This document shows positions 1 to 64,000 of a stretch of 64,000 nt of DNA, piece after piece. Origin of the DNA: Petroclostridium xylanilyticum (GTDB lineage: Bacteria > Bacillota > Clostridia > SK-Y3); NCBI RefSeq assembly GCF_002252565.1, contig NZ_NPML01000012.1, forward strand, positions 62,001 to 126,000, given 5' to 3'. Made by a program: the position numbers and the translations under genes. Positions within the stretch are counted from its first letter, which is position 1. Every line of letters begins with the position of its first letter. The notes under the pieces were generated by a model, which made no database searches, had not been told where the DNA came from, and worked only from the letters and a program-made list of their open reading frames with translations.

Positions 1-1025
1 GCACCCCTCTCATAAATGAACCGAACCATGGCGGTTCTTAAAATAATAAAGCCAACCATTAAGGGAAAAATGAAATATATGACTGCTCTAAGGGCAGTAT
101 TTAATGTTTTTGCAAACTCTTCTTTATTATTCGCGGCGTTCATTCTGGAAAGGGAAGGAAAAATCACATTCCCGAGGGCATAGGTAAAGACGCCTATAAC
201 AATAATATAAGTTCTATTCGCATAATCCAAAGCCGCCACTGCCTCCCCCCGGTTCAGATAGGAAGCCAATCGGATATTCACCATTGCATTAATAGGCTGG
301 ACCCATGTACTAATGAGAATAGGAATAATGAGCATCGATACTCTTTTTATCCCTTCACTGGTAAAGCTAATAACCGGCCGGTAAGAATACCCCTTTTTTA
401 TAAGAAAAGGTATCTGCACAATTACCTGTGCAAGCCAGGCAAACAGCATTGTTAGTGCTAAGCCAAATATCCCAAAATGCTTAACCAGGAAAAGAAAATA
501 AAAAATAACAATCCCATTGGATATCAAACTAATGGCAGCAGGAACATTAAACTCGTTAAAAGATTGCAATATTCCTACAAACGCATAGGCAATACCCGTA
601 AAAATAATCATGGGAAACAAAATCTGAACCAATTGCACTGTTAAAGCATATGTTTTTTCATCCAGCCCGGCCGCAATAATATTTACCCATTGCCTGGAAA
701 ATATGATTCCAATTAAAGTTATAAAACTGGATACCAATATAATGATATTTAAAAATTGGTTTGAAAACTCAACCGCCGCATCCTTATCTCCACGCTCCAG
801 GTATTGATTAAAAACCGGAATAAAAGTGGAAGAAATAGCAGCCCCCAGCCCCAGGTCAAAAAACAGAAGAGGGATGCGGCTGGCAGTTAAAAAAGCCACC
901 GCTTCCATGCCTGTCCCATATTGGCCTGCCAGAAGGATATCTCTCACCATTCCAAGAATTTTAGCTGCAAGTGTCGCAAAAATCATAAAGCTGACGGTTC
1001 TGACAGTATTTTTTGTTGTTAACAT
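1..1025 (-). CDS. murJ: Lipid II flippase MurJ (MviN family), C-terminus beyond window
   Basis: Translating the minus strand from the ATG at 1025 gives an open frame of 341 codons that runs off the left edge, so about two thirds of a ~500-residue MurJ is present. The N-terminus carries the family pattern around RDILLAGQYGTG and SRIPLLFFDLGLGAA, followed by ISSTFIPVFNQYLE, typical of the first helices of the MOP-superfamily lipid II flippase that moves peptidoglycan precursor across the membrane. GGGGAG lies just before the ATG. It is the last visible gene of a minus-strand envelope polysaccharide cluster, so it could instead be an MviN-like flippase for another undecaprenyl-linked glycan. The 246-bp gap upstream holds half of a GGGGACGGTTC repeat. 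Confidence 0.88.
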   Translation of the reverse strand, partial: MLTTKNTVRTVSFMIFATLAAKILGMVRDILLAGQYGTGMEAVAFLTASRIPLLFFDLGLGAAISSTFIPVFNQYLERGDKDAAVEFSNQFLNIIILVSSFITLIGIIFSRQWVNIIAAGLDEKTYALTVQLVQILFPMIIFTGIAYAFVGILQSFNEFNVPAAISLISNGIVIFYFLFLVKHFGIFGLALTMLFAWLAQVIVQIPFLIKKGYSYRPVISFTSEGIKRVSMLIIPILISTWVQPINAMVNIRLASYLNRGEAVAALDYANRTYIIVIGVFTYALGNVIFPSLSRMNAANNKEEFAKTLNTALRAVIYFIFPLMVGFIILRTAMVRFIYERG

Positions 1026-1095
1026 AACTCCCCTGCTCTACTATATATTATATTATATATAAGTTTAATCAAAAGTTAATACTATAGACTATATC

Positions 1096-1130
1096 GGACT
1101 TTTTCAGTGGTTTCGAACCGTCCCCATGTC
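1096..1130. repeat. Partial GGGGACGGTTC element
   Basis: About 35 bases matching, in opposite orientation, the left arm of the element at 6313-6482: GGACTTTTTCAGTGG followed by CGAACCGTCCCC. The second arm is missing, so it cannot form the full hairpin and looks like a decayed copy. It lies in the 246-bp gap between the MurJ start and the GT-C-like gene; I see nothing else in that gap. Confidence 0.7.
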
Positions 1131-1271
1131 ATGCTCCTGAACGATTCTGTAAAATCTTTAATGCAACATATATATCATTTTATAAATAATATTTTTTTCA
1201 TCCCTTAACACCCTTAATATTATATACATAAATTTCTTTATTTTCAACATTACAGACTAGAGGAATTCGTT

Positions 1272-2882
1272 CTATTCTTTTTTAAATATATACTTATCTT
1301 TATCTTCCATATAAGCTGTTCCAAACAATCTGCCGTCTTTTGCAAATAATTGCACATCTCCGTTTGCCTGCTTCTGTATATTTAAAGGAAATACAGATAA
1401 ATCATCTTTCATCCCCATGATAATATAAGTATCCCATACTTCTTTATTAATTTTAGCTTTCTCACCATCGGATACAGGCCGGAGATATAATATCTTCTCA
1501 TTTCTCGCAATCCCCCGTACTCCTCCGGTGAGTGCCCAGTCACTGGAACTCACATTGTGTATATGGTCACGGAAATAGTAGTTCTGTTCTATATAAGAAG
1601 ATTTTGTATTAAATATGATTACACTTTTCTTTCCCTCCAAAAAGCCGGGATCTTTTACAGCAGCAATTATGTTAGCAGACATCTTTTGATCCGCTTCACT
1701 TACATTTTTGTAATCTGTAATTTCCGAAACATTTACTACAAGAAACACAAAAGTTGCAATAAATACTCCCAGCCCTTTTAAAAGGGTACCTATTTTTCCT
1801 CTGAAGAAAATTCCCAATACTCCATCTATTATCAAGGCCAATCCGATAAAGGAAGTAAAGGCATTACGAATACAAATCCATACAAGTTCCAATAGAAAAT
1901 TAGGACCAAAAGGGACCCAAAATAGTACAAAACCAACAACGATTTTGAAAATATTGATTTTTATACTGCCAATATTTTTATCTTTATATGCAAATACCGC
2001 TGCAGCAAAACTGAAAAGTAAAAGTAATAATAAAAATATATATGAATCATTGGATAATAATACATCCATTCCCCGCGGGAACCCATTCGTGTAAAAAGGT
2101 ATATGAACCTGTCCGAATACATCGGTCACCTCATCCAGCACAAGCATGGTATGCTTTATAAAGTTACTTTTAACAAATTCTCCTCTTACAGCAACATTAC
2201 CTATCTTGGAAAATGCCTTGTAATACATTGCAATGGCAAAAAAATTGATACAGGGAAGGCTGACAATCCATTTATGTTTGATTGCCCTCCAGTTTACAGC
2301 CAAAAGCAGCAATACACCGAAAAAGCTAAGGACAATCACTTGTTCATAGTACCCCATGGATGCCAGATTTGTAATAAAAAAGGTCCAAAGATATATATTT
2401 TTTTCTCGTTTTATATACAAATTTAATAAGAACAAGGACAACGCCATAAAAAATGTACCCACAACCACCCTGGCTGATGCAGAAATCCAATAGGTAGCCT
2501 CGGTTCCCAACGGCAGCAAACCAAATACAATAAGAAAGGATATACCTAACGGCATCCTGTTGTCCTCAAATACTTTGTATAGAAAATAAGCACTCAGAGC
2601 ATGCATCATTGTAATAATGAAAAATACTATGCCCATTACTCCCCAGAATCGTCCCCAGATATAAGGATCTGAGAGATTAGCAAGCGGACGGGCAGCATAG
2701 AGCTTCATCTCTATGACCACATCCCGGAATATGTTGTCGTACAGTCTATACCCTCCGTATTGAATCCAGTCATCAATGACGGGATAATAGCGAAAGCCAT
2801 AGTATCCATATTTTAAAAGCATTAACCCTAGAAAAGTTAACCAGAAGGTTTTTGCATTTACATACTTCTCATATCTTTTCAT
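1272..2882 (-). CDS. Polytopic membrane protein, GT-C-like glycosyltransferase candidate
   Basis: The protein has 536 residues with about 11 hydrophobic segments and a ~120-residue C-terminal soluble part. Near the N-terminus, after the first membrane segment, PVIDDWIQYGG and later YAARPLAN resemble the acidic first extracytoplasmic loop of GT-C enzymes that use polyprenyl-phosphate sugars. That fits the neighbours: a polyprenyl-phosphate glycosyltransferase and a flippase-like protein upstream. The start has GGAGAGG upstream. I infer a role in adding sugars to an envelope polymer on the outer face of the membrane. No catalytic assignment is certain; a membrane protein of unknown function remains possible. 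Confidence 0.55.
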   Translation of the reverse strand: MKRYEKYVNAKTFWLTFLGLMLLKYGYYGFRYYPVIDDWIQYGGYRLYDNIFRDVVIEMKLYAARPLANLSDPYIWGRFWGVMGIVFFIITMMHALSAYFLYKVFEDNRMPLGISFLIVFGLLPLGTEATYWISASARVVVGTFFMALSLFLLNLYIKREKNIYLWTFFITNLASMGYYEQVIVLSFFGVLLLLAVNWRAIKHKWIVSLPCINFFAIAMYYKAFSKIGNVAVRGEFVKSNFIKHTMLVLDEVTDVFGQVHIPFYTNGFPRGMDVLLSNDSYIFLLLLLLFSFAAAVFAYKDKNIGSIKINIFKIVVGFVLFWVPFGPNFLLELVWICIRNAFTSFIGLALIIDGVLGIFFRGKIGTLLKGLGVFIATFVFLVVNVSEITDYKNVSEADQKMSANIIAAVKDPGFLEGKKSVIIFNTKSSYIEQNYYFRDHIHNVSSSDWALTGGVRGIARNEKILYLRPVSDGEKAKINKEVWDTYIIMGMKDDLSVFPLNIQKQANGDVQLFAKDGRLFGTAYMEDKDKYIFKKE

Positions 2883-2929
2883 TATTCACTTTCCTCTCCT
2901 GCAGCTCAAAGTTGAGTATATTAAACGCC

Positions 2930-3883
2930 CTAACTGCCACTGCTTTTGATTTTTTTTAATGAATATTTTCCCGTAATAAAGTAGTAAAACCCCAAAGGCA
3001 ACATTGCAGCATACTGAATAAGGTGAAGTAATATGGCCAATACTGCTGCCTGTATGCTGGCTACTTTATACAGTTCAAGAGAATAAATACATGCGTACTG
3101 AAAAACTCCTATGCCTCCTGGCGCAGCAGGAATTAACATAGCAAGGTTGGTCATGGTTAAAACAGTCAGAGAAGCAGGTAATGCTTTCCCTAATTCGGCC
3201 CCTACACTTAGAATTCCTAAAAGGGTACATATGTACACGCACAACCAGGACAACAGCAAATAAAATCCTGCATATAATATTACTTTAGGTGACTTTATTA
3301 ACCCGGCCTTTTCTATATATCCCAATAGTTTTACCAACCACGCAGGTTGTGACTTAGAATTCAGGTATAACCAGCGCAATATCCCGGTAATGGCTACACC
3401 AAATACAATTCCAGCTATCGCCAAATTACGTAACCAGATAATTTTCTTTTCAATCTCTATTCCGAAATTTGTAAAGAACAAAGTAGTTACCGCCAGACAT
3501 ATCAGGATGACAACATCCATAAGTCTTTCCAGTATAATATTTACCCCCACCCTGGAATAGAATGCATCCTTTGTCCCTCCCAGTACAGCTATGCGCAGTG
3601 CTTCACCCATGCGAAAGGGCACCACCATATTCACTGCCATGCCGATGCAAACTGCTTTAAAAACCTGTATTGTTTTAAAATCTCTGCCCATTCCTCTGCT
3701 CCATGCCAGCGACCGAAACCACTGGGCGGCTATAAAAAACAAGATTGAAAGTGCAACTAAAAAATAGTTTACCGGGTAAGTAACCACTTTTCTCAGGTCC
3801 AATTCCCCTATACTTTTATAAGAAAAAAACAAAAAAATAATTGTAAATAACATCCCGATTGCCAGTTTTATATATTTCTTCAA
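2930..3883 (-). CDS. Flippase-like / LPG synthase transmembrane-domain protein (UPF0104)
   Basis: The protein has about 317 residues and 7-8 hydrophobic segments. The pattern VPFRMGEALRIAVLGG and, near the end, IPAAPGGIGVFQYACIY is characteristic of the lysylphosphatidylglycerol-synthase transmembrane domain family, which includes proteins thought to act as polyprenyl-sugar flippases. The soluble aminoacyl-transfer domain of MprF is absent. A longer reading from an ATG at 3916 exists, but a GGGGCAGC hairpin covers that start, while GGAGG lies 9 nt before the TTG at 3883, so I chose TTG. It lies between a polyprenyl-phosphate glycosyltransferase and a GT-C-like protein, which suggests it helps translocate the lipid-linked sugar. 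Confidence 0.75.
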   Translation of the reverse strand: MKKYIKLAIGMLFTIIFLFFSYKSIGELDLRKVVTYPVNYFLVALSILFFIAAQWFRSLAWSRGMGRDFKTIQVFKAVCIGMAVNMVVPFRMGEALRIAVLGGTKDAFYSRVGVNIILERLMDVVILICLAVTTLFFTNFGIEIEKKIIWLRNLAIAGIVFGVAITGILRWLYLNSKSQPAWLVKLLGYIEKAGLIKSPKVILYAGFYLLLSWLCVYICTLLGILSVGAELGKALPASLTVLTMTNLAMLIPAAPGGIGVFQYACIYSLELYKVASIQAAVLAILLHLIQYAAMLPLGFYYFITGKYSLKKIKSSGS

Positions 3884-3950
3884 AATTTCTGTCCTCCGCA
3901 AATGCATTGTTCCCATCCAGGGGCAGCCCGCTGTGCTGCCCCTGCAAGCA

Positions 3951-4694
3951 TCATTTTAAAAATACATTCTCATGTTCTATGTCATATAATCTTTTCCAGT
4001 CATTAATTCTTACTTTTAACGCATCCCGCATCATTTTAAGGGAATCTGAAATGATATTTACCTTTGATCCCCCGGTATGAGATAGATTTACAGGTATTTG
4101 TTGAATATCCAAATGATATTTTTTAGCAATATACAACATCTCAAAATCAAACCCAAACCCATCAATAGTAATCATAGGAAAAATACCTTTAGCAGCATTA
4201 TTGGTAAACCCTTTAAATCCACACTGAGTATCTGAAATGCCTAAATGTAAAATTCCGTTAATGAATAATGAAAACATCCTGGACATTATTTTTCTGTGTA
4301 ATGGGTAAGGCACGTCCGGTTTTTCTTTATACAAATCCCTTGAACCTATCACCAAGTCGGCTCCCGTTTTCCTGAATACTTTAATTGCTTCTATCATACT
4401 ATCTAACGGATATGGCAGATCAGCATCCATAAAGAAGCAGTAATCCCCTTTCGCATAGGACATCCCTGTTTTTATTGCCTGTCCCTTGCCCCTATTCCGT
4501 CTCTGGGATATTATTTTTAAATGTACATCATGATATGTTTTTAACACATCTATTGTTCCATCCGTACTTCCATCGTCAACCACAATAACTTCATAACTTT
4601 TAAAATGCTTGTTCATAAACTTTGAGACACATTCCATTGTATGGGTTATTCTTTTTTCCTCATTAAATGCCGGTATAATAAGAGAAACTTCCAT
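3951..4694 (-). CDS. Family 2 glycosyltransferase, polyprenyl-phosphate sugar synthase type
   Basis: The protein has 247 residues and a GT-A fold: SLIIPAFNEEKRI at the N-terminus, VVDDGSTDGT at about residue 40, and the metal-binding MDADLPYP at about residue 95, followed by GFKGF and DGFGFDFEMLY. This pattern matches dolichyl-phosphate beta-glucosyltransferase/mannosyltransferase-like enzymes that load a sugar onto undecaprenyl phosphate at the cytoplasmic face. No membrane segments are present. The ATG at 4694 has AAGGAAG 8 nt upstream; a GTG nine bases earlier is possible. It is flanked by TagO-like and flippase-like genes, which supports a lipid-linked sugar donor pathway. Confidence 0.82.
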   Translation of the reverse strand: MEVSLIIPAFNEEKRITHTMECVSKFMNKHFKSYEVIVVDDGSTDGTIDVLKTYHDVHLKIISQRRNRGKGQAIKTGMSYAKGDYCFFMDADLPYPLDSMIEAIKVFRKTGADLVIGSRDLYKEKPDVPYPLHRKIMSRMFSLFINGILHLGISDTQCGFKGFTNNAAKGIFPMITIDGFGFDFEMLYIAKKYHLDIQQIPVNLSHTGGSKVNIISDSLKMMRDALKVRINDWKRLYDIEHENVFLK

Positions 4695-4784
4695 TGATAA
4701 CACTTCCTTTTATATTAAGTATAAACAAATAAAAAGCCACCAAGCGCAGGTATAAGCCTGCTACCTGTGACTTGTACCCTACTA

Positions 4785-5858
4785 TTACTCTTTTGAGGGT
4801 TCTTCCTCACTAACTTCTGCAACTTCAGCGGCAGGCACGTTCATATATTTTGCACCCGCTACTACGAAAACCAATACTGAAAGAACAAGTATCATGGCTC
4901 TAAAAGCTCCGCTGCCTGTTAAAACTACAGCGCTAATCCCTAAGATACCGCTCATGGTATAAAGTATCATCACAGTTTGCTTTTGTGAAAATCCCCTATC
5001 AATTAGTCTATGATGAAGATGTCCTCTATCAGCTTCCATAATAGATTTACCACTTAAAAGTCTTCTTAAGATAGCATACCCGGTATCAAATATGGGCAAG
5101 CCTAAGATAAGAAGCGGTACAGCAAAGGATATGACAGCATAGCCTTTAAACAATCCCTGTATTGAAACTGTAGCCAGTACAAACCCGAGAAAAGTTGAAC
5201 CGGTATCTCCCATAAATATTTTTGCAGGGTTAAAATTATAGGGTAAAAATCCAAGGCATGCACCTGCAATCGCTGCAGTCAGCAAAGCTATTGTTGTTTC
5301 ACCTACTAAAAGTGAAATAAACAAGAGAGAAAGGGAAGCAATAGAAGAAATCCCCGTAGCCAGCCCATCCAGCCCATCAACAAGATTTACTGCATTCGTT
5401 ATACCTATAATCCAAATCACAGTTACAGGAATAGCCCAGTATCCTAAAGAAATCAGCCTTTCACTGCTAAATATGTTAGGATTTGTAAGAAAATCAATCC
5501 TAACTCCATGAAATGCTACAATTAATGCAGCAAAAATCTGTACAACCAATTTTACTTTTGCTTTTAATTGCTTAACATCATCAATAACCCCTAAGATCAC
5601 AATCACTAATGATCCTAGAAGTATTCCTTGAATAGCCTTATCAATTTGTACAAAAGATATAGCACTTATGATAAATCCATAAAATATGGCCAGTCCACCC
5701 AAACGAGGAATAGGCTGCTTATGTACTCTCCTTTCATCCTTTGGAATGTCTATCGCACCAATTTTATGAGCAATGATTTTCGCCAAGGGTGTCGCAGCAA
5801 AAGCAACTAAAAATGAAACGATAAAAGAAAATACCAACAATAAATTCTGGTAATCCAA
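4785..5858 (-). CDS. tagO: Undecaprenyl-phosphate GlcNAc-1-phosphate transferase (WecA/TagO type)
   Basis: This 357-residue polytopic protein of the MraY/WecA superfamily starts a cell-wall polymer by moving a sugar-1-phosphate onto undecaprenyl phosphate. Visible hallmarks are HKQPIPRLGGLAIF (residues ~46-60), the acidic motif LGVIDDVKQL (~90), NLVDGLDGLATG (~157), KIFMGDTGS (~212) and HLHHRLIDRG (~280), in the order and spacing of TagO/WecA rather than MraY. Translation probably begins at TTG (AGAGGTG 8 nt upstream). It is the first gene of the minus-strand set ending in MurJ and probably commits precursor to that polymer. The C-terminus is a short acidic tail. Confidence 0.88.
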   Translation of the reverse strand: MDYQNLLLVFSFIVSFLVAFAATPLAKIIAHKIGAIDIPKDERRVHKQPIPRLGGLAIFYGFIISAISFVQIDKAIQGILLGSLVIVILGVIDDVKQLKAKVKLVVQIFAALIVAFHGVRIDFLTNPNIFSSERLISLGYWAIPVTVIWIIGITNAVNLVDGLDGLATGISSIASLSLLFISLLVGETTIALLTAAIAGACLGFLPYNFNPAKIFMGDTGSTFLGFVLATVSIQGLFKGYAVISFAVPLLILGLPIFDTGYAILRRLLSGKSIMEADRGHLHHRLIDRGFSQKQTVMILYTMSGILGISAVVLTGSGAFRAMILVLSVLVFVVAGAKYMNVPAAEVAEVSEEEPSKE

Positions 5859-6109
5859 TTTAAAACACCTCTTTGTTAGTCAAAATTATATCTTACACTA
5901 TAGACGGAATTATCCCCATTTTGTTTCCATATCTAATAAATATTATATACATTTTTAACAATCTTAAATTTCCAACAATAATTGTATATTTACAATCGTT
6001 TATTGTCAATAAAACTATACCAAATCTAAAAAAATTACGAATTATTGTAACCTTTTCTTCAGTAAATTTCATATACTATTACTAGGAATTATTTTTAGGA
6101 GGGTGTATC

Positions 6110-6304
6110 GTGATTATTTGGAAATGTCCCAATCCCAATTGCAATATTAATAATGTCTACCAAGATGATCCCAATCTTATTTTAGAGGATGAAACAGAAA
6201 TTATACGGACCTATGACACCCAGTGCAGTAATTGTCTAAAAAAATACGAGATAATTATAAATACCAGATTAAAAGAGCTTAAGATTAAAGATAAAAACGG
6301 TTAA
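6110..6304 (+). CDS. Small zinc-ribbon-like protein
   Basis: A 64-residue protein starting at GTG with a strong AGGAGGG six bases upstream. It has one Cys pair near the N-terminus (CPNPNC) and a second at CSNC around residue 43, the spacing of a small zinc ribbon, with an acidic stretch between them and a Lys-rich tail. It stands alone between the TagO promoter region and a palindromic repeat, on the opposite strand to its neighbours. The function is unknown; it may bind zinc and act as an adaptor. The good ribosome binding site and Cys pattern argue that it is real. Confidence 0.6.
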   Translation: MIIWKCPNPNCNINNVYQDDPNLILEDETEIIRTYDTQCSNCLKKYEIIINTRLKELKIKDKNG

Positions 6305-6312
6305 AAAGTCAA

Positions 6313-6482
6313 TCCAGGGACGGTTCGAGACCACTGAAAAAGTCCGGTTCAGCAGGAAGAAGGGCTTCGACTTGGGGACGGTTCGTCTGTCGAATGCGCT
6401 TTTCATGCGACTGAGGAACCGTCCCCATGTCGAAGCCCTGAGCAATCAAGCACTTTTTCAGCAGTTTCGGACGGTCCGAAAT
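6313..6482. repeat. Composite GGGGACGGTTC palindromic element
   Basis: A nested palindrome. The inner hairpin (6361-6439) pairs AGGGCTTCGAC with GTCGAAGCCCT, then GGGGACGGTTC with GAACCGTCCCC, around a short loop. An outer pair places ACTGAAAAAGT on the left against ACTTTTTCAG on the right. A partial copy lies at 1096-1130 and a related hairpin at 37066-37133. Such REP-like elements are known in Clostridia, sometimes with REP-associated transposases, but no transposase is seen here. It may also terminate transcription of the two flanking genes. Confidence 0.85.
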
Positions 6483-6521
6483 TGCTGAAAAAGTGCCTCT
6501 ACAGTCAGAGGCATTTAAATT

Positions 6522-7346
6522 TTAATTCTGCTCATCACGCATATTATCTTCAATCATCTTAATCAGTTCATTGCCACTGGTATTACCAAAAGCCGTCAAC
6601 CGTTTCAGCTGCTTAAGCCCATTTTTTTTAACATTGACGCCTTTATCACCAACGGTCACTTGAATCTCATACCCCGCCTTTTCTGCCAAATCTTGTACAT
6701 CAGCATTATACAAGCCATAAGGATATGCAAATACCTTGCAGGTTTTTCCCAGTTCCCTTTCAATTAAATATCTTGAACGCCTTAATTCGAGCTGGGCACG
6801 GCCTTTATCCACCTTCGTCATGTCAGGGTGTAAGTCAGAGTGACTTTCAATATCAATTACACCGCTTTGCTCCATCTCCCTGGCTTGTTCCCAGGTAAAA
6901 TGAGGATAAATGACATCCTTTGATGCACCCATACGCCCTGTTATCACAAAAATCGTGGCTTTCATATTTAGCTTTTTTAAAATAGGGTAAGCATATTCAT
7001 AGTTGCTGCTATATCCATCATCAAATGTGATAATGATTGGCTTATCAGGTAAAGCCTGATTGTACACTACGTAATTGTAGTAATCCTCAAAGGTGATGGT
7101 GCTATACCCGGTGCTAACCAGCGCAGTCATATGTTCTTCAAATTCAGCCGGGCTAATCTGCACCGAAGCATCCTGTGGGTCATAACCATCCATCAAATTA
7201 TGATATAATAAAACAGGTACTCTAACATTTTCATCAACTTCGCCGGCTATTCCCTCTGAAATCGTGTCTGTGTCGGCTATAGTAAAATCCAGGGTAATTA
7301 AAAGCATAAGTAACGTTATTATTATAGTTCTATAAATTTTCAACAC
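6522..7346 (-). CDS. Secreted polysaccharide deacetylase (NodB domain)
   Basis: The 274-residue protein begins with a hydrophobic signal segment (residues ~5-24). The NodB domain covers ~45-265: VLLYHNLMDG near its start, the metal/catalytic motif TFDDGYSSNYEYA (~112), and ESHSDLHPDM (~165), which supplies the H-x3-H metal ligands. These carbohydrate esterase family 4 enzymes remove N- or O-acetyl groups from peptidoglycan or other glycans outside the membrane. It has its own transcription unit between a repeat element and a long non-coding stretch. The substrate cannot be told from sequence. Confidence 0.85.
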   Translation of the reverse strand: MLKIYRTIIITLLMLLITLDFTIADTDTISEGIAGEVDENVRVPVLLYHNLMDGYDPQDASVQISPAEFEEHMTALVSTGYSTITFEDYYNYVVYNQALPDKPIIITFDDGYSSNYEYAYPILKKLNMKATIFVITGRMGASKDVIYPHFTWEQAREMEQSGVIDIESHSDLHPDMTKVDKGRAQLELRRSRYLIERELGKTCKVFAYPYGLYNADVQDLAEKAGYEIQVTVGDKGVNVKKNGLKQLKRLTAFGNTSGNELIKMIEDNMRDEQN

Positions 7347-7864
7347 ATTATCCCTCCCTTTTTAAGGGATTTTTCTCATCGAAAATCACTAGTTATATCA
7401 ATCTATATTGAAAGCACTAACGATTTTGCATTAATTTTTGTATCTTGTATGTGTATAGCAATTGCAGCAACGCTTCAATTCGGAGTTAGGAGATTCTCAT
7501 TTATGTAGTTTTAACTCCAAATTCCCAATTAATTGTAACTCCAACTTAAAAATCATGATCGCATTATGTATATTTTTATTATAATATTCAATTATCAATA
7601 TGTCTACATTATTGACAACCATTCGCCAATTAAAAGTAGAAAGCACAGAAAATCATATTCTGTGCTTTAAAAATTTATCATAAATTATTAGGAGGCATTT
7701 GCTCAAAAACTTCATTTCAAAATATATTTTATATAATAAATAAATAATTATCAATGATTTTCCAGAATATTAACAATTTATTCATAAACTTTTAATCATT
7801 GTGTAATATGGTCAAATGCAGCGTCCTTACTCATGACTAAAGTCACGAGTAAGGACGCTTTTCA
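7347..7864. other. Non-coding stretch with two hairpins
   Basis: No credible gene is seen in these 518 bases. The stretch is AT-rich and holds a hairpin at 7640-7668 (AAAGCACAGAA / TTCTGTGCTTT) and a very regular one at 7820-7859. The part next to 7346 should carry the promoter of the deacetylase gene, but I cannot point to a convincing -35/-10 pair. Confidence 0.6.
7820..7859. terminator. 19-bp stem-loop after the bactofilin-like gene
   Basis: AGCGTCCTTACTCATGACT pairs with its complement across a 2-base gap with only one mismatch, just 5 bases beyond the stop codon of the minus-strand gene at 7865. A T-run follows on the plus-strand side only, so rho-independent termination of the minus-strand gene is plausible but not textbook. 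Confidence 0.55.
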
Positions 7865-8764
7865 TCAACTTTTAACACCATTTACCTTTTTACCAAAAAC
7901 GGTATCAAAAGCCAGCCCTAACGATATAATAGCCAGGGCTGCTCCAATCCACCATGAAGGATGCACCGTAGTCATAGTGATTGCAAACACAATTGCCCCC
8001 ACAGCGAACTCTCCATATATGTTTGCAGTACTATTGAGCAATTCTAAAACTTTTCTGCCTATATATGCACAAAATGCTGCAAAACCTAATAAAAGTGCTA
8101 TTCCAAAAAAGACTATTGCAATTGGCAAACCGATAATGGTAATAGCCAGTAAAATTGCGATGATAGGAAAACAGAAAAATAATACAGCACCAATTATAAG
8201 TTTTCGTATAATATTATCTTCCACAGATTCTGATATATTTTTTACCCTTTCGCCCGCTATCGTTATAATTAGTAGTGAAAACACTAAAAATATAAAAAAC
8301 CCTACATTGCTGAAGAAATTAAAAAACCCAAAACCTCTATACATAAAGGGTAGAAAATTTATTTTAAATCTTGGCAGATCCAGATTTCCGAAATTTATTC
8401 CTACCGAATCCCCACCAATTTCCGACCCCGGAAGCCTTTGAATACCTCCAGGACCTATTGCTACAACATCTCCGGCTACATTTGCCTGAGATCCCAGTGT
8501 AACTTTGCCCAACACCGCTACTACGTCTCCCCTGACATCCGATTCCACATTAACACTGCCTAGTACTGCTACTATATCCCCATCTACTGCATACCGGGCA
8601 TTAACACTTCCAAATATGGCTACTACGCTGCCTCTTATAGGTTTGTCTACATCTATATTCCCCAGTATACTTACCTTATCCTCCTGCATCGTTGCAGCAA
8701 AAACCTGCATTCCAGTGGAAATAAATAAAAAACATAAAACTACAATTCTAATAATGTTTTTCAT
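7865..8764 (-). CDS. Bactofilin-like polymer-forming domain membrane protein
   Basis: A 299-residue protein with a cleavable-looking signal peptide (residues ~1-23). Next comes a beta-helical repeat region (~30-115) built from short units such as GDVVAVLGKV and GSVVAIFGSV, as in polymer-forming/bactofilin domains, and then four or so hydrophobic helices (~140-290) with IIGLPIAIVFFGIAL. It follows an ECF sigma factor and its anti-sigma factor on the same strand, so it is probably a regulon member or a third component of that envelope-stress unit. The biochemical role is unknown. The start has AGGAGG upstream. Confidence 0.65.
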   Translation of the reverse strand: MKNIIRIVVLCFLFISTGMQVFAATMQEDKVSILGNIDVDKPIRGSVVAIFGSVNARYAVDGDIVAVLGSVNVESDVRGDVVAVLGKVTLGSQANVAGDVVAIGPGGIQRLPGSEIGGDSVGINFGNLDLPRFKINFLPFMYRGFGFFNFFSNVGFFIFLVFSLLIITIAGERVKNISESVEDNIIRKLIIGAVLFFCFPIIAILLAITIIGLPIAIVFFGIALLLGFAAFCAYIGRKVLELLNSTANIYGEFAVGAIVFAITMTTVHPSWWIGAALAIISLGLAFDTVFGKKVNGVKS

Positions 8765-8781
8765 GTAAACCTCCTGCTTTT

Positions 8782-8862
8782 TGGTTCACAGTTCATGGTT
8801 CGCAGTTTGTAGAATTATTGAAACTTCATCTTCTACGAACTATTAACTGTAAACCATGAACT
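8782..8862. repeat. GTTCNNN heptamer hairpin, copy 1
   Basis: The left arm is a run of 7-base units (GTTCACA, GTTCATG, GTTCGCA, GTTTGTA); the right arm is its approximate complement ending CCATGAAC. It lies between the anti-sigma gene and the bactofilin-like gene. Three more copies are at 31208, 58072 and 61635. Confidence 0.75.
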
Positions 8863-8871
8863 TTTCTAGCA

Positions 8872-9432
8872 TCAATTCTGCTTAATCATCCTTGTGCTCA
8901 TAATATAACCAATTACAATAACAGCTGTCATAGAGAGCATAACATCATAATAGTTCCTCAATACAACATAATAAATATCAAAAATAGAATTTCCTACAAT
9001 AATTACTGTCTTATAAGAATTCTCAGCAGCTACCAGAATATTATCCAGCAAATCTAACGTCAATCCGTTTCTCATAATTAATTGGATTAAGTCAATTGCC
9101 GTTATACTGTTCAAAAATATTACTGCCCATATCGTAAGCATTAGAAAGCCGGTTGCCAATAATACATATAAAATACTGAGAGGCATTCGTATAAAACTTT
9201 TCCTGGAAACCGGAAGTACCTTGATTGATTCCATTACACAAGCTTCAAAATCTTCAGGAGGATCCATCAAGGGCTGCTTCTCCATATACCCTAATACTTC
9301 TGACATAATGGTATACTGCTCGGAACAAGCAGGACAGCTTTTCAGATGCTGTTTGAAATAATAAAAATCAATATCATTTATTTCACCATCAAAATATTTC
9401 ATCATAATTTCATTTACTTCACTGCACTTCAT
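8872..9432 (-). CDS. Zinc-finger anti-sigma factor
   Basis: The 186-residue protein starts with a cytoplasmic ~80-residue domain containing FKQHLKSCPACSEQ, the H-x3-C-x2-C zinc motif of ZAS-type anti-sigma factors, then a membrane helix at ~83-108 and a C-terminal membrane segment near residue 165. It should hold the ECF sigma factor inactive at the membrane. The ATG overlaps the stop codon of the sigma gene (ATGA), with AAGGGAGGAA upstream, so the two are translationally coupled. The part between the helices may sense an envelope signal; no known sensor domain is visible there. Confidence 0.85.
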   Translation of the reverse strand: MKCSEVNEIMMKYFDGEINDIDFYYFKQHLKSCPACSEQYTIMSEVLGYMEKQPLMDPPEDFEACVMESIKVLPVSRKSFIRMPLSILYVLLATGFLMLTIWAVIFLNSITAIDLIQLIMRNGLTLDLLDNILVAAENSYKTVIIVGNSIFDIYYVVLRNYYDVMLSMTAVIVIGYIMSTRMIKQN

Positions 9433-9989
9433 AAAGCTTCCTCCCTTCTTATCGTGACCAGCTTATCCCGCAGCATATGCCTTGCCCTATGTAACCGGTT
9501 TTTAACTATACTTAGCGGTTCGTTCAATACTTTACAAATCTCATCATAAGACAGCCCATGCTGGTGAAATAGGATAATCGGCAGCCTATATTTTTCCGGA
9601 AGAGAATTAATGGCTTCTTCTATTTGCACTGTCCGCTCAACTTTCAAATATGCAGTCTCAGGGTCTTCACCATGACCTGGTTCGTAAATCATTTCATCCA
9701 CTGATGTAGTTTCGATTTTCTTCTTACGTAAAATGTCCAAACACAAATTAGTAGTAATCTTTACTGCCCAGGTGGAAAATTTGTACTCCGGATTATACTT
9801 ATCCAGCGTCCGGTACAGTTTGATGAATACTTCCTGTGCAATATCACTGGCATCTTCCTTATCATTGATCATTCGGTATACAATCGTATACACCAGCTTT
9901 TTATATCGGTTAACTATTTCAGCAAACGCGTCTTGATTACCTTTTAAACATAATTGAATTATTTCATAATCAGTCAGCTCCAATGCCAA
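9429..9989 (-). CDS. ECF-type RNA polymerase sigma factor
   Basis: At 186 residues it has the size of a group 4 sigma factor. Region 2 spans ~20-90, with YRMINDKEDASDIAQEVFIK and the promoter-melting/-10 recognition part FSTWAVKITTNLCLDILRK. Region 4 (~125-180) includes SLPEKYRLPIILFHQHGLSY and an HTH ending in VKNRLHRARHMLRDKL. It is immediately followed, with a 4-base overlap, by a zinc anti-sigma factor. Regulon and trigger are unknown; the adjacent bactofilin-like membrane protein is the obvious first target. The start is probably TTG. Confidence 0.9.
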   Translation of the reverse strand: MALELTDYEIIQLCLKGNQDAFAEIVNRYKKLVYTIVYRMINDKEDASDIAQEVFIKLYRTLDKYNPEYKFSTWAVKITTNLCLDILRKKKIETTSVDEMIYEPGHGEDPETAYLKVERTVQIEEAINSLPEKYRLPIILFHQHGLSYDEICKVLNEPLSIVKNRLHRARHMLRDKLVTIRREEAL

Positions 9990-10613
9990 TCATCCCTTTC
10001 GACCGTCTTCATATCATTTTACGTCATATTTCTAAAATATGTCTGATTATTTCTAACATAAAATTTAAGGATAGACTGTTAATAGTCTATCCTTATCATT
10101 AAATTTTTCTCTTCCATCTACCTAATCTAACTCCACTCTTCCATCAGGTATTTTTTTCTTGCCTGATATTAAATATATTATACCATACTCAGTATTAATT
10201 TACTATATTATTCTAAATCGAATATCAGTAAGTTTATGATATATCTTACCTTTTTGTCTTACACCTCTTATGATAGAGAAATATTCAAAAAACCTGGAAT
10301 CATATCTATTGATTACCATATATCCCTTTATAGTTATTTTAATACTTATTTTATACAATAATGCAAAACAAGAAGTGGGACTAAACCTTGTAGTAGGTTG
10401 TTCCACTTCTCGTTTTACATTTATTTTATTTGACTCGTATCAACTAAAAACAAATAACTCCGCCTCCCCAGTCTGCAAACCTGTATCAACATACCAGACA
10501 AACTAATAACATCGCTAAAGTTATTACTAAAATTGAACTTTCATGCATTAATAGTCTTTTCAAGCATTTTTAGTCCAGCAATCCATGAGGACGTATAGGC
10601 TGATTTTTTTAAT
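9990..10613. other. 624-base stretch with no clear gene
   Basis: The stretch contains two strong hairpins: 10067-10094 (AAGGATAGACT / AGTCTATCCTT) and about 10370-10414, where AGAAGTGGGA pairs with TTCCACTTCT. Short frames of 67 and 78 codons occur on opposite strands at 10203-10406 and 10270-10506, but neither has a ribosome binding site or a recognisable family. A decayed gene or mobile element is possible. Confidence 0.5.
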
Positions 10614-11726
10614 TCAGTATCTTCCGAAATTTTGTATTGCATACATCACTGCACGCATACTGGTCAGCAAGGATCCGTTGTTGATTGAACCAGCTGTGGA
10701 GATATTAAGTCCTCTGCATTCCCTCGCCATTTCACAATCTCTTTTCACTTCGGCAATAATCGCCTTTTCATCGTTGCTCATAAAAGTAAAAGGCGCAAGA
10801 CAACCGTCGATTCTCGTTCGCGGCATGTATTTCCGAATCTCGTCCACTAACACTGTAGGTCCAAAATTACACCCGGTCAGATTTAAGCGGCCAAGGATGG
10901 GAAGCAAATGGGCCATCGCTGAATCTGAGTGCTGGTATCGGTTGTCTTCTGGCTTAGGACACCAATGATCAAATATTCTTTTCAGTATGGGAAATCCAAA
11001 CAATTCATACATTTCCGGAGTTAAAAGGCAGCAGTTATCATCTGCAAAGCTAAATCCTCCCGGAGCTTTTCCAGGCTCATATCCAGCTTCTTCATCCATA
11101 ATGGTTGCAATACCAAATATAACGTCAGATATAACCTGGCTAAACCTCTTTGCCAAGTCAGGCTCATCGAGGATCAAAAAAATCAAATTCTCGACACCAT
11201 ATATGGAAGTAGCAAGGGTTACCGGTCCCCTTACATGTCGCATCAACTCAGGCTTTTTGCCATATTTCTCATAGATCCTTTTCTTCTCACTTTCCCAATT
11301 GGGAGGAAGAATAAACTCACGCAAATTAAGTTTTTCTACATGATCCAGCATTTTCTCTAGTTCCTTCGGTGTATTGCATGAACCTTCCAGCCATTCTGAT
11401 ATCCCATTATAGACATACCGACCTTCAAAAACCTCACCTATTCTGCGTATTGGTGGGAAAACAGCATCCGGTTCCGGAAAATCTTCAGGCAACAACCTTC
11501 GCCCTACAATCTTTTCTGCCTTATCATTATACCGCTTGTTCAGCTCTATACGTCTTTCTCTTGGCATATATCCCCATGGATTTCCTTTTTCCCCCAATTC
11601 CGCAAATACACACTCTTCACTCATGCGGATTCCCAGAGCAACCTGTGGTGCTTTTGAACTGAAGCAGTTTTCTTCATGGGCAAGCTCATCATCTGCCCAA
11701 AACTTCTCTATATCCACATCCAGCAT
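10614..11726 (-). CDS. Uroporphyrinogen decarboxylase (URO-D) family protein
   Basis: A 370-residue protein with the URO-D/methyltransferase TIM-barrel pattern: RHVRGPVTLATSIYG mid-protein, DEPDLAKRFSQVISD, SFADDNCCLLTPEMYELFGFP, and YQHSDSAMAHLLPILGRLN near residue 265. These proteins differ from heme-pathway HemE and are common in gut and cellulolytic Clostridia beside AraC regulators and LplB-type sugar importers. Some relatives are corrinoid methyltransferases, but no partner corrinoid protein is encoded here. It diverges from an AraC gene across a 335-base gap carrying a long inverted repeat and so is probably controlled by that regulator. The start has AAGGAGGAG upstream. The reaction is unknown. 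Confidence 0.72.
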   Translation of the reverse strand: MLDVDIEKFWADDELAHEENCFSSKAPQVALGIRMSEECVFAELGEKGNPWGYMPRERRIELNKRYNDKAEKIVGRRLLPEDFPEPDAVFPPIRRIGEVFEGRYVYNGISEWLEGSCNTPKELEKMLDHVEKLNLREFILPPNWESEKKRIYEKYGKKPELMRHVRGPVTLATSIYGVENLIFLILDEPDLAKRFSQVISDVIFGIATIMDEEAGYEPGKAPGGFSFADDNCCLLTPEMYELFGFPILKRIFDHWCPKPEDNRYQHSDSAMAHLLPILGRLNLTGCNFGPTVLVDEIRKYMPRTRIDGCLAPFTFMSNDEKAIIAEVKRDCEMARECRGLNISTAGSINNGSLLTSMRAVMYAIQNFGRY

Positions 11727-11774
11727 CTTTCTACTCCTCCTTCTTTCTTAGTATCGGGTGTATTTTCTGAGTTT

Positions 11775-11910
11775 GAAGAATATTATTCCACTGACTGAGC
11801 CTCAAGGCTAAGAACCTGTAAATTTGCTCCGGACCGCATCAAACGCGCTACCCGTAGCAAGCTTAGAAGTTCTTGACTTCGGAGCTTCAGTGACTGGAAT
11901 AGTATTCTTC
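11775..11910. repeat. 136-nt imperfect inverted repeat between divergent genes
   Basis: The two arms (from GAAGAATATTATTCCA to TGGAATAGTATTCTTC) pair along nearly their whole length, with small bulges, and leave a GC-rich loop around GGACCGCATCAAACGCGC. It occupies most of the 335-base gap between the URO-D-family gene and the AraC gene. It could be a structured 5' leader, a non-coding RNA or a small non-autonomous element. The rest of the gap shows only AT-rich sequence before the AraC start. Confidence 0.75.
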
Positions 11911-12061
11911 ACTTTTAATTTATACACCTCAACTGCGTAAGTAATGTTGAATTAATAATACTGCTATTGTATAATATATACAATGAAATAAAATAAGTTT
12001 ATTTGTATAATTTAAAGAAAATTTTAAACAAAATTTTCTTTGCAAATCAAAGGTGAAAGCT

Positions 12062-12853
12062 ATGACATATACTGATTTTGATAATTTGATACCAGCCATC
12101 GGTTATTTTGTAAATAGAAAGTATACTCCTAACTGGAAGATAGAAAAAAGTTTAATTGACTTTCATGATCTGACCTATGTATATGCTGGGTTGGCAACGT
12201 ATTTTGTGAATGAAGTTAAATACACGGTAGAACGAGGTGACATTGTCTACATACCGGCTGGAAGCGTCCGGCAGGCTTATACTTATCCAGAAAACCCAAT
12301 ACAATGCTATTCCATTAACTTTAAATGGTATCTACCCGAAAATAATAGTGTAAATCTTCCTTTCCCAGTTATTTCTAAGCTAGGCATATTTAACGAAATA
12401 ATAGATCTCTATAAAGACTTCAACAATGTATGGATTGAAAAAAATCCAGGATATATGATGAAGGCAAGGGCTATATTTATGCTTATTCTGCATAAACTGT
12501 TATGCCTCACCTACTATAAGAATACTGCCCTTACGGAAGACTATCGTATAAAGAAAATTAAAGACTATATCATGATTCACTATAATGAAAAGATTGAAAT
12601 TAAACAATTGGCAATGCTGCTTGGACTTACTCCTGTATATCTCGGAACCTTGTTCAAAAGAAACAATGATTGCTCTATTAAGCAATACATCACCAGGATA
12701 CGTATCAACAATGCTGAAAACTTGTTGTCCACAGGAGAATATACAGTAGGTGAAGTTGCTCAGCAGTGCGGGTTTGAAGATATTTTTTATTTCAGTAAGG
12801 TATTCAAAAAGTACAAAGGCTATCCTCCCTCGAACGCCCTGAAAATCAAATAA
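12062..12853 (+). CDS. AraC-family transcriptional regulator
   Basis: About 263 residues: an N-terminal cupin-like sensor half (~1-140), including VERGDIVYIPAGSVRQAY, and a C-terminal pair of HTH motifs (~160-262) with IKQLAMLLGLTPVYLGTLFK and VGEVAQQCGFEDIFYFSKVF, the AraC signature. It likely binds a sugar-related ligand and controls the divergent URO-D-family gene and perhaps the downstream importer. A GTG at 12053 would add three residues, but AAAGGTGA sits correctly for the ATG at 12062. Confidence 0.85.
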   Translation: MTYTDFDNLIPAIGYFVNRKYTPNWKIEKSLIDFHDLTYVYAGLATYFVNEVKYTVERGDIVYIPAGSVRQAYTYPENPIQCYSINFKWYLPENNSVNLPFPVISKLGIFNEIIDLYKDFNNVWIEKNPGYMMKARAIFMLILHKLLCLTYYKNTALTEDYRIKKIKDYIMIHYNEKIEIKQLAMLLGLTPVYLGTLFKRNNDCSIKQYITRIRINNAENLLSTGEYTVGEVAQQCGFEDIFYFSKVFKKYKGYPPSNALKIK

Positions 12854-13249
12854 CCCTATGCATCCTTTTTGTGGTTTAATATAACTTCATTTTACTGCAT
12901 AAACTAATTAAAGAAATGAAAACTGCTCTTTGAAAATTTCATATATGTAAAGCTGCAAAATGTGGCAAGTGTAACATATTTATATAGTTGATAATATCTT
13001 GGTTTTGTTCCATGATAACATTAGGTATAAGTATGCTCCCCAAAAACTTTGTTTTATATCTTTAGACAATATAAAATTAACATATTTGGATCACTTATGC
13101 TTTGTTTTTGCCATTCTATTGCCAATGTAATTGTTGGATACACTGTCAATTACATTTGTTTACAAACAATTTAGTACGAAACTCAAGTAAATTGTTAGAT
13201 TGTACTAACATAATTTATACTAAACGTCATGAATCATGAGGTGGTATGA
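12854..13249 (+). promoter_or_regulatory. 396-base upstream region of the Cache-AraC gene
   Basis: No gene is visible. Near 13156-13170 a hyphenated palindrome (TTGTTT-AC-AAACAA) could be an operator, possibly for one of the two AraC proteins. I cannot place a confident promoter. The stretch is otherwise plain AT-rich sequence. Confidence 0.35.
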
Positions 13250-15565
13250 ATGAAAAATAATTCATTATCTATTAAATTATTTACCGCACTAACTCTTTCA
13301 CTAGTTATTACAGTGGTGATTTTCAACATTATATCAAACTATGCAGTAATGAGCAGTTTTGAATATGAAATAAGTAAAAACTCCATAGGTAAATTAAAAG
13401 TTGCTGAGAATATGATAGTTCAGTTGAAAGATACGATAAATAAAGATACAATACGGCTTACGGTAAACAGTGCTATTAATGCTCTTGCTGATATCCAGGA
13501 GAATAAAGCCAACTTATTCAATACTGACAATTTGTTTAAATTATCGAAAGTAATTGATATTATATCCGAAATCGTAAAGACCAATAATAGTTATCATTCC
13601 ATATATTTGTATCTTGAAGATCTGGGCTATGTTTTTACGTCCAGTCAAGGATTTGTTTCCGAAAATAGTTTGAGTGATACTGTTTGGATGAAATATTATA
13701 AGGATTTTAAAAAAAATGGAACTGCTTTGTCATGGATTGAAACAAGATTACCTGATGATGGAAATAATGATGTCGGCGTCGGAACATCAGAGCATGTGAT
13801 TACATATATTTACCCTCTGACCCCATATACTACCAACTTAAGAGGTGCTTTAGTGGTCAATATCCGTGAGCAAGTACTAAATAAGCGTATTAATAGCAAT
13901 AATTTTAATAGCGAAGGCTATATAATAATTATTAATAGCAAAGGTAATGTAATATCGCATGTTAATGATAAACTTTTATGTAAAAATATATCTGACAAGA
14001 AATATATAGACAGGATTATCACTAGTCAATCAGCAGAAGGATATCTGGTAACCAATATAGATGGCAGCAAATCTCTTGTATCATATTATAAGTCGTATAA
14101 TAATGACTGGATATATATCGGGATATTCTCACTCGACAATCTGATAAATAAAGTAAAGCTTATCCGAATCTATACTATTTATATATCATCCTTGATTGTG
14201 GCTATCGGTGTATTTATTGCGTATTTAATTTCCAGAAGATTGTATAATCCTGTAAAAAAGCTGCTCCAGGATATACAGGCTACAAAAGGAATTGATTTTA
14301 AAGATAACGAAGATGAAATGGAGATATTGTGTAAAGCTTTTGACACGCTAAAAAAACGTGATGAAAGCCTGTTTGATATTCTGGAAAGGAACAGACGAAA
14401 TATTAATGAAAGTTATTTGAATAATTTATTGAGAGGTAATTGTTCTTGTGTAGCTGATAAAAATATTTTGGAAGTGGATTTTCAGTACCTTTATTATACC
14501 TGCGCTATTATATCCATTGATAAATATAGTGAATTTTCGAAATCATATAAGGGAAAACAGCAATATTATGTCAAAATGATGATTTTAAAAGTAGCTGAAG
14601 AAGTTTTAAACCCATCTTTTATATGTGCAGGCATCAATATAGATAAAGGTGATATAGCCCTGATTATTAATACTAGTTATTCAAATAATAATGAGTTACA
14701 TGAGAGGTTAAAAGCTTACTTTTTAAAAATTCAAAAAGAGATTACGAAGATATTCGATTATACTATTTCTGTAGGTATAGGTCTTTGTCATCCAGGAGAA
14801 CATGAGATAAATGCTTCATATATGGAAGCCCATGAAGCATTAAAATTCAAGTTGAAATATGGATATGGAAGTATTATCGCATGGCAAAAGGAGTTAACTG
14901 AACATAAATACTACTATCCATTTACCACCGAAAAACATATATTGAATTATCTTGATTTAAAGGATAAAAACGGAATAACAAATGCTGTTAATGGATTAAT
15001 GGACGAAATCAGGAATAAGAAAGGGCTATCTTGCGACAACGTGATGCAGATATTCAATCAACTGGTAGGAAATACTATTATAAAATATCTTGTGGACTCT
15101 TATGTGGACATGAGTCATGTGTTTGGAAGCGGCTTTAATATATACAGAGAGCTTTCAACAAAGGAAACATTGGATGATATAATATGCTGGCTTATTGACG
15201 TATATAATACAGTAATTAATTATTGTAGCAAATTAGAAAATAATGAGAAGGATAAATTTAAGGTTATAATAGAATTTATTCATAAAAATTATAAAAATGA
15301 TATAGGGATAAGGGATATAGCAGATCATGTGAAAATCAGCTATTCACATATAAGAAAGATATTTAAGGATGAGACAGGAGAAAATATTGTAGATTACATC
15401 AATGTTATGAGGGTGAACGAGGCAAAAAAATTGTTAGTCTCGACAGATATGAATATTAAAGATATAGCTCTTGGCCTGGGATATAATAATGACCAGAGTT
15501 TTACCAGAGCTTTTAAAAAATTTGAAGGGATAACTCCGGGTGAATATAGAAATAAAATAAAGTAA
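13250..15565 (+). CDS. Membrane-bound AraC regulator with extracellular Cache-like sensor
   Basis: A 771-residue protein. A membrane helix at ~10-31 and another at ~303-328 bracket an extracellular domain (~35-300) of dCache type. A HAMP-like linker (~330-365), a ~250-residue intracellular region and a C-terminal AraC double HTH (~665-770) follow; the HTH shows IRDIADHVKISYSHIRKIFK and IKDIALGLGYNNDQSFTRAF. This architecture is typical of regulators placed beside LplB/LplC importers in Firmicutes, so it probably senses an extracellular oligosaccharide and switches on the downstream importer. GAGGTGG precedes the ATG. A strong terminator follows. Confidence 0.85.
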   Translation: MKNNSLSIKLFTALTLSLVITVVIFNIISNYAVMSSFEYEISKNSIGKLKVAENMIVQLKDTINKDTIRLTVNSAINALADIQENKANLFNTDNLFKLSKVIDIISEIVKTNNSYHSIYLYLEDLGYVFTSSQGFVSENSLSDTVWMKYYKDFKKNGTALSWIETRLPDDGNNDVGVGTSEHVITYIYPLTPYTTNLRGALVVNIREQVLNKRINSNNFNSEGYIIIINSKGNVISHVNDKLLCKNISDKKYIDRIITSQSAEGYLVTNIDGSKSLVSYYKSYNNDWIYIGIFSLDNLINKVKLIRIYTIYISSLIVAIGVFIAYLISRRLYNPVKKLLQDIQATKGIDFKDNEDEMEILCKAFDTLKKRDESLFDILERNRRNINESYLNNLLRGNCSCVADKNILEVDFQYLYYTCAIISIDKYSEFSKSYKGKQQYYVKMMILKVAEEVLNPSFICAGINIDKGDIALIINTSYSNNNELHERLKAYFLKIQKEITKIFDYTISVGIGLCHPGEHEINASYMEAHEALKFKLKYGYGSIIAWQKELTEHKYYYPFTTEKHILNYLDLKDKNGITNAVNGLMDEIRNKKGLSCDNVMQIFNQLVGNTIIKYLVDSYVDMSHVFGSGFNIYRELSTKETLDDIICWLIDVYNTVINYCSKLENNEKDKFKVIIEFIHKNYKNDIGIRDIADHVKISYSHIRKIFKDETGENIVDYINVMRVNEAKKLLVSTDMNIKDIALGLGYNNDQSFTRAFKKFEGITPGEYRNKIK

Positions 15566-15612
15566 ATTAATTTTCTTCTTGTTCATATCACAGTGGTATT
15601 TTTTTACAGATA

Positions 15613-15669
15613 AAAACTCATAGCATTAAATTTGATTATCCATAATTAAATTTAATGCTATGAGTTTTT
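15613..15669 (+). terminator. Rho-independent terminator after the Cache-AraC gene
   Basis: A stem of about 20 bp (AAACTCATAGCATTAAATTT and its complement) encloses a 14-base loop and ends in a T-run. It separates the regulator gene from the importer genes, which therefore need their own promoter at 15670-15817. Confidence 0.85.
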
Positions 15670-15817
15670 ATAAAGGATTTATATAGATTTATATTAATTT
15701 TAAAATTAAAAATGCACTTCCTAAGCAAATGTCATTATTGAAATAAAATAAATTATTATATACAATACAATTATAAATTGTTTATATTTTACAAAAAAAA
15801 TGGAGGTGTAAGGGTAT

Positions 15818-16774
15818 ATGAAAACAAATATTTCATTATCCGATTTAAAGGGGGTAACTGAAGTTAAAAGAAAAAAAGGAATAGTTTATTACATAAATCG
15901 GGATAAATACCTTTATTTATTACTGTTGTTACCCATTTTATATTTTTTTATATTTAAATACATTCCTATGTATGGGGTAATTATTGCTTTCAAAGATTAT
16001 AACCTGTTTCAGGGTATTTTCGGAAGTAAATGGATAGGGTTTAGCGCATTCAAAGAAGTTTTTGCAATGAATGATTTCTTTAGAGTTGTAAGAAATACGT
16101 TAATACTTAATTTTCTTGATTTGATTTTTGGTTTTCCTGCTCCAATAATACTCGCACTAATTCTAAGTGAAATCAAATACATGTGGTTTAAAAAAAGTGC
16201 CCAGACCATTTTATATTTGCCACACTTCCTGTCTTGGGTTATCATTGGCGGGATAGCATATCAGTTACTGTCGCAGAATGGTTTTATAAATAATTCTCTA
16301 AAAGCTATGGGTCTGGCCCCTATACCGTTTTTAACAGAGAAGTGGCATTGGTTATTCACATATGTTGGAATAGGAGTTTGGCAAAATGCAGGTTGGGGTA
16401 CAATAATATATCTTGCTGCAATTGCAGGTATAAATAGAGAGCTTTATGACGCTGCTGATGTTGATGGAGCTGGCAGGTTGAGAAAAATATGGCATATAAC
16501 CCTTCCGGGTATTAAGCCTACTATTATCATACTGCTCATTTTAAGCCTTGGAAGAATGGTTTCTATTGGATTTGAACGGCCGTATGTTATTGGTAACCCC
16601 CTGGTTTCTGATTTTTCTGAAGTAATAAGTACATTTGTCTATAGGATAGGTCTCCAGTCAGGAAACTTTACACAGGCTACGGCTGTAGGATTGTTTCAAT
16701 CCGTAGTTAGTTTGATGTTTTTGCTAACAACAAATTATATTGCTGAGAAAAGTGGTGAAAGTGGAATATGGTAG
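15818..16774 (+). CDS. ABC sugar transporter permease, LplB type
   Basis: A 318-residue inner-membrane permease with six hydrophobic helices after a ~30-residue cytoplasmic start. The family hallmark FKYIPMYGVIIAFKDYN lies near residue 48. The EAA loop that docks the ATPase is ELYDAADVDGAGRLRKIWHI (~210), followed by LPGIKPT. Such permeases pair with an LplC partner and a lipoprotein to import oligosaccharides. GGAGGTG precedes the ATG. The partner permease lies 122 bp downstream. Confidence 0.9.
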   Translation: MKTNISLSDLKGVTEVKRKKGIVYYINRDKYLYLLLLLPILYFFIFKYIPMYGVIIAFKDYNLFQGIFGSKWIGFSAFKEVFAMNDFFRVVRNTLILNFLDLIFGFPAPIILALILSEIKYMWFKKSAQTILYLPHFLSWVIIGGIAYQLLSQNGFINNSLKAMGLAPIPFLTEKWHWLFTYVGIGVWQNAGWGTIIYLAAIAGINRELYDAADVDGAGRLRKIWHITLPGIKPTIIILLILSLGRMVSIGFERPYVIGNPLVSDFSEVISTFVYRIGLQSGNFTQATAVGLFQSVVSLMFLLTTNYIAEKSGESGIW

Positions 16775-16896
16775 GAAATTTAAAATAAAAATTTTATATA
16801 TAAACAAGCAGTTTGCGTTTGGACGAAACCTGAGTAGTTACTGAAAAACATAACTTACTACTTTTTACACAAAAATAAAGGAAAGGCGGGAAGACG

Positions 16897-17769
16897 ATGC
16901 ACTCAACAATAACCGATAAAGTATTTGATGGAGTAATTATCATATTAACCATTCTGGCAATTTTAATATGTTTAGTTCCGTTTCTTCATGTGATTGCACT
17001 TTCTTTTAGTTCAAATCATGCAATACTTTCAATGAAAGTCGCAATTTTTCCGGTTGATTTTACTCTTGAAACATATAGAGCGGTATTTAAAGACAATGCA
17101 ATGATTAATTCCCTTTTATTTACAATAGTATTGACAGTGTCATACACAATTCTCGGCATGATTATGACTATTTGTGCTGCATATCCTCTTACAAAAAAAA
17201 ATTTGAAGGGCAGAAACTTTTTTCTGCTACTTATAGTTATAACCATGTACTTTAGCGGAGGTTTAATCCCTGATTATTTACTGATTAAAAATTTGGGACT
17301 TCTCAACAAAATATGGGCTCTTATATTACCGGGTTTAATAAATGCTTATTATTTGATTATTTTAAAAACCTTTTTTTCAACATTACCTGACAGCCTGCAA
17401 GAATCTGCGTACCTTGATGGTTGTACAGATATAGGAATATTGGTTAAAATAATATTACCTTTATCAAAACCAGTATTGGCCACATTGAGTTTATTTTACG
17501 CAGTAGGAAGATGGAATGGTTTAATGGATGCACTCTTTTACATTACAAATCCTAAGTTATATCCAATCCAACTGAAATTGTATCAAATTGTTTATAACAG
17601 TATGCAGTTAGATATTCAGCAGATGGAAGGAAGTGCTGCTGCCGGTATTCTCCCAGAAAGTTTAAAGGCAGCCAGTGTTATTTTTGCTACTGTCCCCATT
17701 CTTATTGTTTATCCATGGCTTCAGAGATACTTTGTAGCTGGTATAATGATAGGTGCTGTTAAAGGATGA
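16897..17769 (+). CDS. ABC sugar transporter permease, LplC/YtcP type
   Basis: This 290-residue permease with six helices is the second half of the importer. The EAA loop reads ESAYLDGCTDIGILVKIILP near residue 168, and LPLSKPVLATLSLFYAVGRWN follows as in CUT1-family permeases. GGCGGGAAG precedes the ATG. No ATP-binding subunit is encoded nearby; in this family the ATPase is usually a shared MsmX-like protein encoded elsewhere. Confidence 0.9.
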   Translation: MHSTITDKVFDGVIIILTILAILICLVPFLHVIALSFSSNHAILSMKVAIFPVDFTLETYRAVFKDNAMINSLLFTIVLTVSYTILGMIMTICAAYPLTKKNLKGRNFFLLLIVITMYFSGGLIPDYLLIKNLGLLNKIWALILPGLINAYYLIILKTFFSTLPDSLQESAYLDGCTDIGILVKIILPLSKPVLATLSLFYAVGRWNGLMDALFYITNPKLYPIQLKLYQIVYNSMQLDIQQMEGSAAAGILPESLKAASVIFATVPILIVYPWLQRYFVAGIMIGAVKG

Positions 17770-17851
17770 TAGATTTCCTCTCAGATTTCGCTTAATTTTG
17801 CGATATGATGAGGATCCTACATATAAAATTTATAAAAAGGAGAGGATTTTT

Positions 17852-19444
17852 ATGAAGAGTGTGAGAAAAAGAGTACTGTGTATCCTTTTGAGTGTGATGA
17901 TACTGGTAATCATGCTTGCAGGATGCGGGGGAACAAAGAGTAACGATGCCGGCAAAGGTAACACTACTGACAATACCAGCACCACCACTAAGGAATCTGC
18001 TCCTCCGGTTGAATTAAGGGTTGAGGTTTTTGACAGGGGTAATCCTGGACAGACACCCGTCGATAACAATTATTGGACAAAGTGGATTCAGGATAACTTT
18101 GGAACTCCTAATAATATTACAATGAAGTTTATTGCGGTACCCAGATCTCAGGAAGTGGATAAGCTTAATATCATGATGGCAGCAAATGAAGCACCTGATA
18201 TTGTTTTCACTTATAATGCAAATGTTGTGTACAATTATGTTAAGCAAGGTGGTCTTGCTGATCTGACAAACCTGATTGACGAACATGGATCAAATATTAA
18301 AAAGCTTTTAGGAGATGAAGTACTTGAATATGGCAGGTTTAACGGTAGAATTTATGCAATTCCTGCCAAAAGAACAATGGTTGGAAATACATGCAGCTAT
18401 ATAAGAAAGGATTGGTTGGATAAACTTAATATGCCGCTGCCGACAACAACCGAGGAATTCTATAATACAATGAAGATTTTTAAAGAAAAGAATCCTGGCA
18501 ACGTTAACGGTGTTATACCTTGGGGGTTGACTGGTAGGATTGACTGGAGTGCAAAAGGTTTCTTAGATTCTTTTACCCAAAATATTACCGAAGAGGAGTT
18601 TGCGACTCTACCAGTATGGCTGAGACCGGGATATAAAGAAGGTTTAAAATTTTTGAACAGAATGTATCATGAGGGATTGGTAAGTCCGGAATTTGCTATT
18701 GACAAAGATGAGAAGAAATTGAATTCAGACGCTTCATTGGGTAAAGTCGGCTTCATTTCCAAAAATCTCGATTTTCCTTTAAGAAATAATCCTGGTATCA
18801 ATGATGCATTGAAAAAGAATGTTCCTGGTGGAGTATTTGTACCAGTGGATACATTCACAGATTATCAAGGGAAGTATTCAAAAGAGGTTTATGCTCCTAA
18901 TGGAATATATAACCTGATACCTAAATCAAGCAAAAGGGTTGTTGAAGCTGTGAAGTACCTGGATTGGCTGGCAAGATACGATGTGATTTACTATTTGCAG
19001 AACGGTGATGAAGGTGTACACCACAAAGTAGTGGACGAAATTCCTCAGGCAATACCTTTCCAGGGTGAAAAACAGTTGAATTCAGTACAAAATATTGACT
19101 ATACATTGCTAATAAACGGTATGGAACTGGGTGATAAGGAAAAGAATGCTAAGGCTTGGACAAAATCCTATGCAGGATATGAGGATCTGGCTAAGATCGC
19201 TTATGGTATATCACTGAAAGACGGGTATACTCCTTTTAGATTTGACAGGCCTATTGAGGCTGATGCCAAGTATAATAAGTTACTGGAAGACAAGTCCGTA
19301 GAAATGTGGGTCAGACTTGTTACTGCAAGTCCATCGGAATACGACAAGTTGTATGACCGGCTTGTTGATGAGTATATGAAATCTGGTGGGCAACAGGTAA
19401 TGGATGAGAAGAAGGCAGCGTATAAGGCAATGAAAGGTAATTAA
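17852..19444 (+). CDS. Sugar ABC transporter substrate-binding lipoprotein
   Basis: A 530-residue lipoprotein with a signal peptide ending in the lipobox LAGCGG, a Thr/Ser/Asn-rich linker (~30-55) and then an extracellular solute-binding domain. The size and the N-terminal part of the domain (WTKWIQDNFGTPNNI) fit the LplA/YtcQ class that works with LplB/LplC permeases. An upstream in-frame start at 17753 would overlap the permease gene and lacks a signal peptide; AAAAGGAGAGG lies before the ATG at 17852. The ligand is probably an oligosaccharide but cannot be named. Confidence 0.9.
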   Translation: MKSVRKRVLCILLSVMILVIMLAGCGGTKSNDAGKGNTTDNTSTTTKESAPPVELRVEVFDRGNPGQTPVDNNYWTKWIQDNFGTPNNITMKFIAVPRSQEVDKLNIMMAANEAPDIVFTYNANVVYNYVKQGGLADLTNLIDEHGSNIKKLLGDEVLEYGRFNGRIYAIPAKRTMVGNTCSYIRKDWLDKLNMPLPTTTEEFYNTMKIFKEKNPGNVNGVIPWGLTGRIDWSAKGFLDSFTQNITEEEFATLPVWLRPGYKEGLKFLNRMYHEGLVSPEFAIDKDEKKLNSDASLGKVGFISKNLDFPLRNNPGINDALKKNVPGGVFVPVDTFTDYQGKYSKEVYAPNGIYNLIPKSSKRVVEAVKYLDWLARYDVIYYLQNGDEGVHHKVVDEIPQAIPFQGEKQLNSVQNIDYTLLINGMELGDKEKNAKAWTKSYAGYEDLAKIAYGISLKDGYTPFRFDRPIEADAKYNKLLEDKSVEMWVRLVTASPSEYDKLYDRLVDEYMKSGGQQVMDEKKAAYKAMKGN

Positions 19445-19513
19445 TGCAGAATTTAAAGGGTACTGAAAACGATAGTACCTTACAAAGAGATTTGTAAAAA
19501 AGAAAATTCTAAT

Positions 19514-19561
19514 GAGACTGTGCAGAATTTTATGTAAACGTTGAAATTGCTGCACAGTCTC
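19514..19561 (+). terminator. Terminator of the importer operon
   Basis: GAGACTGTGCAG and CTGCACAGTCTC form a 12-bp stem around a 24-base AT-rich loop, followed by TTCTTTTG. It lies about 70 bases after the binding-protein stop codon. Confidence 0.75.
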
Positions 19562-19580
19562 TTCTTTTGTTTAAAAAAAG

Positions 19581-19599
19581 ACCCCACACATAGTGGGGT
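19581..19599 (-). terminator. Terminator of the Cys-containing protein gene
   Basis: ACCCCAC and GTGGGGT pair around a short loop just beyond the stop codon of the minus-strand gene at 19616; read on the minus strand, the stem is followed by a T-rich tract. Confidence 0.8.
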
Positions 19600-19615
19600 G
19601 TTCTTCAAATATTTA

Positions 19616-20461
19616 TTAGTCCTTGCAAGGTCTTGCGTTATTGAAGACATCCTGTGCACCTTCAAATTCAAATCTTTGAGGTGGGAAGAATTCATCAATC
19701 GGGAACTTGATTCTTTCAAATAATTCGCAAGGATTGTCTTCAGTAGCTGCAATACATTCTTTATCAGGAACGCAGAAATCAAATGCAGGAATGAGCAGCT
19801 GGACATTTCTTTCAATTTTAATAATTGTGAACAATCCAAGAGAAACAAATACCCTCTTTCTTTCTGCACCGGCTACCAATTCATCATCAAAGCAGCTGCA
19901 TACACTTTCAGGTATTCCTGACAGGTCTATATTATCAGTCGGGAACAATCTGTCAGTAATATCAACTAATTTAGCTGCCAGGCATATTGGGTCAACTACT
20001 TCCACTTTAGCTTTTGGCATATTGGTCTTCTTCCAGAGCTGTGGATCAAATGCATCTTCTTTGAATTTGGATTCAAAGATCTTAGCATTACCTTCAGAAC
20101 CGAAGAGGATAACCGTCTTGTCAAATGTAGCCAACCCTTCTACTTCTGTAGGCCTTCCAATACCTGTAAATGCGTCCAGGGTAATTCTGAAGAAAAATTT
20201 AACACTTACTGTGAAAAATCCCCTGTTAAATGGAACAGGCTCTACATCCGGGAAAACCCAGATGATTTCAGCTTTTCTACATTTAACATTTATTGCCCTG
20301 TCAACGATTTCCTGGCCTCTTCTGGTTAAAAATACTCTTAAATCTTCCAGACAGTCTTTTTCCCTACAAGAATCATAAACCTTATCTGTCTGTATGCATA
20401 CAGCTTCTTTGAATCCTGGATGCGCACCAAGAATTGGTCCTGGTTTAAGTTTTTCGCTCAT
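19616..20461 (-). CDS. Unknown Cys-containing protein, paralogue 1; spore-layer candidate
   Basis: A 281-residue soluble protein of no family I can name. It has about ten cysteines, several near the N-terminus in CIQTDKVYDSCREKDCLEDL. The C-terminal part (IIKIERNVQLLIPAFDFCVP then DKEC, ending FPIDEFFPPQRFEFEG) aligns with the protein at 32542-33189, so the two are paralogues. It diverges from a beta-propeller gene, exactly as the second copy does. Upstream is an AC-N16-CATATTATG signal, like the late-sporulation sigma-K promoter, so I infer a structural protein of the spore coat or exosporium. AGGAGG precedes the ATG. Confidence 0.7.
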   Translation of the reverse strand: MSEKLKPGPILGAHPGFKEAVCIQTDKVYDSCREKDCLEDLRVFLTRRGQEIVDRAINVKCRKAEIIWVFPDVEPVPFNRGFFTVSVKFFFRITLDAFTGIGRPTEVEGLATFDKTVILFGSEGNAKIFESKFKEDAFDPQLWKKTNMPKAKVEVVDPICLAAKLVDITDRLFPTDNIDLSGIPESVCSCFDDELVAGAERKRVFVSLGLFTIIKIERNVQLLIPAFDFCVPDKECIAATEDNPCELFERIKFPIDEFFPPQRFEFEGAQDVFNNARPCKD

Positions 20462-20521
20462 AATCTATCCTCCTATTAATAATATTTTTTAGTATCCCTA
20501 TAAAAGGTGTACCCTCAATAA

Positions 20522-20548
20522 CATAATATGTTGGTCCGCCTTATGTGT
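20522..20548 (-). promoter_or_regulatory. Sigma-K-like promoter of the 20461 gene
   Basis: On the minus strand, AC is followed after 16 bases by CATATTATG, about 60 bases before the start codon. The Bacillus sigma-K consensus is AC-N16/17-CATANNNTA; only the last base differs. Seven further upstream regions in this window share the pattern. Confidence 0.55.
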
Positions 20549-20741
20549 GATTGTTTTAAAAAAATTTATATAAATTGAAGAAATAGAGCATATACATAAA
20601 TTAAGAGCAGAGATTGAACCTGAAACAGCTAGGAGTTCGGAGCTCGAAGAAATTATTTGGAATCCCAAAAAATACTGCCGATATTTCAATCTGTGTTTCG
20701 TTACGGTATTAATTCTGAATTAATATTGTGGGGGTGTTTCT

Positions 20742-22280
20742 TTGACTAAGGTCATATCTAATCAATATATGCTTAAACAAGCTTCTAAACAGCAATGGTA
20801 TTTTTTTCACCATACTAATACAGGTATTTGCTTTAAAAAGAAACTGGAAAATGAATGGAGTGATTATGAGATCCTGCTCAAGGATGGACAGGGAGATTTT
20901 GATATTATTATAGATCCTAGAGATAACATACATTTAATTTGCCAGGATAAGCTTGGAAGTATCATCTACCTTATGTATAATGGGCAGCAATGGCACAAGT
21001 ATGTTATCCTGCAAAGTAAAAACAATAAAGCATACCCTAAGTACTTTAAGATGTTGTTCGTAAATGGTTGGATTAACCTTTTTTATGTCATCCAATACAA
21101 AGATAAAAATCTGCTCGTACACCATATACTAGATAATAACAACGTCTCTCCTAATGTTATCGACTATATAGTTACATCAGCCAGGCCTTTTTCCGTTTCA
21201 GCAGAAAACTCAGGCAATATACATATATATTATCAAGATAATACTGATTCCAACAAAATTGGCTACAGGGTGTATATGTGGTCTAAAAAAACATGGAGTG
21301 ATTTTATCTCTATTGATCTGGAAAATTATGATGCAGTATTACCCTATATTATCATAGATCACCAGGACAACATTCACCTTACGTATTTAAAAAAATCAGG
21401 AAAAAATTATGATATCATTTACAAACGCAAGCCTTCCAACAGTTATAACAAAGCTTTGTGGGATAAGGAAGTAGTAGTCTATAACCGTTGCTATGAGGAT
21501 GCTGTTCCTGTGATTATGAAAGTTGATAAACAGCTTTTGATATTATGGCAGCAGGATATTAAAGTACTAAGCAGTTCCTCGGACGATGATGGGATTACAT
21601 GGAGAAAACCTTCACAGTTTATGGCGGGCAGATACGGCAATATAGGACTATTTGGATTTAGAATTCCTGCTTCTATGGATAAAGATAATATCATTTGTGA
21701 CCAATGCTACGGCTATAACACTAATAACGATATAAATTTGTATATAATTTCCAATTATCTTGAACAACTGCCGGCTGCCAAACCTGAACCTGAATTCAAA
21801 ATGTCGGGTTATGAAGTGGAAGAATTTGCAGAAAAACATAAGAATTCCTTCCTGTTTCCTTCTTCTAATCCTTCCGTCCCTGCTGCTTCTCCAGCTGCAG
21901 CATTTTTGCGTTCTTCAACAAGTCAGTCAAATACCGGGGTTGATAATAGCATTGAAAGTACTAAATTAAAGATCATGCTCAATATGCTTCAAGAAGATCT
22001 TTCTCAGACTAAGAAAAAACTATTGGAATTAAGTCAATTTTCTAGAATTGATGAAGACTTAAAAAATATTATAGACGAGCAATACAGAACTGAAATTGAA
22101 AAATTAAAAGTGCAATTCCAACAGCTCTTAGAGAGAATTGCACAAATTGAAAAAATTCAAGACAATATTATCCGTACAGAGCTAGAACGTATTAATAAAG
22201 AAATTACCATTATCAAGCGTAATAACAATAAAACGAGTTTTACAGATTTGATTCATAAGGTAGAGGAAAGCAAAAAATAA
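20742..22280 (+). CDS. Beta-propeller plus C-terminal coiled-coil protein, paralogue 1
   Basis: A 512-residue protein without a signal peptide. Residues ~1-360 contain repeated blade-like segments centred on D-x-x-N-I-H (DPRDNIHLICQD, SAENSGNIHIYYQD, DHQDNIHLTYLK), suggesting a beta-propeller. A Pro/Ser/Ala linker (~370-405) leads to a long coiled coil (~410-500) rich in Lys, Glu, Gln and Leu. The protein at 33498-34943 has the same layout. Both copies diverge from the paralogous Cys-containing proteins, which implies that each pair works together, perhaps as scaffold parts of a spore layer. Translation appears to start at TTG after GGGGGTG. No enzyme signature is visible. Confidence 0.65.
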   Translation: MTKVISNQYMLKQASKQQWYFFHHTNTGICFKKKLENEWSDYEILLKDGQGDFDIIIDPRDNIHLICQDKLGSIIYLMYNGQQWHKYVILQSKNNKAYPKYFKMLFVNGWINLFYVIQYKDKNLLVHHILDNNNVSPNVIDYIVTSARPFSVSAENSGNIHIYYQDNTDSNKIGYRVYMWSKKTWSDFISIDLENYDAVLPYIIIDHQDNIHLTYLKKSGKNYDIIYKRKPSNSYNKALWDKEVVVYNRCYEDAVPVIMKVDKQLLILWQQDIKVLSSSSDDDGITWRKPSQFMAGRYGNIGLFGFRIPASMDKDNIICDQCYGYNTNNDINLYIISNYLEQLPAAKPEPEFKMSGYEVEEFAEKHKNSFLFPSSNPSVPAASPAAAFLRSSTSQSNTGVDNSIESTKLKIMLNMLQEDLSQTKKKLLELSQFSRIDEDLKNIIDEQYRTEIEKLKVQFQQLLERIAQIEKIQDNIIRTELERINKEITIIKRNNNKTSFTDLIHKVEESKK

Positions 22281-22283
22281 GAT

Positions 22284-22314
22284 ACCTTCGACGTCTCCCA
22301 TTGACGTCGAAGGT
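22284..22314. terminator. Bidirectional terminator between convergent genes
   Basis: A perfect 12-bp stem (ACCTTCGACGTC / GACGTCGAAGGT) with a 7-base loop sits between the stop codons of the propeller gene (plus) and the acidic protein gene (minus). Confidence 0.85.
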
Positions 22315-22323
22315 TTATCTATA

Positions 22324-23226
22324 TTAACCCATTAATTTTTGATGGATTGAGTATAATTTTTCCAGCATTTCAAAAGCATTTATACTGCTTGTACGATTGG
22401 TATTAATGTCGGATACATGATGCTGAGCAGTAACAGGTTGTTCGCATGTTACATCATTAACAGTTTTATTCTCCAAGTCCGATTCCGGCGTTTGTTGTTG
22501 ACTATCCGGTTTTTTAACTGTATTGTATACTCCAACTTCTATATCTTCCTCTATACCTTCTTCTATGCCTTTTTCCAAATCTTCATCCATATAAAAATCA
22601 GTCATTTTTTCAGAAGTATCGCTGCTGCTGGTATCCTTGTCCTGTACATCATCCGGTTGATCATAAGATAATGTCTCTTTTACTGCCTTCTCCAAATCTT
22701 CTATTATACTTTTCTCTACATTTCCCTTGATATTTTCCATATTTTCTTCTATATCATCTTCCATATCTTCCTTCATGCTCTCTATATTACTATTTTGTAA
22801 ATGTATTGGATCAGGTCCTGAAATAGACTGGTAGATGGATTCATAGGTTTTTTCATCACTATTATAATCCTGTACCTCAATCAACTCAACATCTTGAATC
22901 TGATGGTTATCCTTTTCCGTAATCAAGTCATTGCTGCTTTTTACTTTTCTTATACTGTTAAAGTACAGTAATGGGCGGTACGGTAAATTTTTGCAATTTA
23001 TTCGATTCACTCTCTCCTTCTGGAGTTGCAAAGGTTGTGAAGCAGGTTGATAGCTTTCTTTCTGGACGTTATCCCCTTGGGTACTACCCATTTTTTGTTT
23101 TTGGGTCTGCTTCTCATCATTTTTTTGCGTTTCATAATCTTGTTTGGTTTGGACTGATCTACTATTATTAAAATACGGTAATGGACGGTACGGCAGATTA
23201 CTACACTTTATCCGATTCATTTTCAT
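22324..23226 (-). CDS. Acidic low-complexity protein with duplicated NLPYRPL motif
   Basis: A 300-residue hydrophilic protein, probably largely disordered. It begins with MNRIKCSNLPYRPLPYFNN, and the same motif returns near residue 73 as VNRINCKNLPYRPLLYFNS; each copy has one Cys. The middle (~150-230) is very rich in Glu/Asp with Met-Glu-Asp repeats, and the C-terminus ends in a short helix. No family is recognised. It is the last gene of a seven-gene minus-strand set that starts at a sigma-K-like promoter, so a spore-layer role is inferred. AAGGAAG precedes the ATG. Confidence 0.6.
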   Translation of the reverse strand: MKMNRIKCSNLPYRPLPYFNNSRSVQTKQDYETQKNDEKQTQKQKMGSTQGDNVQKESYQPASQPLQLQKERVNRINCKNLPYRPLLYFNSIRKVKSSNDLITEKDNHQIQDVELIEVQDYNSDEKTYESIYQSISGPDPIHLQNSNIESMKEDMEDDIEENMENIKGNVEKSIIEDLEKAVKETLSYDQPDDVQDKDTSSSDTSEKMTDFYMDEDLEKGIEEGIEEDIEVGVYNTVKKPDSQQQTPESDLENKTVNDVTCEQPVTAQHHVSDINTNRTSSINAFEMLEKLYSIHQKLMG

Positions 23227-23276
23227 AATTTATAAACTTCCTTTCTTTATATGTATTATATAAAATGGTAAAAATC

Positions 23277-23615
23277 TTATTTATTGTAGCTGGTGATTTT
23301 CTTCATAATTGAATACATCTCTCTTTCATTTATATTACATTTCTTTATAAGAGACTTTGTTTTTTCTAACGGGTCGGCTGTAGCATAAAATTCTTTATTT
23401 GCTTCCAATTCTTTTAGCATTTTTTCATAGATTACTTTCTCACTAGGAAATAAAACATCCTCTAGTTTGACTTCATAGGATTTTGGCCTTTTATGGGTGC
23501 CTCCGTTATCAATATAATTTTCAAACCATTTATGTCCATTCTTACATTCAAACCTGACTCTCATCGGTTCATTTATTTTTATAACCTCTGTCTGATTACA
23601 AATGGCACACTTCAA
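23277..23615 (-). CDS. Small protein with N-terminal Cys pairs (possible zinc ribbon)
   Basis: About 112 residues. CAICNQ at the start and FECKNGHKWFENYI at ~25-38 could form a small zinc-binding finger; the rest is a charged helical region. A GTG nine bases upstream is possible, but AAGGAAG is better placed for the TTG. The gene lies between two small genes of the same operon. Function unknown. Confidence 0.6.
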   Translation of the reverse strand: MKCAICNQTEVIKINEPMRVRFECKNGHKWFENYIDNGGTHKRPKSYEVKLEDVLFPSEKVIYEKMLKELEANKEFYATADPLEKTKSLIKKCNINEREMYSIMKKITSYNK

Positions 23616-23628
23616 ATTTATCACTTCC

Positions 23629-23913
23629 TTACCGCCTTGAAATTCCTAATACTTTGACTCCCGGTTTGATTTCTATTGCCTGAAACGGGTGGTCATTTAT
23701 CCATATGGAACCTTTCTCATCAACTCTTAAATCTATATCTAAACCTTCAAAATTTAAATTTTCTAAAGCGTATGGTGAGATAAACACCAATACTGAATTT
23801 AGTTGTACTGGTGATATATTATTAGTTCCGGCTAAATTTGCCTGGTTAGAAAGGTTGACCAAAAAGTTATAGAATTTATTTTCAATCACCTCTGAATCTT
23901 TAGATGACTTCAT
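23629..23913 (-). CDS. Small protein with NQAN motif, paralogue of the 24230 gene
   Basis: About 94 residues. The segment FLVNLSNQANLAGTNNISP (~15-33) resembles the start of the protein encoded at 23952-24230 (NSSNQANVHSANQSG), and both continue with a beta-rich second half containing a 'G-x-L/I-x-I-N' pattern (KGSIWINDHPF here, SGELEINGLD there). AAAGGAGGG lies before the ATG chosen; a longer start at 23955 would overlap the upstream stop codon. Function unknown; it may be an assembly subunit. Confidence 0.58.
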   Translation of the reverse strand: MKSSKDSEVIENKFYNFLVNLSNQANLAGTNNISPVQLNSVLVFISPYALENLNFEGLDIDLRVDEKGSIWINDHPFQAIEIKPGVKVLGISRR

Positions 23914-23951
23914 ACAACTTATTCCCTCCTTTGCACGATGTAAAGAAAATG

Positions 23952-24230
23952 TCATTCTTCTTTACTACAAGTCATTTTTTTATCTGAATAAACGCGAATA
24001 TTATTTTCATCACTCAAAATATCTTTATCCAAACCATTAATCTCAAGTTCTCCAGATCTAGTAATGTTTATAGATACCGGAATTTCATCTGTTTGCCCAT
24101 TGTCTCTCCTTAAATGCTCTAAACCCAGTATAACTACAAAATTGAACTGGGATAAGCCAGACTGGTTAGCACTGTGAACGTTCGCTTGATTTGAAGAGTT
24201 AAGTATGGTCGATAATTTTTTTTGGTCCAA
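23952..24230 (-). CDS. Small protein with NQAN motif, paralogue of the 23913 gene
   Basis: A 92-residue protein starting at TTG with GAGGTG upstream. An Asn/Gln/Ser-rich N-terminus (NSSNQANVHSANQSGLSQFN) is followed by FVVILGLEHLRR and a beta-rich C-terminal half. The Asn/Gln-rich start also recalls the NQNAQQ core of the very small proteins at 25310-26391. No known domain. It belongs to the operon 22324-25162. Confidence 0.58.
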   Translation of the reverse strand: MDQKKLSTILNSSNQANVHSANQSGLSQFNFVVILGLEHLRRDNGQTDEIPVSINITRSGELEINGLDKDILSDENNIRVYSDKKMTCSKEE

Positions 24231-24256
24231 AATTTATCACCTCACACCATTGTATT

Positions 24257-24517
24257 TTAAGTCTGTTCGTTTAACATTTGTTTTAATTTTTCCGCTTTTT
24301 CTTCGTTTGTCAAAGTTTTATCAATACGCAATTGATGCATTTTCATTAACAATTTCAACGGGTCGATATTTCCAATATCTTTATTCATCTTAATATTAAA
24401 ATCTCCTATCGTTACCTCTGTTGGATCAATTTTATATTTTTTATCTTTCTTCTTGTTTGGTTCAATACCGTTTTCAACTTTTATATCATCAGCTTGCCTT
24501 TGACTTTCTTCCGACAT
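24257..24517 (-). CDS. Small charged protein, paralogue of the 25716 gene
   Basis: An 86-residue protein. Its C-terminal half (NIDPLKLLMKMHQLRIDKT then EKAEKLKQML) matches in pattern the C-terminal half of the protein at 25498-25716 (KVDAFELLSKLASVRMADT then MDKIKILQSM). The N-terminal half is Lys/Glu-rich and disordered-looking. The shared helix suggests a common binding partner in the two adjacent operons. The start has AAGGAGATGAG upstream. Confidence 0.58.
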   Translation of the reverse strand: MSEESQRQADDIKVENGIEPNKKKDKKYKIDPTEVTIGDFNIKMNKDIGNIDPLKLLMKMHQLRIDKTLTNEEKAEKLKQMLNEQT

Positions 24518-24624
24518 AGTCTCATCTCCTTACTCTCAAGTTAACCTGTATAAACCAAATCTACACAGGTCAAGGATCTTAGTTCTGCATTTAAACTTTT
24601 CTTCACCGCTCCCAACCCGCTACT

Positions 24625-24930
24625 CTAATATTTAACCGTAGTCCTTTCTGTCTTATTGGGCTCTTGTATATCTGTAATGACTGCAGTTTCTCCCTTACTT
24701 GCTTTTTTCTGCTGCTCTATCATTTTCCTGGTCTCTTCTCCGGTATTTAATTTGTTATATTTCTCAACACTTACGCTTAAATTTTTATATTTCGTCTTAT
24801 TTTCGTCATAGAGTTCACCATCGATAAAAACATTTCCGTTTTTATCGATTTTAATTTCTGAAGGTATATCTTTTCGTTTCCTCGTGCTTGTTATTGTAAT
24901 CCAGTTGTCACTTTTAGCGTTATTATTCAC
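24625..24930 (-). CDS. Small hydrophilic protein, unknown
   Basis: A 101-residue charged protein that probably starts at GTG with AAAGGAGG upstream. It has a beta-type segment IKIDKNGNVFIDGELYD (~27-43), reminiscent of the G-x-L/V-x-I-x-G pattern in its operon neighbours, and a Lys/Glu/Thr-rich tail. No family or signal peptide. It is the second gene of the 22324-25162 operon. Confidence 0.55.
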   Translation of the reverse strand: MNNNAKSDNWITITSTRKRKDIPSEIKIDKNGNVFIDGELYDENKTKYKNLSVSVEKYNKLNTGEETRKMIEQQKKASKGETAVITDIQEPNKTERTTVKY

Positions 24931-24964
24931 GGCTTCTCTTTACCTCCTTTTGTCTGTATAACTC

Positions 24965-25162
24965 CTAACTCTCACCTGTAGCTTCATTACCTCCGGCACT
25001 ATTGATTTTAACTGCAGAATCGGATTGTGTTATGACAGAATATGCTGAAAGAGTCATATTAGATTGTTGGTTTGTATTGACCTGATCAATAATATCTGCT
25101 TGCATATATATATCATTTGATTTTTTTGATTCTGGTAATTTGCCAGCAGCCTGTTTCGGCAT
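24965..25162 (-). CDS. Very small Gln/Asn/Ser-rich protein, first gene of operon
   Basis: A 65-residue protein. The longer frame from 25246 is unlikely, because AGGGGAGG lies before the ATG at 25162. The sequence IIDQVNTNQQSNMTLSAYSV is rich in Asn, Gln and Ser, and the C-terminus is Gly/Asn-rich. It is preceded by a sigma-K-like promoter (25206-25233) and starts the operon that ends at 22324. Function unknown; a structural role in a spore layer is an inference. Confidence 0.55.
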   Translation of the reverse strand: MPKQAAGKLPESKKSNDIYMQADIIDQVNTNQQSNMTLSAYSVITQSDSAVKINSAGGNEATGES

Positions 25163-25205
25163 CCATGAAACCTCCCCTATATATTTGACACATTTCTTTC
25201 TAAAA

Positions 25206-25233
25206 CATACTATGCATATCAAACTTAAAAGGT
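25206..25233 (-). promoter_or_regulatory. Sigma-K-like promoter of the 25162-22324 operon
   Basis: Minus strand: AC, 17 bases, then CATAGTATG, about 45 bases upstream of the first start codon. It lies just downstream of the terminator of the preceding small-protein operon, which supports an independent transcription start. Confidence 0.55.
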
Positions 25234-25248
25234 TCGCATCATACATAA

Positions 25249-25297
25249 TAAAAAAGACCCTCCTCGTAGAAAGAGCTGCGAGAAGAGTCCTTTTTAT
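25249..25297 (-). terminator. Terminator of the small-protein array
   Basis: On the minus strand, AAAAAGGACTCTTCTCG pairs imperfectly with CGAGGAGGGTCTTTTTT around a short loop and ends in TTTTTTATT. It directly follows the last array gene (stop at 25310). Confidence 0.75.
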
Positions 25298-25309
25298 TAT
25301 ATTTTTCTT

Positions 25310-25465
25310 TTATGCGCAAATATTATCATTATCAAGGTTAGTAGCAAATCCGAATTGAGCTTCTAAAATGTTCAGTACCTGAGCTGCTATAAGGACTAAG
25401 ATTTGCTGAGCATTCTGGTTTACAACTTTCTGATTGATACAGCTAGCTACAAAAATATCCGGCAT
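25310..25465 (-). CDS. Array protein E: 51-residue DIFVASxINQK family
   Basis: A 51-codon gene that usual size cut-offs miss. It begins MPDIFVASCINQKVVNQNAQ and ends FATNLDNDNICA, differing from array protein B (26006-26161) in only a few residues, including a Val-to-Cys change and a new Cys near the end. AGGAGGGAA lies at proper distance from the ATG. The core is one amphipathic helix (about residues 12-38). It is the last gene of a five-gene operon. Function unknown; a self-assembling spore-layer subunit is my inference. Confidence 0.65.
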   Translation of the reverse strand: MPDIFVASCINQKVVNQNAQQILVLIAAQVLNILEAQFGFATNLDNDNICA

Positions 25466-25497
25466 GTCGTTCCCTCCTCTATACTTAATAAGTCAGC

Positions 25498-25716
25498 TTA
25501 TTTTTCTACCATAGACTGTAATATTTTAATTTTATCCATTGTAGTAGCTTCTGTATCTGCCATTCTGACAGAAGCAAGCTTTGATAACAATTCAAATGCA
25601 TCTACTTTATTGTCTATTTCCTCTGCTTCTATGCCATAGCCATTGACAGAAAAATTCAAAGGATTAAACTTTTTTGAGTTAAGGGTTAAACCTTCTTTAC
25701 TGAATCCTATTTTCAA
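25498..25716 (-). CDS. Array-linked small protein D, paralogue of the 24517 gene
   Basis: A 72-residue protein starting at TTG with AGAAAGGAG well placed upstream; a slightly longer frame to 25737 would swallow that site. It has a beta-rich first half (LKIGFSKEGLTLNSKKF) and a helical second half (VDAFELLSKLASVRM) shared with the protein at 24257-24517. It lies inside the array of INQK-family genes but is not a member of that family, so it may be a partner or cap protein. Confidence 0.55.
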   Translation of the reverse strand: MKIGFSKEGLTLNSKKFNPLNFSVNGYGIEAEEIDNKVDAFELLSKLASVRMADTEATTMDKIKILQSMVEK

Positions 25717-25745
25717 CTGTAACATCTCCTTTCTCAAACAAATTT

Positions 25746-25970
25746 TTATACGTTTACAACATCACTATCATCATTGGTGGAGAATCCAAACTGAGCTTCA
25801 ATGATATTAACAACCTGAATAGCTATAGCAACCAGGATCTGTTGTGCATTCTGGTTTACAGCCTTTTGATTAATCACACTGGCTACAAAGATGTCCCCTG
25901 AACCTGTTGACAAAATTGAAGGTTTCTTTGGCATAGCACCGTTTATATATTTATAAGCCAGGCTATTCAC
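25746..25970 (-). CDS. Array protein C: DIFVASVINQK family with extended N-terminus
   Basis: A 74-residue member of the array family. An extra ~24-residue N-terminus precedes GDIFVASVINQKAVNQNAQQ; the shared helix is followed by AQFGFSTNDDSDVVNV. It starts at GTG after AGGAAGGAG. The family core is Gln/Asn-rich at the start of a hydrophobic helix and acidic at the end, a plan suited to stacking or polymerising. No database family is recognised. Confidence 0.65.
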   Translation of the reverse strand: MNSLAYKYINGAMPKKPSILSTGSGDIFVASVINQKAVNQNAQQILVAIAIQVVNIIEAQFGFSTNDDSDVVNV

Positions 25971-26005
25971 ACTTAGTCAACTCCTTCCTCATTTTTTCCT
26001 CGTTT

Positions 26006-26161
26006 TTATGCTTTTATAGTATCATTGTCGAGATTAGTAGCAAATCCGAATTGAGCTTCCAGGATATTTAGTACCTGAGCTGCTATAAGGACTAAGATTT
26101 GCTGAGCATTCTGGTTTACAACTTTCTGATTGATTACACTAGCTACAAAAATGTCTGGCAT
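26006..26161 (-). CDS. Array protein B: 51-residue DIFVASVINQK family
   Basis: The 51-residue protein is nearly identical to array protein E: MPDIFVASVINQKVVNQNAQ, then the helix core and FATNLDNDTIKA. A longer frame reaches 26218, but the bases before the ATG at 26161 include GAGGTAAC at a proper distance. Recent gene duplication is likely for the B/E pair, while A and C form a second subtype ending FSTNDDSD. Confidence 0.65.
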   Translation of the reverse strand: MPDIFVASVINQKVVNQNAQQILVLIAAQVLNILEAQFGFATNLDNDTIKA

Positions 26162-26214
26162 TTTTGTTACCTCGAATCCCACGCCTTCAGGCGTGTGGAG
26201 TGTCAACAGGATAG

Positions 26215-26391
26215 TCATACGTTTACCGTATCGCTATCATCATTGGTAGAAAAACCAAATTGAGCTTCAGTAAGGTTGATAACCTGGGCAGCCACAGCAA
26301 CCAAGATTTGTTGTGCATTTTGGTTTACAGCTTTCTGGTTGATTACGCTGGCTACAAAAATGTCACCCGAACAGGAATTTGTGTTCGCCAT
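26215..26391 (-). CDS. Array protein A: DIFVASVINQK family, first gene of operon
   Basis: A 58-residue protein: MANTNSCSGDIFVASVINQK, then the common Gln/Asn-rich amphipathic helix and an acidic end, FSTNDDSDTVNV. GGGAGGTG lies before the ATG; a longer frame to 26499 overlaps the promoter region and is improbable. A sigma-K-like signal lies at 26424-26450, only ~35 bases upstream. It heads the operon A-B-C-D-E (26391 to 25310). Confidence 0.65.
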   Translation of the reverse strand: MANTNSCSGDIFVASVINQKAVNQNAQQILVAVAAQVINLTEAQFGFSTNDDSDTVNV

Positions 26392-26423
26392 TACTTTGCA
26401 CCTCCCTTCTGTTGCTTCTAGTA

Positions 26424-26450
26424 TATAATATGTAGTACAGTTAATAGTGT
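26424..26450 (-). promoter_or_regulatory. Sigma-K-like promoter of the small-protein array
   Basis: Minus strand: AC, 16 bases, then CATATTATA, a full match to AC-N16-CATANNNTA. It suits a short leader before array gene A and suggests late mother-cell expression. Confidence 0.6.
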
Positions 26451-26667
26451 TACACATTATGTAAATTTTTTTATTTTGAATACATAGTAATTTACTCAAA
26501 AACTATGGCAAGACAGCATTATAGTCCAAAATGGATATGGAAGAATCAACTTGAACCTTTGTTGGAACATAATAATAAATGCAAAGGCAGCCACAGCAGT
26601 GACTGCTTTTTTGCTCCATTATTAAATTTAAGACTAAATACCCTAAGCTTTCTTAGAACTTTAATAT

Positions 26668-26991
26668 TTACTGTTTAAGTCCATTCATTTTTAAAATTTG
26701 GTTCATTTCATACACTGCCGCCTCAATAATCTTATCAATTTGTTCATCGGTCAATTTTCCTTTGGTGAAATTCTTTAATACCTGTACCGCCTCTTGTTTT
26801 TTATCCGCACCATGTCCTCCCCCAATCGTCTGTTCTATAGCCGTAACTACAGTCTTTGCAAGGGAGCAGTAGACTTTAAGATTCTGTTCACCTATCTTTG
26901 CTCTAATATACTGTATGGCATATCCCCCAACAATAAGAATAAGAATTTGTATCAACACCGTTAGCAACTCGGCTAGTAACTCACCAATCAT
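26668..26991 (-). CDS. LL-H-type phage holin-family protein
   Basis: A 107-residue protein with a single N-terminal membrane segment (~5-25, LAELLTVLIQILILIVGGYA) and a charged helical C-terminal part with AKTVVTAIEQ and QEAVQVLKNF, the layout of the LL-H holin family in Clostridia. Holins make membrane holes that let murein hydrolases reach the wall. It sits 12 bp after an amidase gene, the usual lysis-cassette order, but no other phage gene is present. AGGAGGGG precedes the ATG. Confidence 0.75.
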   Translation of the reverse strand: MIGELLAELLTVLIQILILIVGGYAIQYIRAKIGEQNLKVYCSLAKTVVTAIEQTIGGGHGADKKQEAVQVLKNFTKGKLTDEQIDKIIEAAVYEMNQILKMNGLKQ

Positions 26992-27003
26992 AAAGAACCC
27001 CTC

Positions 27004-28170
27004 CTATTTCATATTTTTTAATCGCTGTTGAGTAATAATATATTCACCCCATGTAACAGGTACGTCCAGGTCATGGTCTTCCAGGACTATACCCTTTGCT
27101 TTCCATTCATCAAAGGCGTCCTGTGCAAAATGCTTCGGCTTTTCGTCTACTTTAGTCTGTAAAATATCTTTCCATATTTTTACGATGCTTTCACCATATC
27201 CTTGCCCGGGTACAGCCCATTTTCCGTTTAAATCTTCCCAGTAGGGTGCACTTCCACGTTGGACCAGATGAAAGCGCGGGTCTACCTGCTTCGTTTTTAA
27301 GGGACCGGTGGTTGCATAAGCCTTTAAATGTTGTATCTGTGCCCTAATTCCTTCTTCAGGAGTTGCAAAGACTGCACCTTTACTATTTTCATCTGTAGCA
27401 CCTAATCCCGCAAAATTATTCTGATTTTTATCAATACTTCCACCAAATTTAAAATATCCGGTTTCTTTAATAGCCTGCGCAAAAGCAATATCCCCCTTCA
27501 CACCTTCCTGTTCTCCAATTATTAAAAATAATTCTGCCAGATATGGAGCATCCGGGTTAACACCTCTCACAAACTTATCCATCTGCTGTGCTGTAGCTTC
27601 TGCCTTTCCCATAATAGGAGTTTTATTCGAAAACACAGGTTTAAATCCGAAATATTCACACATTACTTTTGTCAACTGATTAGTAAAAGCGTCCTGCCAC
27701 TGTGTGTTGTTTAATTTATCTTCTTCTTCAGGATTAGATATAAACATAACTTCAATCAGCACTGCTGGCATTTTTGTCTCCCGTAATACGTAAAAATTAG
27801 CGAATTTTACTCCCCGGTCCTTATTTTTGTTAAACTCTATCATCTTGGTCTGCAGCACCTGAGCCAGTTTGTATGCCTTTCCGCCGCCGGCAAGACAAAA
27901 TGTCTCTGTCCCACTAGCTCTTTTATCTTTCGAACTGTTGCAATGAATACTAATGAAATAATCCGCCCGATTTTTATTTGCAATATCACATCTTGGCTGT
28001 AGGTCAATATACCGGTCATCCTCTCTGGTGCAAACAATATCCATTCCACTTGCAATGAGTTTGTCTTTGAGTTTTAGCGAAAGAATTAAATTTATATCTT
28101 TCTCTTTGCTGTAGCTCCCCAATGCACCCGGATCTTTTCCCCCGTGCCCCGGGTCAATAACTATCTTCAT
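27004..28170 (-). CDS. N-acetylmuramoyl-L-alanine amidase with glucosaminidase-like domain
   Basis: A 388-residue cell-wall hydrolase with two catalytic domains and no signal peptide. The Amidase_3 domain (~1-180) starts IVIDPGHGGKDPGA, supplies further metal ligands in SIHCNS and contains the catalytic-site region VLIEVMFISNPEE. The second domain (~200-345) shows IAFAQAIKETGYFKFGGSI and NNFAGLGA, as in glucosaminidase/lysozyme-like families. A ~40-residue tail with WGEYI repeats a common wall-binding end. Lack of a signal peptide plus the adjacent holin gene suggests holin-dependent release, such as in mother-cell lysis or a retained phage cassette. GGGAG precedes the ATG. Confidence 0.88.
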   Translation of the reverse strand: MKIVIDPGHGGKDPGALGSYSKEKDINLILSLKLKDKLIASGMDIVCTREDDRYIDLQPRCDIANKNRADYFISIHCNSSKDKRASGTETFCLAGGGKAYKLAQVLQTKMIEFNKNKDRGVKFANFYVLRETKMPAVLIEVMFISNPEEEDKLNNTQWQDAFTNQLTKVMCEYFGFKPVFSNKTPIMGKAEATAQQMDKFVRGVNPDAPYLAELFLIIGEQEGVKGDIAFAQAIKETGYFKFGGSIDKNQNNFAGLGATDENSKGAVFATPEEGIRAQIQHLKAYATTGPLKTKQVDPRFHLVQRGSAPYWEDLNGKWAVPGQGYGESIVKIWKDILQTKVDEKPKHFAQDAFDEWKAKGIVLEDHDLDVPVTWGEYIITQQRLKNMK

Positions 28171-28261
28171 CTTACCAACTCCCTTCTATATAAAGTAGAT
28201 ACATGTTTAGACTTTATATTATACATAGTATTTTTAGAGCATAGAAATGTTACCAACCTAC

Positions 28262-28450
28262 GGGTGTCAAGTGTCGGTGTCAAGGGGACGGGTTGTTTGT
28301 CGGTGTCAAGGGGACGTCGGTGTCAAGGGGACGGGGTTGTTGACAACATGTTGTCAAACGGGTGTCAACAACCCCGTCCCCTTGACACCCACGGGGTTGT
28401 TGACAACATGTTGTCAAACGGGTGTCAACAACCCCGTCCCCTTGACACCC
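28262..28450. repeat. Palindromic tandem repeat, 60-bp unit
   Basis: The left part holds three GGTGTCAAGGGGACG units. From 28331 a 60-base unit is repeated exactly twice (28331-28390 and 28391-28450). Each unit is itself a palindrome: ACGGGGTTGTTGACA... pairs with TGTCAACAACCCCGT, with TTGACAACATGTTGTCAA in its centre, and ends CCCCTTGACACCC. It fills the gap between the amidase and the sugar dehydrogenase gene. The sequence is far more GC-rich than its surroundings. Confidence 0.9.
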
Positions 28451-28556
28451 ATAGTTTTCATTTACCATAAGGTCTTTAGATGGGTGTGCAAAATGTCCCG
28501 GATGGGGGTGATAAACAAATCATTTTTAAGCTCGTAACCTTTTGTGCATATACAAT

Positions 28557-29858
28557 TCAAAGCTTTATAATTTTACTCTTATACTTTTTTAATTGATTTG
28601 TTGCATTTCTGGTATCAAAGAAGATATTAGAATTTTTTACGATCCATTCATAATCATAGTTGCTGTGCGGTGTCAATAAAACTGTACAGTCACAACTGCT
28701 TAATAGCTGTCCACTCAGTTGTTGTGAAAAATATTTATGGTTGTCTATATCCACTTCACCTATATATGGATCATGATATATTACCTGACAATTTTTTTGC
28801 TGTAAGAGTTTTATGATTTTTAATGCAGGTGACTCCCTAGTATCCCCTATATCTTGCTTGTACGAAACTCCTAATAGCATAATCTTTGAGTAACTTAATG
28901 GTTTATTAACATTATTTAAAATATCTTCTATTCTATCTATGACAACATACGGCATATTGCTATTTATGTTGTCAGCTATCTCTACAAGTGATAGTAAAAA
29001 ATCATATTCCTTTGCTTTCCACGACAAGTATAGGGGGTCAACAGGTATGCAGTGTCCTCCTACCCCTGGTCCCGGATAAAACGGCATAAACCCAAAAGGC
29101 TTTGTAGAAGCTGCCTCAATAACTTCCCATATATCAATTTCCATTTTGTGGCACAAAAGTGATAATTGATTGACTAAAGCAATATTGACGCTCCTAAAAG
29201 TATTTTCCAATATCTTTACCATCTCTGCTGTTTTAGTACAAGAAACCCTGTAGACATTATCAATAAACTGACTATAAAAAGTATATATCAGGTCGGTACA
29301 GTCCTCAGTGACGCCACTAACAATTTTAGGTGTATTTTTTATTCCATACCTCTTATTCCCAGGATCTACTCTTTCAGGAGAAAATCCCAGAAAAAAATCT
29401 TTTCCTACTCTCATACCCGTCCGGCTTAATACAGGAAGCACAATTTCTCCGGTTGTCCCCGGAAAAGTAGTGCTTTCCAGAATGATGATTTGTCCATTTC
29501 TCAAATGACCGGCAACCATCTCTACAGCAGAATTTATATATTTTAAATCCGGTTCTTTGTTAATATCAATAGGTGTTGGTACACATATAATGAGCACATC
29601 AAATTTTTCAAGGCTGTCATCATTACTCTGGGCAGATAACCGACAACTGTCAACCAAGTATTTTATTTGTTCATGCGTGATGTACTCTATATATGAATTT
29701 CCACTGTTGATAGCATTTACCTTATTAATATCTAAATCAATTCCCGTAACCTTAAAGCCGCTTTCTGCCATTCTCAGCATAAGGGGTAACCCTACATATC
29801 CCATACCTATAACAGCTACAGACACGTTTTTATCTTTAATCCGTTTTAAAAGTTCCAT
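28557..29858 (-). CDS. Nucleotide-sugar dehydrogenase (UDP-Glc/ManNAc family)
   Basis: A 433-residue NAD-dependent enzyme that oxidises the C6 alcohol of a UDP- or GDP-sugar to a uronic acid. The Rossmann motif is VAVIGMGYVGLPLM at the N-terminus, the central domain shows ESTTFPGTT and GFSPERVDPGN, and the catalytic Cys is in GPGVGGHCIPVDP (~270). The C-terminal domain has the YKQDIGDTRESPALKII pattern of WecC/TuaD relatives. The ATG at 29858 follows AAGGGG; a TTG eight codons upstream is possible. A sigma-K-like promoter lies ~50 bases upstream, linking uronate supply to sporulation. The exact substrate cannot be fixed. Confidence 0.88.
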   Translation of the reverse strand: MELLKRIKDKNVSVAVIGMGYVGLPLMLRMAESGFKVTGIDLDINKVNAINSGNSYIEYITHEQIKYLVDSCRLSAQSNDDSLEKFDVLIICVPTPIDINKEPDLKYINSAVEMVAGHLRNGQIIILESTTFPGTTGEIVLPVLSRTGMRVGKDFFLGFSPERVDPGNKRYGIKNTPKIVSGVTEDCTDLIYTFYSQFIDNVYRVSCTKTAEMVKILENTFRSVNIALVNQLSLLCHKMEIDIWEVIEAASTKPFGFMPFYPGPGVGGHCIPVDPLYLSWKAKEYDFLLSLVEIADNINSNMPYVVIDRIEDILNNVNKPLSYSKIMLLGVSYKQDIGDTRESPALKIIKLLQQKNCQVIYHDPYIGEVDIDNHKYFSQQLSGQLLSSCDCTVLLTPHSNYDYEWIVKNSNIFFDTRNATNQLKKYKSKIIKL

Positions 29859-29905
29859 AACAGACGCATCCCCTTTATACAATTCATGTTCTCACTTATC
29901 TAATT

Positions 29906-29933
29906 CAATATATGTTGTGGATTATAAAAACGT
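29906..29933 (-). promoter_or_regulatory. Sigma-K-like promoter of the sugar dehydrogenase gene
   Basis: Minus strand: AC, 17 bases, then CATATATTG. The same -10 block occurs upstream of the gene at 33189, at 16-base spacing. Confidence 0.5.
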
Positions 29934-30075
29934 TACTTATAATAATATATTTTATGTTAAGCGTGCACATGATTTTGCAGTGTAATTTTGTACAAACCTT
30001 GATTCATATATTAAGAATAATTATATCAAATCATACCCGTTCCCATGTTCGGCTGAATTGAAAGCAGGTGTTTTT

Positions 30076-31209
30076 ATGATAACCAGTATTCTAAACTCCG
30101 GCTTCGGCCACTCTGTAAGATTTATAGCCATGGTAGAAAATTTAAGGCGATATACTGATGAACCCGTTTCATGTCTGGTAGGCGGGAGCATGCAAAAATT
30201 TATTAGTACAAACCTATCTAAATATAACTGTAATGTTTATAACCTATACCACTATCACTCACTGGTTAACAAAAGAGCCGGCAAAGTTAAAAATGCAATA
30301 AAAACAAAGGATAAAAAAACAATACAAACGTTTAAAACTACTTCCATACTCATCAATGATTTCATTACAAATATAAATAGCATAAAAAAATTATTTTCTG
30401 ATGAAATCATTACCAGCTGCCTCTATCATGGAGATATAACTCCCTTAAATAATGACAATCCCAAAATAGCATCTTTTAAAAAGCTTGTCCTCGATACAGC
30501 TTCCAGGCATGACATTTTTTTTCATATAAACCTTGAGCAACCTTTAGACAAACCAAATATAAAATGTATGTATATACCTATTCCAATTATATCAAGGCAA
30601 GTTTCAATGGATAAAGCAACGGTTAATAGGATTTTGGGGCTATCTCCCAACGATAAATTCATCTTGGTTCATGCCGGCTCTGCGGTGATGGAAAATGTTT
30701 ATAAAGATTTGCACAATTTCTATACCGCAGTAAACAATTTGAAGACAGAATACAGAATTGTAATATCCAGTAGTCTGGAAAACAACCATTTTCCTTTTCA
30801 TCCGGGCATTATCAAGGCCCCGCTATTTAACAACGGTATTGATCTGGTAAATGCAAGTGAACTGGTAGTATCCAAACCCGGCATGGGAATACTTCAAGAC
30901 TGCATTGTTACTAAAAAACCCCTGCTATTTCTTCCCGGTGATTTTGCAGAAAGAAATCTAAAAATCAAGCTGCTGGACCAATTACTTTCAGGAAATCTGC
31001 CCACTATGAAAAAAATAACTGCTTTAGATTTAAAAAGCTGCATAAACCAATGCCTATCTATTACAGACGCATATCATGCAGCATATGCAAAAGTCCCTAC
31101 CAACGGTGCAGATATAATCGCAAAAGCAGTTAATATTTTAAAGGATATTAAAAAAGATGAATTTCCTAATGTTTTGCCTGTTATTCAGAAAATAAGTCCT
31201 TTTAAGTAG
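30076..31209 (+). CDS. GT-B fold glycosyltransferase (MurG/UGT-like)
   Basis: The protein has about 377 residues. The N-terminus MITSILNSGFGHSVRF resembles the nucleotide-sugar transferases that start with a G-x-G-H loop, and the C-terminal half shows ILVHAGSAVMENVY, ELVVSKPGMGILQDCI (~285) and the acceptor-side loop KKPLLFLPGDFAE, typical of GT28/GT1 donor sites. The ATG at 30076 follows GCAGGTG; a TTG six codons earlier is possible. It stands between the sugar dehydrogenase and the cysteine desulfurase on the opposite strand. Donor and acceptor are unknown. Confidence 0.72.
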   Translation: MITSILNSGFGHSVRFIAMVENLRRYTDEPVSCLVGGSMQKFISTNLSKYNCNVYNLYHYHSLVNKRAGKVKNAIKTKDKKTIQTFKTTSILINDFITNINSIKKLFSDEIITSCLYHGDITPLNNDNPKIASFKKLVLDTASRHDIFFHINLEQPLDKPNIKCMYIPIPIISRQVSMDKATVNRILGLSPNDKFILVHAGSAVMENVYKDLHNFYTAVNNLKTEYRIVISSSLENNHFPFHPGIIKAPLFNNGIDLVNASELVVSKPGMGILQDCIVTKKPLLFLPGDFAERNLKIKLLDQLLSGNLPTMKKITALDLKSCINQCLSITDAYHAAYAKVPTNGADIIAKAVNILKDIKKDEFPNVLPVIQKISPFK

Positions 31210-31329
31210 TTCATGGTTCATGGTCCACGGTTCACAGTTCACGGTTCACAGTTCGTGGTAATTGAATATACAGCAAATTATATAAAACATATGTAACATC
31301 TGTGAACTGTTAACTGTGAACTGTGAACT
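31208..31329. repeat. GTTCNNN heptamer hairpin, copy 2 (longest)
   Basis: The left arm has seven consecutive 7-base units (GTTCATG twice, GTCCACG, GTTCACA, GTTCACG, GTTCACA, GTTCGTG); the right arm near 31301-31329 is their complement (GTGAACTGT repeated). It separates two convergent genes and probably works as a bidirectional terminator. Confidence 0.8.
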
Positions 31330-32464
31330 ATTTCGCTATCTCATTAATTGCCTTTAAAACTTTATCTATATCCTGTTTTGTATTAAAACAGCCAATACTC
31401 AGTCGTACTGTTCCACTCTCCAAAGTCCCTATTGTTTGATGCGCCAGATAAGCACAGTGCAGGCCACCTCTTGTAGCTACATCAAATTTTTCATCAAGTT
31501 CTGTACATACATCTATACAATCTTTTCCCTTTATATTGATTGAAACAACTCCCACCCGCTGCTCCAGTTGTGTGGTCCCGTATATTTCTACTTTACTAAT
31601 ACTGTGCAGTCCTTCCAGCATGTGCTTGGTAAGTTCTCTTTCATGTCTCATAATTTCATTAAGTCCAGTGTTTAGGATATACTTTACTCCCTCATTCAGG
31701 CCAGCAATCCCTGGTGTATTAAGTGTGCCGCTTTCATATCTGTCGGGAATAAATTCCGGCTGATAGGGGCTTTCAGATACACTTCCCGTCCCGCCCTCTT
31801 TGAGGGTATCCAACTCAATACCCTCTCTGACGTACAGCCCACCGGTGCCTTGTGGCCCTAATAACCCTTTATGTCCAGGAAAAGCAAGAATATCAATATT
31901 CATTTCTTTCACATCAATAGGGTATACTCCTGCTGTCTGAGCAGCATCAACCATATGGATCAGCTTATTCTCCTTAGCAACAATCCCGATCTCTTTTATC
32001 GGATTTATTGTCCCGCATACGTTAGATGCATGAGTGGTAATAATTAATTTTGTTTTTTTGTTGATATACTTTAAAATGTCTTTTGGATTTACTCTTCCAT
32101 TTATATCTGCTTTAGCAATGGATAATTTAACTCCCGAAGTCTCAAGTTTCTTTAAGGGACGCAACACAGAATTATGCTCCATACTGGTTATAATGGCATG
32201 ATCGCCTGGCTTTAATAGCCCTTTTATACCCATGTTTAAAGCTTCGGTAGTATTGCTGGTGAATGAAACACAAAGAGGATTAGCTATACCAAATATTTTA
32301 CAAATATTTTCCCTGCATTCATAGATCTTTTCGCTTGCTTGTATAGACATTTTATGACCGCTTCTTCCGGGATTAGCGCAGTATTTTCTCATACAATTCA
32401 ATACTTCATTATAAACTGCATGAGGTTTTGGCCACGACGTAGCAGCATTGTCCAGATATATCAT
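31328..32464 (-). CDS. Cysteine desulfurase family aminotransferase (class V)
   Basis: A 378-residue PLP enzyme. It starts MIYLDNAATSWPKP, has the PLP-Lys region FPGHKGLLGPQGTGGLYV (~200) and the Cys loop RGGLHCAYLAHQTIG (~335), with TTHASNVCGTINPI in between. It fits the family of selenocysteine lyase/cysteine desulfurase-like enzymes frequent in Clostridia that take sulfur or selenium from the amino acid. Its usual neighbour, a DUF3343 protein, is here 16 kb away at 48187. The start overlaps nothing; AGAGGGGCTG lies upstream. Confidence 0.88.
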   Translation of the reverse strand: MIYLDNAATSWPKPHAVYNEVLNCMRKYCANPGRSGHKMSIQASEKIYECRENICKIFGIANPLCVSFTSNTTEALNMGIKGLLKPGDHAIITSMEHNSVLRPLKKLETSGVKLSIAKADINGRVNPKDILKYINKKTKLIITTHASNVCGTINPIKEIGIVAKENKLIHMVDAAQTAGVYPIDVKEMNIDILAFPGHKGLLGPQGTGGLYVREGIELDTLKEGGTGSVSESPYQPEFIPDRYESGTLNTPGIAGLNEGVKYILNTGLNEIMRHERELTKHMLEGLHSISKVEIYGTTQLEQRVGVVSINIKGKDCIDVCTELDEKFDVATRGGLHCAYLAHQTIGTLESGTVRLSIGCFNTKQDIDKVLKAINEIAK

Positions 32465-32492
32465 TTTTATCAGCCCCTCTCAAAATTAAGGT

Positions 32493-32529
32493 AAAAAATA
32501 TCGGTGATGGTACCATCACCGATATTTTT
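32493..32529 (-). terminator. Terminator of the second Cys-containing protein gene
   Basis: A perfect palindrome: AAAAATATCGGTGATGG and its complement around a central GGTACC, flanked by A- and T-runs. It lies between the stop codon at 32542 and the desulfurase start. Confidence 0.88.
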
Positions 32530-32541
32530 GTTGAGCTTAGC

Positions 32542-33189
32542 TTATTGTCCACAAGGGTATATATACTGGGATTGTGCCGGGTAAAAATCATCAGGAAATG
32601 CAGCGGAATCGAAATCATCACATGCACTGACATCTGAAAAGTCTTTACATTCTCTTGGTGGAACACAATATGGAAATACTTGGTCAAGCTTCAGCTGCAC
32701 CCTTCCTATTACCTTAGGAATGACAAATACTCCTATTGCAAGCGTTAATATGCATCCATCATTACACTCACATTCTACTATTTGGTCTAATACCTCTCCC
32801 CTTGTTTCAACAATAATATTAAATTTAAATTCAGACCTTGTATCTGGATGGTACATTACTATATCAAGAGGTATTTCTGGAAGTGTTCCAGGGATTTCAA
32901 AACATTTACCATTGCAGGTAGCTACAACTATGTAGTTTGTTACTACAGTCGCCTTTATTCTTTTGCAACCTTCCGGAAGTACAGAACTGTCTAGAACTTT
33001 TAGAGAACCTGGTACTATTACTCCGTTTTCAAAACGCACTTCGATGTCGCAAAAATTAGGGTCTATTCCATCTGGCAGTTGTACTTTTATATCATCGAAG
33101 CAAACTTTCTTTAGGCAGCTATCAAAAACCTTATCCACAAGTATGCATTCAAAATTTCTTTCGTATAATCCATCAAAACCGTTAGCCAT
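32542..33189 (-). CDS. Unknown Cys-containing protein, paralogue 2; spore-layer candidate
   Basis: A 215-residue soluble protein with about fifteen cysteines. LVDKVFDSCLKKVCFDDIKV near the N-terminus and VFVIPKVIGRVQLKLDQVFP then CVPPRECKDF near the C-terminus match the same regions of the 281-residue protein at 19616-20461. The middle is shorter and the C-terminus (FPDDFYPAQSQYIYP) ends in Tyr-rich sequence suited to cross-linking. AAGGAGG precedes the ATG. A sigma-K-like signal lies far upstream (33355). I infer a spore coat/exosporium structural protein. Confidence 0.7.
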   Translation of the reverse strand: MANGFDGLYERNFECILVDKVFDSCLKKVCFDDIKVQLPDGIDPNFCDIEVRFENGVIVPGSLKVLDSSVLPEGCKRIKATVVTNYIVVATCNGKCFEIPGTLPEIPLDIVMYHPDTRSEFKFNIIVETRGEVLDQIVECECNDGCILTLAIGVFVIPKVIGRVQLKLDQVFPYCVPPRECKDFSDVSACDDFDSAAFPDDFYPAQSQYIYPCGQ

Positions 33190-33354
33190 GCCTTAAACCT
33201 CCTTAAAAATATTGATTATTAATTGATAATCCCACAGTTCAGTATATACACCATACTGATAAAGTGTTACATATAATTTAAAATTTCTTAAGTGTCGCGC
33301 TACTTCAGTTGTACCTTCCAACTTCTATATATCCCTGTGTTCCACCTCTGATAT

Positions 33355-33381
33355 CAATATATGTTGAAAAGAAAAAACTGT
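33355..33381 (-). promoter_or_regulatory. Sigma-K-like promoter of the 33189 gene
   Basis: Minus strand: AC, 16 bases, then CATATATTG. The leader would be ~160 nt, longer than for the other units, so this one is less certain. The rest of the 308-base gap shows only AT-rich sequence and, on the plus strand near 33446, CATATAATA without a good -35. Confidence 0.4.
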
Positions 33382-33497
33382 TACTACCAGCTGTAATTTA
33401 TTTTTATTTGATATTTAAGGAAAGTCCATAAAAAAAAAGCATATACATATAATATGAAAATAGTGCGGAGCGGACAGTGGGGAGTGTGGTGATCATC

Positions 33498-34943
33498 ATG
33501 CAGCAAAAAATGTTTCTTATAAAAAAAAGCAACGGCATTATCTACAACTTTTATTTTTCGAAAACAGGAGGGATTTGCTATAAGCTCTACTCTTTACACA
33601 ACAACCAAAAGGTAGACCCTTTTGAAATAAGTGTAATTGAAGAAAAAATTCTTGAGTTCTATGTAAATATCGATGAAGAAGATACCATTCATATCTTATG
33701 CCTTACTGAAAGCGGGGAACTTAAATATTTCGTTAATAAAGAAAATATGTGGAACAGCAAAGTATTTTCACGCTTTGACTTGCGTTCAAACATTGTAAAA
33801 TCTTTATTTATTCATGTCACCAATAAAAAAATATACATCATATATGCAGCCAGTAATCTGATGAATGTGAATCTATGGACAATCTATTTTAAATCCTGGG
33901 ACGGGTCTAAATGGAACAATATAAATATTGGTATGACTATATGCGATAAGGAATTCCCACCTTATTGTTTAGCACTTGATACTCAAAATAATATTCATGT
34001 GGTTTATAAAAACTCCAGTAACAGAGGTACTCAAATATTTTATAGAAAGTTTCACATGCAGTTTTCTCTATGGAGCACACCTGAAAAAACTATAAATTCC
34101 CCTGAAGCTGTAGGATTCTACTATATTTTCTGTGACACACGCAATAATCTTCATCTGGTATGGTCAACTTCAACCAGTACTAACTTTAAAATGCTATATA
34201 AAAAACTTAATACTAAAGTATTAAATAATAAGCATTATGATAGAATTATTTCAGTACATATGTCCAACCATCCATATTTGCAGCCTGTAATATTTGAGAT
34301 AGAACAAAAAATATGGGTAATGTGGAGAAACCAGGGCGAATTTTCAGGATGTGAAATAGACTCATCAGGCCTATCCTGCAGTTCTGTCTCATCCATCCAA
34401 CATGCCGGCAGTTCCTCTCCCATACTTGTTGAGTTTATCAATAATTATGAAATAGAAAAACAGAGCTTTAGTGGACGTTTATTATATGGGGTTGTAGACG
34501 ACTTTATTGATTTAATACTTCCTAAAAGTTACTCTTGTGATTTTTATGAAAACATACCTACAGAAGCATCAGAATTAGATCCTGAAGAGTTTTTAGCTAA
34601 TGAATATTCCCCTCAGAATTTAGTCCAAGAATTGGTTACAGTAAATGAAAAGGAAAAACAGGTTGCTGCCATTCAAACACTAAACGAGCAATTACCCTCT
34701 AAAGTATCCGAAAAATTTGATGAGATTAAATTAGATAATCAAAAAATTGTAAAAATATTAAAAGAAGTTAAAGAACAATTGGATAACCAGGATGTAATAA
34801 AAATCCTCGAAGAAATTAAAACGCAAAATGTATTGCTTACGGAACTTATAGCAAAAACGCTTGAAAAAAATGCAATAACAGAATCCGTTGAAACATCAAA
34901 AAATGATGGAATGTTAAAAAAAGTCTTTAACTTTTTTAAGTAA
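33498..34943 (+). CDS. Beta-propeller plus C-terminal coiled-coil protein, paralogue 2
   Basis: About 481 residues with the layout of the protein at 20742-22280. Blade-like repeats centred on D-x-x-N-x-H occur (DEEDTIHILCLT, DTQNNIHVVYKN, DTRNNLHLVWST) over ~1-340, then a linker and a Lys/Glu-rich coiled coil (~390-460), ending in a short amphipathic helix, KKVFNFFK. No signal peptide. It diverges from the second Cys-containing protein gene. The start is uncertain among several GTG/ATG codons at 33477-33498; GGTG lies before the ATG chosen. Confidence 0.62.
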   Translation: MQQKMFLIKKSNGIIYNFYFSKTGGICYKLYSLHNNQKVDPFEISVIEEKILEFYVNIDEEDTIHILCLTESGELKYFVNKENMWNSKVFSRFDLRSNIVKSLFIHVTNKKIYIIYAASNLMNVNLWTIYFKSWDGSKWNNINIGMTICDKEFPPYCLALDTQNNIHVVYKNSSNRGTQIFYRKFHMQFSLWSTPEKTINSPEAVGFYYIFCDTRNNLHLVWSTSTSTNFKMLYKKLNTKVLNNKHYDRIISVHMSNHPYLQPVIFEIEQKIWVMWRNQGEFSGCEIDSSGLSCSSVSSIQHAGSSSPILVEFINNYEIEKQSFSGRLLYGVVDDFIDLILPKSYSCDFYENIPTEASELDPEEFLANEYSPQNLVQELVTVNEKEKQVAAIQTLNEQLPSKVSEKFDEIKLDNQKIVKILKEVKEQLDNQDVIKILEEIKTQNVLLTELIAKTLEKNAITESVETSKNDGMLKKVFNFFK

Positions 34944-35091
34944 ATTATATCGATAACCAATATCAAAATTATAAATAAATTAATGTAGTTATCGATGAAA
35001 TGAATCAACTTTAAAATTAAATATTTAGCTTTAAAGTTGGTTCATTATAAAGCTAGCCAGATAATCTGACTACAATATTCAGACCATTTGG
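34944..35091. terminator. Cluster of hairpins between convergent genes
   Basis: Two clear stem-loops: 35000-35046 (ATGAATCAACTTTAAA and its near-perfect complement) and 35053-35095 (GCTAGCCA / TGGCTAGC). They lie between the propeller gene and the convergent CgeB-like gene and should end transcription from both sides. Confidence 0.7.
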
Positions 35092-36069
35092 CTAGCGATT
35101 AATTATATCTAACATATACCTGATTATATTTCTATATGTGTAATTTTGGACTGTTTGTTTATAAGCATTATGCCTTATTTCATCTCTTAACTTTTTGTTG
35201 TGAAGATAAAATAAAATCTTATTTACAAGGTCACTGCAGTTGTCAATATCAAATGTCACGATTTGTTTATCCGGTTTAAAAAAATCAGAAACCTCTTCCC
35301 TGCTATTATCAACAATTTGAAAAGCAGCACATGCACTGATGTCAAAAGTTCTGGAATTTAAACTTGCCGCTTTTATATTCCGGCTGTTTTGGTTATAAGG
35401 AATTGCCTGGTCTTCCCATTCTCTATGTATATTGATATTTATCTTTGCACCATTATAATATCGTGCCACTTCGCAGGGATCAGTTATGTAATTTGTTACA
35501 AGTTTTTTTAGAGCTGGTGAGAGTTTTTCATTCCAAATATCCCATTGGCCGATTATTTTTGCTTTGTACTTAAGAAGCAATGGTTCCAGGCTATTTAATA
35601 TTCTGATTCTTCGTGGAAATCCCTGTCCAATAATGCAAATGTCGCTTTTATATTTTAAATTAACCTGCTGGGGCTTGTATATCTTTTCATCGGTACAGGC
35701 AGGAAGATAATAAATATTCTCCCTGTTATAGTAAGGTATTGTCGCTAAATCATTGGTAAATACATAATCATAAGCCATTCTGGTTTTGTCATAGTATATA
35801 TCAAACTGGTAGGGATCTTCCGTAGCCCACAGTACAGTTTTAAACCCCTTTCTCATAACATCCAGTATTTTTTTCGGTTGTACAAATATTCCGTAGAATA
35901 CAAGTATAATATCTGGTAAAAAGGCATCTTCAATATTTCCGGTCATAAACTGCTGTGGTGAAATGCTGCGAACTTTGCACTTAAATTTTGTTATCAGCGT
36001 ATCTATAATACTTGATTGTATACTAACAAATGCACGTGGGCGTCCTGAATTGACAAATAAAATTTTCAT
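35092..36069 (-). CDS. CgeB-like glycosyltransferase (spore maturation type)
   Basis: A 325-residue GT-B protein resembling spore-maturation protein CgeB: MKILFVNSGRPRAF at the start, YGIFVQPKKILDVMRK, LWATEDPYQFDIYY (~95), FTNDLATIPYYNRENI, LPACTDEKIYKP, and a C-terminal donor domain with SRTFDISACAAFQIVDN. In Bacillus, CgeB acts in the glycosylation of the outermost spore crust. The ATG overlaps the stop codon of the upstream epimerase gene (ATGA), so the two are coupled. This is the clearest family-level link between the glycan region and spores. Confidence 0.75.
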   Translation of the reverse strand: MKILFVNSGRPRAFVSIQSSIIDTLITKFKCKVRSISPQQFMTGNIEDAFLPDIILVFYGIFVQPKKILDVMRKGFKTVLWATEDPYQFDIYYDKTRMAYDYVFTNDLATIPYYNRENIYYLPACTDEKIYKPQQVNLKYKSDICIIGQGFPRRIRILNSLEPLLLKYKAKIIGQWDIWNEKLSPALKKLVTNYITDPCEVARYYNGAKININIHREWEDQAIPYNQNSRNIKAASLNSRTFDISACAAFQIVDNSREEVSDFFKPDKQIVTFDIDNCSDLVNKILFYLHNKKLRDEIRHNAYKQTVQNYTYRNIIRYMLDIINR

Positions 36070-37007
36070 AACCTCTTCCCTCTGAACCATTCTACCGTTC
36101 TATTTAATCCTTCTTTCATTTTTACCTTTACGTTGTAATTCAGCAGTGATTGCGCACTGGTAATATCAGCCAGTGAATGCAATACGTCCCCTTTTCTCGC
36201 TTTCTCATATAGCACCGACCCATCGTAACCTATAATTTCGCTTAAATAACTTACTAACTGATTCAATGTAGTTCTATTGCCACCACCTATATTAATCACT
36301 TCCCCTCTGCCGACTTTTTGAGAGTGGCATGCCAACAGGTTAGCTTCAACAACATTTTCTACATAAGTAAAATCCCTTGACTGATAACCATCACCATAAA
36401 TGACAGGAGGCTGCTTTTTGAGCATTGAATAAATAAACTTAGGAATGACTGCAGAATATTCAGATGCCGGGTCCTGTCCAGGGCCAAATACATTAAAATA
36501 TCGTAAACACACCGTCCTTAATCCATAAATCTCATGAAAAATTTTACAGTATTGTTCTCCGGTATATTTCTCCACTGCATAAGGCGATAAAGGATTTGCC
36601 GCCATACTTTCTGTCTTGGGTAAGGTGTCTGTATTCCCGTATACAGACGAAGATGAGGCAAATACAACTTTTTTTACACCCTCCCGTTTTGCTGCTTCCA
36701 GTATATTTAGAGTTCCGTCAATATTAGTAGAATTTGATGATAGAATGTCATCTATTGACCTTTTTACTGAAGGCAGCGCTGCTTGATGTAAAACATAATT
36801 CACTCCTCTGACAGCTTTTTGGCATGCAGAAAAATCTCTTATATCTTCTTTTATAAATTCTATATTTTTCAGGTAATCCTCTATATTTTCCAACTTTCCT
36901 GTTGAAAGGTTATCGATAATTCTGATCCTATCATTTCTTCTTACTAGTTCTTTTACTATATTAGAGCCTATAAATCCAGCACCGCCTGTCACAAGATAAA
37001 ATGGCAA
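36066..37007 (-). CDS. NAD-dependent sugar epimerase (UDP-GlcNAc/Glc 4-epimerase type)
   Basis: A 313-residue extended short-chain dehydrogenase. The NAD motif VTGGAGFIGSN is at the N-terminus, HQAALPSVKRSIDD is at ~75, the catalytic Ser region SSSSVYGNTD is at ~118 and the Y-x3-K motif in YAVEKYTGEQ is at ~145; ARKGDVLHSLADI is near the end. The LPSVKRSI pattern favours WbpP-like UDP-GlcNAc C4-epimerases over GalE. It is coupled to the CgeB-like gene and may supply its donor sugar. Confidence 0.85.
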   Translation of the reverse strand: MPFYLVTGGAGFIGSNIVKELVRRNDRIRIIDNLSTGKLENIEDYLKNIEFIKEDIRDFSACQKAVRGVNYVLHQAALPSVKRSIDDILSSNSTNIDGTLNILEAAKREGVKKVVFASSSSVYGNTDTLPKTESMAANPLSPYAVEKYTGEQYCKIFHEIYGLRTVCLRYFNVFGPGQDPASEYSAVIPKFIYSMLKKQPPVIYGDGYQSRDFTYVENVVEANLLACHSQKVGRGEVINIGGGNRTTLNQLVSYLSEIIGYDGSVLYEKARKGDVLHSLADITSAQSLLNYNVKVKMKEGLNRTVEWFRGKRL

Positions 37008-37065
37008 TTTGACCCCTTCTTTCTTATTTATCTATTTTTCTCTCTATATATAGAACACACTAAAG

Positions 37066-37133
37066 GTCGACATGGGGACGGTTCCTCAGTCTCATGAAAA
37101 CCGCATGCGACAGACGAACCGTCCCCATGCCGC
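37066..37133. repeat. GGGGACGGTTC hairpin, third copy
   Basis: A single hairpin: ATGGGGACGGTTC and GAACCGTCCCCAT form the stem, with the GTC-CATG / CATG-GAC inner pairs seen in the 6361-6439 hairpin. The outer ACTGAAAAAGT arms are absent. It lies between the epimerase start and the GT2 gene stop. Confidence 0.8.
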
Positions 37134-37160
37134 ATAGAAGAATTTTTATAAGTTTGTTTA

Positions 37161-37970
37161 TTAATACGGCTTCCCAAACTTATTCTGAAACTTTCTCAAA
37201 TTATTATCTAACAATTTTTTGCAATTAATATCTAATTTATTAAAAGTTGCCCTATGATAGTGATATACATAGGTATCAAGTGCTAATGCAATCTTGTATC
37301 CTCTCAATCTTGCCCTTTCACAATAATCTGTATCATCCATAAATCCTATACCATAGTCTTCATCCAATAAGCCAATATGATTAATTGCATCCCTTTTTAC
37401 TACCGCACAAAAAAAGGCAACCATTCCCACTATTTTATATTTACCAGAATATGTATTTTCAATTATTTTTGCATATTCATCTACCGATTTCCCTTCCCAA
37501 TCAGGCAAATCCTGCAACCATGATACCTTGCCCTTAAGATGATTGACAGGCTGCCATCCTATATTGGAAGGGGAAGCAAGACATCCAATAATACCTATTC
37601 TTTTGTCTTTATTAAAAATATTTATCATTTTGGTTAACCAACCGTGTGTTACTTCTACGTCATTATTCAGAAATACAATAAACTGTCCCCGTGCCAGCTT
37701 AATACCCTGGTTGGTTCCTTTTATAAAACCTTTGTTCTCTTTATTGAGTACGATAGTATATTCAACATTATTTTTATTAAAAAAATCCAACGCAGTTTGT
37801 ATCACTGGTTCCTCAGAATGATTATCAATCAGGATTATTTCATAGTCGACAGCAGTATATTTTACAACACTTTCCAGACATTTCATAGTAAATGCAAGAT
37901 TATTCCAAACACATATAATAATACTTGCTTCTACTTCTGATTTTTCACTTCTATTAAAAATACATTTCAT
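37161..37970 (-). CDS. Family 2 glycosyltransferase (rhamnosyltransferase-like)
   Basis: A 269-residue GT-A protein: SIIICVWNNLAFTMKCLESV at the N-terminus, ILIDNHSEEP at ~46 and the metal site FLNNDVEVTHGWL at ~95. GLLDEDYGIGFMDDTDYCER near residue 205 is the acceptor/base region seen in many rhamnosyl- and galactosyltransferases. No membrane segments. AGGAGG precedes the ATG. It is transcribed after rmlD, consistent with use of dTDP-rhamnose. Confidence 0.8.
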   Translation of the reverse strand: MKCIFNRSEKSEVEASIIICVWNNLAFTMKCLESVVKYTAVDYEIILIDNHSEEPVIQTALDFFNKNNVEYTIVLNKENKGFIKGTNQGIKLARGQFIVFLNNDVEVTHGWLTKMINIFNKDKRIGIIGCLASPSNIGWQPVNHLKGKVSWLQDLPDWEGKSVDEYAKIIENTYSGKYKIVGMVAFFCAVVKRDAINHIGLLDEDYGIGFMDDTDYCERARLRGYKIALALDTYVYHYHRATFNKLDINCKKLLDNNLRKFQNKFGKPY

Positions 37971-38001
37971 TTTTACCTCCTAAAGTATTTGTTTTGGATT
38001 T

Positions 38002-38886
38002 TTATATATTAAACATAATATTCTCATTAACAGCAGTGTGTCTTTGTATATATTCGTATAATGCATCTTTCCATTCTCTAAGTTGATAGACACCTTTGGT
38101 ATTTATCAAAGAGGAATTGGCCGGCCGTCTGGCTAACCTGTTCAGTTCTTTTGAAGTAACAGGAATTAACAAGGTATCTTTATTTCCGGTACATTTCAGT
38201 ATTTCACGCGCAAATTGGTACCAGGAACAATAACCGCTGTTTGAAGCATGGTATACCCCATAGACTTCTGCCTTAATGAGTTGAAATATTGCCTCCGCCA
38301 AATCCATAACATACGTGGGACAACCTATTTGGTCATCTACCACTCTTATTTCTGAATTCTTTTTTGCCAACTCCAGGATTGTATTTACAAAGCTTTTTCC
38401 CTGACCACCGTACAGCCATGAACTTCTGACGACAATATATTTATTTAACACACTTCTTACTATTTGCTCACCTATAAATTTTGTATATCCATAAATGTTA
38501 ACAGGCGAAGGCATATCCTGCTCCGTATACGGCATCCCCTTTTTTCCATCAAAAATGTAATCAGTACTGATATAAACCATAACCGCATTGAACTTTTTGC
38601 AAGCCAAAGCAATATTTTCCGTCCCTATACAATTTACCTGAATAGCTTTCTTAATATATATTTCACTTTCATCCACTTTTGTATAGGCTGCTGTATGAAT
38701 AATATAATCAGGTTTTATCTGTTTTACCGTCCGGAAAACTTTTTCTTTATTCACTACATCCAACTGACTTTTGTCCAAAGGTGCTAATAAATAGTTATTG
38801 TTGAGAAACTTTAATGCACTTCCTAATTGACCACTTGAACCAGTTATCATTATTTTTTTTGTATTTTTACCTTCAATTTTCCACAT
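38002..38886 (-). CDS. rfbD: dTDP-4-dehydrorhamnose reductase
   Basis: A 294-residue SDR enzyme that makes the last step of dTDP-L-rhamnose. IMITGSSGQLGSALKFL (~12-28) is the NADPH loop, HTAAYTKVDESE and NCIGTENIALACK follow, then VYISTDYIFDGKKG with the catalytic Thr/Asp region and YGYTKFIGEQ with Y-x3-K. It is separated from rmlA/rmlB (46-48 kb) by other glycan genes. AGGTGGATG precedes the start. Confidence 0.87.
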   Translation of the reverse strand: MWKIEGKNTKKIMITGSSGQLGSALKFLNNNYLLAPLDKSQLDVVNKEKVFRTVKQIKPDYIIHTAAYTKVDESEIYIKKAIQVNCIGTENIALACKKFNAVMVYISTDYIFDGKKGMPYTEQDMPSPVNIYGYTKFIGEQIVRSVLNKYIVVRSSWLYGGQGKSFVNTILELAKKNSEIRVVDDQIGCPTYVMDLAEAIFQLIKAEVYGVYHASNSGYCSWYQFAREILKCTGNKDTLLIPVTSKELNRLARRPANSSLINTKGVYQLREWKDALYEYIQRHTAVNENIMFNI

Positions 38887-38929
38887 GCTTCATCCACCTT
38901 TTTTTACTTAAATTTTGAGGCTTTTGCAT

Positions 38930-39940
38930 CTAGAAGAATGGAATATATTTTTTTAGTACTTGTAAAAATTCCTGAGATGTAATTTCATTATTATATTTTT
39001 TTTCTATTAATTTTCGAGCATTCATGGATAATTTCTCTCTCAAATCCCTGTCATTTATTAAGCTTTTCAGTGCCAAATACCATTGTTCATCTGTTGAAGC
39101 CAGAAAACCATTCACACCATTTTCAATCAGTGTTGCATGATGTTGTGTATCCGACGCTACTACAGGAAGTCCCAAAAGCATCATCCTTTTTAATCCGAAG
39201 CCGCTTTTTCCCCATCTATTCGGATGATCTATATAAGGCATAACAAAGATATCCGATTTCGCTATCTGCGGTACAATATTAGCTAAATATTGTTTCATTG
39301 GCTGGTATTCAATAAATTTTGCAAAAGGCATTGCCTCTCTCACTTTGCCACTATGGTCGGGATAATCCTTTCCCATATGCCATCCGTATAAGTGTAGTTG
39401 GATTCCATATTCTTTATTCAGTGCACAGAGTGGCTTTGCAACCATTAAAAGATCTTTTACATAGGCATCCGCACATGATTGCTGCCAGCTGATGATTAGT
39501 GGATTGTTGGATTTCTTATCAACAGGAACATATTCATAGTTTTCAAGATCCAATATCCCTGTAATAGCTTCTACAGGAGTGGTAGTATAATCTCTCAGTG
39601 CTGTTTTATGTTTTTGTGTTCCTACAATTATGAGGTCAGAAATATTTAAGGTTTCTATATGCTCTTTGTTTTGCATATCTAAAAAGTCGTCATCAATATG
39701 GACCAGATAAACCTTTCCCTTCAGATGCCTGATAGCCTTGCTCGTATGTGCAGCACACTGTATGGTTTTTTGGAAAATTATTACTTCGCAATCAGGCTTA
39801 TTTAAAATTTTGAATTTTTCCCGTATATCTCTTACAATTTCTACTTTATAACCCTGATTACCCAAACTGGAAGCTAATAAATCATTAGAATATGATGTTG
39901 TAGAGTTTTCATCCGTTGAAAGGAAAAAATATATTTTCAT
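38930..39940 (-). CDS. Family 1-type glycosyltransferase
   Basis: About 336 residues with a GT-B arrangement. The N-terminal domain begins MKIYFFLSTDENSTTSYSND; the C-terminal donor domain shows KSDIFVMPYIDHPNRWGKSG (~225) and GLPVVASDTQHHATLIENGVN (~260), the glycosyltransferase group 1 signature. GGGGAG lies before the ATG; a GTG three codons earlier is possible. It is the first gene before rmlD in this minus-strand set. Donor unknown. Confidence 0.8.
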   Translation of the reverse strand: MKIYFFLSTDENSTTSYSNDLLASSLGNQGYKVEIVRDIREKFKILNKPDCEVIIFQKTIQCAAHTSKAIRHLKGKVYLVHIDDDFLDMQNKEHIETLNISDLIIVGTQKHKTALRDYTTTPVEAITGILDLENYEYVPVDKKSNNPLIISWQQSCADAYVKDLLMVAKPLCALNKEYGIQLHLYGWHMGKDYPDHSGKVREAMPFAKFIEYQPMKQYLANIVPQIAKSDIFVMPYIDHPNRWGKSGFGLKRMMLLGLPVVASDTQHHATLIENGVNGFLASTDEQWYLALKSLINDRDLREKLSMNARKLIEKKYNNEITSQEFLQVLKKYIPFF

Positions 39941-40093
39941 GCTTATCACTCCCCGTATAACAAAAAAATCTTCAATTCTACCTTATTATAATATTCAAAT
40001 GCCCCTGTTAAGCGTTCCACTTTATCAAAATTAATCATATATATATTATAGTTCAAGCAAGTTTTATTACTTTTTGAGAGGGTGTCATACGGT

Positions 40094-41113
40094 ATGAAAA
40101 TCGGATTTTCACAAGATTATAATGGCCCTGGTGGTGCCAGGAGCTGGATAAAAAGTTTCAGTAATTATTGTCTCTCCAAAGGACATGATATTAGCTTCGG
40201 CTATGATCCTGATGTCGATGTGTTTTGCTCAGTTGCAGCCATGTCAAAAATTGAAGAACTGGAAGCTCTTAAAAATAAAAAAATCAAAATATTGCAAAGG
40301 ATAGGCGCAATATTTTTACCTTATAATTATCCCAGCCCAGAGCTCGTCAAAAGCCGCAACGATTATTTCAAAAAAATAATCTCTTTTGCTGACAGCATTG
40401 TATATCAAAGCATATTTTCAAAAACAGTATTACTTAGAAGCATATATAACGGCAATGAACCGGACGGTGATATTATTTACAATAGTGTTGATGCATCTGT
40501 TTTTACACCTGACGGCAAAACGCTATATAAGCCAAAAAATAAGAAGGTCATACTATCCATAGCTTATTGGGGCACGCAGTATACTTCAGCCAAGTCCCTT
40601 CAAGCCTTAATCAATGTTGCAAAGTTATTTAAATCAAAAAAAAATATTGAATTCTGGATATTAGGAAAAGCATTCCCTAATGATGAAAAACTGATACGGA
40701 ATGCCAATCTGCCCAATATCACAAAATTAGATCTCAGTACCCCCGTCCCTCGTGATTTAATGCCTGAATATTTAAGAACGGCGGATCTCCTATTGAGTTT
40801 CAAAGCACATGAAGCGTGTCCCAACCTGGTAATTGAAGCAATGCATACCGGAACCCCTCTGGTAGGATTAAATTCTGGCAGTCTTCCTGAACTGGTAGAA
40901 GATGCTGCTTTACTTGCCAATTGCAGCCAAAGCATCAATTCATTTCCGACTGTGGATATACATGATTTATGTAAAAAAATTTTAGAAACTCTTCACAACC
41001 AGGAGTTTTATAGAAAAAAAATGCTGGCAAGAGCTAAAAATTTTTCTGAAAAGGAAACACATGAAAAATATTTAAATAAGTTGGAAGAACTATACCATTT
41101 GTCAAAAAAATAA
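40094..41113 (+). CDS. Family 1-type glycosyltransferase (plus strand)
   Basis: About 339 residues. It begins MKIGFSQDYNGPGGARSWIK, the G-G-A loop of GT4-like enzymes, and later has IIYNSVDASVFTP (~130), LPNITKLDLSTPVPRDLMPEY and SFKAHEACPNLVIEAMHTG (~240), with the E-x7-E donor-binding motif, followed by TPLVGLNSGSLPELV. GAGAGGG precedes it; a GTG four codons upstream is possible. It is divergent from the GT at 38930 and ends at a strong hairpin. Confidence 0.82.
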   Translation: MKIGFSQDYNGPGGARSWIKSFSNYCLSKGHDISFGYDPDVDVFCSVAAMSKIEELEALKNKKIKILQRIGAIFLPYNYPSPELVKSRNDYFKKIISFADSIVYQSIFSKTVLLRSIYNGNEPDGDIIYNSVDASVFTPDGKTLYKPKNKKVILSIAYWGTQYTSAKSLQALINVAKLFKSKKNIEFWILGKAFPNDEKLIRNANLPNITKLDLSTPVPRDLMPEYLRTADLLLSFKAHEACPNLVIEAMHTGTPLVGLNSGSLPELVEDAALLANCSQSINSFPTVDIHDLCKKILETLHNQEFYRKKMLARAKNFSEKETHEKYLNKLEELYHLSKK

Positions 41114-41149
41114 TTTTATTATACATTTTCGCATTCCTGACCAGTTCTG

Positions 41150-41195
41150 AAGAAATCTCCTTTATAATGTAATTACATTACAAAGGAGATTTCTT
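41150..41195. terminator. Bidirectional terminator
   Basis: AAGAAATCTCCTTT and AAAGGAGATTTCTT form a long stem, with a second internal palindrome ATGTAATTACAT at the tip. It lies between the convergent GT gene (plus) and the end of the rml/DegT operon (minus). Confidence 0.85.
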
Positions 41196-41257
41196 ATGTG
41201 CAAATCAATTAATAATTCATACAAAGTTAATTTACCCAACATTTTGAGTAATTACTC

Positions 41258-42367
41258 CTACAAATATTTTTTGAACGATTTTATTTCATCTACAATTTTT
41301 TCAACATCACTTTCACTTAGGTTGGGGTGTAAAGGAATATTTAATGCTTCTTCATTTAGTATTTCGCAATTTGGCAATTTTACATTACTATGGTAAATTT
41401 TATTCATATGCAGCGGATGATAGCGTACGGTGGTATATATTCCTTTTTCAAACAAATATTTTGCTAATTCATCTCTCTTCTTCCTTATCCTGATACAATA
41501 TGTGAAATATGAATGTTTATCTCCATCATTGGCTTCACAAGGAGTTTTTATCCAGTCACAGTCTTTAAACGCATTTTGGTATATATCCCAAATCTTCTTT
41601 CGATAAGCCTGTAATGCATCCAACTTTTCCAACTGAGCCAGCCCTATCCCCGCCAATATATCCGATGGATTCATTTTAATAAATACTTCTTTTATATCAT
41701 ATTCCCACCATCTTTTTTTACCCTGTGTAGACGTTTCAAAACCTGACTTGCCAATACCGCAATATCTTAATACTCTTGCTCTCTCTATTAATTCAGATTT
41801 TTGGGCAGTAACACCTCCACCTTCTCCGACTGCCAGGTTCTTAATTGCATCAAAACTGTAAACGCCGACATCTCCAATACTTCCACAAGCTTTTCCCTTA
41901 TAATAGGAATCCACTGCATGAGCTGCATCTTCTATTATGGGAAGACCAAACTGCTTAATTGAATCCATTTCCACCGGTAACCCCGCGTAATGTACAACCA
42001 TGATTGCTTTAGTTTTATCAGTTATACTATTTGCAACCGTTTTTTCTGTAATATTATAACTATTTATGTCAACATCGCAAAAAACAGGTTTATGCCCTGC
42101 CAATATTACGGCTTGTGCACAGGAGACCCAGGTAAAAGAAGGTACAATAATTTCCGAGCCCATCGGTAAATCTAATAATTTTACAGCTAAATAAAGACCA
42201 TTTGAACCGCTATCAACCATTAAAAAATTCCTAAGCCCTAGTCTTTTTGAAAATTTTTCTTCGAATTCTTTTACTTTTGGTCCCATTCCCATCCATTGAT
42301 TATTGATGCTCTCCGACACCTGTTCAATTTCTTCTTTTCCTGCTTTAGAGCCAAAGACCGATATCAT
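41258..42367 (-). CDS. DegT/DnrJ/EryC1 sugar aminotransferase, copy 1
   Basis: A 369-residue PLP enzyme that usually aminates a keto-deoxysugar. The PLP-binding Lys lies in YSFDAIKNLAVGEGGG (~172), with IIEDAAHAVDSYYKGK before it and SFTWVSCAQAVILAGHKPVF at ~80. The start overlaps the stop codon of the GNAT gene. With RmlA/RmlB in the same operon the likely substrate is a dTDP-4-keto- or 3-keto-6-deoxysugar. It is the last gene of an eight-gene operon. Confidence 0.87.
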   Translation of the reverse strand: MISVFGSKAGKEEIEQVSESINNQWMGMGPKVKEFEEKFSKRLGLRNFLMVDSGSNGLYLAVKLLDLPMGSEIIVPSFTWVSCAQAVILAGHKPVFCDVDINSYNITEKTVANSITDKTKAIMVVHYAGLPVEMDSIKQFGLPIIEDAAHAVDSYYKGKACGSIGDVGVYSFDAIKNLAVGEGGGVTAQKSELIERARVLRYCGIGKSGFETSTQGKKRWWEYDIKEVFIKMNPSDILAGIGLAQLEKLDALQAYRKKIWDIYQNAFKDCDWIKTPCEANDGDKHSYFTYCIRIRKKRDELAKYLFEKGIYTTVRYHPLHMNKIYHSNVKLPNCEILNEEALNIPLHPNLSESDVEKIVDEIKSFKKYL

Positions 42368-42909
42368 TCTTTTTCACATCCTAAGATAACTTGAATTTGA
42401 CAAGGTCTGAACTTATCAAAATCTAATTCTGCATAAACATACTCTCCATGATTTTCAACAATTCTAAAACCATTTTTTATATACCATGTTACTGCCGGAT
42501 TATCCTTTAATACTTTGCAGCCAATTATTTTATTGAAATTGGTTTGAATATAACTGCACATTATTCTTAACGCATCACTTATTTTTGCACAGGATTTATG
42601 GTATTTTTCACCGCGGATGATATTGTAAAGGTCTATATAGCTTTTTGCATCCCTAAATCCCATACATCCAATGCTTTTGCAAACATTTTCAATATCTTCT
42701 TCAATGATAAACATGAAATCTTTATCTCTATCTAAATACTTTTTAAACCATTCTTTTTGTTCATCTACACTTATCTCATTCTTATAAAAAAATGAATCTC
42801 TATTTCGATTTTTCCAATTACGTAAATGATTTAAATCCTTTTCTTCAATACTCCTTAATCGCATATTGGGATGTTCATCTGATAAAATAATAAAATTTTT
42901 ATCCTGCAT
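42364..42909 (-). CDS. GNAT-family N-acetyltransferase, copy 1
   Basis: About 181 residues. The GNAT fold is visible from MRLRSIEEKDLNHLRNWKNR (~18) to VLKDNPAVTWYIKNGFRIVE, the acetyl-CoA/product-side helix. A longer reading to 43068 overlaps the upstream gene and is rejected, because AGAGAGG lies before the ATG at 42909. Placed between two DegT aminotransferases, it probably acylates the amino group of a dTDP-aminosugar. Confidence 0.78.
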   Translation of the reverse strand: MQDKNFIILSDEHPNMRLRSIEEKDLNHLRNWKNRNRDSFFYKNEISVDEQKEWFKKYLDRDKDFMFIIEEDIENVCKSIGCMGFRDAKSYIDLYNIIRGEKYHKSCAKISDALRIMCSYIQTNFNKIIGCKVLKDNPAVTWYIKNGFRIVENHGEYVYAELDFDKFRPCQIQVILGCEKE

Positions 42910-42946
42910 ATTCAGAACCTCTCTTATACTCTCTATATAAACGCAC

Positions 42947-43819
42947 CTAGTTAGCATAATCAATATAAAATTGAAAGTTCTCTTCCGCCCATTCTTTATT
43001 ATAAACATGGTTTCGTATAGAATCAGGATCATGTATGGACGCACAATATACGGTGCGTTTACCTGCATTTACTTCGCTGAGGTAAATCGACAGTTTGTTC
43101 CGAAATTTTTTTGCAAACTCTCCATGTTTGTGCCTACTCTTATGAATATCCAGGCAAGTCATCGACTTCTTTAAAACAGTGCACTGTTTTTTTAGCATGC
43201 ATTGTTCGCAACGTACATATTGCGTTTGCTCTATCTCAATACTTTGAATAAACCCTGTTTTATATGGAGTAAATCTATTGATACGCAAAGATGTATCAAC
43301 ATCAGCCCAACAGGTTTCTTCGTTGAAGTATCCAATATAATCAAACAATTCCGGACGAAGACATATACAAGATCCTATTACTGAATGATATTGGTAATAG
43401 CTAATACCATCTTTTGTTACAATCTTAGGTGATATATTTTTTTCTTGAAACAACGTGTCTCTCGCTACTCCTAATAATCCTATCTCTGGAAATGTATTCA
43501 TCACCTTCATAAATTGAGTAATCCAATCTTTTGTTTTTATATACACATCACAATCTATATGAATAAAATATTGGTCCTTTTTTCTTTTACTTAATGCATA
43601 ATTGATGGCATATACCACACCGCGGTTTAAATCAAATCTCTTTTTGCACTTAATTCTGTCATCCTTTAGGCTTTCTATAAATTTCCATGTATCGTCCTGA
43701 GAATTGTTATCAATAATATACAATTCAAAATCTTCGGTTGTATTAAGAAGAGCTGCCAGGTTACGTGCGATTAATCCTGCCCTATTAAAAGTAACGAAAC
43801 ATACCAATGGTGGCGTCAC
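42947..43819 (-). CDS. Family 2 glycosyltransferase with Cys-rich C-terminal segment
   Basis: About 290 residues. The GT-A domain starts PPLVCFVTFNRAGLIARNL, has YIIDNNSQDDT and the metal site HIDCDVYIKTKDWI (~100). The C-terminal part contains YVRCEQCMLKKQC plus a further Cys (~200-220), which could bind zinc or an iron-sulfur cluster; this is unusual for such enzymes. A start at ATG 43837 overlaps the upstream stop (TAATG), but AAGGAG is positioned for the GTG at 43819. It lies within the rml/DegT operon. Confidence 0.75.
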   Translation of the reverse strand: MTPPLVCFVTFNRAGLIARNLAALLNTTEDFELYIIDNNSQDDTWKFIESLKDDRIKCKKRFDLNRGVVYAINYALSKRKKDQYFIHIDCDVYIKTKDWITQFMKVMNTFPEIGLLGVARDTLFQEKNISPKIVTKDGISYYQYHSVIGSCICLRPELFDYIGYFNEETCWADVDTSLRINRFTPYKTGFIQSIEIEQTQYVRCEQCMLKKQCTVLKKSMTCLDIHKSRHKHGEFAKKFRNKLSIYLSEVNAGKRTVYCASIHDPDSIRNHVYNKEWAEENFQFYIDYAN

Positions 43820-43836
43820 AGCTATCACTCCTTCCA

Positions 43837-44961
43837 TTAAATTTTATATTTGCTTATTACGTTAACTACTTTATCAATATCATTATCAGTCATATCAGGA
43901 TATAAAGGCAAGGTCAGGATTCTTTTCCAAATATCATTGGCAATAGGCACGCTAGCCTTTATATTTCTGTAGCAAGGTTGAAGATGTATTGGAAGATAGT
44001 GTACGCCCGGTGAAATATCATGCTGTTTTAGATGTTGTATCAAACCATCTCTTGCACTTTGGTCCGGCAGTTTTACCTGATATAAATGCCAGCTGCTTTC
44101 TGCATATGGTTTTTCATGCGGTAGTTCAAGCCATTTTAGATCTTTTAAGGATTCAGAATATTTTTGAGCAATGTATTTACGTTTCTGATTTAGTATTTCC
44201 AATTTTGCAAGCTGCACCAGTCCTATAGCAGCATTGATATCATTCATATGGTATTTGTATCCTATTTTATCTATCCAGTATTGCCATGCATATATGTGCT
44301 CTCTTGAAGTCCGGAACCATGTATCTTTAGATATACCAAGCCATCTCTTTTCTCTAAAATACCTGTTGTACCATTCATTATTACATGTAATTGCGCCGCC
44401 TTCGCCACAAGTTAAATTTTTTACTGCATGAAAGCTGAAGCAGGTAAGATTGTTTCCACTTCCGATTTTTTTCCCTTTATATCTGGCTCCACAGGCATGG
44501 GCGGCATCTTCTATTACGTATAATCCATCATAACCGGCCAATTCATTAATCTTATCCATATCACAAGGATGACCTGCCATATGGACAACTATGATGGCTT
44601 TGGTTTTTTCAGTTATTTTTCTCTGAATATCATGGACATCGATATTCATGGTGTCCTGTTCTATATCCGCAAATACCGGTTCTGCCCCAACATAACGTAT
44701 TGCATGTACTGTAGAGACAAAAGTCATAGGTGTAACAATAACTTCATCCCCCTTTTTTATTCCCAGTGCTTCTACCGCCATATGAAGGGCAGCTGTCCCG
44801 GAATTTAATGCTACAGCATAGTTACATCCGATATAATCGGCAAATTTTTTTTCAAATTCTTCCGTTTTTGGTCCAAGACCTAACCAACCGGACTTTAGTA
44901 CTTCAACAACAGCATTAATTTCATCTTCACCAATAGACGGCTTTAATACAGGCATTGTCAT
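43837..44961 (-). CDS. DegT/DnrJ/EryC1 sugar aminotransferase, copy 2
   Basis: A 374-residue PLP enzyme: PVLKPSIGEDEINAVVEVL at the start, NYAVALNSGTAALHMAVEAL (~48), VIEDAAHACGARYKGKK and the PLP-Lys site CFSFHAVKNLTCGEGGA (~182). It is clearly different from copy 1, so the two probably aminate different sugars or positions. AAAGGAAG precedes the ATG at 44961. Confidence 0.88.
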   Translation of the reverse strand: MTMPVLKPSIGEDEINAVVEVLKSGWLGLGPKTEEFEKKFADYIGCNYAVALNSGTAALHMAVEALGIKKGDEVIVTPMTFVSTVHAIRYVGAEPVFADIEQDTMNIDVHDIQRKITEKTKAIIVVHMAGHPCDMDKINELAGYDGLYVIEDAAHACGARYKGKKIGSGNNLTCFSFHAVKNLTCGEGGAITCNNEWYNRYFREKRWLGISKDTWFRTSREHIYAWQYWIDKIGYKYHMNDINAAIGLVQLAKLEILNQKRKYIAQKYSESLKDLKWLELPHEKPYAESSWHLYQVKLPDQSARDGLIQHLKQHDISPGVHYLPIHLQPCYRNIKASVPIANDIWKRILTLPLYPDMTDNDIDKVVNVISKYKI

Positions 44962-44991
44962 AAATATGCTTCCTTTCACTCATTCAAAATT

Positions 44992-45531
44992 TTATTGTTC
45001 AAATTCTTCTTTTAATATGCCGACAACTTTTACGTCCCAAAATTGCGAATGTGCATAATATGCTTTTCTCATACATCCTTCTACCTTATATCCATTTTTT
45101 TCTACCATTCTTAAAGATCCCTTGTTATATTCCACTATATATCCATTAATTCTTCTCAGGTTCATTTCATCAAAAGCATAACGTGTCAGCGTCCATATTG
45201 CATCTGTACCATATCCTTTTCCCCAGAAATTCTTATCTCCTATGAGCATTCCTATTGTCGCATTCTGGTTCCTGTGATTTATATCATATAGCCATGTAAT
45301 TCCGATATATTGATTTTCTGCTTCAATAGCAAAAATCAGTCTATCGTTATACTTTTGATACTGCTGAAAATGCTTTTGATATTGTTCATACCATGCTTCT
45401 TGTGCATATTTACTTAATAAACCTGAATCCAGGAAATTCGTACGCACTCCTTCCTGGTTTCTCCATTCCACAATCTTATATATGTCTTCTTTTTCCAATG
45501 GTCTTAAACTAACTTTTTTACCCTTTATCAA
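44992..45531 (-). CDS. GNAT-family N-acetyltransferase (RimL-like), copy 2
   Basis: A 179-residue protein: VSLRPLEKEDIYKIVEWRNQ at the N-terminus, GMLIGDKNFWGKGYGTDAIW (~95) as the acetyl-CoA pyrophosphate loop, then NLRRINGYIVEYNKGSLRMV and EKNGYKVEG. This RimJ/RimL-type pattern is common for acetyltransferases of 4-amino-4,6-dideoxysugars. It probably starts at TTG after AGGAGTAGG. It lies between rfbB and an aminotransferase gene. Confidence 0.8.
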   Translation of the reverse strand: MIKGKKVSLRPLEKEDIYKIVEWRNQEGVRTNFLDSGLLSKYAQEAWYEQYQKHFQQYQKYNDRLIFAIEAENQYIGITWLYDINHRNQNATIGMLIGDKNFWGKGYGTDAIWTLTRYAFDEMNLRRINGYIVEYNKGSLRMVEKNGYKVEGCMRKAYYAHSQFWDVKVVGILKEEFEQ

Positions 45532-45546
45532 GATACCTACTCCTTT

Positions 45547-46527
45547 CTATATTAAATTCATATCTTTCCACCATTTTTGACTTTCTTTATACCATTGAAT
45601 AGTTTTAGCCAACCCTTCAAAAAAATCTATCCTGGGAACCCATCCTAATTCTTTGTGAATTTTACTAGCATTCATTGCATATCTTCTATCATGTCCCAGG
45701 CGGTCTTCTATATATTTAATTAAGCCTTCAGACTTATTTAAATATCTTAATATGAATTTTACGATTTCTATATTTGCTATTTCATTATCAGCACCTATGT
45801 TATATACCTCACCAGAAATGCCTTTCTCCAATACGGTCAAAATTGCGTTGCAATGGTCCTGGACATGTATCCAATCCCTTACGTTTAACCCATCTCCGTA
45901 AATACCTATAGGTTGTTCATTAATTGCATTAATAATGGTTTTAGGTATTAATTTTTCAGGATGCTGGTATTCGCCGTAGTTATTAGAACATCTTGTAATA
46001 ACAACAGGTAATTTATAGGTATTAAAATATGCCTTGACAAGCATATCCGCCCCGGCTTTGCTGGCAGAATAAGGATTTCTTGGAGCCAGTGGTGTATCTT
46101 CAGTGAATGCATCCTTTGTATTCAATTCCAAAGAGCCATAAACTTCATCGGTTGAAACTTGTATATATTTTTCTATTCCATGTTTTAAACTATTATCTAA
46201 AAGCACCTGGGTTCCCAATACATTGGTTTGAATAAATACCTGTGAATTTTCAATGCTTCGGTCCACATGGGATTCGGCAGCAAAGTTGACAACGTAATTT
46301 ATTCCTTGTCTAAAGATATCGTCCATTAAACGATAATCACATATATCCCCTTTTATAAATTTATAGTTTTTAGAATACTCTATGTCCGAAAGATTTTTAG
46401 TGTTTCCTGCATAGGTAAGTTTATCAACATTGATTACAAACAAATCATTGTGTTTTTGCAGCAAATACCGTATGAAATTACTGCCGATAAATCCACATCC
46501 ACCTGTTACCAGTACCGTTTTCATCAT
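45547..46527 (-). CDS. rfbB: dTDP-glucose 4,6-dehydratase
   Basis: A 326-residue SDR enzyme that makes dTDP-4-keto-6-deoxyglucose. VLVTGGCGFIGSNFIRYL is the NAD loop, NFAAESHVDRSIENS (~82) and VSTDEVYGSLE (~125) mark the active site with the Thr-Asp-Glu triad, and PYSASKAGADMLVKAY supplies Y-x3-K. YAMNASKIHKELGW near the end is family-typical. The ATG overlaps the upstream stop codon. Its product feeds both the rhamnose branch and the aminosugar branch. Confidence 0.92.
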   Translation of the reverse strand: MMKTVLVTGGCGFIGSNFIRYLLQKHNDLFVINVDKLTYAGNTKNLSDIEYSKNYKFIKGDICDYRLMDDIFRQGINYVVNFAAESHVDRSIENSQVFIQTNVLGTQVLLDNSLKHGIEKYIQVSTDEVYGSLELNTKDAFTEDTPLAPRNPYSASKAGADMLVKAYFNTYKLPVVITRCSNNYGEYQHPEKLIPKTIINAINEQPIGIYGDGLNVRDWIHVQDHCNAILTVLEKGISGEVYNIGADNEIANIEIVKFILRYLNKSEGLIKYIEDRLGHDRRYAMNASKIHKELGWVPRIDFFEGLAKTIQWYKESQKWWKDMNLI

Positions 46528-46985
46528 CCATCTTTCCTTTCCCAGTTATAAGGAATGTCGTTATTATGGGGATCTACTCTGAATTCGTCCGGATCACTGT
46601 AGTTATACACTTCTGTCGGAATATTGATAACTATTGCTTCGGTTTCACCGATGCATTTAAAGCCATGAAAAACCCCATTAGGAATCTGAAGTAATATTTG
46701 GTTATAATCGCCCATAAAAAATTCATTAATTTTGCCAAAAGTAGGAGAATCTTTTCTATCGTCATATAAAACAACCTTCATCATACCTTTTATAACGATG
46801 AAATTATCCGTCTGTTTTTTATGATAATGCCATGCTTTTACTACTCCAGGGTAAGCTGTAGTTAAATAGACCTGTCCAAATTTAATAAATATATCATCAT
46901 CTGCTCTTAACATTTCCATCAATCTACCTCTTTCATCGGGGATAGATTTTAATTGCTTGATCTTAACACCTTGGATGAATTCCAT
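46524..46985 (-). CDS. dTDP-4-dehydrorhamnose 3,5-epimerase-like cupin
   Basis: About 153 residues in a cupin fold. KAWHYHKKQTDNFIVIKG (~48) supplies the His residues, IPNGVFHGFKCIG (~100) is the RmlC HGF motif, and YSDPDEFRVDPHNNDIPYNW near the end matches the RmlC C-terminal pattern. The usual RmlC 'RGLHFQ' block is replaced by AWHYHK, so it may be a 3- or 3,5-epimerase or isomerase variant. GGTGGGG precedes the ATG. It is the second gene of the operon after rmlA. Confidence 0.75.
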   Translation of the reverse strand: MEFIQGVKIKQLKSIPDERGRLMEMLRADDDIFIKFGQVYLTTAYPGVVKAWHYHKKQTDNFIVIKGMMKVVLYDDRKDSPTFGKINEFFMGDYNQILLQIPNGVFHGFKCIGETEAIVINIPTEVYNYSDPDEFRVDPHNNDIPYNWERKDG

Positions 46986-46998
46986 GTAAATCCCCACC

Positions 46999-48063
46999 TC
47001 ACAATATTTTAATCTTGCTCTTATCTCCTACTATAAAAGAATAAGTTCTGGATAGTGTATTATCGTTTGCAATCTCCGTACTGCTGCCAATAAGGCTATT
47101 GTTGATTCTATTCCCTACATTTTTTATTTTACAATTCTCCATAATGATACTGCCTTCTACCTCTGAGTTTTCTATTTCACATCCTTTACTGATGGATGTG
47201 TAAGGACCAATATATGCATTTTTTATTGTACATTTTTCACCGATAATGACCGGCCCTCTAATTACACTGTTAATCACATGCGCATCCTTTTCTATAATGA
47301 CCTTGCCCTGTACCATTGACTTTTGGTCTATCCATCCCTGGTCATAACCCTTTATGTCATCCAAAATTTTCTGGTTCGCTTCCAACATATCCTGTGGAGC
47401 TCCTGTATCCTTCCACCAATTTTCCAGCTGACCATAACTGACTTTGAACCCGTTTTTTATCATGTCCTGAATGGCATCAGTGATCTCCAATTCATTACGC
47501 CATGAAGGTTTAATTTTACTAATAGCTGAAAATATGTTTTTATCAAAAATATAAAGGCCTACAATGGCCATGTTACTAATATATTGTTTTGGTTTTTCAA
47601 CCAGCTCAACAATGTCGCCATTTTCCAGGACTGCAACCCCATAGTCTTGTGGATTATCAACCTTATCCAGTACAACCAGGGCATTTAATTTTTTACCATA
47701 ATATTTCTGAATAAACTTACTTAAATCATCCCTGATAATGTTATCCCCTAAAAACATTAAAAATGCCTCTTCCTTTAGAAAAGGTTGTGCAATTTTCACT
47801 GCATGGGCCAATCCTTCCGGTTTTTCCTGATAAATATATGTGATTTTTGCCCCCCATCGGGTACCATCCCCAACCTCTTGCATGATTTCGTCCCCGGTGT
47901 CACCTACTATTATTCCAATATCACTGATCCCTGCCTTAATGATTGACTCGATAGCATAAAATAGAATCGGTTTATTTGCCACCGGAATGAGTTGTTTGGG
48001 CCTGGTATATGTGATAGGCCAAAGCCTTGAACCTATTCCTCCACTTAGAATGAGAGCTTTCAT
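46999..48063 (-). CDS. rfbA: Glucose-1-phosphate thymidylyltransferase, long form
   Basis: A 354-residue nucleotidyltransferase: LSGGIGSRLWPITYTRPKQL is the substrate-binding signature, LMFLGDNIIRD (~105) and GVAVLENGDIVELVEKPKQY (~143) belong to the sugar-nucleotide site, and WWKDTGAPQDMLEANQ follows. A C-terminal left-handed beta-helix (~245-345) with hexapeptide repeats marks the long StrD/RmlA subtype. It heads the operon 48063 to 41258 and has a sigma-K-like promoter about 40 bases upstream. Confidence 0.88.
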   Translation of the reverse strand: MKALILSGGIGSRLWPITYTRPKQLIPVANKPILFYAIESIIKAGISDIGIIVGDTGDEIMQEVGDGTRWGAKITYIYQEKPEGLAHAVKIAQPFLKEEAFLMFLGDNIIRDDLSKFIQKYYGKKLNALVVLDKVDNPQDYGVAVLENGDIVELVEKPKQYISNMAIVGLYIFDKNIFSAISKIKPSWRNELEITDAIQDMIKNGFKVSYGQLENWWKDTGAPQDMLEANQKILDDIKGYDQGWIDQKSMVQGKVIIEKDAHVINSVIRGPVIIGEKCTIKNAYIGPYTSISKGCEIENSEVEGSIIMENCKIKNVGNRINNSLIGSSTEIANDNTLSRTYSFIVGDKSKIKIL

Positions 48064-48101
48064 GCCGCCACCTTCCCGTTTTAATTTCCTTTTTTCCTTA
48101 T

Positions 48102-48129
48102 CATATTATGAAGTAAGTTGATATTATGT
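48102..48129 (-). promoter_or_regulatory. Sigma-K-like promoter of the rmlA operon
   Basis: Minus strand: AC, 17 bases, then CATAATATG, about 40 bases before the rmlA start. It lies in a free intergenic gap after the DUF3343 terminator. Confidence 0.55.
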
Positions 48130-48157
48130 TACCAAACTTTTAAAAAATATGGTTTAA

Positions 48158-48188
48158 AATAAATACCAGCTGTTAGCTGGTATTTATT
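48158..48188 (-). terminator. Terminator overlapping the DUF3343 gene stop
   Basis: AATAAATACCAGC and GCTGGTATTTATT pair around a 5-base loop; the far arm overlaps the stop codon at 48187-48189 of the minus-strand gene. Confidence 0.8.
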
Positions 48189-48447
48189 AATATATTTGAC
48201 TATACGATTTTACGCCATTTACAACAGATTCTTTATATAAAGCTTTTATCTTGATCCCAAGATCTTGCGATACTTGCTTTACCACTGGCAGTTTGTGTTT
48301 TTTAAATTTGAGTGCATAACTACACCCACCCATTGATATGGACCTGGGTGTATGAACAATTCCGATATAATCTCCATCCTGTGGCATGTATTTTTTTACT
48401 CTATTTGCCAGGGTTACTGACGAATATATCGCTAAATAATAATCCAT
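48187..48447 (-). CDS. DUF3343 protein (putative Se/S carrier-like)
   Basis: An 86-residue protein. YYLAIYSSVTLANRVKKYM, IVHTPRSISMGGCSYALKF with the conserved Cys (~40) and LGIKIKALYKE match the DUF3343 pattern, a small family often encoded beside YedF/cysteine desulfurase-like genes and proposed to carry sulfur or selenium. AGGGGAGGG precedes the ATG; the longer reading to 48465 is unlikely. The matching desulfurase-family gene is at 31328-32464. Confidence 0.8.
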   Translation of the reverse strand: MDYYLAIYSSVTLANRVKKYMPQDGDYIGIVHTPRSISMGGCSYALKFKKHKLPVVKQVSQDLGIKIKALYKESVVNGVKSYSQIY

Positions 48448-48579
48448 AAAACCCTCCCCTTGCATTCTAACTCCTCATGTTGCAAAATCATCCCCAGCCC
48501 TACGGCAGTTAAGATAACAGCGGAAATAATATTGGTAGAAGCAAATATTATCTTACATTATCTGCTATAGTAATATATA

Positions 48580-50631
48580 TTATGTAATATCATTGCGAAA
48601 AGTGAAAGGTATAAGCGTTGGATTCGGGTCTAAAATAGTTCGATACTGGTTAATGTTTCCATATTTCCCTTCGGGATCAAGTTCCATATATCTCTTATAT
48701 TTTTCCCACCTTAATGCCTCACTTGCCCATCCGTAGTGTTTCAGCCTTATATTGCACTGACACCCTTCCAACATGCTGATATTATTGGGAAATCTACCAC
48801 AGTGCTGGGGCGTTTCATGCCATGTATAGTGAAAGTTGGGCTGATATCTGGTCAAAAATATCCTGTAATACTTGTGTGCCTGCCAGTAACTATCTTCCCT
48901 GTAATGTGACTCATCCCAGAAATCGTAAAGCCGGAAGGAATAATAGTCAAAAGTAGGTTGATCAATCAATTGACGTATGAAGTTAATGATGCTATCTTCA
49001 AAAATCTCATCGGCATCCAGACATAAAATCCAATCAGGTTTTGTGCTAATCGTCATATCCCATAACTGTTTGCGTAAAGAAATTTCATTGCTGAAATTAG
49101 ATCGTTTATTTGAAACAATATATGAAGGTACGTCCTTGAGGATTTGTTTGCAAATTTCTACCGTATTATCCTCACTGCCATCATCTAAAATTACTGCATT
49201 GTCAATGTATCTTACTGCATGGGATAAAACTTTATTCAGGTATTTATTGGCTTCATTACGGACCAACATGGCGAGTGTCACTTTATTGTTTGTACTTTTA
49301 TCAATTCTTTCCCGGCTTTCCAACAAATCAACAAGGGAAATCCCCAGCAAACTGGTTCCTTGATCATTTTTGAGGGATATAAAGTCTACCAACCATACAG
49401 ACCTGTTGAACTCCTTTAAAATTAGATCACACCCGAACAATCTCTCCTTTTCACCCTGTTCACCTATACTTTTCACACTAAAGTTTACCTTTGCTTTTAC
49501 CACCCCTTCTGTGGCTTTCTCTACATCTACATTTATACTTAGAGGAAAGGCCATGCACCTAATTTTGTTTTTGATTAAGCAGTTAATATCTGAATCTTGT
49601 CTCTGCATCAGCTTACTAATATATTGTTGAGTAAAATATCTATGTCCTTCAAAACCGGTTACAATCCTATAATCACAGGAAAAATACTTTTGAATAAAAT
49701 CTTTGATTGTGTTGGATATATCGGTTTCACTAACAGTTCTTGCAGCTGACACCTGCACAGGAGGTGGACTGCTTTGTGCACTGTCTTCCTTTAGCTGCTC
49801 TTTTTTGTACCCCTCTATTCCTTCAAGATCACTCTGACGGTAAATATGATATGCCGGGCAGGTTGTATCTACAAATAATTGAAAGCCCAGCGCTGCCGCT
49901 CTAATACAAAAATGGCGGTCCTCTCCCCAGAAAGATACATTATGAATTTCTTCAAAGCTGACCCCTTTTTGTATGGCTTTTTTACTTATTAACGTACAGG
50001 CACCCAATCCCCCTACTTCATATACTCCTGGTTTTTTCAACTGTTCGAGAAATTTATTAACCCGTATACTGCTTTCTTCCTGTGTTAGTCTCTCCCCTCT
50101 GCTTTGCGGTACTAATGAATACTGGTCATACAACCATACCTGTGGCAGTTCAGGAGAATCCGGCTGCCATTTGGTCCAAAAGATTTCTGATATGATATCT
50201 TTTTTTGCAGAAATCAGACTTTTTAAGGTTTTGGGATGTAAAACAAGGTCAGAATCTACTAAGAATATATAATCGTAAAACTTTCTTCTGCCATAATCAA
50301 TAATTTTATTTTTGTAAGCTGCTACCTTCCATATTAAATTTTCATTCCATTGATGAGTTTTTTCAGTACAGATATACTTTTCCAGCGCATCCCCTTGTTC
50401 AATAATTACTTTCCTCTTATTTTGTGAAGAAAGGGTTCTTAAAGAAAATGCTGATGATGAGAAATCTTTTAATATTTTCTTTGATAAATCACTATCATTA
50501 TCATCTATAAAAAAATAATCCACATGGATATTATCTTTTTCCAACTCATCTAAAGATTTAAGAAACTCCTTTAAAATGTCCGGCACCTGCCGTACAGGAC
50601 TCCCTATCAATACTTTAAATTTCATCCTCAT
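48580..50631 (-). CDS. Two-domain glycosyltransferase (GT2-like N- and C-terminal domains)
   Basis: A 683-residue protein. The N-terminal domain (~1-290) resembles ANP1/GT-A enzymes: KFKVLIGSPVRQVPDILKEF, FFIDDNDSD, a metal site YIFLVDSDLVLHPKTLKSL (~120) and SFWGEDRHFCIRAAALG. A ~150-residue middle domain of unknown type follows. The C-terminal GT2 domain (~450-683) has TLAMLVRNEANKYLNKVL, ILDDGSEDNTVEI and LCLDADEIFEDSII. The ATG at 50631 follows GGGAG; longer readings overlap the upstream gene. It probably adds two sugars or polymerises one. Located next to DUF6385 surface-protein genes, a likely acceptor. Confidence 0.78.
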   Translation of the reverse strand: MRMKFKVLIGSPVRQVPDILKEFLKSLDELEKDNIHVDYFFIDDNDSDLSKKILKDFSSSAFSLRTLSSQNKRKVIIEQGDALEKYICTEKTHQWNENLIWKVAAYKNKIIDYGRRKFYDYIFLVDSDLVLHPKTLKSLISAKKDIISEIFWTKWQPDSPELPQVWLYDQYSLVPQSRGERLTQEESSIRVNKFLEQLKKPGVYEVGGLGACTLISKKAIQKGVSFEEIHNVSFWGEDRHFCIRAAALGFQLFVDTTCPAYHIYRQSDLEGIEGYKKEQLKEDSAQSSPPPVQVSAARTVSETDISNTIKDFIQKYFSCDYRIVTGFEGHRYFTQQYISKLMQRQDSDINCLIKNKIRCMAFPLSINVDVEKATEGVVKAKVNFSVKSIGEQGEKERLFGCDLILKEFNRSVWLVDFISLKNDQGTSLLGISLVDLLESRERIDKSTNNKVTLAMLVRNEANKYLNKVLSHAVRYIDNAVILDDGSEDNTVEICKQILKDVPSYIVSNKRSNFSNEISLRKQLWDMTISTKPDWILCLDADEIFEDSIINFIRQLIDQPTFDYYSFRLYDFWDESHYREDSYWQAHKYYRIFLTRYQPNFHYTWHETPQHCGRFPNNISMLEGCQCNIRLKHYGWASEALRWEKYKRYMELDPEGKYGNINQYRTILDPNPTLIPFTFRNDIT

Positions 50632-50653
50632 TTTCACTACTCCCATTTTTAGT

Positions 50654-52441
50654 TCATATTTCTTTATATAGTATTTCAACCCCTGCAGGGTCAATTGCAT
50701 TCAATTCTTTTATAGATCTTAAAATCTCATTGACAGCCATTTGTTTAAATCCATTATTGTAATATAATTTTCCCAGCTCAAGAAGAACCTTGTTAGAATT
50801 TATAAAATTTAACACATTCAATAATTTTTCAAACAAATCAAACTCTTGAATCTTTAACAGTTCAGCTAATATTGCCAGTGTTATTTGAAGAATTTTATCA
50901 TGGTCGTCTTCTTCTAAGAGAATTACTTCTTCTTTACCTGAAAAAACATTATATAATTGAAGGTATATTCTGTACAAAAAATCATCACTACTTTGTTTTA
51001 TCTTATTAAGTACAGTTTCAATATTGTTTAGGTCATGCATAAGACTATACATGAATATATATTTTAAGCTTTCCCGATATTCACTGCTTTTCTCCGGCAA
51101 TTTAATAAACATTTTAACCGCTTCTGCACTCTTTTTTTGATAAAATAGGTTGATGCCAATCAAAAAATTCACTTGACTGTCGCTTTTATCCATCTCCCTC
51201 GCCTTTTCCAGATATCCCATTGCTATATCATATAAGCCTTCGCTTATTAATACACCTGCAACTAATAACAGGTTAGGTACATACTCTAAATTAAAATACT
51301 GGGATAATCTAAACGATACATATCTCTTGTTTTCATATAAAATATTTAATATTTTACCAATCCTATAAACCGGGCTCTGTAAGTATGGATTTATCCTTAA
51401 TACATTTTCAAAGCATTCAAAAGCTTTTTGATAGTCCTCCATTTGAAAATATATCTCCCCCAATGCCTGGTACGGCCGGTAGGTGCCACATCCATCAAGA
51501 AACTCCAGTTGTATAGGTGCGGGACCAAGTTCTATACATTTTTTAAAACTATCCATGGCAAGGGTATACTGTCTATTTTTTAAATAGATATGCCCTCTTA
51601 TTAACTCCAGGTCTGTAAACCCAGGGTATGCCTTTAGCCCTTCTTCGATAGCCCTTAAAGCCTCTCTGTATTCTCTCAACTCATCAAAGCACATGATACG
51701 TCTGATTACTAGCTTAGATGAATATCCGGCGTTAAAATCCAGATTCCTATAAACTTTATCAAATAGTTCTAGAGCTTTCCTCTGGTCTCCTAAAGCAAAG
51801 TATTCATTTCCTAAATTAAATAGATGAAAACGGTTGTGAGGATCTTTCTTAAGTTCTTCTTCAATAATTGAAATATTTCTTTCCCGCTTGTTTTTTTCTG
51901 CCGCCACATCATTTAGATACCCATAATGAAAGATTTCAATATCTTCTGTGGAAAAATAGTTATAGTCCATTTTACCATTTACACAGGTCAACTGTTCATG
52001 GATAGCACCTACAAATTGATATTTTTTGTTATTCCTCAGCAGCCGCAAGTTAAGATTTGACACTATATCCTTTCCGGGTCTTTCCCCTGCATAGCTTAAT
52101 GTTTTAAAAAAATGTCCATCTTTTGTCGATGTATTGACAAGTTGAATAAACTTGTCATAATGTTCTTTATTAAACTCATCGTCTCCATCCATTAACAAGA
52201 CCCATTCCTTGCTGGCATATTGCAAAGAAAAGTTTCTTGCATTGCTAAAGTTATTATCCCATTGGTAATACTTTACTGTTGCACCCATTTTTTTTGCAAT
52301 CTCGACCGTCCGGTCTGTCGACCCTGTATCTACAATGATCATCTCATCTACAAGTTCTTTTACACTTTTTAGACACCTTTCTAAATATTTCTCTTCATTT
52401 TTCACAATCATGCATAAGCTGACAGTCTTTTTTCTTTCCAT
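50654..52441 (-). CDS. Family 2 glycosyltransferase with TPR repeats
   Basis: A 595-residue protein. The GT2 domain (~1-220) has VSLCMIVKNEEKYLERCL, IIVDTGSTDRTVEIAK and LLMDGDDEFNKEHYD. From ~205 to ~440 there are several tetratricopeptide repeats (FNLGNEYFALGDQRKALELF, ALGEIYFQMEDYQKAFECF). This plan is found in SunS-like and protein-glycosylating enzymes in Firmicutes, where TPRs present the protein acceptor. AAGGGGAG precedes the ATG at 52441. It is co-directional with the next GT (22-base gap), so the two probably act in sequence on a spore-surface protein. Confidence 0.82.
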   Translation of the reverse strand: MERKKTVSLCMIVKNEEKYLERCLKSVKELVDEMIIVDTGSTDRTVEIAKKMGATVKYYQWDNNFSNARNFSLQYASKEWVLLMDGDDEFNKEHYDKFIQLVNTSTKDGHFFKTLSYAGERPGKDIVSNLNLRLLRNNKKYQFVGAIHEQLTCVNGKMDYNYFSTEDIEIFHYGYLNDVAAEKNKRERNISIIEEELKKDPHNRFHLFNLGNEYFALGDQRKALELFDKVYRNLDFNAGYSSKLVIRRIMCFDELREYREALRAIEEGLKAYPGFTDLELIRGHIYLKNRQYTLAMDSFKKCIELGPAPIQLEFLDGCGTYRPYQALGEIYFQMEDYQKAFECFENVLRINPYLQSPVYRIGKILNILYENKRYVSFRLSQYFNLEYVPNLLLVAGVLISEGLYDIAMGYLEKAREMDKSDSQVNFLIGINLFYQKKSAEAVKMFIKLPEKSSEYRESLKYIFMYSLMHDLNNIETVLNKIKQSSDDFLYRIYLQLYNVFSGKEEVILLEEDDHDKILQITLAILAELLKIQEFDLFEKLLNVLNFINSNKVLLELGKLYYNNGFKQMAVNEILRSIKELNAIDPAGVEILYKEI

Positions 52442-52512
52442 AATTCTCCCCTTCAATATCCCTCTGGATTAGATTCATCTTCTCTATGATATATATGAAT
52501 GCAGATATTGCA

Positions 52513-52603
52513 AAATGCCCCTAATAAATTAGGGCATAAGACCACGTTTAAAAGCTTGGCCTTATGTCCTAACCTATTTAGAGATTAGTTAGCATGCTAA
52601 CTG
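52513..52603 (-). terminator. Triple hairpin after the DUF6385 repeat gene
   Basis: Three stem-loops lie in ~90 bases: ATGCCC/GGGCAT at 52514-52537, ATAAG-CCA/TGG-CTTAT at 52536-52574 and the perfect 16-base palindrome AGTTAGCATGCTAACT at 52587-52602, which directly follows the stop codon at 52605. They isolate the DUF6385 gene from the glycosyltransferase genes. Confidence 0.65.
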
Positions 52604-52604
52604 A

Positions 52605-53354
52605 TTATACCTGCGCATTATAGTAAACGTCGAACGTACAGGTTACACCGCTTGTTTCATAGAATAATCGCGTATACTGCAAGAATTTAGCTGCTACAAG
52701 CGTAGTTTTTTGGCCTGCTGCTACACCTACCGGACCACTTGTATCGTCCACAAAATAGCTGGCAGTAGTTGTTGGACTAATCTGCAGTTGGACGGTTACC
52801 GTATTGGATCCAGTATTAAATACATAGAAGGAATACATGCTTTGCTCACCGGTATTTTGTACGAATATGCCGGCTGAGTCGATAACTCCTGCTACTGTTG
52901 TATAGCTTTCAGTAAACAGGCGTGAGGACAATTTTATACTATCTGTCGCTGCTGATAATGCTCTTATATCAAGATCTTCAGCAGTTACTGTTACTACTGA
53001 GTTCCAGATAGTAATGCTGTCGGTTGTTCCGGTTATCGGCCTGATGTCAAAGTTTTCGGCAGTCACTGTTACTACTGAGTTCCAGATGGTAATACTGTCG
53101 GTTGTTCCGGTTATCGGCCTGATGTCAAAGTTTTCGGCAGTCACTGTTACTACTGAGTTCCAGATGGTAATACTGTCGGTTGTTCCGGTTATCGGCCTGA
53201 TGTCAAGGTTCTGAGCTGTTACTGTTACCGTACCTAAATCCAATCTACCGCTGGAATCCGTGAGGATCGCTACTGTATTACCGTTTCCATCCACACCGCT
53301 TATTTGCGTTTTAAGTTGACTGGCAGTTCCATTAAACACTAGATTATTTGGCAT
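52605..53354 (-). CDS. DUF6385 protein with 26-residue tandem repeats
   Basis: A 249-residue protein. The N-terminal ~45 residues end in GRLDLGTVTVTAQNLDIR; then the unit DIRPITGTTDSITIWNS plus a VVTVTAENF linker repeats three times, with a degenerate fourth copy (~45-145), probably a beta-solenoid-like stalk. The C-terminal ~100 residues (YSFYVFNTGSNTVTVQLQIS then FLQYTRLFYET) are a DUF6385 domain. The repeats are exact or nearly so at DNA level (78-bp period). AAAGGAGGTG precedes the start, and a sigma-K-like promoter lies at 53398. The Thr/Ser-rich units and the neighbouring TPR-GT suggest a glycosylated spore-surface protein. Confidence 0.8.
   Translation of the reverse strand: MPNNLVFNGTASQLKTQISGVDGNGNTVAILTDSSGRLDLGTVTVTAQNLDIRPITGTTDSITIWNSVVTVTAENFDIRPITGTTDSITIWNSVVTVTAENFDIRPITGTTDSITIWNSVVTVTAEDLDIRALSAATDSIKLSSRLFTESYTTVAGVIDSAGIFVQNTGEQSMYSFYVFNTGSNTVTVQLQISPTTTASYFVDDTSGPVGVAAGQKTTLVAAKFLQYTRLFYETSGVTCTFDVYYNAQV
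52976..53230. repeat. 78-bp tandem repeats inside the DUF6385 gene
   Basis: Three copies with CTGATGTCAA landmarks at 53041, 53119 and 53197 (exactly 78 bases apart), plus diverged flanking units. Each encodes one 26-residue DIRPITG repeat. Copy number may change by slippage. Confidence 0.9.
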
Positions 53355-53397
53355 CACTTCTCACCTCCTTTCCAGGAGGAATAATAAAATTCTAGTT

Positions 53398-53425
53398 TAT
53401 ATTATGTCATTCTTACAAAATCTGT
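53398..53425 (-). promoter_or_regulatory. Sigma-K-like promoter of the DUF6385 repeat gene
   Basis: Minus strand: AC, 17 bases, then CATAATATA, a full match to AC-N17-CATANNNTA, ~45 bases before the start codon. Confidence 0.6.
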
Positions 53426-53463
53426 GACTGCATTTTTACTCTTCGCTATCAACTTTTTTAAAT

Positions 53464-54327
53464 TTACTTTTGCGCTTGATACCATATTTTAACTATTGAT
53501 GCTTCTGAGGTATCTACATTTCTAACCGCCATTCGTGTGAACTTTGCAAAACAGTAAGGAACAATAGCAGTCATTCCGCCAGGCTCGATAATTACATTTC
53601 CATTATCATCTATAAAATCTGCCCTATTAGGACTAATTTGTAATTTTGCAGTAACAGGATGAGGGCCTGCATTCTTGATAAAATAAGTTATGGTTTTCAT
53701 CAATGAAGTGTTCATTGTAGATGAATAAGCATACATATCACCTACCCTAATCTCTTCCACAGCTTCAACAAATTCAGTAGGTACTGCTTTACATTCACAT
53801 CCACACTTGCATTTCATCACATATTTTACTTCTACCATAGGCATAAATGTTTTGCCGGAATCAATCAATACTTTTGCAAAAGTTGCATCCTTTATTTCAT
53901 CATTTTTTAAAATCAAGCCATAATTTATTAGTTCATGATTATACCACTTCTTAACAATTTCGGTTATATCAAATGTATACTGACCTGCTTTGTTGATGTT
54001 TATACTTCCGCTGGATAATTCCGAACTAAATAAAGGTTGATTGCTCCATGTAACTGTATCCACCGCCCATGGTTCTGTTATAACATAGCATGTTACTTCA
54101 TTAGGTTGTCCTGCCCCTACCGCAGTTACATACATCTTGAAACTTGCTTCTATTATTATGGCATCTTCCGGTATAGCAGTAATAGGAAATTTTATTAATA
54201 TTCTATATATATGACTTAAATCGTACCTTCCCAAACATGCAGCCGAAACATTATGGTAATTTTTTGAAGGATTATTCCGATTAATATATACAATCTGTAT
54301 CTGAGGTCTAATAATAATTGATTCCAT
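53464..54327 (-). CDS. DNRLRE-like domain fused to a DUF6385-like domain
   Basis: A 287-residue protein. Residues ~1-175 look like a DNRLRE/CBM96-type beta-sandwich: LIKFPITAIPEDAIIIEASF, WAVDTVTWSNQPLF, FDITEIVKKWYNHELINYGL. After a Cys-rich link (KCKCGCECKAV, ~178-188) comes a DUF6385-like domain: TYFIKNAGPHPVTAKLQISP then YCFAKFTRMAVRNVD. No signal peptide, as expected for a protein placed on the spore by the mother cell. GGGGG lies before the ATG at 54327. It has a full sigma-K-like promoter and is next to the DUF6385 repeat gene. Confidence 0.75.
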   Translation of the reverse strand: MESIIIRPQIQIVYINRNNPSKNYHNVSAACLGRYDLSHIYRILIKFPITAIPEDAIIIEASFKMYVTAVGAGQPNEVTCYVITEPWAVDTVTWSNQPLFSSELSSGSININKAGQYTFDITEIVKKWYNHELINYGLILKNDEIKDATFAKVLIDSGKTFMPMVEVKYVMKCKCGCECKAVPTEFVEAVEEIRVGDMYAYSSTMNTSLMKTITYFIKNAGPHPVTAKLQISPNRADFIDDNGNVIIEPGGMTAIVPYCFAKFTRMAVRNVDTSEASIVKIWYQAQK

Positions 54328-54417
54328 ATGCAACCCCCTTTCATCCCATACTAGGAATAGCTCTCCAGCCTTATAAAAATTAAATGACCTTTGCTCAAAT
54401 TGAAAATCGCCTTTACT

Positions 54418-54445
54418 TATACTATGTAATATTCATATAAAAAGT
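54418..54445 (-). promoter_or_regulatory. Sigma-K-like promoter of the DNRLRE gene
   Basis: Minus strand: AC, 17 bases, then CATAGTATA, a full match to AC-N17-CATANNNTA, ~90 bases before the start codon and touching the terminator of the upstream CAP gene. Confidence 0.6.
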
Positions 54446-54446
54446 G

Positions 54447-54477
54447 AAAAGCGAAGCAATCATCTGCTTCGCTTTTT
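54447..54477 (-). terminator. Terminator of the SH3b-CAP gene
   Basis: AAAAGCGAAGCA and TGCTTCGCTTTT form a 12-bp stem with a 6-base loop, 8 bases after the stop codon. Confidence 0.85.
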
Positions 54478-54484
54478 TATTCAC

Positions 54485-55267
54485 TTATCTTCCTATAAAC
54501 ATCTGCACATAAATTTTTCCATATTTCGGACTATCAGCAATTCCAATTCCTATATAGTTATAATTCGGATTAAGTATGTTTTTCCTATGTCCTTCAGAGT
54601 TCATCCAGGCATTATGCGCTCTTTCCGCTGAAGTATTTCCTGCCAGGTTCTCTCCGGCATACTTATAGCTTACACCAAACTGCTTGAGCATATCAAAAGG
54701 AGAACCATAAGTAGGTGAGGTATGTGAGAAGTAGTTCTTTTCAACCATATCTTTTGCTTTAAGATTTGCTACTTCCATTACCTTCATATCTACCTTGAGC
54801 GGCTGTGCCCCTACTTTCGCCCTTTCGGCATTGGCAAGGTCAAGTATTTTTTGTGCTTCTGCACTTATCTGTCCATCCGGTTGTTCTGGAGCAGGTGCAG
54901 GCGTTGGTGCCGGATTTTGTGGAGCTGGCTTTGGTGCCGGCTGACTGTTCGGTGGATAATAAGGCTTTACATATTTTCCCGAAACAACACCAACAGTGTC
55001 ATTGTTCATGTGTATAATATACCAATCTCCTAGTTTACCAATACAGTCTACAATTTGGCCCTTATAAACAACACCTACTTTAGTGAAGTATGTTGCCGGA
55101 CCTGACCTTACATTAAGACCTGCTGCAGTAGTAACTTGCAATTGAGCTGGTATATTCGTACGGCTAAAGGGTGTTTTTGCAGCCGCCGCAACAATAGAAG
55201 ACGAACTGCTAACAAATACTGTGCACAGTACTGTTAAAATAATTAAAAATGATAATGTTTTCTTCAT
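54485..55267 (-). CDS. Secreted SH3b plus CAP (YkwD-like) protein
   Basis: A 260-residue protein: signal peptide (~1-29), a bacterial SH3 domain (~42-102) with AGLNVRSGPATYFTKVGVVY, a Pro/Ala linker (~103-130) and a CAP domain (~137-258) with ILDLANAERAKVGAQPLKV, FSHTSPTYGSPFDML, AGENLAGN and GHRKNILNPNYNYIGIGI. YkwD-type CAP proteins are frequent in spore formers, some in spore coats, but their activity is unclear. No sigma-K-like motif is seen upstream, so it may be a vegetative wall protein. Confidence 0.87.
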   Translation of the reverse strand: MKKTLSFLIILTVLCTVFVSSSSSIVAAAAKTPFSRTNIPAQLQVTTAAGLNVRSGPATYFTKVGVVYKGQIVDCIGKLGDWYIIHMNNDTVGVVSGKYVKPYYPPNSQPAPKPAPQNPAPTPAPAPEQPDGQISAEAQKILDLANAERAKVGAQPLKVDMKVMEVANLKAKDMVEKNYFSHTSPTYGSPFDMLKQFGVSYKYAGENLAGNTSAERAHNAWMNSEGHRKNILNPNYNYIGIGIADSPKYGKIYVQMFIGR

Positions 55268-55410
55268 TCCATAACACTCCTTAACATATATTGTTAACTC
55301 ATAGTTAGTTTAAGCAGAATTTAACTTTTTATTATTGTTAAATTATAGCAACCTGTGGTTGAGATTAAACAATTTTCAAGTTTGCCACGGCAACTATAAT
55401 ATAAAATGCA

Positions 55411-55438
55411 CAAAAAAAGAAGCCCTCTTCTGGCTTCA
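55411..55438 (-). terminator. Terminator of proS
   Basis: On the minus strand, GAAGCC and GGCTTC pair around a short loop and are followed by seven T residues, about 40 bases after the proS stop codon. Confidence 0.88.
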
Positions 55439-55479
55439 TTATCAATGATTATTATAAAAATTTAATATTCTTTCGTTAA

Positions 55480-56916
55480 TTAATACGCTTTGCCCCAGTA
55501 TACCATGTGTTTTGCTGGTTTGCCGCAACATACGCAGTTGTCAGAAATTTGCTCTTGTTCAAATGGAATACAACGGGCTGTTGCCCCTGTTTCCTCCTTA
55601 ATCTTATCTTCACATGCTCTATCTTCACACCACATCGCTTTAATAAAACCGGATTTTTGTGCTAAAACATTCTTGAATTCCTCTAAATTCTTTACGGTAT
55701 AAGTCTTTTCATCTCTCATTTTTCTTGCCTTTTCCAATAAATCTATTTGCATTTGTTCTAACAATTGTGCAACTTTTTCTTCAATTTCATCTAGAGAAAC
55801 AAAAATCTTTTCTCTTGTATCTCTTCGGACCAATACAGCTTGATTGTTTTCAATATCCTTTGGTCCAATTTCCAAACGAACCGGTATCCCTTTCATTTCA
55901 TATTCACTAAATTTCCATCCCGGCATCTTATCACTATCATCAATTTTAACCCTTGCTACTTTTGCCAACTTTTCTTTCAGTTGGGAAGCTTTTTCTTTAA
56001 CACCTTCTTTGTGTAGTGCAATAGGAATAATAACCAATTGTACAGGTGCAACAACTGGAGGCAGTACAAGACCATTATCGTCTCCATGTACCATAATCAT
56101 CGCCCCTATCAAACGTGTAGTCATACCCCAGGATGTTTGATGAACGTATTGTAATTGATTGTTTTGGTCTGTATATTGAATTCCAAAAGCTTTTGCAAAT
56201 CCATCTCCAAAATTATGCGATGTTCCAGTCTGCAGCGCCTTTCCGTCATGCATTAAACTTTCAATAGTATAGGTAGCTTTCGCTCCAGCGAATTTTTCCT
56301 TTTCCGTTTTTTGACCTTTTATCACGGGAATAGCTAGTGCTTTTTCACAAAAATCTGCATATACATTAAGCATTTTAATGGTTTCTTCCTGGGCTTCCTG
56401 TGCAGTAGCATGGGCAGTATGGCCTTCTTGCCATAAAAATTCTAATGTACGCAAGAAAGGACGTGTAGTCTTCTCCCAACGAACAACAGAACACCATTGG
56501 TTGTATAGCTTAGGAAGGTCCCTATAGGAGTGAATAATGTTCGCATAATGCTCACAAAATAGTGTTTCCGAAGTAGGACGTACACAGAGCTTTTCGGTTA
56601 GTTCTTCTGCTCCTCCGTGAGTTACCCATGCAACCTCAGGAGCAAATCCCTCTACATGGTCTTTTTCTTTTTGCAGCAAACTTTCTGGAATAAACATAGG
56701 CATGTACACGTTCTCATGTCCTGTTTCTTTAAACCGCGCATCTAGGATTTTCTGAATATTTTCCCAAATTGCATATCCATACGGACGAATAATCATACAG
56801 CCTCTGACACTGGAATAGTCAACTAAATCTGCTTTTTTTACAATGTCAGTATACCATTGTGCAAAATCTTCATCCATGGATGTAATTGCTTCAACAAATT
56901 TTTTATCTTTTACCAT
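55480..56916 (-). CDS. proS: Prolyl-tRNA synthetase, short (archaeal/eukaryote-like) type
   Basis: A 478-residue class II aminoacyl-tRNA synthetase that charges tRNA-Pro. Motif 2 region [20 protein letters not shown] (~145), [15 protein letters not shown] and the C-terminal anticodon-binding and zinc-like region ([20 protein letters not shown]), ending in Tyr, define the short ProS type 3 found in many Clostridia, without the editing domain of the long bacterial form. It follows ispF by 61 bp, too short for a T-box leader. Confidence 0.93.
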
Positions 56917-56977
56917 ATTTTCATCCCTTTTACTCCCTTGTCTTACACATCAATAATAAAACATAATTATCGGACTG

Positions 56978-57466
56978 TCAAGGACCAAACTCCCCACTCT
57001 TCACTATTACACATACTGCATGTGCAGCTATGCCTTCACCGGTCCCGATAAAACCCAATCCTTCTGTAGTGGTTGCTTTCACATTTACTTGTTCTATATT
57101 AATTCCCAGAATATTGGCAATATTTTGTCTCATTGTTTGTATATATGGTGCCAGTTTAGGCCGTTGGGCAATGACAGTGGCATCTATATTATTTACATAA
57201 TATTCTTTTTCCTCCAGAATTCTCTTTGCTTCTTTTAATAAAAGCATGCTGGATATTCCTTTATATTTATTATCTGTATCCGGAAAATGCTTGCCGATAT
57301 CTCCCAGAGCTGCAGCACCTAATAATGCATCCAGTATAGCATGAATTAAAACATCTGCGTCCGAATGTCCTAACAGCCCTTTTTCATAGGGGATATCTAC
57401 ACCGCCCAGTATTAATTTTCGACCTTCTACCAATCTATGTACATCATATCCATGTCCGATCCTCAT
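56978..57466 (-). CDS. ispF: 2-C-methyl-D-erythritol 2,4-cyclodiphosphate synthase
   Basis: A 162-residue enzyme of the MEP isoprenoid pathway that cyclises CDP-methylerythritol 2-phosphate. [20 protein letters not shown] carries the metal ligands Asp and His, [19 protein letters not shown] the third His, and [15 protein letters not shown] the substrate loop; [18 protein letters not shown] is near the end. Length is normal. It lies one gene away from ispD. Confidence 0.95.
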
Positions 57467-57525
57467 TTCATCAAACCACCTTATTCTATAGAACGCACTA
57501 AATACTTTATATGCTATTTATATAT

Positions 57526-57954
57526 TTATTTGACTGCCTTTAACCGTGCCAAATCAGTCCAATTGCTTGCGGTGATAACTTCAACATTAGATACATCTTT
57601 CCTGAGATTTTTTACTTCTTTGCTAATCTCCGCCATTTCCATCATCATTTGTTCATGTTCGGCCTTGTTTACCTGTGTCGAATGTTCCAATGCTCTTAAG
57701 ATTCTTGTATTCTCTTCTTGTTGCACTTTTATAGCGCTAATTTCCGATTTCATAGAACTAATTTCTGTTTTCATAGAACTAATTTCTGTTTTCATAGAAC
57801 TAATTTCTGTTTTCACAGAACCAATTTCCGTTTTCACAGAATCAATTTCCGTCTTCACAGAATCAATTTCCGTCTTCATAGTTCTAATTTCTGTCTCGAT
57901 GCCTCCAAGCCTCTCATTCATTTTATTGAGCATTGCTAATATTTTTTCTTCCAT
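57526..57954 (-). CDS. Coiled-coil protein with heptad repeats
   Basis: A 142-residue protein made almost entirely of helix. Seven-residue units of the type MKTEISS or VKTEIDS repeat about eight times (~22-80), followed by a Glu/Lys-rich helix. The gene shows 21-bp repeats. GGGGTG lies before the ATG at 57954. It has no family assignment; similar low-complexity coiled coils occur in many Firmicutes. It separates ispF from ispD, which are usually adjacent. Confidence 0.65.
   Translation of the reverse strand: MEEKILAMLNKMNERLGGIETEIRTMKTEIDSVKTEIDSVKTEIGSVKTEISSMKTEISSMKTEISSMKSEISAIKVQQEENTRILRALEHSTQVNKAEHEQMMMEMAEISKEVKNLRKDVSNVEVITASNWTDLARLKAVK
57730..57890. repeat. 21-bp tandem repeats in the coiled-coil gene
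   Basis: Units such as ATAGAACTAATTTCTGTTTTC recur about seven times with small changes. They encode the heptads and are prone to copy-number change. The open frames on the plus strand here are shadows of the same repeats. Confidence 0.85.
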
Positions 57955-58071
57955 AAATATCACCCCTATCAAGTTTTTTATATATAAATATTACTAAGTA
58001 AGTTACAGACCATTAATTACTATATAGAACTATATAAATAGCACTAAGTATGTTACATTATTGTTATTTTG

Positions 58072-58148
58072 TTCACGGTTCACGGTTCTCAGTTCTCAGT
58101 TCACAGAAATTAGCCAAGAAAATACCGTGAACCGTGAACTGTGAACTA
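58072..58148. repeat. GTTCNNN heptamer hairpin, copy 3
   Basis: The left arm is GTTCACG, GTTCACG, GTTCTCA, GTTCTCA, GTTCACA; the right arm is CCGTGAACCGTGAACTGTGA. It fills part of the ~300-base gap between the coiled-coil gene and ispD. The rest of the gap has AT-rich sequence with the direct repeats TATATAGAACTATATA and ACTAAGTAxGTTAC. Confidence 0.8.
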
Positions 58149-58251
58149 AAATAGACAATGTAAAGTACTTAGTAATACTTATATAGCTATATTTTATTAT
58201 ACCTTTACTTATTACTTAGTTCAATCGAATTTTTATGATTTTTCCATCTTA

Positions 58252-58974
58252 TTATTCATATTCATCTTCTTCTAACTCTCTGCCACTTATAATCGCTTCC
58301 GCCAAGAAAATATCTTCCGGAGTAGTAATTTTTATATTTTCATAACTTCCTTCCACCATTTTCACTTGATAGCCCATCTGCTCCACAAGCATGCAGTCGT
58401 CTGTTGCACTAATTCCCTCTTCAATGGCTTTTTGATGAGCTCTTTTCAATATTTCCACCTTGAAAACCTGAGGTGTCTGTACTGCCCAGAGCTTACTTCT
58501 ATCTAAAGTATTTACAATATTGTTATTATCATCTACCAGCTTAATAGTATCTTTAACTCTTACGCCAACCGCTGCTGCATTATATTGTACAGCAGCTTCA
58601 ATAGCTTCCTCAATATGCTTAGGCAAAATTAAAGGTCTTGCGCCATCATGGATAGCTACGATAGTTGCTTCATTACTTATTTCTTTCAATCCATTGTAGA
58701 CGGAATCCTGTCTTTCCTTCCCGCCAACAACAATCTTCTTTACCTTTACCAACTCAGACATATCAATTATTTCTTTACAGGCCATGATATCTTCCTGCCG
58801 GGTGACAACAACTATTTCATCTATCAGCTCACAGTCTTCAAAAGCCTGCAAAGTATAGGCAAGGACCGGTCTATCGATAATGTTTATAAATTGTTTGTTT
58901 TTAGAAGCATTCATTCGCGACCCTTTTCCTGCAGCCACAATGATAGCAGAACAATATTCTTTATTCTTATTCAT
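58252..58974 (-). CDS. ispD: 2-C-methyl-D-erythritol 4-phosphate cytidylyltransferase
   Basis: About 240 residues. AIIVAAGKGSRMNASKNKQF is the CTP-binding loop, IAIHDGARPLILP (~105) and WAVQTPQVFKVEILKRAH (~160) are family motifs, and ISATDDCMLVEQMGYQV is near the end. It makes CDP-methylerythritol for the MEP pathway, in the pathway served by ispF. The start is uncertain: ATG at 58974 gives the normal length, while a TTG at 59013 has a better GGGGGGAA site. Confidence 0.92.
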   Translation of the reverse strand: MNKNKEYCSAIIVAAGKGSRMNASKNKQFINIIDRPVLAYTLQAFEDCELIDEIVVVTRQEDIMACKEIIDMSELVKVKKIVVGGKERQDSVYNGLKEISNEATIVAIHDGARPLILPKHIEEAIEAAVQYNAAAVGVRVKDTIKLVDDNNNIVNTLDRSKLWAVQTPQVFKVEILKRAHQKAIEEGISATDDCMLVEQMGYQVKMVEGSYENIKITTPEDIFLAEAIISGRELEEDEYE

Positions 58975-59051
58975 TTTGTGCTCTTTAAAAAAATTTTTAA
59001 ATATGTCCAGCAAATAATATTCCCCCCACTTAAGAATTGACAATTGACAAA

Positions 59052-59070
59052 AGCCAACCCGGGGTTGGCT
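59052..59070 (-). terminator. Terminator after the PIN/TRAM gene
   Basis: AGCCAACCC and GGGTTGGCT form a tight GC-rich stem, followed on the minus strand by TTTTGTC. It lies about 95 bases beyond the stop codon at 59165. Confidence 0.7.
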
Positions 59071-59164
59071 CAGTTGAAATAAAAACGATAATATTACATA
59101 TTTAATAATTGCACTATTAGTTACAAAGACTAGAAATAATTAATTCTTCAATTCTTAATTAAAT

Positions 59165-60247
59165 TTACACTGCTCTTTCAATCTCATATTTAGGTTTCGC
59201 AAATATCATTCTGCCTGCTGGAGTCTGCAATATACTTGTCACAAGCACACCAACCGACTCTCCTATATGCCTTTTGCCGCCATCTACCACGATCATGGTT
59301 CCATCATCCAGATACGCTACTCCCTGACCATTTTCCTTTCCATCCTTCACAACAAGTACGGTCATTTCCTCACCAGGTAAAACAACAGGTTTTACGGCAT
59401 TTGCAAGTTCATTTATATTTAATACCGGTACTCCCTGGAAACTGGCTACTTTATTAAGATTATAATCATTGGTGATCACTTTTCCATTCATTAATTCAGC
59501 TAATTTGAGCAATTTACTGTCTACTTCATGAATAGTGTCAAAATCCTTATCTAAGATTTCAACCGGAATATCCAATTCTTTTTGAATGATATTAAGAATA
59601 TCTAATCCTCTTCTACCTCTATTGCGCTTAAGGGCATCTGAAGAATCAGCTATATGTTGTAACTCCCTTAGCACAAACGCCGGAATAACTAAAGGTCCCT
59701 CGACGAACCCTGTCCTGCAAATATCTGCTATCCTTCCATCAATGATAACACTCGTATCCAGAATTTTAGGCTGAATAGAGGGATTGGAACGCTTTATAAT
59801 GCCTTTCTTTAGGAAGAATACACTATCACTTAACTCATCCTTCTTTTTTAATGCGATGCTTATCCCCAGATATCCTAACATGACATTGGCAGTTATGGCT
59901 AGAACAGTTCCTATAATAGGTATAGACAAAATAGGCAATGATATTAAATTTGCAATAATTAAACCAATTATGAGTCCTAGTGCACCAGATAATATTTCAT
60001 GAGAAGTCCTATTTTGAAGTGTCCTTTCAATATGTAATAAAATATCCCGCAAGAAAGACATAAATTTTGCTCCACTTATGTAGAATAGTGTAGCTCCCAT
60101 TAAACCTCCACCAACATACAGCACTATGGTCGAAACAACATAGGAATTAGGGCTAATCTGTGATTTCTGAAAAAACAGAAAAATCAGGCTTATACCAATA
60201 GCACCTCCAACCATTGATAATACCCCTTTGACCACCCTATTTACCAT
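59165..60247 (-). CDS. Membrane-anchored PIN/TRAM domain protein (YacL-like)
   Basis: A 360-residue protein. Four hydrophobic helices (~1-130) lead to a PIN nuclease-like domain starting [20 protein letters not shown] (~160), with [20 protein letters not shown] (~240), and a C-terminal TRAM domain (~290-350) with [18 protein letters not shown]. Homologues sit beside ispD/carD in most Firmicutes; the role may be RNA-related. GGAGGTGG precedes the ATG. Confidence 0.88.
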
Positions 60248-60322
60248 TAAATATCCACCTCCTCATTGGCATATATACCATTATATCAAATAATTGTAAA
60301 AAATAAACATATTTTTTTACAA

Positions 60323-60805
60323 TTATATCTCATTAAACATGCCTTCTATCATACTTTCAATTTCACTTTGTTTCATCCCTTTGGCCAGTACCAACTCACT
60401 GATGAGAATTTGCTTTGCACTGTTCAACATTTTTCTTTCACCGGTGGAAAGGCCTTTCTCCTTATCCCTGTACATCAAATTCTTAACAACGTCTGCAACT
60501 TCATATATATTTCCACTCTTAATTTTAACCATATTTTCCCTATATCGCTTATTCCAGTTGCTGCACATGTCAGTTTTACCGCTTTTAAAAATTTGAATAA
60601 CCCCTTCTGCTTCTTGCTGGTTAATAATTTCCCTTATCCCTATCTCTTTAATATTTGTCATAGGAATCATGACCTTCATATCTCCGATAGGCATCTTCAT
60701 AACATAGTATTTTTGTCTCTTCCCCAGGATCTCTTTTTCTTCAATAGATTCAATCACACCGGCACCATGCATTGGATAAACGATTTTATCACCGATGTTA
60801 TACAT
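60323..60805 (-). CDS. carD: CarD-family transcriptional regulator
   Basis: A 160-residue protein with the RNA-polymerase-interacting domain at the N-terminus: MYNIGDKIVYPMHGAGVIES, YYVMKMPIGDMKVMIPM. A C-terminal helical domain (~70-160) with RYRENMVKIKSGNIYEVADV and GLSTGERKMLNSAKQIL binds DNA. CarD stabilises open promoter complexes. A longer frame to 60871 is rejected: AAGGAGGG lies before the ATG at 60805. A vegetative promoter (TTGACA-N17-TATACT) is at 60877-60905. Confidence 0.9.
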   Translation of the reverse strand: MYNIGDKIVYPMHGAGVIESIEEKEILGKRQKYYVMKMPIGDMKVMIPMTNIKEIGIREIINQQEAEGVIQIFKSGKTDMCSNWNKRYRENMVKIKSGNIYEVADVVKNLMYRDKEKGLSTGERKMLNSAKQILISELVLAKGMKQSEIESMIEGMFNEI

Positions 60806-60876
60806 TTGGATGTTCCCTCCTTGCAAAAAACTATGCAATTTATTCCACATTTTTATTTTTGACATATACATATATA

Positions 60877-60905
60877 AGTATACTATAAATAAAGAATACT
60901 GTCAA
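60877..60905 (-). promoter_or_regulatory. Sigma-A promoter of carD
   Basis: On the minus strand TTGACA is followed after 17 bases by TATACT, ~70 bases before the carD start. It is a near-consensus vegetative promoter, in contrast to the CATA-type signals of the spore-linked genes. Confidence 0.75.
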
Positions 60906-61106
60906 AAAATTATTATTTTAACATCTAACTTATCTTTATGTCAACACTTTTCATGAAATTTTATAATCGTAGCATCATAGAATTAACATTTTAAAACTTA
61001 TCAAGCGCTGCTTTTTTCTACTCTGCTCACTTCTTTAAAAATAAATTTTATTTATTTAAAACAGAGTATATTTTTTTGGAAAATTAGTGTAATTATTACC
61101 AATCCG

Positions 61107-61136
61107 TTGACAAATCACTTTATCTAAAAGTATAAT
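61107..61136 (+). promoter_or_regulatory. Sigma-A promoter of the MazG-like gene
   Basis: TTGACA, 18 bases, TATAAT, about 50 bases before the start codon. The rest of the 60806-61187 gap shows only AT-rich sequence and the opposing carD promoter. Confidence 0.7.
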
Positions 61137-61187
61137 TATAATGAGTATTATGAACAGTAACATGAACCGGTGCAAGGAGGGAAAATG

Positions 61188-61586
61188 ATGGTAAAAGATA
61201 TACTAAGTGATGAATTTCAATACACAGTACTAGAGTTGTTGGTGAGAAATAAAAGCATTCTTGATTCTTTAACCAAATATCAGGATTCGAACGCAAGAGT
61301 AAATCGGGCAATTGTTAAGGCCGTAACCCAATGTGGTTGTATAAAGATCAATGCCGATAAACAAATTTTCCCTGAAGATGGCAACTTTGATGAGATTCGT
61401 GATAGCATGTCCACCCATTTAGAAGGTGCTTTATGCGATAATTGTAGAGATACTATAGAAAAAGAAATGGGCCGTAACTTGTTCTATCTCGCTTCATTAT
61501 GTAATATATTGGATTTGAATATGTATGATATATTAATTAAAGAATTGGATAGGATAAAAATGCTCGGGAAATATAATTTGAGATAA
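61188..61586 (+). CDS. MazG-like helical protein
   Basis: A protein of about 132 residues, probably all helical. The C-terminal part (EMGRNLFYLASLCNILDLNMYDILIKELDRI) resembles the last helices of MazG-type nucleoside triphosphate pyrophosphohydrolases, and a Cys set (CGC, CDNC) lies between residues ~46 and ~85. The usual ExxE metal helices are not obvious, so enzymatic activity is uncertain. AAGGAGG precedes two adjacent ATG codons. It is convergent with disA. Confidence 0.55.
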   Translation: MVKDILSDEFQYTVLELLVRNKSILDSLTKYQDSNARVNRAIVKAVTQCGCIKINADKQIFPEDGNFDEIRDSMSTHLEGALCDNCRDTIEKEMGRNLFYLASLCNILDLNMYDILIKELDRIKMLGKYNLR

Positions 61587-61634
61587 AGATTGAGATTAAC
61601 CACATATGAGCAAAGCTTACAAATAATGATAAAA

Positions 61635-61711
61635 TAGTTCTTAGTTCATGGTTCATAGTTCGTAGAATGAATGTTTTTACCATGAACTAAGAACTACGAA
61701 CCATGAACTAT
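61635..61711. repeat. GTTCNNN heptamer hairpin, copy 4
   Basis: The left arm is GTTCTTA, GTTCATG, GTTCATA, GTTCGTA; the right arm is its complement, ending ACGAACCATGAACTA, then TTTTTAT. It ends 3 bases from the disA stop codon and separates convergent genes, so it may serve as a bidirectional terminator. Confidence 0.8.
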
Positions 61712-61713
61712 TT

Positions 61714-62796
61714 TTATATTCTTCGGTTATCCATTAACAACTGATCCTGTATTCTTCTTAATGATTCTTTGATTGTTCTGGCCCTTATTTCTCCTATACC
61801 CTCCACATCGTCCAGTTCTCCTATAGAAGCTCTTAAAATGCCTTGAAAATTCTCAAACCTGGAAACCAAATTTGAAACAACTGACATGGGTACTCTAGGC
61901 ACTTTGCTAAGCATTCTATACCCTCTTGGAAATACACTGGCATCTAATATACTCATGCCCCCATAATAACCCAATGAACGGCATAAAAATGTGAGGTCCA
62001 GCAGGTCCTCTTGAGAAGAAAGCCGAACCTGTTTTAACACATCATCAGCAGTCTTTCCTTCCAGGGGTACAAAATAATCTTGAATCACCAGTACCTCATC
62101 CTCTTCAGTATGGTTTACCAATTCCTCAAGCTGCATGCTCACTAACCGCCCCTCATTACCTAATTCACAGATATATTTGTCTATTTCAAACGCAATCCGC
62201 ATTACCATTTCTGCTCTCTGAATAGCTATTATAACATCATAGAGAGTTACCATATCTTCAAATTCGAGCACGCTTAAATTAGTCATCGCGCTGTCCAATA
62301 CCACCTTGTATTTTTCTAAAGCTTGTAAAGCTTGGTTTGCCCTTGTTAAAATTCTGCCTGTATCATTTAGTATATACCTATTTTGCCCTTTATAGAGTGT
62401 AATAATATTTCGACGTTGGGATATTGATATTACCAATTCTCCAGTTTGTCTGGCTACTCTGTCAGCCGTCCTGTGGCGGGTACCAGTCTCCATAGTAGAG
62501 ATAGAAGGATCTGGAATAAGCTGGGTATTTGCAAATAAAATCTTTTTGGCATCACGGCTCAAAATAATGGCGCCGTCCATTTTTGCCAATTCATATAAAT
62601 AGGTCGGTGCATAATCCTTATTTATAGTGAAGCCCCCATCAACCAAGTTCATAACCTGTGCTGAATCACCTACAACAATCAGTGCACCCGTTTTTGCTCT
62701 TAAAATGCTTTCCAATCCCTCCCTTAAGGGCGTTCCGGGAGCAACCACCTTAAGTACATCTATTAACTCATTCCCTTTGACTCGTTCCTCGCGCAT
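61714..62796 (-). CDS. disA: DNA-integrity scanning diadenylate cyclase DisA
   Basis: A 360-residue enzyme that makes the second messenger c-di-AMP from two ATP and scans DNA for lesions at sporulation. The DAC domain (~1-145) shows KMDGAIILSRDAKKILFANT with the DGA motif and ETGTRHRTADRVARQTG with the RHR motif. A helical linker and a C-terminal RuvA-like HhH domain (SIGELDDVEGIGEIRARTIK) follow. GGAGG precedes the ATG; it is 16 bp after radA. Confidence 0.95.
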   Translation of the reverse strand: MREERVKGNELIDVLKVVAPGTPLREGLESILRAKTGALIVVGDSAQVMNLVDGGFTINKDYAPTYLYELAKMDGAIILSRDAKKILFANTQLIPDPSISTMETGTRHRTADRVARQTGELVISISQRRNIITLYKGQNRYILNDTGRILTRANQALQALEKYKVVLDSAMTNLSVLEFEDMVTLYDVIIAIQRAEMVMRIAFEIDKYICELGNEGRLVSMQLEELVNHTEEDEVLVIQDYFVPLEGKTADDVLKQVRLSSQEDLLDLTFLCRSLGYYGGMSILDASVFPRGYRMLSKVPRVPMSVVSNLVSRFENFQGILRASIGELDDVEGIGEIRARTIKESLRRIQDQLLMDNRRI

Positions 62797-62812
62797 GTGT
62801 TACCTCCATTTA

Positions 62813-64000
62813 TCAGCTATTGCTTGCTGCTATTTCCAGTGCTTCACTCACACTCTTTACTCCAATGATCTTCAAATCGCCTGTTTGCTTTAGATTTTTT
62901 GCATTTTCCAATGGTACTATACACTGATTAAATCCTAACTTATATGCCTCGTTTACCCGTTTGTCTATATAGCTTATTGCCCTAATCTCACCTGTAAGTC
63001 CAACTTCTCCCATTAACAAGGTTTGAGGTGAAACTTGAAAATTCTTAAAACTGGAGGCAATTGCGGTAATGACTCCTAAGTCAGCTGCCGGTTCATCAAT
63101 TCTTATGCCCCCAACTACATTTACATAGGCATCATGATTCTGTAAATGCAATCCAACCCGTTTCTCCAGTACAGCCATTAGCAATGTTATCCTGTTATTG
63201 TCAATCCCCGTAGACATTCTTCGCGGAATTCCAAAGCTGGTGGGAGAAATAAGTGCCTGTACCTCTGCCAGTACAGGGCGTGTACCTTCCAGAGTACAGA
63301 TAACGCATGAACCGGAAACATTAACAGGCCTGCCGGATAATAACATGAGCGAAGGATTATCAACTTCTACCAACCCTCTGTCTTGCATCTCAAATACCCC
63401 TATTTCATTGGTTGAACCAAATCTATTTTTAACTGCCCTTAAGATTCTGTAAGATTGATGCCTTTCCCCTTCAAAATATAGGACACAATCCACCATATGC
63501 TCTAAAACCCTGGGCCCGGCAAGTGTTCCTTCTTTTGTTACATGCCCTACAAGAAATATCGCAATATTATTCTCTTTTGCAATTCTCATCAAGCTGATAG
63601 TAACTTCACGTACCTGACTGATACTTCCGGGTGCCGATGTCAACTCGGGTTTAAATATGGTCTGTATGGAATCAACTATTATTATATCAGGCTTTAAATC
63701 CTGCATACTCTGCTGGATAGCTTCCAGGTTAGTTTCAGACATAAGTAAAAGGTTTGGGGTTGATATACCTAAACGGTCTGCCCTTATTTTTATCTGCTTG
63801 ACCGATTCTTCGCCTGATGCATACAATATTTTTGCTTTCTGTCCTACCATTTCGCAAACTTGCAGCAGCAAGGTTGATTTACCTATTCCCGGGTCCCCTC
63901 CCACTAATACGAGCGATCCTCTTACAATTCCTCCACCTAGAACTCTGTCTAATTCTTTTATCCCTGTAGAAATCCGCTCTTCTTGCGTAATTTCTACCTC
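62813..64000 (-). CDS. radA: DNA repair protein RadA, N-terminus beyond window
   Basis: The frame is open from the window edge to the stop at 62813, giving ~395 of ~455 residues; the N-terminal zinc finger is missing. Walker A GGDPGIGKSTLLLQV, Walker B-type IIVDSIQTIF, the RadA-specific KNRFGSTNEIGVFEM motif and a Lon-like C-terminal domain (AADLGVITAIASSFKN) are visible. RadA is a RecA-like ATPase for branch migration in recombination. It is co-transcribed with disA, the standard order in Firmicutes. Confidence 0.95.
   Translation of the reverse strand, partial: EVEITQEERISTGIKELDRVLGGGIVRGSLVLVGGDPGIGKSTLLLQVCEMVGQKAKILYASGEESVKQIKIRADRLGISTPNLLLMSETNLEAIQQSMQDLKPDIIIVDSIQTIFKPELTSAPGSISQVREVTISLMRIAKENNIAIFLVGHVTKEGTLAGPRVLEHMVDCVLYFEGERHQSYRILRAVKNRFGSTNEIGVFEMQDRGLVEVDNPSLMLLSGRPVNVSGSCVICTLEGTRPVLAEVQALISPTSFGIPRRMSTGIDNNRITLLMAVLEKRVGLHLQNHDAYVNVVGGIRIDEPAADLGVITAIASSFKNFQVSPQTLLMGEVGLTGEIRAISYIDKRVNEAYKLGFNQCIVPLENAKNLKQTGDLKIIGVKSVSEALEIAASNS

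Follow-up and report, generated by a model that had tools for sequence, protein, structure and literature searches.

The locus analysed here raises the question of whether a run of seven minus-strand ORFs (p1–p7, 22324–25162) in Petroclostridium xylanilyticum, together with the tandem array of very short genes lying upstream, encodes the parts of a single assembly and, if so, of what kind. Positions are those of the window, by which we mean the whole 64,000-nucleotide stretch that was analysed. The question matters since clostridial coat and appendage genes are described as largely unidentified and variable between lineages (PMC3533761).

Two operons of small genes

The original prediction of seven small proteins was right as to number, since all seven ORFs are present, but six are small and one, p7, is of medium size. 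The first gene of the operon, p1 (24965–25162, 65 aa), has a conserved core in the alignment (A-x-I-I-D-Q-x-N-x-N-Q-Q-S-N-M-T-L-S...I-T-Q). The p2 protein (24625–24930, 101 aa) is 47–71% identical to its orthologues and combines a W-I-x-I start, a hairpin (I-D-x-x-G-x-V-Y-I-D-G), a helix with T-G-E-E-T-x-K-M and a C-terminal T-T-[VI]-K-[YF]. It is followed by p3 (24257–24517, 86 aa), which ends in a helix (D-P-x-x-L-L-x-x-L-Y-x-L-R), and by p4 (23952–24230, 92 aa, TTG start) and p5 (23629–23913, 94 aa). In p6 (23277–23624, 115 aa) an N-terminal half resembling a zinc ribbon (CxxC...CxxGH) is joined to a conserved C-terminal half, and the acidic p7 (22324–23226, 300 aa) carries N-terminal NRIxC...PYRPLxYF repeats and a conserved C-terminal helix like that of D and p3.

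The upstream operon, on the same strand, encodes four near-identical proteins of about 50 aa, A (26218–26391, 58 aa), B (26006–26161, 51 aa), C (25746–25970, with an N-terminal extension and a start at either 25934 or 25970) and E (25310–25465, 51 aa, 94% identical to B), together with protein D (25498–25722, 74 aa), which has a conserved N-terminal stretch and a C-terminal helix. Array proteins range from 47 to 79 aa across loci, are fairly hydrophobic with acidic C-termini, and are predicted to form a single helix; the AlphaFold2 model of B is one helix spanning residues 2–39 (mean pLDDT 82). This helix is conserved on all sides (17 positions at 95% or above, wheel resultant 0.17), as expected for a subunit that is buried on every side. 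The copies within a genome resemble one another (L019 group, support 100/98), which is what would be expected of parts of one polymer. No secretion signal was evident by eye in the cassette proteins.

These ORFs are real genes under purifying selection, because dN/dS lay between 0.01 and 0.19 in 15 of the 17 gene pairs compared; for the remaining two, p1 and p5 of the window against those of L019, no ratio could be obtained because of saturation at synonymous sites.

Kinship among the cassette proteins

Profile–profile comparison (hhalign) detected both of the paralogies that had been named. The p4 and p5 proteins share an SNQAN motif and a G-x-[IL]-x-I-N strand (GELEIN and GSIWIN) and are related at 96.8% probability (E 2.3e-10, score 57.9 against 17.1 for the best of 20 column shuffles), with pairwise BLASTP giving E 5e-4. 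The C-terminal helix of p3 matches that of D at 95.3% over 58 columns (E 2.1e-8; score 46.8, with 12.4 as the highest among shuffles), a relationship for which pairwise BLASTP gave nothing significant (E 0.70). Weaker similarities extend these two modules: a hairpin of 23 columns is common to p2, p4 and p5 (64% for p2 with p4 and 76% for p2 with p5), and the C-terminal helix of p7 matches D at 34.7% and p3 at 11.7%, values that none of 50 shuffles reached in either case.

The proposal that the system was built by repeated duplication is thus borne out for p4/p5, D/p3, the array copies, the p7 helix and the p2/p4/p5 hairpin, but not in general, as most of the 28 family pairs had no kinship detectable by profile–profile comparison. 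Pairs without it include p6 with every other family, the array with D, p2, p3, p4 and p5, and p1 with p3 or p5. The array and p1 gave a probability of 0.3% when locus L035 was left out and 1.6% when it was included, rising to 13% when p1 was compared with the array proteins of L035, so that a kinship bridged by this one genome is suggestive only.

Distribution and gene order

Searches of other genomes, started separately from the array, from p2 and from p5, found the gene set with its order conserved in other Bacillota. With this order and the profile similarities above, the outcome named as refuting the original prediction, neither profile similarity nor conserved gene order, did not arise. 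The order [array ×2–4 + D]-p1-p2-p3-p4-p5 is kept in all 14 intact loci, each with a p1 orthologue, and p6 and p7 are usually present: both halves of p6 occur in 10 loci and its C-terminal half alone in three (L010, L019 and L051), it is absent from L035, and p7 is found in 12 loci, with its C-terminal helix in 11. The p3 gene of L008 was assigned from gene order and alignment, its single-sequence match not being significant. A remnant fifteenth locus (L052), where a piece of the array adjoins p5 and p6, was excluded from these counts, as was a p7 standing alone at a contig edge (L055, genome G003). A match in G302 (E 7.8e-4), covering 39 positions of a frame of 1202 aa, was disregarded as probably false.

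The gene set is rare in the phylum, the array and p5 queries each finding the same three of 398 genomes, the present one among them, and its holders, of which Alkaliphilus peptidifermentans DSM 18978 is one, are scattered spore-forming Bacillota. It is also gained or lost as one block, being cleanly absent from between the syntenic holin and BNR-like genes in two genomes of the same family. Adjoining genes vary by lineage and few are recognizable as spore genes. The BNR-like neighbour was rejected as a specific partner, as family members that lack the block have it too and five holders do not. SpoIVA is present in nine of ten holders searched but this is uninformative because 173 of 199 phylum genomes have it.

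Promoter-like motifs and hairpins

The claim that a terminator and a sigma-K-like promoter separate the operons held up. A strong hairpin on the minus strand (25243–25302) lies between them, and beyond it a sigma-K-like motif (25206–25233, minus strand, AC-N17-CATAGTATG) precedes p1; a second (26424–26450, minus strand, AC-N16-CATATTATA) precedes the array operon. At the other edge of the cassette, where p7 and the BNR-like gene converge, their 3′ ends are separated by a hairpin with a 12-bp stem (22284–22314). Across loci the inter-operon gap holds a hairpin of at least 8 bp in 13 of 14 cases against 1.36 expected from shuffles. The motif, scored as AC-N15-17-CATANNNT[AG], was found upstream of the array in nine of 14 loci and upstream of p1 in seven, compared with shuffled means of 0.39 and 0.19 (maxima of 3 and 2 in 300 rounds) and with seven hits among 114 genes that neighbour the cassette but do not belong to it, taken from 13 loci (Fisher p 9e-7 for the array and 9e-5 for p1). 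The motif may be sigma-E-like.

This enrichment over shuffles and neighbouring genes favours a late-sporulation role, and it speaks against the cassette making an intracellular structure or compartment unconnected with sporulation (for storage, or like a gas vesicle or microcompartment), its promoters merely resembling sigma-K sites. The polymer-like anatomy would suit such a structure and the motif is missing from five array and seven p1 upstream regions (12 of 28), but gas-vesicle and microcompartment families were not matched in Pfam or NCBIfam, and we consider this explanation unlikely.

Family, fold and literature searches

No system protein in the window scored above a curated cut-off in Pfam, NCBIfam or PHROGs, PHROG matches being no better than E 0.012. 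The best family match, of p2 to DUF7339 (E 9.6e-4; 19.6 bits, where the cut-off is 27), was taken as noise. PDB matches of p2 (best E 8.5e-7) were mostly stretches of 16–17 residues, summed over repeats, in designed propellers and in the propeller of a kinase sensor, and we read this resemblance as convergence on a hairpin rather than kinship. PDB sequence matches of the array, p5 and p2 included no filament subunit. The AlphaFold2 model of p5 has a beta-rich C-terminal half at low confidence (mean pLDDT 64), and its 70 matches to solved folds within E 10 include none that reaches E 0.001. A literature search found no description of the gene set, although the genes are nameless as search terms and absence from print is not established by it.

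A candidate late-sporulation assembly

The cassette is probably spore-related. Its fixed order, and its gain or loss as a block in spore-formers, suggest that its products belong to a single, undescribed structure that is built late in sporulation. That they might form a multi-component assembly, as the original prediction had it, is a reasonable reading of strict co-occurrence and fixed order. The two operons (about 4.1 kb) have, in our estimation, an even chance of encoding a single structural assembly of the mother cell, placed on or next to the forming spore; the motif gaps, the possible sigma-E-like character of the motif, the lineage-variable neighbours and the low-confidence p5 model without a solved-fold match are counted against it.

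What was computed is the gene set with its order, the co-occurrence of its members and their gain or loss together, the purifying selection on them, their paralogies, and the promoter-like motifs and hairpins. From this we infer polymerization, docking, stoichiometry and location on the spore as follows. Both operons would be read by a sigma-K-type RNA polymerase and the proteins made in the mother cell, most likely to be laid on or next to the spore as a coat, exosporium or appendage layer. The array operon would supply the bulk subunits. Its two to four products, nearly identical to one another, would each consist of one Gln/Asn-rich helix of about 38 residues, and these helices would pack into a polymer. 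The short helix common to D, p3 and p7 might dock accessory proteins onto it, p1, p2, p4 and p5 could serve as smaller structural or capping parts, and the inter-operon hairpin may keep the output of accessory proteins lower than that of the bulk subunits.

More tentatively, the cassette could represent an undescribed kind of bacterial protein polymer. This would be a filament, ribbon or lattice associated with the spore and composed of several co-evolving isoforms of a Gln/Asn-patterned single-helix subunit of about 50 residues, with some seven dedicated accessory proteins from two re-used modules (the D/p3/p7 docking helix and the p2/p4/p5 beta-hairpin), inherited and lost as one cassette across Bacillota; we think this possible but rather doubtful. 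If true, few self-assembling proteins would be as simple as such a polymer. The cassette is compact and portable and its subunits are very small, and producing the whole set in a laboratory host would open a hidden spore structure to direct testing.

Alternatives and comparison with known systems

The gerP operon of Bacillus encodes, behind sigma-K, small uncharacterized coat proteins with internal paralogy, and several small uncharacterized, internally paralogous proteins behind a sigma-K-like promoter would fit a comparable system setting coat permeability to germinants with no visible structure. No window protein, however, matched a GerPA, PB, PC, PD, PE or PF family (Pfam at E up to 1; NCBIfam), and the cassette has an array of near-identical bulk subunits, which is not a known gerP feature, so that we regard a GerP-like function as improbable.

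We give a similarly low rating to an R-body-like device. R-bodies are coiled, extendable ribbons of the cytoplasm, and the array would on this view form a coiled ribbon or inclusion (a parasporal body) in the mother cell and act mechanically, for instance at spore release. R-body loci (RebA/RebB/RebD, in Caedibacter and Proteobacteria) are described as having tandem, near-identical short helical subunits and small uncharacterized conserved partners in fixed synteny (PMC3583457), an anatomy matched here by a small locus with two to four paralogous array copies, all predicted to be helical. On the other hand, none of 34 array proteins matched the RebB family (PF11747) at E up to 10, and there was no RebB match in the genome itself, a weak search as control genomes gave none either. 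The array proteins are about half the Reb length (mean of 95 aa as given in PMC3583457), the phylum is another one, the promoter motifs are of sporulation type, and D and p1–p7 have no detected reb counterpart.

A multi-peptide antimicrobial cluster, with the array encoding short secreted peptides, would account for tandem, helical, fairly hydrophobic proteins of about 50 aa, but no leader peptide, maturation enzyme, exporter or immunity gene was noticed, the C-termini are acidic and the array co-occurs strictly with p1–p5, making it very improbable. Least probable of all is a phage-derived tail or lysis module, which we disfavour despite a Holin_LLH gene and an endolysin-type amidase adjoining the array (26668–28170), as this pair occupies the same position in genomes G005 and G001, where the block is missing, and was not seen beside the block in other lineages, and as two viral-contig scans, one phage search and one plasmid search found no relatives.

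Among sporulation systems, the late-sporulation assembly proposed here can be set beside the ribbon-appendage cluster of Clostridium taeniosporum (P29a, P29b, GP85 and CL2), described as a late mother-cell structure whose genes are extensively similar to one another and have putative sigma-K promoters of the same consensus (PMC5749712). The proteins of that cluster are of other sizes and kinds, with DUF11 and collagen-like regions (PMC5749712), for which the window's system proteins gave no Pfam match. Nor did cassette proteins match, in Pfam at E up to 1, the families of the GerQ coat filaments or the Ena endospore appendages of Bacillus. The likeness we propose to the latter two is one of kind: GerQ and Ena are described as small filament-forming proteins of the spore surface (PMC11405398, PMC8619143), and the cassette proteins may be of the same sort.

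Gene content and conserved order

The cassette consists of two neighbouring minus-strand operons. The array operon encodes four array proteins of about 50 aa, A (26218-26391), B (26006-26161), C (25746-25970) and E (25310-25465), together with protein D (25498-25722), and operon 2 encodes p1 (24965-25162), p2 (24625-24930), p3 (24257-24517), p4 (23952-24230), p5 (23629-23913), p6 (23277-23624) and p7 (22324-23226). p7 has 300 aa and the remaining proteins 51-115 aa. An array query against the whole 3.86-Mb genome returned the four array proteins and no further match. dN/dS was estimated for 17 gene pairs (window against L019, the nearest relative; the close loci L006 and L007 against each other; window copies B against E) and fell between 0.01 and 0.19 in 15 of them; the other two, p1 and p5 of the window against L019, gave no ratio, with synonymous sites saturated.

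Strict array peptide patterns scanned over 84,980 species genomes gave six loci (L005-L010), one of them in Alkaliphilus peptidifermentans. Whole-genome searches added L019, L036 and L037 (array query), L035 (p2 query), and L049-L051 and the remnant L052 (p5 query, with matches in 5 of the 20 Alkaliphilus-family genomes, one of these being A. peptidifermentans). In all 14 intact loci, that is the window and all of these except L052, the array copies and D precede an invariant run p1-p2-p3-p4-p5 (p3 of L008 being assigned through gene order and alignment). The position of D among the array copies varies. p6 is present in 13 loci, with its zinc-ribbon-like half in 10 of these, and p7 in 12, with its C-terminal helix in 11; L035 has neither and L005 lacks p7. 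The p7 of L019 (4401-5003) has N-terminal repeats and an acidic end without the conserved helix, through a frameshift or true loss. In L052 (8087-8755) an array-gene fragment overlaps p5 and only p6 follows, as if the rest of the set had been deleted. At L050 a Mn-catalase family gene (PF05067, 10718-11410) immediately precedes the array in the same orientation; a spore-coat protein, CotJC, is a member of this family.

Kinship and predicted structures

Family alignments were compared profile against profile (28 family pairs and five extra, each against 20 column shuffles). The two paralogies named in the original prediction are strong: p4/p5 at 96.8% probability (E 2.3e-10 over 66 columns) and D/p3 at 95.3% (E 2.1e-8 over 58 columns). 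p2 is moderately similar to p5 (76%) and p4 (64%) across a 23-column hairpin, and the C-terminal helix of p7 scores 34.7% with D and 11.7% with p3, with 0 of 50 shuffles as high in either case. p6 showed no convincing kinship to the other families (best 1.9%, to p3), and array/p1 was not significant (1.6% with L035, 0.3% without). Repeated duplication, as originally suggested, therefore fits part of the set. L035 (6724-9004) is a divergent version with two array-like proteins and acidic EAEEED ends; these proteins match the array at 82% and p1 weakly (13%, higher than all 20 shuffles), and may form a weak bridge between the two families.

The AlphaFold2 model of the array protein is a single helix (residues 2-39, mean pLDDT 82). 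Across 32 sequences, a set that excludes the divergent pair from L035, 17 helix positions are at least 95% conserved and spread round the whole wheel (resultant 0.17), as would suit a subunit with packing contacts all round. The C-terminal half of the p5 model is beta-rich at low confidence (64), and comparison with solved structures found no relative. In a tree with few columns and many unresolved forks, the array copies of L019 form one group (support 100/98) and those of L036 another (92/93), as would be expected if copies that share a genome evolve jointly.

Distribution and flanks

Array and p5 queries matched the same 3 of 398 phylum genomes, the window's own among them, and p2 matched 4 of 391 class genomes (own, G002 with L019, G241 with L035, and one probably false). 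The array is present in 2 of 6 genomes of the window's family; a third, G003, may hold the set, since p7 lies there at a contig edge. Two further members, G005 and G001, keep the order glycosyltransferase - amidase - holin - BNR-like - coat-like gene, with the block absent between holin and BNR-like gene. The Holin_LLH and amidase/glucosaminidase endolysin-type pair adjoining the array (26668-28170) is thus part of the locus rather than of the cassette. A phage origin of the cassette is disfavoured by this holin-amidase arrangement, by the weakness of the PHROG hits (none better than E 0.012) and by searches of phages, plasmids and viral contigs, which gave no relatives. Distant lineages have different flanks: the dxs/ispA region for L005 and L007, ispA for L006, and other genes at the remaining loci.

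The window holds two paralogous divergent pairs of a coat-like beside a BNR-like gene (19616-20461 with 20742-22280; 32542-33189 with 33477-34943), none of whose genes scored above the Pfam cut-off; both pairs are retained in G001, but in G005 just the first. Tandem repeats lie at 28299-28451 (exact, 60 bp, with internal palindromes, REP-like or mobile-element-like), 52977-53228 (78 bp) and 57739-57894 (21/42 bp).

Promoter-like motifs and hairpins

The motif AC-N15-17-CATANNNT[AG], a looser form of the sigma-K consensus given in PMC5749712, was searched up to 200 bases upstream of genes, with 300 rounds of dinucleotide-preserving shuffles as control. It precedes the array in 9 of 14 loci (shuffle mean 0.39, maximum 3) and p1 in 7 (mean 0.19, maximum 2). 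Outside the block it precedes 6 of 48 genes in the window and seven of the 114 genes at the 13 remaining loci; coat-like neighbours account for two of the six (the coat-like gene of each divergent pair) and one of the seven (in L019). The motif also lies upstream of the gene that starts at 53357. The gap between the operons contains a hairpin of 8 bp or more in 13 of 14 loci, where 1.36 would be expected. In the window, a hairpin (25243-25302) and a sigma-K-like motif (25233-25206), both on the minus strand, lie where the original prediction put a terminator and a sigma-K-like promoter. SpoIVA, found in 9 of 10 holders searched, was dropped as evidence for a spore role because 173 of 199 phylum genomes have it.

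A candidate spore structure

Four features point to a single structure that the mother cell makes late in sporulation: gene set and order are fixed, the block is gained or lost whole, copies of a putative bulk subunit occur with small accessory proteins, and the promoters resemble those of sigma-K. Array subunits would polymerise, the helix common to D, p3 and p7 could serve for docking, the hairpin between the operons may set stoichiometry, and the product would sit on the spore. In its working the cassette would most resemble R-bodies (PMC3583457) or clostridial spore appendages (PMC5749712, PMC3533761), although its proteins fail the sequence tests for both.

Follow-up and report, generated by a model that had tools for sequence, protein, structure and literature searches.

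A conserved cassette of tiny genes, very probably of sporulation, in Petroclostridium xylanilyticum and other Bacillota

Introduction

What kind of system is encoded by a row of very short, closely similar genes, and does the row stand alone? The question is raised by a block in 64 kb of P. xylanilyticum DNA (the window, that is, the whole stretch analysed; all coordinates below are positions within it), which a preliminary description had read as an operon of four 51-74-residue paralogues and one partner at 25310-26391. The cassette to which this block belongs is a real, conserved system, absent from the family libraries we searched and very probably one of sporulation; here we describe its genes, distribution, and predicted regulation, and weigh what it might build.

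Results

A larger cassette, of which the block is the front half

We confirmed all five open reading frames of the block on the reverse strand: the four array paralogues A, B, C, and E, and the partner D. The block holds as described, but its limits are not those of the unit, which runs on to the genes F-L at 22324-25162; the neighboring operon, already suspected of belonging with the array, does form part of this conserved unit. The cassette lies entirely on the reverse strand and consists of eleven or twelve tiny genes, with a front half A-(B)-C-D-E followed by a hairpin and then by F-G-H-I-J-K-L (Table 1). For A and B, the list of open reading frames gives starts at 26499 and 26218, upstream extensions that are unlikely to be the true starts; the GTG start of C is supported by ATG-started homologues, which begin MNSLA. 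The N-terminal extension of C, visible in the array alignment, is kept in most C copies (for example, in loci L016, L018, and L036).

Table 1. Genes and regulatory features of the cassette in the window
Feature	Position	Strand	Length (aa)	Remarks
Sigma-K-like promoter, array operon	26424..26454	-		AACAC, spacer, CATATTATA; -10 box 26424-26432
Array protein A	26215..26391	-	58	Orthologues in L011-L014, L016, L037
Array protein B	26006..26161	-	51	MPD start
Array protein C	25746..25970	-	74	GTG start; N-terminal extension, M-x-x-L-A-x-x-Y type
Partner D	25498..25725	-	75	H homologue
Array protein E	25310..25465	-	51	Final array gene
24-bp hairpin	25243..25302	-		Boundary of array and accessory operons; MFE z -7.1
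Second sigma-K-like promoter, upstream of F	25206..25236	-		AAC, 17 nt, CATAGTATG
F	24965..25162	-	65	Core DIIDQxNTNQQSNMTLSxxSVITQ; kept in 12/12 loci
G	24625..24930	-	101	Beta-hairpin motif IxIDxxGNVxIDG, common to I/J
H	24257..24517	-	86	Helical motif, D-like
I	23952..24230	-	92	TTG start; J homologue
J	23629..23913	-	94	Length counted from internal ATG; I homologue
K	23277..23624	-	115	N-terminal CxxC...C zinc-ribbon-like part in most copies
L	22324..23226	-	300	Low complexity/disordered by composition; C-terminal D/H-type motif NAFEMLEKLYSIH

Distribution and chromosomal surroundings

Lack of conservation in other genomes had been set beforehand as a refuting result, and the cassette passed this test: it was found, its gene order almost unchanged, in 11 other Bacillota loci (L011-L019, L036 (G231), and L037 (G505)), whose hosts include Alkaliphilus, a Peptococcaceae, and a Halanaerobiaceae. 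Since 11 other genomes encode the same proteins in almost the same order, the array is not a chance observation. The tally is at least 12 genomes, the contigs having been scanned by exact short patterns, which gives a lower bound; the 12 loci are not all independent, since L012 and L014 are closely related. Variation is limited: the order is B-D-E-C in L036; the array has between two and four copies per genome (two in L017 and L019, three or four elsewhere); the L019 locus stops after F because its contig ends there; K is conserved in all 11 loci long enough to reveal it; and gene L follows as the twelfth gene, 3′ of K, in most loci.

The flanks differ from family to family, according to the gene listings and their cross-comparison. 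For example, the genes nearby include xseA and one for a polyprenyl synthetase in L011, L012, and L014, but one for homoserine dehydrogenase in L013 (gene names assigned by eye). An order kept in 12 genomes within different surroundings marks the cassette itself as the functional unit. Its distribution is patchy: convincing matches were found in 3 of 398 genomes sampled across the phylum (the window's own counted), and matches in 2 of 148 close and wider relatives and in 5 of 98 genomes of one class. No match was found among the phages, plasmids, and viral contigs searched, and an origin from phage or plasmid was rejected. SpoIVA is encoded in 11 of the 12 cassette hosts, but also in 336 of the 398 sampled genomes of the phylum, and its co-occurrence was for that reason dropped as evidence.

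In the window, a REP-type intergenic element is what the nested GGGTGTCAACAACCCCGTCCCCTTGACACC repeats with GTTGACAACATGTTGTCAAC-like palindromes at 28266-28455 look like.

Array proteins are near-identical, weakly charged, and predicted to be single helices

The core DIFVAS-x-INQK-x-VNQNAQQ...EAQFGFxTN is present in all four array proteins, as first described, and the tails are of two types, ...NDDSDxVNV in A and C and ...NLDNDxI in B and E; B and E are 94% identical. As DNA, the four copies make up a single direct-repeat family of 158 nt, 68-88% identical to the reference copy, and a search of the genome of the window found these four array copies only. Within the cassette, conservation is highest in the array proteins (identity of about 76-80% for A, B, and E): median identities to the window are 80% for A, 76% for B and for E, 68% for F, 60% for C, and 56% for D, followed by G (55%), J (51%), K (45%), I (43%), and H (40%). 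Comparison of the window with L016, a locus of the same family, gives a dN of 0.17-0.35 per gene (except for the variable H, 0.63) and a dS that is above 1 or saturated, a combination that suggests that the genes are translated and kept by purifying selection.

A single-chain AlphaFold model of an array protein predicts one helix, at residues 2-38 (mean pLDDT 78, pTM 0.42), followed by an acidic tail. The 36-residue core holds only 3-5 charged residues and 6-11 asparagines or glutamines, and the tail 2-5 acidic residues. The second half of the helix is hydrophobic (19-residue mean hydropathy 1.2-2.1, up to 2.07), and the array alignment places conserved Q, N, and E within this hydrophobic stretch. 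The helix had been called amphipathic, a claim that we reject, the hydrophobic moment being low (0.09-0.37).

In a tree of the array cores, which is of low resolution and modest support, the paralogues tend to cluster by genome, with A beside C and B beside E in the window, and likewise in L016, L019, and L036. This clustering suggests homogenization of parts that pack together; with cores grouping by genome while C copies keep their N-terminal extension, the pattern looks like concerted evolution. The earlier proposal of co-assembling subunits is plausible in the light of the extreme conservation, the grouping of copies within genomes, and the single-helix model. Two further ideas failed: subtypes fixed by position, since the tree has no clean A, B, C, and E clades; and a common origin of the array with F or with I/J, suggested by NQ patterns in common, which profile comparison does not support.

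Predicted sigma-K promoters and a conserved hairpin

In 11 of the 12 loci, all but L018, the sequence CATANTATR precedes the first array gene by 30-79 nt; the background rate of 0.022 per 190 nt predicts about 0.27 such boxes over 12 loci. In most loci AC is found 14-17 nt upstream of this -10 box. The published sigma-K consensus is [a/c]AC[a/c] N16 CATA N3 TA (PMC5749712), and the array promoter matches it well, as AC - N16 - CATANNNTA-like and in the right place, which bears out the sigma-K-like promoter of the preliminary description. Upstream of F, a strict -10 box is found in 5 of the 12 loci (the window and four others), with near matches in the others. From these motifs we infer use of sigma-K for the cassette in vivo, and its expression seems to begin late in sporulation.

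A hairpin lies between E and F in all 12 loci, its sequence different each time, with z values of -7.1 in the window, -6.4 in L036, and -0.9 to -3.5 in the others. It may be a terminator or attenuator, or a 3′-stabilizing element; since the hairpins of some loci have no U-run, it may stabilize the A-E message and not only terminate. Either role would favor output of the subunits over that of the accessory proteins.

Similar boxes are found elsewhere in the window. Two paralogous divergent gene pairs, 19616-20461 (reverse strand) with 20742-22280 (forward strand) and 32542-33189 (reverse strand) with 33477-34943 (forward strand), each encode a Cys-containing protein of 215-281 aa and a BNR/propeller-like protein of 488-512 aa, with CATANTATR-type boxes between the partners; they are probably further sporulation genes. 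The cassette of L016 is likewise followed by this divergent pair, and that of L018 by a homologue of the propeller protein. On the reverse strand, 52605-53357 and 53464-54333 each encode a DUF6385 protein near a reverse-strand CATANTATR site (53406 and 54426); both are likely spore-surface proteins, and one of them also has a CBM96/DNRLRE domain; 54485-55267 (reverse strand) encodes a YkwD-family SCP/CAP spore protein (TIGR02909 above cut-off) with an SH3-like N-terminal region.

Accessory proteins and internal paralogy

Profile comparison makes D and H homologous (93% probability) and likewise I and J (97%), and G shares with I/J a short beta-hairpin motif (49-73%). The helix motif of D and H (DxFExLxxLYxIR type) has its best score no more than 7 residues from the C-terminus in eight of nine L proteins; for three of the eight, the score by itself does not exceed that of shuffled sequence, so the weight rests on the C-terminal position. 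Its recurrence there suggests that D, H, and L use a single docking site. In protein L of the window another short motif occurs twice, as NRIKCSNLPYRPLPYFN and as NRINCKNLPYRPLLYFN, and a motif of this kind is also present in L of L016; it is a possible second docking peptide. A structure model of J (pLDDT 64) was too poor for use.

Comparison with known families and spore structures

No convincing match to the cassette proteins was found in Pfam, NCBIfam, PHROGs, or, by sequence, the PDB, in agreement with the absence of a recognized family noted earlier, and Foldseek returned nothing convincing for both structure models. Several known systems resemble the cassette in outline. The S-ENA and F-ENA fibers are spore-linked, built from subunits of about 10 kDa, and found in Firmicutes including Clostridia, but F-ENA, whose major subunit is DUF4183, has a beta-sheet fold and collagen-like anchors, whereas the array is predicted as a single helix and the cassette has no Pfam match to DUF4183 or ENA. 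The ribbon appendages of Clostridium taeniosporum (P29a/P29b/GP85/CL2) likewise come from a cluster of genes for related proteins with sigma-K consensus promoters, but are made of large DUF11 and collagen-like proteins reported to be without orthologues in other clostridia (PMC5749712). Gas vesicles also combine a small hydrophobic shell protein with several accessory genes, and spore-attached gas vesicles (gas caps) occur in Halanaerobiales (PMC4187190); the array proteins have no match to the GvpA model PF00741 at E<=10, and a run of this model without a positive control matched none of 11 cassette genomes.

Discussion

A proposed late-sporulation assembly cassette and its alternatives

We propose that the cassette is a mother-cell assembly system of late sporulation, driven by sigma-K, whose array proteins co-polymerize as helical subunits and whose F-L proteins assemble or anchor the product; we give this full reading an even chance. 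It draws on what is observed of gene content, conservation (of the promoter and hairpin as well), and paralogy relations. A sigma-K-type RNA polymerase would transcribe the array operon A-E and, partly separately, F-L. The array would yield a large excess of near-identical proteins, each a single helix whose core is almost uncharged and rich in N/Q and aliphatic residues and whose tail is acidic, because the hairpin after E would protect the A-E message and/or limit read-through. They would co-polymerize into a helical fiber, ribbon, or sheet, with B and E as the basic subunit, of which A and C would be variants with extra N-terminal arms. D, H, and L would be adaptors acting through one docking motif, with L as a long flexible tether, and F, G, I, J, and K would serve as assembly or anchoring factors, so that the polymer ends up on or beside the spore. 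The stoichiometry, polymerization, and location of the array product we infer; that the product is a protein structure on or beside the spore is probable.

The alternative that survives best, though unlikely in our judgment, is that the genes encode ordinary, soluble proteins of the coat or interspace that are expressed under sigma-K, work in the manner of the Bacillus GerP operon, whose products serve in coat permeability or germination, and form no discrete polymer. GerP too consists of small spore proteins from one operon, and the two have in common the promoter class, the scale of the genes, and paralogous pairs inside one operon; gerPABCDEF is reported to be linked to germination (PMC2817736). 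However, A-J gave no match to the GerP-family domain or any other coat-family model in Pfam/NCBIfam at E<=10, and the repeat structure of the array, with its conservation above that of its neighbors, favors a major structural subunit.

The hydropathy of the array helix counts against the polymer reading, since it makes membrane insertion possible: the array proteins might enter the mother-cell or outer forespore membrane as an oligomeric channel or a device related to lysis or engulfment. We consider this improbable. In the window a Holin_LLH gene (PF09682, 26668-26991) and an amidase/glucosaminidase gene (27004-28170), themselves adjoining on the reverse strand (26668-28170) with no other phage genes noticed, do lie beside the cassette, but the pair is not beside the L016 cassette and was seen in none of the other listed flanks, and a lysis device made with them was rejected. 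The Q, N, and E conserved inside the hydrophobic stretch also speak against insertion.

It is very improbable that the array is a diverged member of the R-body family, that is, a true homologue of RebB (PF11747) that forms a contractile ribbon in the mother cell. The gross design is alike, 4-6 small helical paralogues being arrayed ahead of further small genes, and so is the composition: Reb proteins have few charges, a core of N/Q and aliphatic residues, and a charged tail (PMC13430693), and their helices are not amphipathic (PMC3583457). Local alignment to a short Reb group reached a z of 2.8 (for example, NQSAQQVLVAVA-AQVLNLI with NQQRGQVLAAAAVAQVLAMI), but this, the best of 23 comparisons with low-complexity sequences, serves as no more than a lead. 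Reb proteins are proteobacterial and about 95 aa long. They are marked by (D)QITD flanked by prolines, KxxxD/E, and NAV/QQQ (PMC13430693); in the array alignment QITD and the prolines are absent, and only a NAQQ-like string is present. The PF11747 profile found no match in the window's genome at E<=10, although it recovered the R. pomeroyi megaplasmid control at E 3e-29, and hhalign against Reb proteins gave probabilities of 0.9% for the array and 0.4% for F. The cassette differs further in its F-L partners, its sigma-K-like promoter, and its Bacillota hosts. With the profile failing beside a working control, and 23 Reb sequences giving only suggestive pairwise similarity, homology to RebB is not detectable and was rejected.

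That the array proteins are leaderless antimicrobial or sporulation-killing peptides is scarcely credible: they are short, leaderless, multi-copy, and carry a hydrophobic helix, but 29 of 33 copies are net negative or neutral, conservation across families is very strong, and the cassette has no recognized transporter or immunity gene.

Significance

Many clostridial spores bear appendages, sheaths, gas caps, or parasporal bodies, structures still in search of their genes. The cassette is a compact and strictly conserved set of genes that is open to test and has a predicted developmental promoter. Standard annotation is likely to pass over its proteins, given their very small size and their distance from the family libraries. 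A bolder form of the proposed assembly system, which we rate as rather unlikely, is that the cassette builds an unseen spore-associated organelle of Gram-positives from alpha-helical micro-subunits, arrived at independently of Reb, GvpA, and ENA proteins, such as an R-body-like springing ribbon, or a gas cap or appendage sheath whose genes had so far escaped notice. The spore-surface polymers of the literature compared here are beta-sheet or collagen-like; if the array does polymerize, it would add an alpha-helical class to them.
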